Below are positions 1 to 31,095 of a stretch of 31,095 nt of DNA, in pieces. The notes beneath the pieces were generated by a model. It did no database searches. It was not told the DNA's origin and was given only the letters and a program-made list of their open reading frames with translations. The DNA lies in the IMG/VR virus record IMGVR_UViG_3300049259_000082, positions 1 to 31,095 of that record; one strand, written 5' to 3'. This DNA is from a virus. A program made the translations under genes and the position numbers. Within the stretch, counting starts at the first letter, position 1. The number at the start of each line of letters is the position of its first letter.

Positions 1-134
1 GCCGTGAGCAGGCGTTCGCACTCGGTCAACATCGCCGACGAGTAGTTCGTCTGCTCCTGCATCGCCCGCAGCAGGGCTTCCTCTCGGGACGCCTCATCGA
101 ACGTCATCGGTACGTCGTCTTCCGCCCGCGTCAT
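1..134 (-). CDS. Partial hypothetical early protein (start only)
   Basis: Only the first 44 codons are in the window; the gene runs off the left edge. The start ATG at 134-132 overlaps the TGA of the upstream gene (ATGA), as in most gene pairs here. The visible protein begins MTRAEDDVPMTFDEASREEA and continues as a charged, probably helical segment with a run of Glu, Gln and Met. I do not recognise a family. It is presumably a further member of the leftward early operon. Confidence 0.6.
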   Translation of the reverse strand, partial: MTRAEDDVPMTFDEASREEALLRAMQEQTNYSSAMLTECERLLT

Positions 135-434
135 GCGCGCGCCGCTTCCGAATCCGGCACGAGCTCCCAGATCCAGCACCGCTTGCCCTGACGCCAGACC
201 TCGCTACGCCGTCCGGTATCACGCACGAGACCGTTCTTCGCGAGAGCGTCGAGCGCACGGAGGACGCTTTGCGCAGAGATCTCACCCCTCAAGTGCAAGA
301 ACAACTCGTCCTCCCCTCGCGGTCCGCGTGCCAGCTCCTCGAGCACGAGCGTGCAGTTCTTCGTCGGTGTCCACGTCGGCCGATTCCTGGGGGGGGGGTG
401 TCGGGAAGGTGTCGGGGAACATCGAATCCGTCAT
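131..434 (-). CDS. Small winged-helix-like protein, reading frame broken at a C10 tract
   Basis: The ATG at 434-432 sits in a TGATG overlap with the upstream stop, so translation should start there (MTDSMFPDTFPTPPP). That frame meets ten consecutive C (plus-strand G run 389-398) and then stops at 282 with poor codon use. The neighbouring frame, beginning right after the tract, has G/C-rich third positions and encodes a typical small winged helix (CTLVLEELARGPRGEDELF, then SVLRALDALAKNGLV) ending at 131. Removing one C would join the two parts into about 100 residues. Without slippage, the second part could start only at GTG 346, which gives 71 residues and cuts the first helix. Possible causes are a sequencing error, real phase variation or a +1 slip. 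Its role is unknown; the fold suggests DNA binding. Confidence 0.55.
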
Positions 435-631
435 CACGACTCCTCGCTTCCTGATAGGTCGGGTTCCGAGAACCACGTCAACTCCGCTCGAGGTTCGCAA
501 GCGGTCATCGCGTGGGAGTGAAAGCCGCCGTGGTCCGGGGCGAGCTCGCAGTGCATTTCGATGCCACCCCACCGGTCGTGGCGCATGAGCGTGAACGCAT
601 CGCAACGAGGAACCTTCATCGGTTCGAGCAT
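434..631 (-). CDS. Small Cys/His protein, possible zinc binder (65 aa)
   Basis: The start is ATG 631, chosen because an AGGAGAGG Shine-Dalgarno sequence lies just upstream. The frame stays open further upstream, but with low coding quality. The protein has a Cys10...Cys28...His34...His38...His40 arrangement, with MHCELAPDHGGFHSH at 26-40. Short actinobacterial and phage proteins with a C-x(n)-C-x-L-x2-x-H-x-G-x-H pattern are common, and metal binding is a reasonable inference. Its stop overlaps the start of the frame-broken winged-helix gene (TGATG), so the two are probably translated together. The function is not known. Confidence 0.65.
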   Translation of the reverse strand: MLEPMKVPRCDAFTLMRHDRWGGIEMHCELAPDHGGFHSHAMTACEPRAELTWFSEPDLSGSEES

Positions 632-701
632 CAGTTCCTCTCCTGGCCGACAGGCGCGGACGGTGACGACAAGCGGGCGCGTGACAGTGCGGAACACGAC
701 A

Positions 702-1187
702 TCACGCCGCCCTCCTCGAGCTCGACACGATCCGCCGGCCACACCGATCGCACTCATCGCCGATCGGCCGACGCTCCGACGCCCGACACCGGCACCGCTT
801 CGACCGCAAATCCAGCTCACCCGGCGCCGAAGAAAGCCAAGACGCCCACACCTCCCACGGCAAAAACCCCGCCGCCACCGCGTACCGATCCGCCTGCGCC
901 ACCGTCAAACCGAACGCCGAACCCGGACGCTCCGGACGGCCCTCCAACAAGAACTGCGCCATCCGCACCGAGATCTGCAAGCGCACCGCCAACAACGACG
1001 CACCCTCCAAGGCTTGGCCGGCCTGCTGACCGCCGGCATCAGCGATCACGATCCCGAGCTTCAACAGCAGCGGCTCAACCGGAAACCGAACGTCCACAAA
1101 GGCGTTTTCCCGATCCAACGTTGTGCCTGATGGGGCTTCTTCTGAGGCTTCGGATCGGTGTGTTGGTTTGGTCATGGTGGCGGTCAC
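702..1187 (-). CDS. HTH-like early protein with ADRxAV...EVW motif (161 aa)
   Basis: The GTG at 1187 overlaps the upstream TGA (GTGA); a second start at ATG 1175 is possible. The centre (about 94-114) reads LTVAQADRYAVAAGFLPWEVW, nearly the same motif as in the protein encoded at 2052-2459 (ADRWAVRLGRLAYEVW). This looks like a helix-turn-helix used by several small actinophage proteins. The C-terminus holds CRCR and CDRCGRR, a probable zinc-binding pair. The N-terminus is acidic and then hydrophobic-helical. It may be a DNA-binding accessory factor in the early operon. Seventy bases without a convincing gene follow its stop. Confidence 0.65.
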   Translation of the reverse strand: MTATMTKPTHRSEASEEAPSGTTLDRENAFVDVRFPVEPLLLKLGIVIADAGGQQAGQALEGASLLAVRLQISVRMAQFLLEGRPERPGSAFGLTVAQADRYAVAAGFLPWEVWASWLSSAPGELDLRSKRCRCRASERRPIGDECDRCGRRIVSSSRRAA

Positions 1188-1801
1188 TGGTGGTTGGCCA
1201 TGGTGGGTTCCTTGAGTGCTTGTCGTGCGAGGCGTGCTTGTTCGACGTTGCGGTGGATGGTGGCTTCGTCGAGTTCGATGTGTGGCTTGGTGGAGCCGTC
1301 GCCGCCTTGTGCGGCGGGCGGCGTTTGCGTGGTTGGTTCTTCAGTCACCCGTCCCGTTTCCCTTCGGGACGGGACGGGTCGGGTCGGGGAAGCGTTCCGA
1401 ACACCGTTCGTCGCGCCGTTCGGAACGGCGTTCTGTTGGCGTTGCTTCCAATGCTCTTTGCGTCGGGCGGCGGCGTCTTGTTCGGCGCGCTTCTTGTCTC
1501 TCGACGGATTGCGATCGAGGAAGCCGTGGATGACATAGCGGTCCGGGCCCGGCTGAACGCATCGCTCGTCGGGGCAGGTGTGGCCGTCTTCATGCCAGAG
1601 GCCTCTGTCGACCAGCTCGTTGAGCGCCGAACGTCTGAACCGTGGCACGAGGCCCGGCACTCGATCGGCGGCGACGACACCGTCCGACAGCAGTTTCGCG
1701 GCATGACAGATCGCCGAGGTCTGCAACCGGAACGCGGCGTCGCTCAGCGCCCACACCTTCTCGTGCTCCGGATAGATGTCGTCGAGGCGCGCCCATGTCA
1801 T
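1184..1801 (-). CDS. Replisome-organizer-like / HTH replication protein (205 aa)
   Basis: The start ATG 1801 overlaps the previous stop (TGATG). The N-terminal 115 residues read like phage replication-initiation or replisome-organizer proteins: MTWARLDDIYPEHEKV, a helical segment, LLSDGVVAADRVP, LVDRGLWHEDG, and then a YVIHGFLDRNPSRDK segment (the hd-l-x-n-psr motif). The second half is Lys/Arg/Gln-rich followed by a low-complexity Thr/Pro/Arg stretch, which suggests a flexible tail that could bind a helicase or DNA. The family resemblance is my own reading. In such phages this protein loads replication proteins at the origin. It lies with the clamp gene in the same operon, which fits. Confidence 0.6.
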   Translation of the reverse strand: MTWARLDDIYPEHEKVWALSDAAFRLQTSAICHAAKLLSDGVVAADRVPGLVPRFRRSALNELVDRGLWHEDGHTCPDERCVQPGPDRYVIHGFLDRNPSRDKKRAEQDAAARRKEHWKQRQQNAVPNGATNGVRNASPTRPVPSRRETGRVTEEPTTQTPPAAQGGDGSTKPHIELDEATIHRNVEQARLARQALKEPTMANHQ

Positions 1802-2055
1802 CAGCCCGCCTCTCGAACCACGTGAGGGCCTTCCGGATGCGCTCGGAACCGCAACGCTTCGGCGAGATGTTCGACGCCTTCCCAAGCCATCGTGTGACCC
1901 ACATGCCAGCAGGCACAGAACGGGCATCGGTACGGCTGCACGTCTTCGCCGTTGAGTCGCATCGAGGCGGCGGCGTTGCGGGCGGCGACCGGGCCCATCT
2001 TCGACTTGCCGGTGCATGCCCGCTCTTGAAGCGTGTCGAGCTCGGTGGCGTTCAT
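1801..2055 (-). CDS. Zinc-finger protein with YRCPFCxxWHVGH motif (84 aa)
   Basis: ATG 2055 overlaps the upstream TGA (ATGA). The centre has Cys44-x2-Cys47-x3-His51-x2-His54 in PYRCPFCACWHVGHTM. This motif is found in a family of short actinobacterial and actinophage proteins of unknown function, where the preceding helix usually carries a Lys- and Ala-rich stretch, seen here as GKSKMGPVAARNAAASM. It is probably a single zinc ribbon that binds nucleic acid or a partner protein. It sits between two DNA-binding-like genes of the early operon. Confidence 0.7.
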   Translation of the reverse strand: MNATELDTLQERACTGKSKMGPVAARNAAASMRLNGEDVQPYRCPFCACWHVGHTMAWEGVEHLAEALRFRAHPEGPHVVREAG

Positions 2056-2459
2056 GACATCTCCCGACGTCGTCGAAGCTCCATGACCTCGCGCCGATAG
2101 CGGCGGTTCGCTTCCCGGCCTTTCCTCGTGCGGCGAAACGCGCGCATCGACTCGCGCGAGCAGCAGCGCGACGAGCAGTACCGCTTGTTCCAGGCCTTCG
2201 GCGGTGCGACGAACCGTTCCGTGCAGTCAGGAGCGGCGCATTCCTGCTCAAGTTCGGCGATCGCCTCATCGACCATTTCCGGCCACACCTCGTAGGCGAG
2301 CCGGCCGAGCCGCACCGCCCAACGATCCGCTTTCGCCTCGCTGAGGCCTTCACGCATCGCCCGCGCCCAATCAGACCCGGAAGCCCCAACATGGCGGCGA
2401 GCGTCGTCATACGACAGCCCTGAAGCGTCGACGAGGGGACGTAGCGGATAGCGGATCAC
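2052..2459 (-). CDS. HTH plus zinc-finger early protein (135 aa)
   Basis: Starts at GTG 2459 in a GTGA overlap. The N-terminal half is a helical domain with the motif LSEAKADRWAVRLGRLAYEVW (about 39-59), which also appears in the protein at 702-1187. A zinc-binding segment follows with Cys74, Cys79, Cys95 and Cys99/100 (NKRYCSSRCC), a layout used by short zinc fingers in phage and transposon proteins. The C-terminus is very Arg-rich, which fits DNA contact. Because the early operon carries two proteins with the same core motif, a duplication followed by divergence is plausible. Confidence 0.7.
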   Translation of the reverse strand: MIRYPLRPLVDASGLSYDDARRHVGASGSDWARAMREGLSEAKADRWAVRLGRLAYEVWPEMVDEAIAELEQECAAPDCTERFVAPPKAWNKRYCSSRCCSRESMRAFRRTRKGREANRRYRREVMELRRRREMS

Positions 2460-2818
2460 GGGATGCTGCGCTCGAGGTCGGCGAGCAGCTGCACACCTTC
2501 AGCGGTGATCACATGCACAAGGCCTTCGTTGCCGGGCGTGTCCGTCGGCCTGGTCAACGCTGTGCGCCGCACCAGGCCGAGCATTTCGAGCTCTTCGCGG
2601 CGGGTGGCGGCCGAATGGGTCCGGCCGTTCGGATCACAATGCCGCCACAGCTCGAAGTCGGTCGCCCCGTCGGAGCCAGCCGCCCGCAGATAGCAGAGGA
2701 TGCGATGCTTCAACGCGCCCGTCTTCAGGTTGAGCGCCGCCCGTTTCGATGTTGAAGGGTCTGTGCCGCGTGCTCGGCCGGGCGTGTCAGCGAACGGCAA
2801 CGCGATCTGATCGCTCAT
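2456..2818 (-). CDS. Winged-helix DNA-binding protein (120 aa)
   Basis: ATG 2818 overlaps the upstream TGA (ATGA). After the basic segment STSKRAALNLKTGALKHR comes ILCYLRAAGSDGATDFELW, then TRREELEMLGLVRRT and VHVITAEGVQLL, the order of helices and wing in winged-helix proteins used in many actinophages (the DPSTSKRAA start is typical). It probably binds DNA as a small regulator or replication accessory. No catalytic residues are seen. It is translationally coupled on both sides. Confidence 0.7.
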   Translation of the reverse strand: MSDQIALPFADTPGRARGTDPSTSKRAALNLKTGALKHRILCYLRAAGSDGATDFELWRHCDPNGRTHSAATRREELEMLGLVRRTALTRPTDTPGNEGLVHVITAEGVQLLADLERSIP

Positions 2819-3015
2819 GCCGCCACCCCGCTCGCCTCGTCCTCGGGTAGCGCACCGTTGGCGCCGAGGACGACCTCACGGACGTCGACGCCGGCCTTCC
2901 TGCAGCCACCGCACCGCCATTCCGCCCGCCTGGTCGCGAGCACCGCGACAGGACCCTTCGCGCAGCAGGCGACCACTATGAGAACGTCGCCTTGCTTCGG
3001 GACGCGTTCCGCCAT
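2815..3015 (-). CDS. Short protein with CxxC knuckle (66 aa)
   Basis: ATG 3015 overlaps the upstream stop (TGATG) and the gene's stop overlaps the next start. It has paired cysteines (Cys17/18 and Cys35-x2-Cys38, in WRCGGC), consistent with a small zinc ribbon. The rest is unremarkable. Function unknown. Its position in the tightly packed early operon and good codon use make it a real gene. Confidence 0.65.
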   Translation of the reverse strand: MAERVPKQGDVLIVVACCAKGPVAVLATRRAEWRCGGCRKAGVDVREVVLGANGALPEDEASGVAA

Positions 3016-3428
3016 CAGCCCGCCACCTCGCCGGTGTAGTCGGGATGCTTCGACGCGACATGCCGTTGCACATCAACGAAATGCCGCTTGCAGCCGGCGA
3101 CCGGGCACACACCCTTCGCCGAACGCTTCTTCGCCTGAACCAGCGCGCCCTTGTAGCCACGAGCCTTCGCGGCCTGGTGCTCGGCTTCGGCGCGTGTCTG
3201 ATCGAGCTGCGCCCGCAAGCGTGTGGCGCGTTCCTCGGCGGCTTCGCGCTTCTCGCGCTCGACCTGGGCGTCGGACTTGCGGTGCACCCACTTATGGCCG
3301 AGCGGGCAGAACACGACGAACTCCGGATCGCTGCGCGCCTGCCGGTGCAGGTTGTCCGGGATGGCGTGCCGGATGCCACACCAGCAGGTGACGATCTCCA
3401 GCGTGCCGCTGTAGGTCAGCGTGGCCAT
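3015..3428 (-). CDS. Two-zinc-finger protein with coiled coil (137 aa)
   Basis: ATG 3428 lies in a TGATG overlap. The N-terminal ribbon has CWCG (15-18) and CPLGHKW (41-47). A charged coiled coil follows (about 54-104), and then a C2H2 finger with Cys108, Cys113, His123 and His128 (CPVAGCKRHF...). The ribbon-coil-C2H2 order recurs in small actinophage early proteins of unknown function. The coil suggests a dimer that places two fingers on DNA or RNA, which is inference. Confidence 0.7.
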   Translation of the reverse strand: MATLTYSGTLEIVTCWCGIRHAIPDNLHRQARSDPEFVVFCPLGHKWVHRKSDAQVEREKREAAEERATRLRAQLDQTRAEAEHQAAKARGYKGALVQAKKRSAKGVCPVAGCKRHFVDVQRHVASKHPDYTGEVAG

Positions 3429-3808
3429 CAGATGAACGCCTCATGCGTCGAAGCGAAGCGGGTCGACGTCCACCGCCGCGCCCACAGGTAGCAGTGGTCG
3501 ATCGACATGAACACCGGTTTCCCGACGGACGCGGCGAACGCCACCTCACGATCCGCTCCCGGCGACTCACCGTCCACACGCAGCAGGCCGTCACAGCGGC
3601 GAATGACATCGAGGTCGTAGTCGAGCCACCAGTCATACGCCTGCGGTGTCACCACATCCCACAGGAACGAGAGATGCGGGACGAACGGGGTGATGACGTT
3701 GTCGTCGATCAGCTTCACGCCCAGCTGCAGCATCCGGTTCGTGTTGCGGGACGCGCTCGGCGACGTGAACGGCCCGGCCACATAGACGAGCGGCTTGCAC
3801 GGCCTCAT
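3428..3808 (-). CDS. Nucleoside 2-deoxyribosyltransferase-like (DUF4406-type) protein
   Basis: The 126-residue protein opens with LVYVAGPFTSPS, followed by FVPHLSFLWD and then RCDGLLRVDGESPGADREVA (about 71-90). This is the pattern of the nucleoside deoxyribosyltransferase-like superfamily, in which a Rossmann-like fold carries an Asp (here Asp73) and a Glu in the GAD-x-E element (Glu88) at the active site. Such phage proteins are thought to act on nucleotides or nucleotide sugars, but the substrate cannot be read from sequence. ATG 3808 overlaps the upstream TGA. Its place beside the sliding-clamp gene fits a role in nucleotide or DNA metabolism. Confidence 0.75.
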   Translation of the reverse strand: MRPCKPLVYVAGPFTSPSASRNTNRMLQLGVKLIDDNVITPFVPHLSFLWDVVTPQAYDWWLDYDLDVIRRCDGLLRVDGESPGADREVAFAASVGKPVFMSIDHCYLWARRWTSTRFASTHEAFI

Positions 3809-4017
3809 GCCGGCGCCTCGTCACGCTGCTTCGGGCGGGCCGCGACCCAACAGCCTGGCCAGTAGAACACTGTCAGCCACCGGTTGCCGTCGAGGAGACG
3901 CAGCACGAACGACTGCGTCGTCGACGTCATGCCCATGATCCGGCACCACCGACCCTGCCAGCGGATCTCGTCGCCGACGTCGAGGGCCTCCGGGCGGAAG
4001 TCGCGATCGTCGCTCAC
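3805..4017 (-). CDS. Small beta-rich hypothetical protein (70 aa)
   Basis: The start is GTG 4017, which overlaps the clamp gene's TGA (GTGA). A longer start inside the clamp gene is possible but less likely. The sequence alternates short hydrophobic strands (DEIRWQGRWCRIMGM, SFVLRLLDGNRWLTVFYW) as in small SH3-like or OB-like barrels. No family is recognised. It is directly coupled to the sliding-clamp gene upstream and to the deoxyribosyltransferase-like gene downstream. Confidence 0.65.
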   Translation of the reverse strand: MSDDRDFRPEALDVGDEIRWQGRWCRIMGMTSTTQSFVLRLLDGNRWLTVFYWPGCWVAARPKQRDEAPA

Positions 4018-5087
4018 TTCGTCACGCCGATCCTCACCGGCATGACCAGAAGCAGCACACGCCAATCCGCCGATCGGGCGACGATCGGCTTCAACGCATC
4101 CTCGATCTCGAACTTCACCTCGTCGCCATCAACGGCCGCCAACAGATCGGCAAGGAACCGATCGTGAAAGCGCAGCGGTTCCGTCCAGTCGCCGCCGCAT
4201 TCGATCTCGTCGCAGATGTCGCCCACATCGACGCTCGCCGCCGACAGTCGCAACGTGTTGCCTTCACGATGCAGGTCAACCGGATGTGTGAGATCGCCTT
4301 CGGCGAACAGGCTCACCCGATCCAGCGCGTCGACGATCGCCGCACGCGGCACCGTCAACTCGTGCGCCGACTCTTTGCGGATCAGCGGCTCCCAATTCAC
4401 GAACTCGCCGACCACCAACCGCGACGTCCAGCAGATCCCGCCGCCGTCGAACGTGACGGAACGTTCGTCGAACGTCATCGTCACGCCTTCCGGTGATGCC
4501 TTCAGAACCCGTCGCATCACCTCGAGCGGCACGGTCATGCCGGGAAGACCGTCGACACCCAGCTGGGCGACCGCCAACCGGTGCGGGTCGACTCCGACCG
4601 CCTGGTTGCCGACGAAATGCACGCCGCCGAGCCCAGGCCGGTTCTTCACCGCATCGCCTTGGGCGACAGCGTGCAGCGTGCGGTTGATGCGGTCGAGGTC
4701 GTTGGCTCCCAGCTCGAACCGTTCGCCTTCGGCGTTCGGCGTTTTCGGCCAGTCCTCCACTCGCAGCGTGCGCAATGTGGCGACCGTCGAACCCGACTCG
4801 ATCGTGGCCGAGTCGTCGGTCGCTTCGATCGACACGATGTCGCCGGCCGCCTTGTCGACGATGCCCGACAGCAGCCGGGTGGGAACGATCACAATGCCGG
4901 GCTTGTCGACGTCCACCTCGATGTCGACGGCGATCGTCAGATCGAGGTTCGTCGACGTCAACGTCGCAGCGGCCTTCGCCGCCTCGATGTGAACGCCGCC
5001 CAAGATCGCCAGATGCCCGTTGGCGGCCGGCACGGTGACGGTCTTGAGGGCGTTGGCGAGCGTCTTGCGGTCGGCTCGAATCTTCAT
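4014..5087 (-). CDS. dnaN-like: DNA polymerase III beta sliding clamp (DnaN-like)
   Basis: The 357-residue protein is close to the usual beta-clamp length (about 365-380). It begins MKIRADRKTLANALKTV and has the three-part repeat of the clamp: ILGGVHIEA and LTSTNLDLTIAVDIEV in domain 1, RPGLGGVHFVG with DPHRLAVAQL in domain 2, and VLLLVMPVRIG at the C-terminus, matching the conserved LxMPxR end. The clamp is a ring that tethers polymerase and other proteins to DNA. ATG 5087 overlaps the upstream stop. A phage-borne clamp is uncommon in siphophages. No polymerase is in the window, so it may serve a polymerase encoded further left or the host enzyme. Confidence 0.9.
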   Translation of the reverse strand: MKIRADRKTLANALKTVTVPAANGHLAILGGVHIEAAKAAATLTSTNLDLTIAVDIEVDVDKPGIVIVPTRLLSGIVDKAAGDIVSIEATDDSATIESGSTVATLRTLRVEDWPKTPNAEGERFELGANDLDRINRTLHAVAQGDAVKNRPGLGGVHFVGNQAVGVDPHRLAVAQLGVDGLPGMTVPLEVMRRVLKASPEGVTMTFDERSVTFDGGGICWTSRLVVGEFVNWEPLIRKESAHELTVPRAAIVDALDRVSLFAEGDLTHPVDLHREGNTLRLSAASVDVGDICDEIECGGDWTEPLRFHDRFLADLLAAVDGDEVKFEIEDALKPIVARSADWRVLLLVMPVRIGVTK

Positions 5088-5431
5088 GCCGCACCGTCCA
5101 GCGCCTGCTCGTCGGTGCGCTCGTCCTTCGGGCGGCCGTCATAAATCTGTGCGGCCGGCTGCTCACCCCAACGTGCGACGATCTGATGATCTGCGACCTC
5201 GACAACCTTCGAGCCCGGCCGCCATTCGATCTTCTGGTGAAGGATCTCTCCTGCGTTCTTCGCCAACCGATCCGGAACCATCGCGTCGTACTGCACGACG
5301 ATCCGACCGTTCGAACGTTTGTCGACGATCGTGCAGCGGCGACGCGCCACAACACGCGGGAACGATCCTCGGCCCGGCTTGGTGAAGTCGACGGCGTACT
5401 CGCCGCCGATGTCGATCAAAGAACGCTTCAT
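5084..5431 (-). CDS. Hypothetical early protein (115 aa)
   Basis: ATG 5431 is preceded by a strong AGGAGG and overlaps the HNH gene's TGA (ATGA). The sequence is mixed alpha/beta with strands such as YAVDF, RCTIVDK and RIVVQYDAM, then KVVEVADHQIVARW. I do not recognise a family. It lies directly before the sliding-clamp gene and is coupled to it, so a DNA-replication accessory role is possible but not shown. Confidence 0.65.
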   Translation of the reverse strand: MKRSLIDIGGEYAVDFTKPGRGSFPRVVARRRCTIVDKRSNGRIVVQYDAMVPDRLAKNAGEILHQKIEWRPGSKVVEVADHQIVARWGEQPAAQIYDGRPKDERTDEQALDGAA

Positions 5432-5829
5432 GCATCCTCCTGGGATTCTCGATAGCGACGTGCACTTGCGCGCGCACACGCTCGGCAGGCGCGCGATCCA
5501 TTCCGACGACGGGACGTGTTGGCCTCGTCGTACGGATGACCGCGCGGGCAATGCGTTTTCGCAGCGCCGGCGCGGCGGTTGTTCTCTGCCTGTGTCACGG
5601 CTTCGAGATGCGCCGGGTTGACACAGGCGCGGTTGCGGCACAGATGGTCGATGTGCAGACCTTCGGGGATTGGGCCGACGAACAGCTCATAGGCGAGGCG
5701 ATGGGCGGTCACCTTGCGATGGCCGCCGACACCGAAATGGCCGTAGCCGTTCTGTTGACGCGCGGCCGTCCACTCCCAGCAGTCGCCGGTCGTGTCGACC
5801 TTCGCCATGAATCTCTCAAGCAAGGTCAT
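5428..5829 (-). CDS. HNH endonuclease, HNH_3 type, early-region copy (133 aa)
   Basis: The N-terminus has DCWEWTAARQQNGYG, followed by the HNH core: AHRLAYELFVGPIPEGL, then IDHLCRNRACVNPAHLEAV with the Asp-His pair, Asn and His. The C-terminus is a zinc-type tail (HCPRGHPYDEANT...CRAC). It is clearly paralogous to the capsid-region gene at 25731-26165. Such proteins are usually free-standing homing endonucleases that nick or cut DNA and spread themselves. ATG 5829 lies 14 bases inside the upstream gene; ATG 5808 is an alternative start. Its stop couples to the next gene. Confidence 0.88.
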   Translation of the reverse strand: MTLLERFMAKVDTTGDCWEWTAARQQNGYGHFGVGGHRKVTAHRLAYELFVGPIPEGLHIDHLCRNRACVNPAHLEAVTQAENNRRAGAAKTHCPRGHPYDEANTSRRRNGSRACRACARASARRYRESQEDA

Positions 5830-6040
5830 CGCTGGCCTCGAAGTCGAATGGGGGCGGCACCAACGTGAGATGCCGAGGTGCGTGAACCGCCCGACGTGCG
5901 GGACGGTGGTGATGCGCCGGATGGCGCGACAGATAGATGACGTTCGCCGACGGCTTCATCTGCTCGAACGCGATCCCGATCGCGAAGCCGAGAAGCACGA
6001 GGCCGCCGCCGACAGCGAGACAGATCAGCAGCGCGATCAA
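5816..6040 (-). CDS. Small membrane protein with TTG start (74 aa)
   Basis: No ATG or GTG gives a sensible start. A TTG at 6040-6038 overlaps the upstream TGA (TTGA), matching the overlap pattern of this operon. The N-terminus is one long hydrophobic helix (LIALLICLAVGGGLVLLGFA...), followed by a His-rich cytoplasmic or external tail (HPAHHHRP). One membrane span is predicted. The function is unknown. It is sandwiched between two HNH genes, and the second HNH begins inside its 3' end. Confidence 0.55.
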   Translation of the reverse strand: MIALLICLAVGGGLVLLGFAIGIAFEQMKPSANVIYLSRHPAHHHRPARRAVHAPRHLTLVPPPFDFEASDDLA

Positions 6041-6399
6041 GCCGCCTCCCGAAGCAGCGACTCCAGGCGAATGATCTCGTCCTGCCAGAACGCTTCGTTC
6101 GCCTTCACTCCAGCGAGCGCGCGCCGCTTCATCTCGTCGAACGCGCGCATACCGATCGTGTCGCGCACGAACGCCATGTGCTCGTCGGGATGCTCGGTCA
6201 ACCGCAGATGACAGCCGGCACACAAGCACCAGGCATTCCGCTCGTCGGTGCGCGTCGCCGCGTAGCGCCTCGGGATGATGTGCGCGCACTGAAGATGGAC
6301 CGACGACCCGCACCGCGCGCAGCCGCCACGCGAGCGGACGAGCGCGGCGTGCATCCGTGTTGCCTTGCCGCGCGGTCCCTTACCGGAACGAGTCCTCAT
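6037..6399 (-). CDS. HNH endonuclease, single-finger type (120 aa)
   Basis: The protein carries GCARCGSSVHLQCAHIIPRR and later NAWCLCAGCHLRL: two CxxC pairs around an HNH His with a conserved Arg, followed by Asn and His. This is the HNH layout of phage recombination or packaging-associated nucleases and is unlike the HNH_3 pair at 5428 and 25731. ATG 6399 overlaps the upstream TGA. It may act in recombination, as its neighbours include a nuclease and a gp3-like factor, but a selfish homing role is equally possible. Confidence 0.8.
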   Translation of the reverse strand: MRTRSGKGPRGKATRMHAALVRSRGGCARCGSSVHLQCAHIIPRRYAATRTDERNAWCLCAGCHLRLTEHPDEHMAFVRDTIGMRAFDEMKRRALAGVKANEAFWQDEIIRLESLLREAA

Positions 6400-6776
6400 T
6401 CCGGGCCTGTCCTCGCGAACTTCGCTTCTTCCTGCTCGGCGTTCAGCAACGTCTGCAACGCGCTCACCTGCGTGCGGCGGGAACGCACCGCCTCCAACGC
6501 AGCCTGGCGCATCCCTTCCGCCAGATCACGTCGACGTCGCAGATCGGCGGTCTGCGCGTTCACCCACGCCTCGCGTTTCGCCGACGTCCAATCCTTGTCG
6601 GCCGGCTTCGTGCCGGACTCGTCGTTCGGGCACAGCATCCACGCGTCCGACTTCGCCTTCCGATAGGCGTGCTCGGCGTCGGAGAGCTCCACCGACTGAT
6701 CACGCATCGCCTGCAACCCGGCATCGATCAGGCGGGACAGCCGCGCCATCTCTTCGGCGACACCACCGAGGATCAT
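6396..6776 (-). CDS. Helical early protein (126 aa)
   Basis: Almost wholly alpha-helical and highly charged: EEMARLSRLIDAGLQAM, AEHAYRKAKSDAWML, then a long coil of AEGMRQAALEAVRSRRTQ type. This pattern (YRKAKSDAW...TADLRRRRDLAE) recurs in small actinophage proteins near single-strand DNA recombination genes, but the function is not established. ATG 6776 is the first start and has no clear Shine-Dalgarno sequence. The 240-base stretch upstream has no gene. Confidence 0.65.
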   Translation of the reverse strand: MILGGVAEEMARLSRLIDAGLQAMRDQSVELSDAEHAYRKAKSDAWMLCPNDESGTKPADKDWTSAKREAWVNAQTADLRRRRDLAEGMRQAALEAVRSRRTQVSALQTLLNAEQEEAKFARTGPE

Positions 6777-7016
6777 GACGAACGACCGTTCGCCAAGAAC
6801 AGCCGTGTAATTGCGAATGTGTAACTAGATTTTGTGTCCGAAGAGAGGGCCGCCGAAGCGGCCCTCGAGGAACGTCTGGTGCGACGGTTCACGTGACGCC
6901 GCTCCCCTTCTCCGTCGCGACGGTCAGGACAGCCTCCAGTGCTCCACCGTTCTCCGCCCGACTGTTTGAGCAGGCAGCACCGGTGGCGGCCGACCAGGCC
7001 GACGCGAGATCTGCGC
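6777..7016. other. Intergenic stretch without a gene (240 bp)
   Basis: An open minus-strand frame here (6773-7072) has unusual composition (mainly Arg and Ser), no Shine-Dalgarno sequence and no recognisable features, so I do not call it a gene. The region contains the hairpin at 6845-6866 and a relatively A/T-rich patch at about 6805-6835. It is one of the two gaps in the leftward early operon large enough to hold a promoter, a processing site or a terminator. Confidence 0.6.
6845..6866 (-). terminator. Perfect 9-bp hairpin with UUCG-type loop (processing or terminator)
   Basis: The minus-strand RNA folds as a 9-bp perfect stem (GAGGGCCGC with GCGGCCCTC) closed by the four bases TTCG, a very stable tetraloop. 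No U run follows on the minus strand, so classical intrinsic termination is doubtful. It may be a pause, an RNase protection element or a Rho-linked site between the gp3-like gene and the helical protein gene. Confidence 0.55.
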
Positions 7017-8165
7017 TCACGACGTGTGACCTGCGAGCGCCGTCTTCGCCTTGTCGATCGCTTCGCGTTCACGTGCTTTGCGTGCAGCCTCGTTCCGTTC
7101 GGCGGGCAGCTGCGCCTCTTCCTCGAACTCGGCGATCAAGGTCGACGCTTCCAACAGGTCGACGGTCGTCAACTGCTCGGGCAGTCCGAACGTGGAGACG
7201 AACGCCTGCTTGCACAGCTTCCGCCACTCTTCCGGCAGCACATTCATGCGCTCGACGAGTCGGCCGATCACCTCCGGCTCAGCCGACTCCAACGGCTCGG
7301 TGCGGGAAGGTTGGTCGACGAGCTCGGCGTCGACGATGTCGTCATCAGAGTTCGAGGCCGCGGCGGGCGACACGTCCGCCGCCGCGCCGTCGGCCTCTGA
7401 CGGGTCGGCCCCTGAATCCGACCCGCGTTCCAGTTCACCAGCGGTCGTCGACGGTGGCAGCGCTCCGACTTGTGCGGCGCCGGCCGCCAACGCTTCCATC
7501 GTCTCGTCGACGCCGAGCACCGGAACGATGAACTTGTGTGTCTCGCCGGCGATCACCGAACGCCGGTGCTTGAGCGCCAGCACTCCCCTGGTGAGGCCTC
7601 GTTCCTGCAGCGATTGGATGAGGTCGACCATGCCGGGCATCTCCTGAGCGGCGTTCCACGAGCCGCTGTCGAGACGCCACACGCCGCCGAACCGAACCTC
7701 CGGCAAGATCACCGAAAGCCGGGTGCGTGGCTTGCAGGCCATCGACAGCTCGGCCGAACAAATGCACGGCACCTCCGTGAACTCGGCGCCGTCGGCACCG
7801 CGGGTCACGATCTGGCAGGTCAGCCCGTCACACCGCTTCGAGCACCCGCCGTTCGTCCACTCTTCATAGATCGGCGTGCCTCCCAGCGGGTCCGGTGGAA
7901 GCACAACTCGGATCTCCGAAGCGAGCGAGGCGAGACGGAACTGGCCGGCAGCGGCCTTCGGCTCGTTCCACGGCTTGACCTCGCCGCCGTACAGGCCGGC
8001 GACCTGCTGCAATGCCTCTTCGTCATGCGACGTGAAATCGAACGTGCTCTTCGCCGTCGGGATCTCTTTGCCGCGCGCGTTCGTCGTCTTCTCGCCGAAG
8101 CGGATGCGTCCCGCCTCGGGAATGCGACGATGTAGGTTGGCGATCGGAACGACCGGGCGCGTCAT
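7017..8165 (-). CDS. phiC31 gp3-like recombination directionality factor family protein (382 aa)
   Basis: The N-terminal two thirds match the family of actinobacterial gp3-like proteins: GRIRFGEKTTNARG, then STFDFTSHDEEALQQVAG, YGGEVKPWNEP, VVLPPDPLGG, a Cys cluster (Cys108, 112, 117, 134, 136, 144; GGCSKRCDG), RTRLSVILPEV and GGVWRLDSGSWNAAQEM, then HKFIVPVLG. phiC31 gp3 is the directionality factor that lets the serine integrase excise the prophage; many homologues have no known role. The C-terminus has an acidic linker and a helical, charged tail beyond the usual domain. The start is ATG 8165 in an ATGA overlap with the nuclease gene. No serine integrase is in the window, only tyrosine ones. 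Confidence 0.78.
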   Translation of the reverse strand: MTRPVVPIANLHRRIPEAGRIRFGEKTTNARGKEIPTAKSTFDFTSHDEEALQQVAGLYGGEVKPWNEPKAAAGQFRLASLASEIRVVLPPDPLGGTPIYEEWTNGGCSKRCDGLTCQIVTRGADGAEFTEVPCICSAELSMACKPRTRLSVILPEVRFGGVWRLDSGSWNAAQEMPGMVDLIQSLQERGLTRGVLALKHRRSVIAGETHKFIVPVLGVDETMEALAAGAAQVGALPPSTTAGELERGSDSGADPSEADGAAADVSPAAASNSDDDIVDAELVDQPSRTEPLESAEPEVIGRLVERMNVLPEEWRKLCKQAFVSTFGLPEQLTTVDLLEASTLIAEFEEEAQLPAERNEAARKAREREAIDKAKTALAGHTS

Positions 8166-9145
8166 GCCGCGCTCGCGATCTTCACGGCCGTCACCGGGAT
8201 GCGCCCCGGCTCCGTCGTCGCGCACACCGTCTGGAAGCTGCAATAGCCGCACGCCCAGAACGTGCCGGTGTCAACGATCTGATCGTCGCGCTTGACCTCC
8301 CACCGACCCGTCTTCGGATCGACGATCTCGTGGCCGGCGGGAAGCTCCGGTGTCGCGAACTTGCGGGCCGCGAGCTGGCCTTCGTCAAGCAGGTCGAGGA
8401 TGCCTTGCAGACGCTTCTGCTCGGCGACCGCCCACGGCTCGAACTCTTCGCGGCTGTAGGACCATTCGGCGCAGAAGCGGGTGAGCTCGCCGATCTTCTT
8501 GCGGGCCGCCGCCGGCTTCGAGATCGCCTCGGTGGCGATGTAGCCGATCACGATCTCATCCGCGTCGATCGCCAGTCCGTTCAGCGCGGCTTGGAGCTTG
8601 TGCTCCCAGGACGGGCCTTCGGGGTTGCCGCGTTCGCCGACCTTCATCTTGTAGGAGAAGCCGCCGCACGTCTTGAGCTCGAACAGGATGCGCTTGATCG
8701 GCGGGTGATAGCCGGAGGTGTCGGGCGCGCCGACTTCCATCGCGACGTCGGGCATGTCGATGACGGCGTCGGCGTGACCGGAGGCGTCAAGGCCGCCGAT
8801 GCGTAGCTTCGCCTCGATGCTCGCATCCGGGAACTTCTCGGCGAGCGCCGCCTGCCACGCCTCGTGGATCAGCGTGCCCAACGACGTCACCCACACGCCG
8901 GGCAGATCCATCGGATCGGAACGCGGCACACCGGCAGCCGTGAAGGCGATCGCCCGCGAGCACTTGCCCGCATCGGAGTGGCGGACGCGTGTGCCATGCG
9001 CGGTCGGCTTGTCGCCGGCCTCGTCGTTGGCGGCCGCCATCTTCTCGACCAGTAGCTGCACGAACCGCGGCTGCGCGTCGGGCGGCTCACCGGCCGTTGA
9101 TGTCTCGGCTTTCGGAAGGTTGGAGAGATCCTGCGCGAGCGGCAT
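8162..9145 (-). CDS. PD-(D/E)XK nuclease, Cas4/RecB-like, with probable Fe-S cluster (327 aa)
   Basis: The motifs are in order: SDAGKCSRAIAF near residue 60 with Cys62, LGTLIHEAW (His94), GHADAVID (Asp126), FELKT (Glu156-x-Lys158) and EHKLQAALNG with Gln185. The C-terminal CGYCSFQTVC gives Cys299, 302 and 308, which with Cys62 could hold a 4Fe-4S cluster as in AddB, Cas4 and similar exonucleases. It is probably an exonuclease that produces single strands for phage recombination or replication. ATG 9145 overlaps the preceding stop (TGATG). It sits next to the gp3-like gene and, together with that gene and the HNH genes, forms a recombination module. Confidence 0.88.
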   Translation of the reverse strand: MPLAQDLSNLPKAETSTAGEPPDAQPRFVQLLVEKMAAANDEAGDKPTAHGTRVRHSDAGKCSRAIAFTAAGVPRSDPMDLPGVWVTSLGTLIHEAWQAALAEKFPDASIEAKLRIGGLDASGHADAVIDMPDVAMEVGAPDTSGYHPPIKRILFELKTCGGFSYKMKVGERGNPEGPSWEHKLQAALNGLAIDADEIVIGYIATEAISKPAAARKKIGELTRFCAEWSYSREEFEPWAVAEQKRLQGILDLLDEGQLAARKFATPELPAGHEIVDPKTGRWEVKRDDQIVDTGTFWACGYCSFQTVCATTEPGRIPVTAVKIASAA

Positions 9146-9501
9146 CAGACCGAAATCCGTGCACGCTCGGACTGCAGTTCCTCGATCGTCTTGACCTTCC
9201 ACACCGTCGACGTCTCCTGCGTCTCGTGGCCGATCAACTCGGATCTCACGTAGCGGGCGAGGACCAGGCCGGCGCCGAAGTCCCACACGAACAGCGACGA
9301 GTCGGGCGACGACGACGGCTCGATGCGATGCGGCCGGGCGGCGAGCACGTCGTCGAGCTCGTCTTCCTGCACACCTCGGAAGATGTGAATCATCCGTTCG
9401 GACGACTGCGGGACCGGCATGTCCTCGTGCTTCCGATAGAAGGCGGCGAGGGCTTCGAGCGCGTCGGCGAACTCGGCTGCTGTCGGCTGGGTGGGTGTCA
9501 T
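9145..9501 (-). CDS. Hypothetical early protein (118 aa)
   Basis: A clear Shine-Dalgarno sequence (AGGAG, 9 bases before ATG 9501) fixes the start. The protein is mixed alpha/beta (FADALEALAAFYRKHEDMP, RMIHIFRGV, SSLFVWDFGAGLVLARYV). I do not recognise a domain. It is translationally coupled to the nuclease gene, so the two proteins may work together. Confidence 0.7.
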   Translation of the reverse strand: MTPTQPTAAEFADALEALAAFYRKHEDMPVPQSSERMIHIFRGVQEDELDDVLAARPHRIEPSSSPDSSLFVWDFGAGLVLARYVRSELIGHETQETSTVWKVKTIEELQSERARISV

Positions 9502-9525
9502 GGGATACTGCTCCTGCTCGGCCGT

Positions 9526-9693
9526 TCAGGCGGCCGTGGCTGCGACGGGGTTCACGCCGTCGCTCGTGTTGACCGAGCCGAGGGATTGCGCCCCTCGGCT
9601 CGTGTCGTTGAGATCGATCACGCCGACAAGACGCAGGCACTCGAAGCGAAACTCGGCGTCGGTGCGAAGCGGAAGCGCCGGGACGCGGGTCAT
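9526..9693 (-). CDS. Small hypothetical protein (55 aa)
   Basis: ATG 9693 overlaps the upstream TGA (ATGA). It has good codon use and a hydrophobic segment (RLVGVIDLND) followed by a Ser/Gly/Ala tail. No known domain is seen. It is included because the reading frame and the start overlap fit the operon, although it is short. Confidence 0.5.
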   Translation of the reverse strand: MTRVPALPLRTDAEFRFECLRLVGVIDLNDTSRGAQSLGSVNTSDGVNPVAATAA

Positions 9694-9947
9694 GACGCCT
9701 TCTTCCAGCGCTTCAGCGCGAGTCGTTGCATGTGGGCTTTGAGGGCGTGCTCGGCCCGGACGGCGCGCTCGGCAGGTGTGAGCGCGCCGTCCGGGTCGAC
9801 CTGCTGCTCGAAGCGGGCCATCGCCGCGGCACGGCCCGGCGCGGTGCGAGCGGAACGATCGGCGGTACGCGCCCATGATTCGTGGGCGCCGATGCGGCCG
9901 GTGATCTCGGCGCGACGAAGGCGCTCGGCGGGCGTGAGGCGCGCCAT
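9690..9947 (-). CDS. Small helical actinobacterial-type protein (85 aa)
   Basis: ATG 9947 lies in a TGATG overlap. It has two conserved elements: AHESWARTADRSART near the N-terminus and FEQQVDPDGALTPAERAVRAE leading into HMQRLALK. Short proteins with this VDP-x-G-x-L-x-P-x-ER-AxRAE pattern are abundant in actinobacterial chromosomes and prophages. Their function is not known; the helices suggest a DNA- or protein-binding role. It directly follows the Xre gene. Confidence 0.75.
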   Translation of the reverse strand: MARLTPAERLRRAEITGRIGAHESWARTADRSARTAPGRAAAMARFEQQVDPDGALTPAERAVRAEHALKAHMQRLALKRWKKAS

Positions 9948-10186
9948 CAGGCGACCGCCGCCGGGAAGGCGAGTTCGGGGAACAGCGTCTCCGGTTCACA
10001 TCCGAGTCCGTCGGCGAGCTTGCGGACGGTGCGCATCGATGCGCCGTGGTCGCCGTTGACGAGTCCCGACAGAGTCGTGAGAGGCATGCCGCCAAGTGCG
10101 GCGATCTCGCTCATCGACAGGTGCTTCGCCCTCGCCAGATCGAGGAAGGCGGCCCTGCTGAGCCGGTAGCCCTTCGGTCGTGCCAT
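9947..10186 (-). CDS. Cro/C1-type HTH (Xre family) protein (79 aa)
   Basis: The sequence contains a classic Xre helix-turn-helix: ARAKHLSMSEIAALGGMPLTTLSGLVNG (helices II-III), then TVRKLADGLGCEPETLF. It starts the leftward early operon and is transcribed away from the plus-strand repressor gene, the position of a Cro-like protein. A promoter (TTGCAA-17-TACAGT) ends directly at the ATG, so its transcript may be leaderless. It probably binds the repeats at 10197-10239. Confidence 0.88.
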   Translation of the reverse strand: MARPKGYRLSRAAFLDLARAKHLSMSEIAALGGMPLTTLSGLVNGDHGASMRTVRKLADGLGCEPETLFPELAFPAAVA

Positions 10187-10192
10187 GCGGAC

Positions 10193-10221
10193 ACTGTACC
10201 GGAGTTTCCCGGAGGTTGCAA
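10193..10221 (-). promoter_or_regulatory. Early leftward promoter, sigma70-like, probably leaderless
   Basis: The minus-strand elements are TTGCAA (10216-10221) and TACAGT (10193-10198) separated by exactly 17 bases. The expected start of transcription, about 7 bases after the -10, falls at the A of ATG 10186, so the Xre gene would have a leaderless mRNA, a common arrangement in actinobacteria. Half of the palindrome at 10197-10232 lies inside the spacer and touches the -10 box, a good place for repressor binding. Confidence 0.65.
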
Positions 10222-10239
10222 GAACTCCGGTATCCCGGA
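10197..10239. repeat. Operator-like inverted repeat with repeated TCCCGGA half-sites
   Basis: TACCGGAGTT (10197-10206) and AACTCCGGTA (10223-10232) form a perfect 10-bp inverted repeat, 16 bases apart. Each arm is followed by TCCCGGA (10207-10213 and 10233-10239). Another CTCCGG occurs at 10301-10306, upstream of the plus-strand repressor gene. This is typical of a two-sided immunity operator between divergently transcribed HTH genes. Confidence 0.65.
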
Positions 10240-10337
10240 GCGTTTCAGCAGGTCAGACCGACGACACGCCCGTAATTACGTCTGTGCAAGTAGCCATCTA
10301 CTCCGGCAAACTTCGGTAGCTTTCGGCTTTCGATCGG

Positions 10338-10685
10338 GTGAAGGTGGGCGCCACGGTGGCTGAGGATTGGGTCCGAGTCGGAAAGGCGATCGCGGACCGA
10401 ATCGAAGAGCTGTCGCTCACAGTTGCCGAGATCGACAGGAGAGGCGTGTCCGACAAGACGCTGAAGGCGTACATCGCCGGTCAACCAATCCGACGCGCCG
10501 ACAAGCGACGAGCACTCTGCGAGGTCCTCGGCTGGACGCCTCGCTCGATAGGGCTGGTCGCAGCTGGAGGTGATCCCGAACCTGTCACGCCTTCGGCGGC
10601 GGAGGTGGCTGCCCTCCGGGCCGAGGTGGCAGAACTTCGGCGTCGCGTCGAGCGGCTGGACAGTGCGCCAGGTGATCCTCGATGA
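10338..10685 (+). CDS. Repressor-like HTH protein with C-terminal coiled coil (115 aa)
   Basis: The N-terminal 65 residues are an HTH domain: WVRVGKAIADRIEELSLTVA, GVSDKTLKAYIAG and LCEVLGWTPRSIGLV. A Pro-rich linker precedes a heptad-like helix (AAEVAALRAEVAELRRRVERL) suited to dimerisation. Divergent transcription from the Xre gene across an operator region and its location beside Int1 make it the best candidate for the immunity repressor. The start could be GTG 10338 or GTG 10356; the second has a Shine-Dalgarno-like AAGGTG. Confidence 0.75.
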   Translation: MKVGATVAEDWVRVGKAIADRIEELSLTVAEIDRRGVSDKTLKAYIAGQPIRRADKRRALCEVLGWTPRSIGLVAAGGDPEPVTPSAAEVAALRAEVAELRRRVERLDSAPGDPR

Positions 10686-10836
10686 CCCGCCGCAATCCAT
10701 CGACCTCGGCTCGCAGTGCTTGCAACTCGTCCACGTCCCGCCCTCTCTTCTCGTCGCTTGATCTCCACCCAGGGAACGCACGTTCGACCTTATTGGGCGG
10801 GTGTGACGGTTACATGCGTGTGATTCGGAGGACCCA

Positions 10837-11169
10837 ATGAACGATGATCTGTACGCCCGTCGCCGAACGAGCGGCACGGCGCTCATGGTGATCGCCGCCG
10901 TCATCCTCGTGCTCGGCATGTTCCTCTGGATTCACTCGACGAGCAGAGCGAGCGACCAACGACGCGACCGGCAACTGCTCGCTGCGATGGAAGGACGCGA
11001 CGCCTCGAACATCCATGTCGAGCCGAATCGAGCTCCCGCCCTCGCGGCTTGGGCGGTCGGGGCGGTCGGGCTTCTCGCCGGCATCGCCTTGTACGCCTCG
11101 GCACCGCCTCACACCGACGATCAAGCTCCGATCGCAGCGCCGAAGGATGCGACCGACGGCTGGTCCTAG
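10837..11169 (+). CDS. Two-span membrane protein next to integrase (110 aa)
   Basis: ATG 10837 has a strong GGAGG upstream. Two hydrophobic helices (TALMVIAAVILVLGMFLWI and AAWAVGAVGLLAGIALYA) are separated by a charged loop with a basic stretch (SDQRRDRQLLAAMEGRD). Lysogeny-region proteins of this type often change the cell envelope or exclude other phages, but no family is recognised. It is cotranscribed with or independent of the repressor (151-base gap) and its stop overlaps that of Int1, so the two genes converge. Confidence 0.6.
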   Translation: MNDDLYARRRTSGTALMVIAAVILVLGMFLWIHSTSRASDQRRDRQLLAAMEGRDASNIHVEPNRAPALAAWAVGAVGLLAGIALYASAPPHTDDQAPIAAPKDATDGWS

Positions 11170-12062
11170 AGCATGTCGCCCAAGCTCAACGATCGATGTG
11201 CGTTGCGCGCCCGTTCGGCCGCGGCCGACTTGCCGTAACGATCCAGCATCGACCTCGAGCGCCATCCGGCGATCTGCATCAGGTCACCCTCCTTGCCGCC
11301 CTCCGCCAACCACTGATGCGCGAACGTGTGCCGGAACTGGTGCGGATGCACCTCAATGCCGACCGACCGGGCCCGGCGCTTCACGATCTGATACACGCCT
11401 GAGTTGGTGAGTCCGCCTTTCCCTTTCGCGCCGAGCCACAACAGATCCGTCATGTCGGCGAGACGATGGCGTCTTCGAATGCGGATGTAGCGGTCGATCG
11501 CCTGGGCGGTCTTCGCTCCGAACGGCACGATCCGCTCGCGGCGACCTTTGCCGATGACGGTCGCGCGGAAGCCGCGCAGGTCGACGGCGGCGACGGTGAT
11601 GTGGGCCATCTCGTCGAGTCGCACACCGGCGTCGAAGAAGAGTCGGAGGATCGCTGCGTCGCGCCGGTCGGCGAAGTCGGTGCCCGAACAGGTCTTCAAG
11701 ATGCGGCGGGCGTCGTCGAGGTCGATGACCGGCACCGGCTTCTCCGGCACGATCGGTGTTTCCATGCCGGCCATCGGATCGGCCGGGATCTCGTCTTCGG
11801 CGACCAGCCATTTGAACAGCTGCTGTAACGCCCGGAAGCGAAAGGAGACGGTCGCAGGTGCATGCAGGTGGGCCTGCTCGGCGAGGTAGCGAAGGATGTG
11901 CTCACGGCTGATGGCAGCGAGCTCGTCGACGTCGGCGTGGCGGACCAGCTGCCCGGCCGAGTCGGTGTATGAGCCGATCGTCTTGTCGGCGAGGTTGCGT
12001 GCACGCATCGAAAGCTCCCAGGACGCGAGCATGTCGAGGGTGAGCGGTGGGAGTTCGGCCAT
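11166..12062 (-). CDS. int: Tyrosine integrase Int1 (298 aa)
   Basis: The core-binding domain (about 10-95, with DMLASWELSMRARNLADKTI) is followed by the catalytic domain: Arg148 in FFDAGVRLDEM, Lys172 in GKGRRERIVPF, His241-x-x-Arg244 in HQFRHTFAHQ, Trp267 in IAGWRSR and Tyr276 in MLDRYGKS. All the expected catalytic residues are present. The start at ATG 12062 lies 118 bases from the tRNA-derived attachment core, so it is the cognate enzyme. It probably recombines the phage into the 3' half of a host tRNA-Arg(UCU). Confidence 0.95.
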   Translation of the reverse strand: MAELPPLTLDMLASWELSMRARNLADKTIGSYTDSAGQLVRHADVDELAAISREHILRYLAEQAHLHAPATVSFRFRALQQLFKWLVAEDEIPADPMAGMETPIVPEKPVPVIDLDDARRILKTCSGTDFADRRDAAILRLFFDAGVRLDEMAHITVAAVDLRGFRATVIGKGRRERIVPFGAKTAQAIDRYIRIRRRHRLADMTDLLWLGAKGKGGLTNSGVYQIVKRRARSVGIEVHPHQFRHTFAHQWLAEGGKEGDLMQIAGWRSRSMLDRYGKSAAAERARNAHRSLSLGDML

Positions 12063-12139
12063 GGGCGGATCGTACGGTCCGGGTGTGACGGAATCGGCCA
12101 GTTACCCGCTCGCCGTGCGCCGTAGGGTTGGCTGTGGTT

Positions 12140-12178
12140 CCGCCCGCCCCTGCGTTTCCGCAGGTGACGGGCGGTTTT
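12140..12178 (+). terminator. Bipartite hairpin with T run beside attachment core
   Basis: The outer 7-bp stem CCGCCCG/CGGGCGG (12140-12146 with 12168-12174) encloses an inner 6-bp stem CCTGCG/CGCAGG with a TTTC loop; four T follow on the plus strand. It looks like an intrinsic terminator for plus-strand transcription. On the opposite strand it immediately follows the tRNA-like sequence, like the terminator behind a tRNA gene, so it may have been carried with the host sequence. Confidence 0.6.
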
Positions 12179-12179
12179 G

Positions 12180-12221
12180 CGCCCCCGGCAGGATTCGAAC
12201 CTGCGACCATCCGCTTAGAAG
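12180..12221 (-). other. attP-like core: 3' half of tRNA-Arg(UCU)
   Basis: Read on the minus strand, the segment gives the anticodon loop CTTCTAA (anticodon TCT), the 3' anticodon stem GCGGA, a 5-base variable loop, the T arm GCAGG-TTCGAAT-CCTGC, the 3' acceptor CGGGGGC and the discriminator G. The bases upstream do not pair with the anticodon stem and the 5' half of a tRNA is missing. Therefore it is not a functional tRNA but the mimic used by an integrase that restores the tRNA after integration. The Int1 gene starts 118 bases away. Confidence 0.88.
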
Positions 12222-12235
12222 TTAGGAAGGCCGAT

Positions 12236-12258
12236 ACGCCGTAGGGTCCGGCGTTTTT
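12236..12258 (+). terminator. Hairpin with T5 run, plus-strand terminator-like
   Basis: ACGCCG (12236-12241) pairs with CGGCGT (12249-12254) around a 7-base loop and ends in a run of five T. It is on the plus strand, pointing towards the minus-strand lysis genes, so it would stop plus-strand transcription crossing the attachment site. One of the arm-like repeats overlaps its left arm. Confidence 0.5.
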
Positions 12259-12300
12259 CCTATATGTAGAGGTGCGCTGTCATCCCAGTTATCCGCTCTG

Positions 12301-12399
12301 TCAACGAGGCGGAGGCCACACGGCCAGCAGCGCGAGCAGCAGAATGCCGACCGGCACGATGCAGCCACCATTCCAGACGCCTCCGCAGGAGGCCACCAC
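12301..12399 (-). CDS. Tiny hydrophobic peptide downstream of holin (32 aa)
   Basis: A GTG at 12399, six bases after the holin stop, opens a 32-residue frame ending at 12301. It encodes a single hydrophobic helix (IVPVGILLLALLAVWPPP) with two N-terminal Cys. Actinophages often have one or more tiny membrane peptides behind the holin. No Shine-Dalgarno sequence is seen, so the call is tentative. Confidence 0.4.
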   Translation of the reverse strand: MVASCGGVWNGGCIVPVGILLLALLAVWPPPR

Positions 12400-12405
12400 G
12401 GCCGC

Positions 12406-12582
12406 TCAGCGCCGACGGGCGGGCTTCGTGTTGGGGATCGCCCACACGCCCACCGTGACCACCACAACGCCGCACAGCCCGAACCATTCGGCGCCGTCCA
12501 TCCGTCCGTCGGCGAGGCATGTCGAGCCCCAGGTGCCGAGGGCGGTGAAGAAGGCGGCGATCGCTTTCGCGTAGGCGTTCAT
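12406..12582 (-). CDS. Holin-like membrane protein (58 aa; alternative long form to 12702)
   Basis: ATG 12582 follows a good Shine-Dalgarno sequence (CCAGGAGACATCCC). The protein has an amphipathic N-terminal helix (NAYAKAIAAFFTALGTWG), an acidic linker (DGRMDGAEWF) and one membrane helix (GLCGVVVVTVGVWAIPNT), a familiar layout for small actinophage holins. The same frame is open up to a GTG at 12702 and would add 40 charged residues (including WWRLMSQLLDECDDDW). A long inhibitory form and a short lytic form, as in lambda S, are possible but unproven. Confidence 0.65.
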   Translation of the reverse strand: MNAYAKAIAAFFTALGTWGSTCLADGRMDGAEWFGLCGVVVVTVGVWAIPNTKPARRR

Positions 12583-12703
12583 GGGATGTCTCCTGGGTTC
12601 GGCGTTGATGGTCGAGAAGATCCGTACGGCGCGTTGCTCGCCGCGCCAGTCGTCGTCGCATTCGTCGAGGAGCTGCGACATGAGCCGCCACCAGTCGTCC
12701 ACC

Positions 12704-13099
12704 TCACCGGATGCACACGCCGCCAAGGTTGACGGTGCACGGCTTCGGCGGGACAGTGGTCGTAGTCGTCGACGGCGGCCTGGTCGTGCTCGTCGTCGAG
12801 CTCGGCGACGGGCGGGCGGTCGGAGACGATCGAGCCCGCGGCGATGTCGTCGTGGTCGGCACTGCGGGGATCGGAATGCCCCGCGACGTGTAGTCCTCTT
12901 CCAGCTGCGTGATGCGCGCCCGGTTGGTGAGGATCTCGCCCGCCTGGTTGTTGAGCCGCTCGTGCAAGCTCTTGGTCTGCAGATCGTTGGCGTGATTCGA
13001 GAAGCCGTAGCCGATGAGCAGTCCGAGCATCCCGATCGCACCGAGCACGGCGATGGCGCCGATGAACCGCCATTGTTGGCGGCCTTCGTCACTCGTCAT
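12704..13099 (-). CDS. Single-span protein with coiled coil and Thr/Pro-rich stalk (131 aa)
   Basis: A membrane helix near the N-terminus (FIGAIAVLGAIGMLGLLIGYG) is followed by a coiled coil (NDLQTKSLHERLNNQAGEIL...), then a Thr/Ser/Pro stalk and a short Cys-containing end (CTVNLGGVC). The topology, a membrane anchor with a long extracellular stalk, could bridge the envelope during lysis. No family is recognised. ATG 13099 lies 11 bases inside the upstream gene. Confidence 0.6.
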   Translation of the reverse strand: MTSDEGRQQWRFIGAIAVLGAIGMLGLLIGYGFSNHANDLQTKSLHERLNNQAGEILTNRARITQLEEDYTSRGIPIPAVPTTTTSPRARSSPTARPSPSSTTSTTRPPSTTTTTVPPKPCTVNLGGVCIR

Positions 13100-13364
13100 G
13101 GAAAGCTCCGGTCGTCTCGGCGATCACCTTCCATTGCGCGGCGATCGCCTCCTTCTCGCGGGCGATGCGCTCCCACTCGTCGGCGTTGGTTGAGCGGCCG
13201 GTCTTGTGGCCGCGCTTGTAGGCGAGGACACCGAGCACGATCGAGCCGATCGCCGAGATGATCGCGGCGACACCGCCGAGAAACGCGCCGTCGATGGCGG
13301 CGGCGAAGGTCACTCCGACAAGCCATTTGCCGACATGCACCGCTCGTCCGGACGCAAAGCTCAC
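13089..13364 (-). CDS. Holin-like membrane protein (91 aa)
   Basis: The start GTG 13364 overlaps the amidase stop (GTGA). Two hydrophobic helices (WLVGVTFAAAIDGAFLGGVA and AAIISAIGSIVLGVLAY) are followed by a basic, helical cytoplasmic tail (RGHKTGRSTNADEWERIARE). Its location immediately downstream of the endolysin gene makes it a holin candidate. The lysis cassette thus has at least three membrane proteins, and I cannot say which makes the pore. Confidence 0.65.
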   Translation of the reverse strand: MSFASGRAVHVGKWLVGVTFAAAIDGAFLGGVAAIISAIGSIVLGVLAYKRGHKTGRSTNADEWERIAREKEAIAAQWKVIAETTGAFHDE

Positions 13365-13957
13365 CGGAACGGGATGTGGAAGCCCGCGCCTTGCGCACGG
13401 GCGAGAGCGAGGCAGTAGTCGACCTTCGGCAGATACACGTCCCAGGGGAAGCTGACGCCCGGATCGGTGTGGCTCGACTTGTGGAACACGGCGTTGATGT
13501 CGCGATGGCCGGCGAACCCGCACACCGTCGGATTCGCGATCTCGCCGGGCGTCAATTGGCGGACCGGAATGTGGATGCCGGGGAACAGTTCGAGGCCGTG
13601 GATGATCGAGGCGGCGAGCCCGGCCGAGTAGTTGAGCATCTCGGTGTCGGCAAGCCATTCGCCGCGGGTTTGGCGGGCGTAGCCGGCGTGCTCGATGCCG
13701 ATGCCGTCGTGGTTGGCGCCCGGTGCGTGCCAAGCCGTGTCACCGACGTTGACGCCTTGCACGACCGAGTTCTTGTCGACGGCGAAATGCCAGGAGGCGC
13801 GCGGCGAGCGGGCGCCTTGGAACAGGTCGCCGAGCTTCTCTGCGGTGTCGGCGCCTTCGGGGACTTCCATGTCGTGGATGACGATCACGATGCGCTTCTC
13901 GCCTTGGCGGCCGCGGTGCTGGAAGCGGCACGGCTTGAGGAGGTAGGTGCCAGGCAC
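13361..13957 (-). CDS. Endolysin: N-acetylmuramoyl-L-alanine amidase (Amidase_2 type)
   Basis: The 198-residue protein has the zinc amidase pattern: VIHDMEV with His28, WHFAVDKNSVVQGV, AWHAPGANHDGIGIEHAG with Glu89, GFAGHRDINAVF with His151, and HTDPGVSFPW with Asp165. His28, His151 and Asp165 are the probable zinc ligands. The enzyme cuts the amide bond between muramic acid and the stem peptide of peptidoglycan. No cell-wall-binding domain is visible, so it is a single-domain lysin. The only start in the frame is GTG 13957, with a weak Shine-Dalgarno sequence. Confidence 0.92.
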   Translation of the reverse strand: MPGTYLLKPCRFQHRGRQGEKRIVIVIHDMEVPEGADTAEKLGDLFQGARSPRASWHFAVDKNSVVQGVNVGDTAWHAPGANHDGIGIEHAGYARQTRGEWLADTEMLNYSAGLAASIIHGLELFPGIHIPVRQLTPGEIANPTVCGFAGHRDINAVFHKSSHTDPGVSFPWDVYLPKVDYCLALARAQGAGFHIPFR

Positions 13958-13993
13958 GGCGCCATGGTCGATGCTGGCTACGAACCGTCACCG

Positions 13994-16273
13994 TCAGTTG
14001 AAGGACATCGCCTGTCCGAGCAGGAAGCCGCCCAAAGACGGGCAGCCTCGACAAAGCTGCGCGATGTGGGCGGCGACGCGACGCCGGCTGAGCGAATGGT
14101 CGTAGGTGGCGTAGGCGGCGATGGCGGCACCCCACAGCGGGGCGATGCTGCCGACGGTCGTACCGGGCACACCGTCTCCGGCGCCGTCGAACACGAGGGC
14201 GCCGTCGAGCCAGGTGCGGGCCCGGGCGAGCGCGGCGTCGTAGGTGGTGATGATGTGATGCCAGCACGTGCCGTTCACCGTCTCGACATGGTCGCCGCCT
14301 TCTTGGGCGGTGGCGGTCTGTGCTGCGTCGCCGTAGTAGGTGAAGTCGATCGGGCCGGCGATCACATGGAGGACGTCGCCGACATCGAGGCGGGTGCCGT
14401 GGCGGGCGACGATCTCCACGGTCCACGAGTGGTCGGCGGCGGCGGGAGCGCCGAACAGGTCGGCGGTGTCGGCGGTCGTGACGAGGGCATCGTCGTCGCT
14501 CAAGCGTCTCGTCGCGTACGTGGCTGACGCCTCGGGCATGTCGTCGCAGACGGTGCAGAACGGATGGTCGGCGGTGAGCTCGAGGTAGTCGGCGTCCATG
14601 CCGGTGAGCACGACGGTCAGCATGGCGAGCGGGTTCGAGAAGCCGACGTAGTGCCAGCCGCGGGTCGGGGGTGCGACGCTTGCTTCGTGGAAGTCGACGC
14701 GGCCTTCGTCGGGGTTGACCGATCCGAGGGTGCCGCCGAACGGCCAGGCGGCACCGTTCTGCACCCACTGTGAGCCGCTGGGCGGCTCGTTGGAGGCGGC
14801 GAACCCGACGTTGAGGGTGGCGTACCGTTCGGCCGGCGGGGTGAAGGTCGGCCAGTTGCCGTCGGCGCCGTGCAGGTCGCCCCACAGGATCTGGTCGATG
14901 GTGATCGGCCGCTTCACGTAGTCGGGCGCTTGCAGCACGTCGAGGAGGTAGAAGCAGCCGGCCGACCAGCCGCTGTCGTAGAAGGTGACCGGGAACTGGA
15001 GCTCGAGGTCGGGGTCCTCGCCGGCTGCTGCGATGTGTTCGAACAGGGCGAGGCGGTAGCTCCAAAGGTCCAAGGAGCCGGGAGGGAAGCTGGCGCTGTC
15101 GTGGTCGAAGGTGAAGTCGTCGAGAAGCGTCCAGCCAGGAACGGTGCCGCCGACCCCGCCGCCGTAGATCGGCACGTCGATGTCCGGCGGAGCTGGGCGG
15201 GTGCCGGGGATGCCGGAGTCGTTGCGGAAGTTGGCCGCGATAACGACGGCGAGGATGCGCTGGTCCTCGTAGGGGGCGACGTTGCCGGCGAGCGTGAAGT
15301 ACGGCTTGGCTGACCAGTCGGCGCTGGTGGCGACGATCCCCATCCCGGCGCGACGTTCGATGACACCGCGCGGATACCAGGTGTCGGTCATGTCGTAGCT
15401 GTTGCCGGACAGGTCGGGGACGACGTGGGAGGCGAGCATGCCGGGCAGCCAGAAGCCGGTGGGTGTGTCGGCGAGGACGTCCTGCTCGTAGCAGTCGAGC
15501 GGCGTGTCGACGGCGATCGCAACGTGGAACGGCACCGACGTCCAGGAGGACCACAGGCCGGTGGTGTCGTCCTTGATGCGCACCCACGCCCAACGGTTCC
15601 CGGCAACGTACGGAAGGTCGACGGTCCAGGTGGGGGTGCCCGCGCCGGAGGTGCTGTCGACGAGCGTGGAGCCGACCGTCGATCCGGCGGTGATGCGAGC
15701 CTCCCAATGGTCGCCGGCCGGGGTCCAGGTGACGGTCACCGAATCGGCGCCCTCGTCCTCGACCGTGATGACCTGGTCGACGGTCGGTGACGTGATGGTC
15801 GGCGGGTCGGGAGGGTCGGGCGGTGGGACGAACGGCTCGTGATTCCAGTCGGAGTCGCTTGCCAAATCGAGGTCGGTGATGACGTGCGTGTCGAACGGGC
15901 CGCTCCAGCCGCCGTCGTAGATGCCGCCGTACGGGAACGTGTAGCCCCACGGGCCGTTCCAGCTTGTCTTCAGAACACGGAACGCGCCCCACCCGTCCCA
16001 GATCGTCGGGGCGGCGCTGTCGAAGCTGAACCCGGCGGTGACGGTGCTGTCGGGGATGCTGCCAGCGATGCTCGTCCAAACCGAGATGTCCCACACGTAC
16101 GTCGAATCGTCGGGGTCCTCGATGACGAGATCGAGCTGGTTGACGAACCCGTCGCCGCTCGTCCAATCGCCCGGATCGATCGGCGGTACGACAAGCGTGA
16201 ACCGGCCGTTGTAGTTCCCGAATCCGTCGACGGTGAACGAATCGAAGAAACGGGCCGACGCATGCGCCGTCAT
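13994..16273 (-). CDS. Large minor tail / host-contact protein (759 aa)
   Basis: The protein is beta-rich, with many Trp, Tyr and Asp. After an N-terminal sandwich (about 1-150) there is a Pro-rich linker (PPPDPPDPPTITSP) and a fibronectin-type III-like domain (about 160-260: VTVTWTPAGDHWEARI). A concanavalin/LamG-like domain ends the chain (about 620-740: WHHIITTYDAALARARTWLD, followed by YDHSLSRRRVAAHI), a fold used for sugar binding. It probably contacts the host surface. It follows the Gp37-like gene and precedes the endolysin gene. TGATG overlap at 16273. Confidence 0.75.
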   Translation of the reverse strand: MTAHASARFFDSFTVDGFGNYNGRFTLVVPPIDPGDWTSGDGFVNQLDLVIEDPDDSTYVWDISVWTSIAGSIPDSTVTAGFSFDSAAPTIWDGWGAFRVLKTSWNGPWGYTFPYGGIYDGGWSGPFDTHVITDLDLASDSDWNHEPFVPPPDPPDPPTITSPTVDQVITVEDEGADSVTVTWTPAGDHWEARITAGSTVGSTLVDSTSGAGTPTWTVDLPYVAGNRWAWVRIKDDTTGLWSSWTSVPFHVAIAVDTPLDCYEQDVLADTPTGFWLPGMLASHVVPDLSGNSYDMTDTWYPRGVIERRAGMGIVATSADWSAKPYFTLAGNVAPYEDQRILAVVIAANFRNDSGIPGTRPAPPDIDVPIYGGGVGGTVPGWTLLDDFTFDHDSASFPPGSLDLWSYRLALFEHIAAAGEDPDLELQFPVTFYDSGWSAGCFYLLDVLQAPDYVKRPITIDQILWGDLHGADGNWPTFTPPAERYATLNVGFAASNEPPSGSQWVQNGAAWPFGGTLGSVNPDEGRVDFHEASVAPPTRGWHYVGFSNPLAMLTVVLTGMDADYLELTADHPFCTVCDDMPEASATYATRRLSDDDALVTTADTADLFGAPAAADHSWTVEIVARHGTRLDVGDVLHVIAGPIDFTYYGDAAQTATAQEGGDHVETVNGTCWHHIITTYDAALARARTWLDGALVFDGAGDGVPGTTVGSIAPLWGAAIAAYATYDHSLSRRRVAAHIAQLCRGCPSLGGFLLGQAMSFN

Positions 16274-16707
16274 CAGTTGATCCGGATGTGGCCGCCGAGA
16301 TTCCCGAGTCCGCTACCTGCCGTCAAGCATTCGAGGTTGATCTTGTCGCGAGGCACCGTGTCAACACCCTGAATCCAGTACGCCTCGCTGTCCCCGGACG
16401 CGAGGGTGATGACGTCGCCGGTGAGCGTGCCGTTGAGCACGAACTGGAACGTCGAGTCGACGCCCGCAACATCGTCGGCGACGATCGTGATGATGACAAC
16501 GGAGCCGCCGCGCAGAACCGACTGCGGGTTCGTTCGGCCGGCGCTCATCGGCCCGGAGTTGTGGAACGGCCACACCTCACCGCCGCTCACGTGCGGCGCA
16601 GGAAGCGGCTCAGGATGCCGGGTCGCGAGCGGTGTGCGACCGGCGCCGTGCCCGACCTGGCGGCCGGCCGCGAGCGCGCGTTCCTCGGCGGTCGGGCGGC
16701 GTTTCAC
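16273..16707 (-). CDS. Minor tail protein, beta-rich (144 aa)
   Basis: GTG 16707 overlaps the upstream TGA (GTGA) and the 3' end overlaps the large tail gene. The N-terminal third is basic with Pro; the C-terminal part is a compact beta domain (GSVVIITIVADDVAGVDSTF, NGTLTGDVITLASGDSEAYW). Its position between the Gp37-like protein and the host-contact protein suggests a baseplate or tip component. No catalytic motif is seen. Confidence 0.65.
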   Translation of the reverse strand: MKRRPTAEERALAAGRQVGHGAGRTPLATRHPEPLPAPHVSGGEVWPFHNSGPMSAGRTNPQSVLRGGSVVIITIVADDVAGVDSTFQFVLNGTLTGDVITLASGDSEAYWIQGVDTVPRDKINLECLTAGSGLGNLGGHIRIN

Positions 16708-18323
16708 GCCGACTCCAGATTCAAGTCGTAGATCGGCTGGCCGGCTTCGTCTTCGCTGACGTTGATGCCGGCCACCCGGTAGGTGGCCGGCGCGCCGTCG
16801 AAGTCCGGTGCGGTGATGATGTCGCCGACCTCGAAGTCGACGTACGGCACCGCGTTGACCGGCTCCAGGCGAACCGAGCGGATCACCTCCGCCGGGTCGG
16901 CGTGGTCGTTGAGGTAGGCGGTGCCTTGATCGTCGATGCTGCCGTCCGACCCACCCGAGCCTGCCGACAGCGCACCTTCGCGCCGTCCCCACGCCGTGAC
17001 GGCCGCGCTGTCTTCGATCTCGCGCCATCGGTTGTCGGCGCCCTTCACGAGCAGGTTGTTCTCGCCGGGCGCGGCACGATCGTGGGCGAGCGCGCCGATG
17101 TTGAGGGCGTACTCCGCTTCAACCGATCCGGACAGATCGGTGCCGGTGACGAAGGCTTGCAACGTGAGCGTCGTCGAGTTCGGCTTGATGCGGAAGATGG
17201 CCACACGCATCGCCATCAGCTTCTGGGCGACCTCGAGCAGGCGACCGCCGATCTGCACGGCGAGATTGATCTCCTTCGGCCAAGGTGTGCCGTCGGAATC
17301 CACGGTCGCGTCGAAGTCGTAGTGCAACGGCAGGATCGCGCCACGCGTGTGGGCTTCGTCGATGAGGATCTTCATGATGTGCCCGGGTGTGAGGCCCGGT
17401 TCGGTGACGGGAAAAGCGAGCATCTTCGTGCCGGCACTGCCGCCGCCCACCACGCGCCCATAGGCGCCGCCGGCTTCGATCTTGATGACCGAATACATGA
17501 GCGCGGTCACGTTCGTTTCCGGGACCGGCCGGTCGAAGTTGATGAGCTCCACCGCATACTGGTGGATGACCGCGTCGAGCATCGTTGCCGGGGTTGACTG
17601 ACGTTCCGCCCACATGCCTGCCTGTTGGCGAGCAAGGACGGCTTCGCTGTCCCGGTACAGCTTGAAGCCGTCATCCGCGGTCAGGTCGTCGACGTACTCG
17701 CCTTCCTCGGCGAACGTGAGGTCGCCGCGCAGATAGATGCTGCCCGGAGGGACGCCGACCGGGTCCCAGGCGCCGGGGTTGTCGCCGTTCGCGGGGCCGA
17801 TCCAGATGCCGTTCGGGTCGCGCCAATCCTGCGGCTCCATGAACCACGGCTTGGTGGGGTCGACGTCGTCGTAGCGCTTCAGCTCGGTGGCGTTGTCCCA
17901 CGATGTGTCGTCGTAGTACTTCGACATCCAGCCGAGCCAACGTATGTCCGAGAAGGTGAACGAGCCGACGCCGGTTTCCGGGTCGACACGAGCCTGTTCG
18001 AGAATGGCGATGGCGTCGCGGCCGATCACGTTCTCGACACGGCCGGCTTCACGGTTCTGCGGGTCAGCCGACACCTTCGAGCGGGGCTCGATGAGGCCCC
18101 ACCAGCGGGGCGTGCCGCCGATCGAGAAGCGGACGAGCCGACCGTCGGTGAGCAGCGCCTCATCGGCGTGACCGACTTTGATCTCGATGCTGTGCGAGCC
18201 GGGAGTTGACGGCTCGTCGAGCCAGGTGCGGGGGGTGTCGGATTCGAGGGTGTCGATGTGCGCGAGCGGATTGGTCGGTGTGGCTGCGACCTCGTAGACG
18301 TCGACCGTGATCGCGCGGGTCAT
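16704..18323 (-). CDS. Minor tail protein, ReqiPepy6 Gp37-like (539 aa)
   Basis: The start ATG 18323 overlaps the preceding micro-gene (ATGA). The N-terminus (DVYEVAATPTNPLAHIDTLE, then RTWLDEPSTPGSHSIEIKVG) and centre (GREVENV-type GRVENVIGRDAIAIL; TPGHIMKILIDEAHTRGAI; DFDATVDSDGTPWP) match the Gp37-like minor tail proteins of actinophages, which lie just after the distal tail protein and form part of the tail tip. The ends carry a Gly/Ser-rich loop and a beta domain. Function: assembly of the tip; enzymatic activity is not indicated. Confidence 0.8.
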   Translation of the reverse strand: MTRAITVDVYEVAATPTNPLAHIDTLESDTPRTWLDEPSTPGSHSIEIKVGHADEALLTDGRLVRFSIGGTPRWWGLIEPRSKVSADPQNREAGRVENVIGRDAIAILEQARVDPETGVGSFTFSDIRWLGWMSKYYDDTSWDNATELKRYDDVDPTKPWFMEPQDWRDPNGIWIGPANGDNPGAWDPVGVPPGSIYLRGDLTFAEEGEYVDDLTADDGFKLYRDSEAVLARQQAGMWAERQSTPATMLDAVIHQYAVELINFDRPVPETNVTALMYSVIKIEAGGAYGRVVGGGSAGTKMLAFPVTEPGLTPGHIMKILIDEAHTRGAILPLHYDFDATVDSDGTPWPKEINLAVQIGGRLLEVAQKLMAMRVAIFRIKPNSTTLTLQAFVTGTDLSGSVEAEYALNIGALAHDRAAPGENNLLVKGADNRWREIEDSAAVTAWGRREGALSAGSGGSDGSIDDQGTAYLNDHADPAEVIRSVRLEPVNAVPYVDFEVGDIITAPDFDGAPATYRVAGINVSEDEAGQPIYDLNLESA

Positions 18324-18436
18324 GCGATCGGCCAGTCGCCGTCGGAGAAGTCGATCTCGGAGAAGTCGAAGACGAGAGGCAGGCCAACATCGGTGGCTTC
18401 GTCGAGCAGCGTGCGAAGGATCTCGCCGGGAGTCAC
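18320..18436 (-). CDS. Micro-gene resembling an internal Gp37-like segment (38 aa)
   Basis: GTG 18436 overlaps the upstream TGA and the TGA overlaps the next ATG, a perfect fit to the operon. The product contains TPGEILRTLLDEATDVGLPL and ends with DFSEIDFSDGDWPIA, which closely resembles the segment TPGHIMKILIDEAHTRGAIL and its following DFDATVDSDGTPWP in the adjacent tail protein. It could be a small folded peptide, a duplicated module or the remnant of a split gene. Confidence 0.55.
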   Translation of the reverse strand: MTPGEILRTLLDEATDVGLPLVFDFSEIDFSDGDWPIA

Positions 18437-18909
18437 GCGAGGTTGCCGGCGGGGATCTTGATTCGGAACACGCCGCGAACAAAGTCGCCGGACTCCGGCG
18501 ACCAAGCCGCCTTCGTGAGTACCGTGACCGGGCCTTCGTCGGTGACGCCGTCGTGATGGAACTCGGCGGGGCGGGTGCCGTCGGCGGTCGCCGGGATGGC
18601 GAGCAGATTCGTTCGGAGAAACAGCAGGTTCGCGCGCAGACCGGCGATCTCGTCGGTGTTCGTTGTGCCGTTCTGATCATGGCCGCCCCACACGTCGACC
18701 GGCAGCAGCACGATTTTCTCGGCGGGCTCGTGCTTGACGGCGAGCGTCGCGCCTCCGGGGATCGGACGGTTCGCGCCCACCATCTCGGCGCCGTCGAAGA
18801 AACCGGAGTAGTCCCACGCATTCCATGCCGGCGTGTTGAATACGACTTCGGCGAGCCCGCCCGCCGCGGGCAGCACCAGATACGTGTCGGTGGTGATGAC
18901 GGTCGGCAT
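18433..18909 (-). CDS. Minor tail protein, distal-tail position (158 aa)
   Basis: ATG 18909 follows the tape-measure stop by one base. The sequence is a beta-rich single domain (TDTYLVLPAAGGLAEVVF, AEKIVLLPVDVWGG, GVFRIKIPAG). In phages of this type the first gene after the tape measure usually encodes the distal tail protein, but this one is short and without clear homology. It may be a truncated or divergent counterpart. Confidence 0.6.
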   Translation of the reverse strand: MPTVITTDTYLVLPAAGGLAEVVFNTPAWNAWDYSGFFDGAEMVGANRPIPGGATLAVKHEPAEKIVLLPVDVWGGHDQNGTTNTDEIAGLRANLLFLRTNLLAIPATADGTRPAEFHHDGVTDEGPVTVLTKAAWSPESGDFVRGVFRIKIPAGNLA

Positions 18910-18910
18910 C

Positions 18911-21460
18911 TCAGGCGCTCAACGTGAGGGACACGACGCGCAGCTCGTCGGCGAGGCCGCCGGGCCCGGAACGATCGTCGCGGCCGGCGTGATATTCGAG
19001 GTTGCCGATGTGGAGACCGCTGGCTCCGCCGTTCGGGATGATCGTGCCGGACGTGTTCGGGACGAACCATTCGGGGCCGTGCTCGCCGGTGAGGTACGGC
19101 ATGTTCGCCGCGACCGGGCCGCCCGACGCGCGTCCGGGCGGGTTGTAGCTCAACCCGAACAAGCCCGCGAAGGCTCCGGTGCGGTCGGCTGCCGGCAGCC
19201 CGAGGATGCCGGCGATCAGATCCGTCGGCAAGCTCATCTGGCCGGCCAGGATCTGCGCTTCGGTGAGAATCGATTCGGCGAGCGCCTTCGAGAACGCATC
19301 CTTCGTCGCCGGGAAGTCCTTGTACTTCTTGATGAGCGCATCCAACTGCGTGTTCATGGATTCGAGGCCGTTGATCGGATCGTCGTCGGCCTTCGCCTGC
19401 TGTTCGAGCGCGGAGATGACGCCGAGGGTGGCGTCGGCCATGTCGTCCTGCTTGTGCGCCACCTTGTCGATCGCCGCTTCGAGCGGAAGCTCCGGGATCT
19501 TGCGGGCGGCGTCGATGTAGCGGTCGATGTCGCCGGCCAGTCCCGGATACTGGTTGCGGAGATCGAGCAGCGAGTCGACGAGCGCCTGATGGCGGGCCTG
19601 CGCGGTGTTGGCGATCTCGCCGCTGTTCGCCATCGAATCGACTTCACGCTCACGCGCCTCGATGACGTCGAGCAGCGCGGAGTGCAGATCGTCTTGGGTG
19701 GCGACCTGCTTGCCGTCGATCCGAATCAGCCCATTAAGCCGAGCGACCGCGTCGCCGGTGAACTCCTTGTTCGTATCCGTCAACTTCCTGATCGACTGAC
19801 TGGCCGCGGTGTGGGCGCGGTCGGCGGCGAGCACTGAGTCGAACACCTGCGCCACCGCGTCGCTGTAGGTCTTCATCTTCGACGCCGAGCTCGACGCCTC
19901 ATCACCGGTGCCTTTGATCGCATCAGACAGGGACGACTCGGCGGAGGTGACGCCCTGGGCGGCCTGCATGGTGTCGACCAGCTGGCCGATGTGGGCGTCG
20001 AAGGCTGCCGTCGCCCGCTTCTCGTAGGCGGCGGCCAGCTTGTCCATCCGGTCGGCGAGCTCCTTCGCCGCCTTGCTGCCGTCGTCCATCTTGTCGTTGT
20101 CCTGCTTCTGCTTCTTCGCGTGATGCTCGGCCGCGTCACTGGCCTTCACGTAGCTGTCTCGCAACGCCTGCAACGTGAGGGCCTGATTGTGGGTGAGCGG
20201 ATTGTTGAAGAGCCGCGTCTCCATGTCCTTGAAGGTGCTGCCGCCCTTGATGATCGCCTGGACCGCCTGCTCGATCGACACGCCACCGGTCTGCAAGCCC
20301 TTCGCGATCGAGTCGACGCTCAGGCGGGCACGCAGGAACTTCGCTGCCGCGGTGTCCGACGCGTCGCCGGCATCGACCATCGCCGCCGTCAACTCCTGCG
20401 TCCGCTGTGTTGCATCATGTTCGGCGTGGATCAACGATCCGCCGATCACCGCCACCGCCGCGCCGATACCGACCGTGCCGGCGGCTGCCGCGGTCGTGCC
20501 GAGCACCGGGAACAGTCGAAGCAGCGTGTCTTCGGCGCCTGTCGCAGCCGCAGCGATTCGCGTGCCTTCGAGCGCCTCAGTCAGCTTCTTCAACGCGATG
20601 CTTCCGGCGATAGCGACCGTCGCGACCGAACCGACGGTAACGATCGTCGTCTGTGCCGCGCCCGGCAACGCCGTGAACCCATCAGCGACTGTTCCGAGGC
20701 CTCGGTCGAGCGCATCGATCTCGGGAAGCAGTGCGGTGCCGACCGCCTCCTCGAGATTCTTGATGGACACATGCAGCTTGTCGCCCGCCGTCGCCCCCGC
20801 GGCGGCGGCGCCCGAGTACTGCTCGCCGAGCTTCTGGAGGATGAACCGCTGCTGCTCGATGAGCGGCGTACCGTCCTTCATCATCTCCTGCAGCTTCTTC
20901 AGATCGGAGCGTGCCAACGATCCGTTGCGTGAGAGGGCGAGCGCGCCGGTCGACGGCTCGTTCAGCGCTTTGCCGATCGCGATGATCGACGACTGCAGAT
21001 CAGTGCCGAGCGCCGCGCTCATGTCGACGGCGGCTTTCGTCGCGTCGTCGAAGATCTTGTCCGGGCCGACATTGCGGATCTTCAGGAAGGTGAGCAGGAC
21101 GCGTTCGCCGTTGGAGATCACCTCGTCGTCGACGCCCGCCACCTTCGACAGCGAGTTGGCCAAGTCGTCGACCTGCTTTGCCGACACGCCCGCCGCACCG
21201 CCGGTCGAACGCAGCACCGCCTGGGTGAGCGCGGTGGCCTTCTCCGCCTGGCGTGCCTCGTCGACCGTCGACTTGAACGCCGACTCCAGCTTGAAGCCGG
21301 CGAAGCCCAACCCGAACCCGAACGCGGCCTGGCGTCCGAGCTTGTTCAAGCCGTCGAGGAGATCTGTCTGGCCTTTCGTGGTGGCCTGCTTCAGCGTCTT
21401 CTCGAACGGCTTCGCGTCGAGCTCGAGGACGCCATACAGGGTCCCCACCTGCAAGGCCAT
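18911..21460 (-). CDS. Tape measure protein (849 aa)
   Basis: A long helical protein with coiled-coil and Ala-rich regions and two hydrophobic stretches (about 271-291 and 317-345). It opens with MALQVGTLYGVLELDAKPFE and contains the typical motif VLLTFLKIRNVGPDK followed by ALSRNGSLARSDLKKL and GEQYSGAAAAGATAGDKL. The tape measure sets the length of the tail tube and is placed inside it during assembly. The length of 849 residues suggests a tail of roughly 120-130 nm if the usual 1.5 Angstrom per residue applies. It is preceded by the G/GT chaperone genes (TGATG overlap). Confidence 0.95.
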   Translation of the reverse strand: MALQVGTLYGVLELDAKPFEKTLKQATTKGQTDLLDGLNKLGRQAAFGFGLGFAGFKLESAFKSTVDEARQAEKATALTQAVLRSTGGAAGVSAKQVDDLANSLSKVAGVDDEVISNGERVLLTFLKIRNVGPDKIFDDATKAAVDMSAALGTDLQSSIIAIGKALNEPSTGALALSRNGSLARSDLKKLQEMMKDGTPLIEQQRFILQKLGEQYSGAAAAGATAGDKLHVSIKNLEEAVGTALLPEIDALDRGLGTVADGFTALPGAAQTTIVTVGSVATVAIAGSIALKKLTEALEGTRIAAAATGAEDTLLRLFPVLGTTAAAAGTVGIGAAVAVIGGSLIHAEHDATQRTQELTAAMVDAGDASDTAAAKFLRARLSVDSIAKGLQTGGVSIEQAVQAIIKGGSTFKDMETRLFNNPLTHNQALTLQALRDSYVKASDAAEHHAKKQKQDNDKMDDGSKAAKELADRMDKLAAAYEKRATAAFDAHIGQLVDTMQAAQGVTSAESSLSDAIKGTGDEASSSASKMKTYSDAVAQVFDSVLAADRAHTAASQSIRKLTDTNKEFTGDAVARLNGLIRIDGKQVATQDDLHSALLDVIEAREREVDSMANSGEIANTAQARHQALVDSLLDLRNQYPGLAGDIDRYIDAARKIPELPLEAAIDKVAHKQDDMADATLGVISALEQQAKADDDPINGLESMNTQLDALIKKYKDFPATKDAFSKALAESILTEAQILAGQMSLPTDLIAGILGLPAADRTGAFAGLFGLSYNPPGRASGGPVAANMPYLTGEHGPEWFVPNTSGTIIPNGGASGLHIGNLEYHAGRDDRSGPGGLADELRVVSLTLSA

Positions 21461-22022
21461 CAGGCTCCCTTGAATCCGGCGAAGTAGGCGTCAACCGCCG
21501 CACCCCGGATCGTGCGCTTCGACTTCCCGAACCGCTGCGCGACCAGGAACACGGATTGCGCCGACAGGCCCCCGAGCAGCGCCTGGAATCGACGCAAGGT
21601 CATCCCGCCCGCGACTTCTTGCGTGACGTTGATGCGGTACTCCCGTTGGAAGTCCGCTTCGACGAGCGCCCACCGTTCGAGGACTTGCCGCCATCCGTCG
21701 CCGGCGCTTCGGCCGGCTCGTCTTCCCCCACCTCATCGCCGCCTTGCAACACATAGTTCACGACCGACTGCAGCTGCGAGATCGTGATTCTCCGCCGCAC
21801 CCATTCGTCGACCAGCTCGTCGCCGAGATACGCGCGAGCGAACTCCACGGTTTCGGAGCGGGTGAGCGCGCGCGCCTCATCCTCCGCTCCGAGGCGAAGG
21901 CGTTCGGCCATGAGCACCGCTTCGGCCGGCACCTCCCGCGGGATCGACCATTCCTGATCGAACAGTCGGAAGGTGATTGGCTTACCGGCTGCTTCGGCGA
22001 AAGCAGCGTCGAAGTCGTGCAT
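21460..22022 (-). CDS. Tail assembly chaperone GT fusion by -1 frameshift
   Basis: After the G frame ends at 21600, the -1 frame carries a conserved T domain: LERWALVEADFQREYRINVT, then GGMTLRRFQALLGGLSAQSV, and RTIRGAAVDAYFAGFKGA to the stop at 21460. This frame is open from a TGA at 21735-21733, so ribosomes must shift between there and about 21690. The best place is a G5 run (minus strand of 21725-21729) where GGG can re-pair after a -1 slip. G and GT chaperones keep the tape measure soluble and help assemble the tail tube. Confidence 0.8.
21600..22022 (-). CDS. Tail assembly chaperone G (140 aa)
   Basis: ATG 22022 overlaps the stop of the major tail protein gene. The protein has a folded N-terminal part (FDAAFAEAAGKPITFRLFDQEWSIPREVPAEAVLMAERL) and an acidic, then Ser/Lys-rich disordered tail. 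Location between the major tail protein and the tape measure, and the overlapping T frame, identify it as gpG. It is the unshifted product of the frameshift cassette. Confidence 0.85.
   Translation of the reverse strand: MHDFDAAFAEAAGKPITFRLFDQEWSIPREVPAEAVLMAERLRLGAEDEARALTRSETVEFARAYLGDELVDEWVRRRITISQLQSVVNYVLQGGDEVGEDEPAEAPATDGGKSSNGGRSSKRTSNGSTASTSRKKSRAG
21724..21733 (-). promoter_or_regulatory. Candidate -1 ribosomal slippery site (G5)
   Basis: The codon sequence is GTG GGG GAA with five G in a row (plus-strand C run 21725-21729). A slip by one base on the GGG in the P site re-pairs perfectly and moves the ribosome into the T frame, which is open immediately downstream. It is not a canonical X-XXY-YYZ heptamer. 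Confidence 0.5.
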
Positions 22023-22462
22023 CAGGCGTAGGTGACCGATCCGGTGACGGTGAGCTCGGCCGACCAGTTGGCGATGTCATCGGTGCCACCGCCGAACTGC
22101 GTGACCTGCACCGTCGCCATGAACACCAGCGTGTTGCCTCCGGGCGAGGTGAGCCGGTACTGCTTCTCAGCAGCCGAACCGACTGCGAGGCCGGCTGTTT
22201 CGATCGCCTCCTGCCCGGCGTCACGCGAGCCGTCACCCTCATCCTCCTGGCGTTGCGCCGAGATCGTGAAGGCGTCACCGCGGCGAACCACCTTGTGACG
22301 TTCACGGCCGGGCGTGTCGAAGTTCTTGGTGTCGGCCCGGGCGGTCGACGGGTTGTGTGTGATGCCGGTGATGCCGGCGATCTGCGTCCACACCGGAACA
22401 CTGAGCGTGCCGGTGTTGATCTCGGCGTCGACATCCTGCATGAGGACTTCGGTTTCGGCCAT
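22022..22462 (-). CDS. Major tail tube protein (146 aa)
   Basis: ATG 22462 has a strong Shine-Dalgarno sequence (AAAGGAGCACC). The sequence is typical of siphovirus tail tube proteins: VDAEINTGTLSVPVWTQIAG with GITHNPSTARADTKNFD, then IANWSAELTVTGSVTY at the end. The subunits stack in hexameric rings around the tape measure. The position, between the tail terminator and the G chaperone, agrees. Confidence 0.85.
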   Translation of the reverse strand: MAETEVLMQDVDAEINTGTLSVPVWTQIAGITGITHNPSTARADTKNFDTPGRERHKVVRRGDAFTISAQRQEDEGDGSRDAGQEAIETAGLAVGSAAEKQYRLTSPGGNTLVFMATVQVTQFGGGTDDIANWSAELTVTGSVTYA

Positions 22463-22477
22463 GCGGTGCTCCTTTGG

Positions 22478-22906
22478 TCAGACGCGATGGGCGGTGAGCG
22501 CCCGCACGTAGAAGGCGAAGTTGAGGACGTACTCGTGGCGGCCGACGTCATCCACGCCGATCGACGCCGGATCGGACTGCTGGGCGACCGTGCGCACCAC
22601 ATACACCTCGTCATCGCCTCCGAAGTCGAGGGTGACGGCATGCAAGCCGACGAGCGCCTCGTAGATCCTCCGGGCCCGTAGATACGGCACACGGGGATCT
22701 GTGGTGCCGCGCACCCGTACCTGCAGGACCGGCTCGTCGTAGCCGTGATGACTGCTGGTCGGGTTCCCGCCGGAAGGTGTGAGCGCAACCGCCTCGTTCG
22801 GACCGGACGGCATCGTGCCGATGAAGCAGTCTCCGGTGACGCCTGTCTCGTCGAAGGTGACGAGGCCGAGCGAGCCGAGATGCTTTGCGACGGCGACAGC
22901 GATCAT
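22478..22906 (-). CDS. Tail terminator / minor capsid component (142 aa)
   Basis: ATG 22906 overlaps the HNH stop (ATGA). The alpha/beta protein (MIAVAVAKHLGSLGLVTFDE, LQVRVRGTTDPRVPYLRAR, YEALVGLHAVTLDFGG) is typical of tail terminator proteins, which cap the tail and join it to the neck, also called minor capsid components in phages of this type. The order neck-terminator-tube supports it. Confidence 0.78.
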   Translation of the reverse strand: MIAVAVAKHLGSLGLVTFDETGVTGDCFIGTMPSGPNEAVALTPSGGNPTSSHHGYDEPVLQVRVRGTTDPRVPYLRARRIYEALVGLHAVTLDFGGDDEVYVVRTVAQQSDPASIGVDDVGRHEYVLNFAFYVRALTAHRV

Positions 22907-23367
22907 GACGCCACCCGCTCGGCCATCTGCTCCAACTCGGACATGAGGCGTGTGCCTTTCCAGTGGTTGCACGCCTCGTGGCTCGGCCGGATGTTCTCTT
23001 CCGCGTGAGCGCCACCGCGGCTCAACGGGACGACGTGATCGAACTCCAAGTCATCCTCGATGTCGTCGCCGCAGATGTGGCACACCGGCCCGTACTCAGC
23101 GAGGATGCGAGCGAAGTCGACGTCGCCTCGCCGCTGGCGCTGTGCCTGACGGTTCACCTCAGCGAGGCGAGCGGCGTTGCGTTCCTTCCATCGATGAAGG
23201 CGCTCCATGCTCTGGGCTGTGGCCGGACGACGGCGCCGATGATGAGCGCTTCGGCCGTGAGCGTTGAAGCACGTCTTGCACCACGAGTACAGGCCATCGG
23301 AACGACGCTTGTCCTTGTAGAAGGCGTCTACCGTCTTCGTCTCGCCGCAACGCGTGCACCGCTTCAT
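22903..23367 (-). CDS. HNH endonuclease with N-terminal zinc ribbon (154 aa)
   Basis: A zinc ribbon at the N-terminus (MKRCTRCGETKTVDAF, then WCKTC) precedes a helical linker and a canonical HNH domain: VCHICGDDIEDDLEFDHVVP, GGAHAEENIRPSHEACNHWKG. It sits between the head-tail joining gene and the tail terminator gene, with overlaps at both ends, so it has inserted without disturbing coupling. It is probably a free-standing homing endonuclease; some HNH proteins act in packaging, but these are usually near the terminase. Confidence 0.88.
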   Translation of the reverse strand: MKRCTRCGETKTVDAFYKDKRRSDGLYSWCKTCFNAHGRSAHHRRRRPATAQSMERLHRWKERNAARLAEVNRQAQRQRRGDVDFARILAEYGPVCHICGDDIEDDLEFDHVVPLSRGGAHAEENIRPSHEACNHWKGTRLMSELEQMAERVAS

Positions 23368-23717
23368 CGCAGCGCCCCTTTGATTCGCATCGCGAGGTGC
23401 TGGCGAACTCGGTCGACGTCCTCACGCAAGGTCGCTTCGAGCCATTTCGCTCGCCGGCCCGGGTCATGTCGATACGACAGGTCCTCGTGCTGGCGTGCGG
23501 CGTACGGAACATCGTACGAGATCGCCGCCCGCAAGGCGGCACGGTCGACGCTCGTTGTGCCTGACCGGATCATCGTGCCTTCCTCGATCGGCGCGGTGCG
23601 GTTGGCGTCCTCGAGGATGAACTCGGCCGACTCGAACAGTCCGTCGGCGGCGGCGCGACGCACGGCGGCGACCGCGAGCTTGCTGCGATCGATCCGCCAA
23701 CGCACCTGCACGGCCAT
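23364..23717 (-). CDS. HK97 gp10-like head-tail joining protein (117 aa)
   Basis: The sequence has FILEDANRTAPIEEGTMIRSG, followed by ISYDVPYAARQHEDLSYRH and GRRAKWLEATLRED. The AP-x-x-x-G-x-L/M-RxS...YA-xxQHE element is the signature of gp10-like minor capsid/neck proteins. It joins the tail to the connector. The neighbours (head closure, terminator) agree with this. Confidence 0.85.
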   Translation of the reverse strand: MAVQVRWRIDRSKLAVAAVRRAAADGLFESAEFILEDANRTAPIEEGTMIRSGTTSVDRAALRAAISYDVPYAARQHEDLSYRHDPGRRAKWLEATLREDVDRVRQHLAMRIKGALR

Positions 23718-24028
23718 CAGCGCGCCCCCAGAAGAAGTTCGACGTGTGTCGTCCCGGTCAGATCTTTGGCGGGAAGCACGTCGAGGACTTCGAAGTCGCG
23801 GCCGTCCCAGGTGGCTTTCGACTCGGGCAGCACGCTCACGTCCGGGCGCACGAACGCGGTCGCGGAGGAGATCACGGTGGAGCCGTCGCCGCGGTTCACG
23901 GTGCGGCGTCGACCCTCCACCCGTGCTTTGACGGTGATCGGAGCGTCGTACATCGGGCCGTAGGCGCCTGCGCCTTTGTAGGGGGCGATGGTGAGGCGGT
24001 CGCGGAGCAGGGCGGACGGGATCTTCAC
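23717..24028 (-). CDS. Head closure / stopper protein (103 aa)
   Basis: The start GTG 24028 overlaps the connector gene's stop (GTGA). The protein (LRDRLTIAPYKGAGAYGPMY, ITVKARVEGRRRTVNRGDGS, ATAFVRPDVSVLPESKATW) is a small beta barrel like head closure proteins that seal the portal after packaging. Its position between the connector and gp10-like genes is that of a stopper. Confidence 0.78.
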   Translation of the reverse strand: MKIPSALLRDRLTIAPYKGAGAYGPMYDAPITVKARVEGRRRTVNRGDGSTVISSATAFVRPDVSVLPESKATWDGRDFEVLDVLPAKDLTGTTHVELLLGAR

Positions 24029-24396
24029 CACGGCACCGTCCCCACCATGGCCAGCAGGCCGGCGTTGCCGAGGATGCGCTGCGCCCGCGGGGCGATTACG
24101 GTCGCACGCTTCCCGGTGAACCCTCCGACTGACACGTCGGTGCCGGCGAGGCCGTCGATGTCGTGCTCTTCGCCGACCTCCAACCAGAACTCGACCTGGG
24201 CGCAACACGCGTCGCGCAACGCTTCGGCGGTCGGCGCATCGGTGGGGATGCCGGTTGTCGAGTCGACCGTGAAGATGTTGGTGACGGAGCCGTCGAGCAG
24301 TTCGGACGCCCGCTTCAGCAGGCGCGCCGCGTCGTCGACTTCGGTGCCGGCAGGCAGGAAGTCGGCGAGCTGCTCTTCGGTCGCGTACGCATCCAT
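24025..24396 (-). CDS. Head-tail connector (adaptor) protein (123 aa)
   Basis: A helical protein (DAYATEEQLADFLPAGTEVD, DAARLLKRASELLDG, RDACCAQVEFWLEVG) ending with a short beta part, as in gp6/gp15-type adaptors that attach under the portal. ATG 24396 is in a TGATG overlap; a GTG three bases earlier is also possible. Confidence 0.78.
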   Translation of the reverse strand: MDAYATEEQLADFLPAGTEVDDAARLLKRASELLDGSVTNIFTVDSTTGIPTDAPTAEALRDACCAQVEFWLEVGEEHDIDGLAGTDVSVGGFTGKRATVIAPRAQRILGNAGLLAMVGTVPW

Positions 24397-24716
24397 CACG
24401 TCCCCGGCGGGATCTCCTCCATGCGCTTCGCCATGCGGTCGAGCTTGTCGATCAGTGAGGCGCGATCGCGGCCCGCATGCTCGGCTTCGATGAGGCGGCG
24501 CACGACGTCGATCGGATAGTCGGCGGCGATCGTCGTGATCTCTTCGACGCTGCCGGCGAGCACCACATCAGGATCGATCTCGATCGGATTGTCGGGGTCG
24601 AGGATCGCTTCGGCGACCGCCGGCTCCGACAACTCTTCGACGCCTTCGGGGATCGGACCGAAGTACGGGATGCCCGACTTCGGAAGCCGATACCAGCCTT
24701 CGCGCGGTGCTTCCAT
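24396..24716 (-). CDS. Small head protein (106 aa)
   Basis: ATG 24716 overlaps the previous stop. The C-terminal half is helical (DVVRRLIEAEHAGRDRASLIDKLDRM) and resembles small proteins found before the connector gene in many actinophages. The N-terminal half is Pro/Glu-rich. Its exact role is not known. Confidence 0.65.
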   Translation of the reverse strand: MEAPREGWYRLPKSGIPYFGPIPEGVEELSEPAVAEAILDPDNPIEIDPDVVLAGSVEEITTIAADYPIDVVRRLIEAEHAGRDRASLIDKLDRMAKRMEEIPPGT

Positions 24717-25063
24717 CAGATCCCCAGGGCGGCGACCGTCACCGACGCGACCGCCGAGAAGTCGACGTACACCATGCCGGGATCGGCGGCGCCGGTCGGG
24801 CGGTCATAGGTGGACGGATCGAACCGGCCGATGTACTTCGTGGCACCGGCGGCGACCGCGACGATCTGCTCAGAGACGGCGAGGCCAGCCTGCGTGGCGG
24901 GCGTTTGGACGGTCACGTTGATCGAGCCGCCGCTGCCGTTCGTCACCTTGAGGATGACGTCGCCACCACCGTCGAGGATGTGGCCGTCGACGTTCGCGGC
25001 GGTCATCGTGACCACCGTCCCCTCGTCTGCGATTGGTTGCGTCGCGAGCGCGGTGCGGGCCAT
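24716..25063 (-). CDS. Decoration-like head protein (115 aa)
   Basis: ATG 25063 follows GGAGGTGAGTG; a GTG at 25066 is an alternative. The beta-rich protein (DVILKVTNGSGGSINVTVQT, TKYIGRFDPSTYDR, VYVDFSAVASVTVAAL) closely resembles a family found behind the major capsid gene in many actinophages and prophages, thought to be decoration or head-stabilising proteins. The family assignment is by eye. Confidence 0.7.
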   Translation of the reverse strand: MARTALATQPIADEGTVVTMTAANVDGHILDGGGDVILKVTNGSGGSINVTVQTPATQAGLAVSEQIVAVAAGATKYIGRFDPSTYDRPTGAADPGMVYVDFSAVASVTVAALGI

Positions 25064-25731
25064 CACTCACCTCCGAATCGGTCGATCAGCTGCGGCTTCG
25101 TGAGCTTCTTGGCTTCCGGTTCGCTCATGCCTTGCGACACGGCGAACGCCACCCACTCGGGCTTCGACGCCGTCTTGTTCGGACGTGCGGCTTCCGCCTC
25201 TTCGACGCCCTGGTCGACGCTGCCCGGGTCGGACAAGCCGAGCGGACCTCGATCATCGACGTCGGGCACTTCAACGGCGACCGCCTCGCCGACGTCCTGG
25301 CCGTCGACGAGCACCGCTCGTGCGAGCTCGGATTCCTTCGCCTGCTGGACGGCCGGATCGTCGACATGCACGTCGCCAGGAGCGATCGGTGCCGGCGGCA
25401 CGCCGTGCAGTCCAGGGGCGACGACGAGCGGGCCGTGCGGGTCGGCTTCACCGGCGTTGATCGGCGGCAGGAAATCCTCCGGCTCCGGGTCGATCGATGC
25501 GTCGCGGAGACGGGTGCCTTGCGGCTCGATACCGGAGCCGAGGAATCCGACGTCCCGCGAATCGATCTGCGTCTCCTCGACCGTTGAGGTCAACTCTCCG
25601 TCGACCGTGTAGCCGTGGCGGCGGAAGTAGGCGAGAGCGTTCGCGTCGTCGGTGCTCGCCACTCCCTCCTTGAACGTGACCCCGGCGACGACGCCGTCGA
25701 AGGCGCCGGCCGGGGCTTCCACCCGGGCCAT
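25063..25731 (-). CDS. Head protein with acidic stalk and C-terminal HeH/SAP-like motif (222 aa)
   Basis: ATG 25731 overlaps the HNH stop (TGATG). The N-terminal domain (GAFDGVVAGVTFKEGVASTDDA) is followed by a long acidic, Pro-rich stalk and a C-terminal helical motif (SKPEWVAFAVSQGMSEPEAKK, LTKPQLIDRF) of the type used to bind DNA or proteins. It lies immediately after the capsid gene, where accessory head or head-fibre proteins are found. Function inferred from place only. Confidence 0.65.
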   Translation of the reverse strand: MARVEAPAGAFDGVVAGVTFKEGVASTDDANALAYFRRHGYTVDGELTSTVEETQIDSRDVGFLGSGIEPQGTRLRDASIDPEPEDFLPPINAGEADPHGPLVVAPGLHGVPPAPIAPGDVHVDDPAVQQAKESELARAVLVDGQDVGEAVAVEVPDVDDRGPLGLSDPGSVDQGVEEAEAARPNKTASKPEWVAFAVSQGMSEPEAKKLTKPQLIDRFGGE

Positions 25732-26165
25732 CAGGCGCTGACCTTGTTCATGCGACCGCTCCTCGATGCAGTGCGCTCGGAGCGGCAGGCTCGGCAATAC
25801 CGACGCCCGCCGTATCGAAGCGTGTTGTCCTCGTCGTACGCATGGCCCGACGGGCAGTGCGTCTTCGCGGCGTGTGCCGCGGGAATCGTCTCGCCGCGCA
25901 TCGTGTTCGTGCGCCACGTCACCGGCTCCAAATGCTCCGGGTTCACGCAGCCATGATTGCGACAGAGATGGTCGAGCGCGAGCCCTTCGGGGATCGGTCC
26001 GACGAAGTGCTCGTACGCCCAACGATGAGCGAGGACGACCTTCTCCCCGTCGAAGAAGGTGCCGTACCCGTCGGCGAGGCGCGCGGCAGTCCACTCCCAG
26101 CATCCGCTGGGCTGGATGGCACGCTTCTCGTCGAAGCGCTCGATCGCCGGGCGTCGAGGCCTCAT
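25731..26165 (-). CDS. HNH endonuclease, HNH_3 type, capsid-region copy (144 aa)
   Basis: A paralogue of the gene at 5428-5829: CWEWTAARLADGYG, AHRWAYEHFVGPIPEGL, LDHLCRNHGCVNPEHLEPV and a zinc tail (THCPSGHAYDEDNT...YCRACRSER). The Asp-His, Asn and His of the HNH core are intact. It interrupts the head operon between the capsid and the accessory head gene, with ATGA and TGATG overlaps. Such genes are mobile and often sit beside conserved genes that they cut in phages lacking them. Confidence 0.88.
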   Translation of the reverse strand: MRPRRPAIERFDEKRAIQPSGCWEWTAARLADGYGTFFDGEKVVLAHRWAYEHFVGPIPEGLALDHLCRNHGCVNPEHLEPVTWRTNTMRGETIPAAHAAKTHCPSGHAYDEDNTLRYGGRRYCRACRSERTASRSGRMNKVSA

Positions 26166-27583
26166 TGAACTTTGAGGTTGCGCAGGACTGCGGCCGCCTT
26201 CGTCGCCTTCAGCACGACGGCGACCGGGCCCATCTCGACCTCACCGGTCTTCACCGCGCCGGCGGTCGTGAAGTCGGGCAGCCACTTCTGGATCAGCGGG
26301 CCGCCCGCCATCGAGATGCCGTGGAAGCCGTCGAGACCGAGCCGCACCGCGTACAGGTCGGTGGTGCCGGTCGTGTTCGCCGTGTTCGCCGACTCGACCG
26401 TGGTCACCGACGGCGTCGTGCCGCCCGTCAGGTTATTGTCGGACAAGGCGACGGTCAGCACTTCGTCGGTGAGCGCACCGCCGAAGGTGACGGTCCATGC
26501 GCCGCCGGCCGAGCCGGTCACCGTCACACCACCGGTCGGGACGATCGTGAGCGCCTCGATCGCCGCCTGCACGGCCGCCGCCGTCGCGTTGTAGGCGATC
26601 GCGGCTGTCTCTTCGGTCGTCCCGTTGTAGGTGACGTTCAGGGAGAACGTGCCGCCGCCAGGGCCGCCGGTGACCGTCACCACATAGACGGTGTTGTCGA
26701 TGTCTCGGGTGACGATCGGAACGATGTCGTCGTTGGTGCCGGACTTCTTGCCCGGGTCGATCAGCACGATGTTGCCGTACCGTTCGATGTTGCGGCCGAA
26801 CTCGTTGCGGTCGCGGGTGAAGTACCCGGCGCGCCGCGCGATCGAGGCGATCTTCAGGAGCGCCTTGCGGTTCGAGATGATCGCCGTCGGCTCCCCGTCC
26901 AGCAGGGCGAGGAACGTATCGAGCGTGTCGAGCGCGGTGAACGAGCCGGCCTCGTCCAGCGCGCTCCAGTCGGTCGCCGTGTCCGCGTTCATCTCGGTGG
27001 CGGTGCCGACGAGCGCCTTGTCGAGCCCGTCGAAGCCGTTGGCGTCCACGTTCGTGTCGCCGTTGATCGCCGAATCCATGAACTGCGTCTGCGTCGCCTT
27101 GATCTTCTGGCTCATCTGCAGGTTGACCTCGCCTGCTGCGACCGAGCCGACGCGGGCGAGCACACGGTCGATCTGGAACGAGCCGCCGAGTGGCTTCAGG
27201 TCCACCGTGTAGCGGGCCTTCGTCACCTCTTGCGGCGTGTACTCGGCGTTGATCGCCCGGAATGCAGCGGTCGGTTGGGTGATCAGCCGGGTGTAGCCGT
27301 AGGTGAGGGTTCCGCCGCCGCCGGCAGGGTTGACGACGTCATCGAACTGCAGCGTGTCGAGAAGCCACGATTCTTTCCGGAACTCGTCGATCACGGCGAC
27401 GTCGATGTCGTCCGTGGCGTTGAGCTTCGCCTGGGCGAGCGTGACAACACCCGCCTCGGAGGCGAACCGGCCGGACGCGACGAACCCGACCCACATGCGA
27501 TGCACATGATGGGAGATGGTCGGCGTGCCCGCTGCGAAAAGCAGCGCGAGCCCGAGGAAGGCGATGAGCAGACGAAAGATCAT
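26162..27583 (-). CDS. Major capsid protein with Ig-like insertion and hydrophobic N-terminus (473 aa)
   Basis: The HK97-type capsid parts are seen in AQAKLNATDDIDVAVIDEFR, VVNPAGGGGTLTYGYTRL, FQIDRVLARVGSVAAGEVNL and DGLDKALVGTATEM, then ISNRKALLKIASIARRAGYF. Residues about 297-403 form a beta sandwich (TFSLNVTYNGTTEETAAIA, AWTVTFGGALTDEVLTVAL) inserted near the C-terminus, a domain that in other phages acts as a decoration-like protrusion. The first 45 residues contain a hydrophobic helix (IFRLLIAFLGLALLFAAGT) not usual for capsid proteins; ATG 27583 has a good AGGAG, so this start is real unless translation begins at ATG 27496. Confidence 0.85.
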   Translation of the reverse strand: MIFRLLIAFLGLALLFAAGTPTISHHVHRMWVGFVASGRFASEAGVVTLAQAKLNATDDIDVAVIDEFRKESWLLDTLQFDDVVNPAGGGGTLTYGYTRLITQPTAAFRAINAEYTPQEVTKARYTVDLKPLGGSFQIDRVLARVGSVAAGEVNLQMSQKIKATQTQFMDSAINGDTNVDANGFDGLDKALVGTATEMNADTATDWSALDEAGSFTALDTLDTFLALLDGEPTAIISNRKALLKIASIARRAGYFTRDRNEFGRNIERYGNIVLIDPGKKSGTNDDIVPIVTRDIDNTVYVVTVTGGPGGGTFSLNVTYNGTTEETAAIAYNATAAAVQAAIEALTIVPTGGVTVTGSAGGAWTVTFGGALTDEVLTVALSDNNLTGGTTPSVTTVESANTANTTGTTDLYAVRLGLDGFHGISMAGGPLIQKWLPDFTTAGAVKTGEVEMGPVAVVLKATKAAAVLRNLKVQ

Positions 27584-27596
27584 GCGGAGCTCCTGT

Positions 27597-28433
27597 TCAG
27601 GAGTAGTGGGCTGAGATGGCGTCGGCGAGGGACTTCGGCTTGTCGCCGTTCCCGTTGCCGTTGTCGCCGAGGTCGTTGCCGCTCCGGACCGCCTGGGTCG
27701 CCTTGAGCTTCGGGTTCTTCTCGACCGCTTCCTTGACTGCCGACTCCAGGTCGGCGGTGAACGTGTCGTTGGCAGGGTCGAGCTTGTCGAGCGCGCCGCC
27801 GGACCGGAGGACCGCCAGGGTCAATTCCGGATCGGCCTTGTGCTTGCTTGCGGCCGCACTGAAGGCGGCATCGATCTTCAACTGCCGGTTCTCACCGGCG
27901 AGCTTGTCGCGTTCGGCGGTTGCCGCTTCGGCGATCTTCGCCGGGTCGGAGTCATCGGCGAGGCCGAAATGCTTGTGCAGCGCAGCCATCTGCGACTTGA
28001 GGGTCGTCAGTTCGGCGGCGGTGCCGTTTCGTTCGGTGCGGTACTTGCCGGCTTCCTTCCGGGCCTTCGAGAACTCGTCGACCGCCCGCTGCAAGGCGGC
28101 CGGGATTTCGGCGCCTGCCGCCTTCAGGGCGTCGATCGCGGCGCGGGCGTCGGCTTCGAGCGTCGAACCACCATCGCCGCCGTCCCCGGAACCACCATCG
28201 CCGGAACCGCCGTCGCCACCGTCACCGATTCCACCGTCACCCGCTCCCCCATCGTCGTTGCCTTCGAAGAAGACGGGCGGCTCGCCGAGCCGGAAGGCTC
28301 CGAGACTGTCACCCAAGCGGAGAGCGAAACGCTCGTACCGGTCGGCGCAGGTGGGTGAGATGATGGCGGCGAGGAACACGATGACCGCGCTCAAGGCCGC
28401 CAGGGCCGAGATGAAGCGGAGCAGGTCTGTCAC
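27597..28433 (-). CDS. Scaffolding protein with N-terminal membrane-like helix and Gly/Asp repeat (278 aa)
   Basis: The C-terminal two thirds are the expected scaffold: a long charged coiled coil (ARKEAGKYRTERNGTAAEL... RDKLAGENRQLKIDAAF) and an acidic, Asn/Gly-rich end (GNDLGDNGNGNGDKPKSL). It is preceded by a Gly/Asp-rich run (about 58-90; DNA 28164-28262) and a hydrophobic segment (FISALAALSAVIVFLAAIIS). Scaffolds guide capsid assembly and are usually cytoplasmic, so the membrane-like start is odd. The start GTG 28433 lacks a Shine-Dalgarno sequence and a later TTG is possible. Confidence 0.75.
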   Translation of the reverse strand: MTDLLRFISALAALSAVIVFLAAIISPTCADRYERFALRLGDSLGAFRLGEPPVFFEGNDDGGAGDGGIGDGGDGGSGDGGSGDGGDGGSTLEADARAAIDALKAAGAEIPAALQRAVDEFSKARKEAGKYRTERNGTAAELTTLKSQMAALHKHFGLADDSDPAKIAEAATAERDKLAGENRQLKIDAAFSAAASKHKADPELTLAVLRSGGALDKLDPANDTFTADLESAVKEAVEKNPKLKATQAVRSGNDLGDNGNGNGDKPKSLADAISAHYS

Positions 28434-28474
28434 GAGGCCGAGTGTTCGTGGCGGCTACGAACCGTCGTGTGCCG

Positions 28475-29530
28475 TTAGCGGGCGGAGCCGATCCGCTCGC
28501 GGGCCGGGAGCCGCTTCAGATCGTTGGCGTTGACGTGCTCGCGGAGCCGTGCCTGCCATTGGCGTGCCTTGCCGCGCGCCGACTGCGCTGCCTGACTGTC
28601 GAGGGCGGCGGCTTCGACGCGCTTCCATCGCCGCACGCCGCGCTCGAGGTAGCGCTGCTGTTGGCGTGCACGATCGCCGGCCGGGTCGGCGGTGTCCGTC
28701 AACGGCTTCGTCAACCCTTCGACGAACAAGCCGAGCGCGTGACGGCAGTTGTTGTGGAACAGGCCGGCGGCGGCGGCCGCGTCAACACTCGGATATCGGG
28801 TGTCGTTGCCGGATTGGGAAAGCACTTCGCCTTCCCACGGACGGCACAGCTCGCATTCCCCTCCGGCGTCCGACACGATCACGAGGTCGTAGCCAGCCTC
28901 GTCGAAGCGGTCGAGTGCTCCTTGCACTTGGGCCCGGCCGACCGCGGTGCGGGTGGCCATCTCGGCGTACGACTCGATCTCCCACGCCCGACCTGCCGAA
29001 TCCACGAATCCGGTGATGCCGCGGGCGGCGAACCGGTTGAGCGCCAGCTGGGAGGCTGCACGCCGCGACGCGACCCCGGCGAGAACCTGCGGCGCGCTCG
29101 CTTCGGCGATCGCTTCCCGATAGGCGTCGAGCGTCGAACGCAGAAGGCGAAGATGTGTCTTCGACACCGTCGACACGGTTTCGCCGACGAGCGCTTCGAT
29201 GGCGCGGCGTTGCGAACCGACGAACTCGATCCGCACATCGATCGACGCGAGGTCGCGGATCGCCTCACGTGCGCCTGCATCGGCGCCACCTTTGACGGCT
29301 GTTTCGACGGCCGGGTCGAGGAGGTTGTGGAGGCGTTCGACTTCGGCGAGGGCTTCGCGGCGCAGCTGGTCGAGCTGCGCCAGCTTCCGTTCCGCCCATC
29401 CCGCGTCTTCGATGCCGTCGCCGAGCCGGCGGGCCACCAGGCGCAGCAGCGAGGCGGTGGCGTCGCCGTACAGGTCGGCGACCGCTTTGGCGAGTCGGAG
29501 CCCGAGCTCTGGATCGGGCCGCGCCGGCAT
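28475..29530 (-). CDS. Minor head protein, Phage_min_cap2 type (351 aa)
   Basis: Besides long helices (residues 1-170) the protein has YDLVIVSDAGGECELCRPWEG with a conserved Cys pair, then NCRHALGLFVEG after GLFHNN. This is the C-terminal signature of Phage_min_cap2 (MuF-related) minor head proteins, which lie next to the portal in the head. The start is ATG 29530. An in-frame TGA lies eight codons upstream. A portal gene is expected directly before it, but Int2 is there instead. Confidence 0.85.
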   Translation of the reverse strand: MPARPDPELGLRLAKAVADLYGDATASLLRLVARRLGDGIEDAGWAERKLAQLDQLRREALAEVERLHNLLDPAVETAVKGGADAGAREAIRDLASIDVRIEFVGSQRRAIEALVGETVSTVSKTHLRLLRSTLDAYREAIAEASAPQVLAGVASRRAASQLALNRFAARGITGFVDSAGRAWEIESYAEMATRTAVGRAQVQGALDRFDEAGYDLVIVSDAGGECELCRPWEGEVLSQSGNDTRYPSVDAAAAAGLFHNNCRHALGLFVEGLTKPLTDTADPAGDRARQQQRYLERGVRRWKRVEAAALDSQAAQSARGKARQWQARLREHVNANDLKRLPARERIGSAR

Positions 29531-29564
29531 GGGCGGCAGTATCGGCGTCCGTCACGAACCGCTG

Positions 29565-30479
29565 TCAGGCGAGTTCTCTGACGAGGGCGTAGGCGGCGTG
29601 CCGGTCGATCGAGCCGCGGGAGCGGTCGTAGCGCACCTTCGAGCGCGGGTCGAGGTGGCGGGCGAACGCTTGGATGTCGCGGTCGGAGGCGCCGGTCTCG
29701 GCGAGCGCGGTGATTCCGGAGTGGCGGATCGAGTGGGGCGAGATGTGCTTGGTGATGCCGGCGGCGCGGGCGATGCGTAGAACCGAGCGGGCGATGTTGA
29801 TCCGGGTCGACCTGTTGCCGTAGCGGTTGAGGACGAGCGGGCCCGAGGTCCGGCCGTCGAGGACCTTCGTGATGGTTTGCATGGTGCGGGGCGGGAGCGG
29901 GACGGTCGCCGCCTGCGAGCCCTTCCCGATGAAGCGGACGGTCGTGTGGTAGCGGTCGTTGCCGATCGACTCGACGTCGAGGGAGCAGAGCTCGCCGACT
30001 CGGAGTCCGTTGAGCCCGAGGACCAGGGCGACGATGGCGTCGCTTCCGCCGAGCTTCTCTCCGGCGTCGATCCAGTCGGCCAGCTGGCGGCGGGTGAGCC
30101 ACGGCGTCGACGACTCGGTCGGGATCTTCGGTCGCTTCACGCGGCGGGTCGGGTTCCGGTCGAGGTACTCCTCGTCGACGAGCCATTCGTAGTAGCGGGC
30201 GAGCGTCCCGATCCGCCGGCCGATGGTGCTCTCCTTGCGGCCGTCGGCTTCCATGCGGCGGACGAAGAGGTCGACGTGGCTCCGGCCGACCTCGCGGATC
30301 GGGTCGGTGACGTGGCACTCGTCGAGCCATTGGAGCCAGAGCTTGAGGTCGGTGACGTAGGCGTTGCGGGTGAGCGGGTTTGAGTAGCCGGCGAGGAAGG
30401 CGCTGACGGTGAACTCGGCCTGCCTCCACTGTGACGGTTCGCGGTCCGGTACGGGCGGGCGCGTAGCTTCGATGAGCAC
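29565..30479 (-). CDS. Second tyrosine recombinase Int2 (304 aa)
   Basis: A complete XerC/D-like recombinase: N-terminal SAM-like domain (LTRNAYVTDLKLWLQWLDE) and catalytic domain with Arg160 in GLNGLRVGEL, Lys186 in FIGKGSQA, His249-x-x-Arg252 in HSIRHSGI, His275 in ARHLDPRS and Tyr284 in KVRYDR. The GTG start at 30479 has a strong AGGAGG eight bases away. It is not very similar to Int1. Its location between the minor head gene and a truncated tail-like gene suggests it marks an element boundary. Confidence 0.92.
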   Translation of the reverse strand: MLIEATRPPVPDREPSQWRQAEFTVSAFLAGYSNPLTRNAYVTDLKLWLQWLDECHVTDPIREVGRSHVDLFVRRMEADGRKESTIGRRIGTLARYYEWLVDEEYLDRNPTRRVKRPKIPTESSTPWLTRRQLADWIDAGEKLGGSDAIVALVLGLNGLRVGELCSLDVESIGNDRYHTTVRFIGKGSQAATVPLPPRTMQTITKVLDGRTSGPLVLNRYGNRSTRINIARSVLRIARAAGITKHISPHSIRHSGITALAETGASDRDIQAFARHLDPRSKVRYDRSRGSIDRHAAYALVRELA

Positions 30480-30629
30480 GACGGGGACCTCCTTGATAGG
30501 TCGTCGTCCAGGCTCCCGTCAGGTGTTGACGCACCGGCGGGGGCCGCTTCGGTTGTGAGGCGCTCAGGGTGACGGATCGCCGCCTACGACGTCAAGGCAT
30601 TCCGCCCGCGAACAGGCGATATCGATCGG

Positions 30630-31095
30630 TCAGGCGAGGTCGGCCGACGCGGTGAACTGGATGAAGAACGACACCGCGTAGAGGCCGCCGGCGGTCGTGA
30701 AGATCCCGCCGTCGAGCGGCTGCCAGTCGAGGTCCGTGCCCGCCCCGGCCGTCTCGTCCTCGGTGTCGAGAACCAGGGGCATGACCGGTGTCGCGGAGGT
30801 CAGCGCGAGGCCGTCCTCTAGGGCGCTGGCCTTGCGTTCCGTCCCGTCAGGGCTGGCCACGTTGACCTCGGCGTAGGCGATCTCCAGCGTCCCGGTGGTG
30901 AACGCGGGCGGGTCCACTCGCAGCCAGAACGTGTGGCCGGCGTCGTACTGCCACGGGACCGTGCATCCGCTGATGATGTTGAACTGCGAGCCGCCGCCCG
31001 GAATCAGAACGCAGGTCGCCTGGTAGCCGCCGGCGATGGGCGACCCGCCGATGTGGGTGGACGCGATGAGCGGGGCGGCCGATGCACTTGTGCCG
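30630..31095 (-). CDS. Partial tail-type protein ending in a C1q-like domain start
   Basis: The reading frame is open to the right window edge, so the start is missing. The visible 154 codons encode a beta-rich protein (HTFWLRVDPPAFTTGTLEIA) with WQPLDGGIFTTAGGLYAVSF close to the end, the beginning of a C1q/TNF-like fold used in phage tail tips and fibres. The stop comes only nine residues after this, about 80 residues too early for the usual domain. Either the domain is an unusually short form or the gene has been cut at a junction with Int2. Confidence 0.6.
   Translation of the reverse strand, partial: GTSASAAPLIASTHIGGSPIAGGYQATCVLIPGGGSQFNIISGCTVPWQYDAGHTFWLRVDPPAFTTGTLEIAYAEVNVASPDGTERKASALEDGLALTSATPVMPLVLDTEDETAGAGTDLDWQPLDGGIFTTAGGLYAVSFFIQFTASADLA

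Follow-up and report, generated by a model that had tools for sequence, protein, structure and literature searches.

The DNA analysed here (the window) makes up one entire IMG/VR virus record (31,095 bases, classed as linear) and breaks off at its right end inside a gene that we call S. We consider it very probable that the break is a contig end beyond which the phage (phage 1) continues on a second, 4,788-bp contig (L004), that S and a tyrosine recombinase, Int2, form an insertion in the phage 1 head operon, and that Int2 is an accessory recombinase. Phage 1 is a siphovirus of high GC content (67%), and its capsid and minor head genes have relatives in Streptomyces, Gordonia and Rhodococcus phages. 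Elsewhere in the window, positions 4014–5087 resemble, when read by eye, a phage-encoded DNA polymerase sliding clamp.

The right end of the window lies at a branch of the assembly graph

Since the window is the whole 31,095-base record, its right end is the end of a contig, and the S gene is cut there by the contig end and not by a junction. The earlier note on this DNA had described a minor head gene at 28475–29530, a second tyrosine recombinase beside it and, 150 bases further, the 3′ end of another gene, and all three were recovered. The minor head gene, on the minus strand, encodes a MuF-type protein (PF06152, E = 2.7e-59; phrog_581; relatives in Raleigh, SV1, GMA1 and Jace), the recombinase is Int2, with intact catalytic residues, and the third is the S reading frame (30630–31094, minus strand), open at the contig end and 150 bp from Int2. 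The note also held, correctly, that the window lacks portal and terminase genes; it contains no match to the families carried by relatives (phrog_533 and phrog_2, respectively). Its suggestion that, with these genes missing, the phage DNA meets a different element did not survive, as L004 carries them and overlaps the window exactly over 127 bases.

We scanned the 154-residue S fragment against viral contigs and found three matching contigs, all from sample 3300049259. L004 and a second contig (L005, contig 000240; 13,613 bp) both end in the exact 127-mer at window positions 30969–31095 (minus strand), and the third (L006; 40,896 bp) starts with 116 bases identical to window positions 30728–30613 and then diverges. 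An exact end overlap of 127 bases is what a k = 127 assembly graph would leave at a branch. These overlaps show that the assembler stopped inside the S gene on meeting sequence common to two phages. Tetranucleotide profiles pair L004 with the window and contig 000240 with the contig of L006. Phage 1 is thus L004, S and the window, and the second phage of the sample (phage 2) is contig 000240, S and L006; no read crosses from L004 through S into the window, and the pairing over the 483 bp is based on gene logic, relatives and composition. The far-left 127 bases of L004 (1–127) are exactly common to contig 000240 (L104:13487–13613, minus strand), which indicates a second segment common to both phages upstream of their packaging modules, so the assembly graph is tangled on either side of the packaging module. 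At the left end of the window we detected no exact overlap among viral contigs, and Rfam gave only chance-level matches at the right end.

Two genes separate portal and MuF in an otherwise conventional head module

L004 encodes, in order, a probable small terminase, the large terminase (phrog_2), the portal protein (phrog_533) and the 5′ part of S, which continues in frame from L004 position 4429 in the same orientation as in the window. The L004 portal and the window MuF protein have relatives in the same actinophage clades and in the same numbers (Streptomyces 41, Microbacterium 30, Gordonia 11). Within the window, MuF is followed by a probable scaffold protein (27597–28433, minus strand), assigned from its position and a below-cutoff match to PF06810, and by the major capsid protein (26162–27583, minus strand; phrog_212, E = 1e-67). 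The phage 1 order is accordingly small terminase, large terminase, portal, S, Int2, MuF, scaffold and capsid, and L004 and the window together supply the terminase, portal, MuF, scaffold and capsid genes in the sequence of an SV1/Raleigh-type head module. The packaging and head order is therefore conventional apart from S and Int2 between portal and MuF. The note had named portal and terminase genes to the right of the window, in an uninterrupted operon, as the finding that would undo its reading; they are there, on L004, and this check largely goes against a junction.

The gap between portal and MuF is 1,967 nt in phage 1, compared with a median of 66.5 nt in relatives (74 viral loci). Inserts of ~2–3 kb at the same joint are present in 7 of the 74 loci; those examined contained fibronectin/BppU-type fibre and PhoD genes, glycosyltransferase and sulfotransferase genes, or long frames without assignment, and none contained Int2 or S. 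The joint may be a place that accepts insertions of host-interaction genes, a pattern that supports an adhesin-like nature of S. We conclude that the real features of this region are a two-gene insertion, an adhesin-like C-terminal domain common to a co-resident phage and a misplaced accessory recombinase with a candidate site.

S is common to two unrelated phages of the sample

The segment common to both phages (30613–31095, minus strand; 483 bp) comprises the C-terminal 154 residues of S, the stop codon and 17 further bases. The window thus holds the 3′ two thirds of a fibre/adhesin-like gene (30630–31095, minus strand), continued in frame on L004 and on contig 000240, whose N-terminal stubs differ; the S protein has 232 residues with the L004 start (phage 1) and 187 residues on the phage 2 stub. 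S is identical wherever the contigs overlap, and its middle is covered by one contig only. Apart from the three overlapping contigs, searches of phages, viral contigs and bacterial genomes gave no relatives of S, and Pfam and the PDB gave no match. The C1q-like start that the earlier note had read in this gene found no support: no C1q profile matched up to E = 10, and neither the PDB nor low-threshold BLAST favoured a C1q/TNF-like domain. Structure prediction without an alignment (pLDDT 48.5) was too poor for use or for a fold search. We propose that S encodes a structural protein of the head-fibre or adhesin type, with a C-terminal domain that was probably exchanged recently with the co-resident phage.

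Contig 000240 of phage 2 carries a different terminase, portal, scaffold and capsid, of the Seahorse type, and L006 carries head–tail connectors and then the tail. Phage 2 is unrelated to the phage of the window, and S is mosaic, since both phages carry the identical sequence. Recent exchange between the two phages would be the simplest reading. The motif GATANCGSC at both S borders was noticed post hoc and was set aside. In phage 2, the 13-mer CGCGCCAACGCTG lies in the palindrome of the leader of its Int2-type gene (L013:1729–1741) and again 5 bp behind S (L006:122–134) (6 of 5,000 random pairs). The phage 2 endolysin gene (L013:2664–4475) has an apparent intein, its signature recognized by eye only.

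Two other accounts of the right end deal differently with the sharing of S. If the phage DNA ended in a true junction with another element, the presence of S in another phage and the unusual place of Int2 would be understandable, but the packaging genes follow across the overlap, in frame and in order, and we regard such a junction as extremely improbable. The note's interpretation holds in part: the S and Int2 insertion splits the portal–MuF joint, and S is mosaic. It is also highly improbable that the assembly is chimeric, with S belonging to phage 2 alone and wrongly attached to the window and L004. Contigs do have k-mers in common at branch nodes, and phasing over the 483 bp was not observed; against this, joints between S and DNA specific to phage 1 are present in both L004 and the window, and the reading frame of S continues from an N-terminus specific to L004.

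Int2 belongs to a family of accessory recombinases

Int2 (29565–30479, minus strand; 304 residues) is an arm-less tyrosine recombinase that matches PF00589 (E = 4e-21; 75.9 bits, cut-off 27.1), and its catalytic residues (R160, K186, H249, R252, H275 and Y284) are invariant in the alignment. The other tyrosine recombinase of phage 1, Int1 (11166–12062, minus strand; PF00589), is encoded downstream of the tail genes. Closest to Int2 is the phage 2 copy (72% amino acid identity; dN 0.22, dS 0.78), which lies between a tail-fibre gene and the endolysin gene. The next relatives are second integrases of Gordonia and Arthrobacter phages (35–40% identity), and such relatives are present in more than 100 of these phages. 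The Int2-type gene is directly behind the fibre gene in Mutzi and Utz; other genes intervene in Confidence, Seahorse, Dorito, Bakery, Pipp, Howe and Kiko. A second integrase accompanies it in all nine isolate phages read and in both phages of the sample. DNA homology among these phages begins sharply ~85 nt upstream of the gene, which in the phages read forms a ~1-kb cassette with one conserved palindrome of ~30 bp just upstream. By sequence relationship, the second integrase and the upstream palindrome, Int2 is an Int2-type accessory recombinase.

Relatives of ~305 residues are also found in actinobacterial genomes (L038, L042, L043, L050 and L057). They share ~78–90% DNA identity, which for the most part extends no further than the gene and its immediate surroundings, as would be expected of stand-alone mobile genes. 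The Int2 relatives are a widespread, poorly understood family of phage recombinases. Utz, Howe and Bowser are reported to have two intact integrases each (PMC5559632), and most AY-cluster Arthrobacter phages carry two tyrosine integrases (PMC11993905). For second integrases of Gordonia phages, attachment sites often could not be located and the role was reported as unclear; which recombinase integrates in the two-integrase phages was left open (PMC4982277, PMC5559632).

A conserved palindrome is a candidate recombination site

The palindromic element upstream of Int2 (30503–30554, minus strand) has a GGTG-CGTCAA-CACC core; 10 phages and 7 bacterial loci have it conserved in front of their Int2-type genes. 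It is imperfect, has an asymmetric spacer of 6–7 bases and lies at the upstream border of homology, and each of its four inner pairs shows pairing-preserving changes on both sides. A model of the palindrome found one strong copy per genome in five of five whole phages, always upstream of the Int2-type gene, and all remaining hits were at noise level. Since these genomes contributed to the model, the telling result is that no further copies occur. In a comparison of the DNA behind the fibre gene (L107, L108, L109 and L110), UmaThurman has nearly the same fibre as Utz and Pipp and a different right side; it contains no Int2-type gene in that region and no palindrome copy there. Five phages (Utz, Mutzi, Pipp, Howe and Confidence) have CTACCAA as the spacer, Bakery has its exact inverse, TTGGTAG, and a similar TTGGAG is present in Dorito, Kiko and Seahorse. 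Such a flip is easier to reconcile with a DNA site than with an RNA loop, and replication slippage in the palindrome could also cause it. The palindrome is a candidate recombinase site of Int2-type genes; it could instead be an RNA leader or a regulatory hairpin. A post-stop motif, ACCnnnCSATA, at first stood out as a possible conserved recombination site and was rejected, as its similarity between the phages of the sample and Gordonia phages was not above background; the match between S and the phage 2 tail (p about 0.01) is a weak lead.

Possible roles of Int2

We propose that Int2, an Xer-like (arm-less) tyrosine recombinase, has an accessory role, would travel as a cassette with its own palindromic site and probably recombines DNA at or near this putative site. 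It is probably not the main lysogeny integrase, a role that more likely falls to Int1. The opposite assignment, with Int2 as the working lysogeny integrase and Int1 in another role, seems unlikely to us: both are intact recombinases of about 300 residues and an attP was assigned to Howe gene 36, which is Int2-type, but Int1 occupies the usual place behind the tail genes, and the same attP is absent from Utz and Bowser, with roles left open (PMC5559632). Quite unlikely, in our judgement, is a fibre-switching system in which Int2 swaps C-terminal adhesin cassettes next to S in the manner of the shufflon recombinase Rci. S does stand on two N-terminal stubs in two phages, the Int2-type gene is right behind the fibre gene in phage 2, Mutzi and Utz, and the phage 2 13-mer recurs behind S; moreover, the fibre end is replaced between Pipp and Utz, although the flanking DNA to its left and right is 99.7–99.8% identical, and the replacement ends on the right at the fibre stop codon, which adjoins the Int2-type gene. 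However, a shufflon-like system has at least two copies of its site per genome, and the single palindrome leaves no second site for intramolecular exchange, although another site is conceivable; the post-stop motif common to Gordonia phages is not above background, and breakpoints at gene ends are ordinary mosaicism. It is very unlikely that Int2-type recombinases are dedicated to swapping fibre or adhesin modules between co-resident phages through the upstream palindrome, with S as a recent product. Both the lysogeny and the fibre-switching proposals are compatible with a contig end within S and compete only over the role of Int2.

The junction reading is mostly explained away, and the insertion and the palindrome are worth following. 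Sequence common to co-resident phages breaks assemblies exactly at sites of mosaicism, where the end of a contig may be mistaken for a biological junction. The conserved palindrome upstream of second-integrase genes provides a concrete, testable site in phages such as Utz or Mutzi.

Comparison with known systems

The shufflon recombinase Rci adjoins the adhesin PilV, which has an exchangeable C-terminus, and Int2 likewise lies beside S; in contrast to the shufflon, no repeated sites were found in phage 1. XerC/XerD and the integron integrases have the arm-less architecture of Int2, and the best solved relative is XerD (1a0p), but Int2 scores far under the cut-offs of these families (113 and 107 bits against the XerC and XerD NCBIfam equivalogs, cut-off about 330 bits; 45.7 bits against TIGR02249, cut-off 265 bits). 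SV1/Raleigh-type Streptomyces phages, together with GMA1, Jace and Cumberbatch, have the same terminase–portal–MuF–scaffold–capsid order as phage 1 and related portal, MuF and capsid proteins; unlike in phage 1, their portal adjoins MuF with neither S nor a recombinase in between. The two-integrase Gordonia and Arthrobacter phages (Utz, Howe, Bowser, Mutzi, Confidence and Seahorse; PMC5559632, PMC4982277, PMC11993905) share with phage 1 an Int2-type recombinase, a second integrase and, in those read, the palindromic leader, but their Int2-type gene follows the tail genes or lies close to the immunity genes, whereas that of phage 1 is in the head operon.
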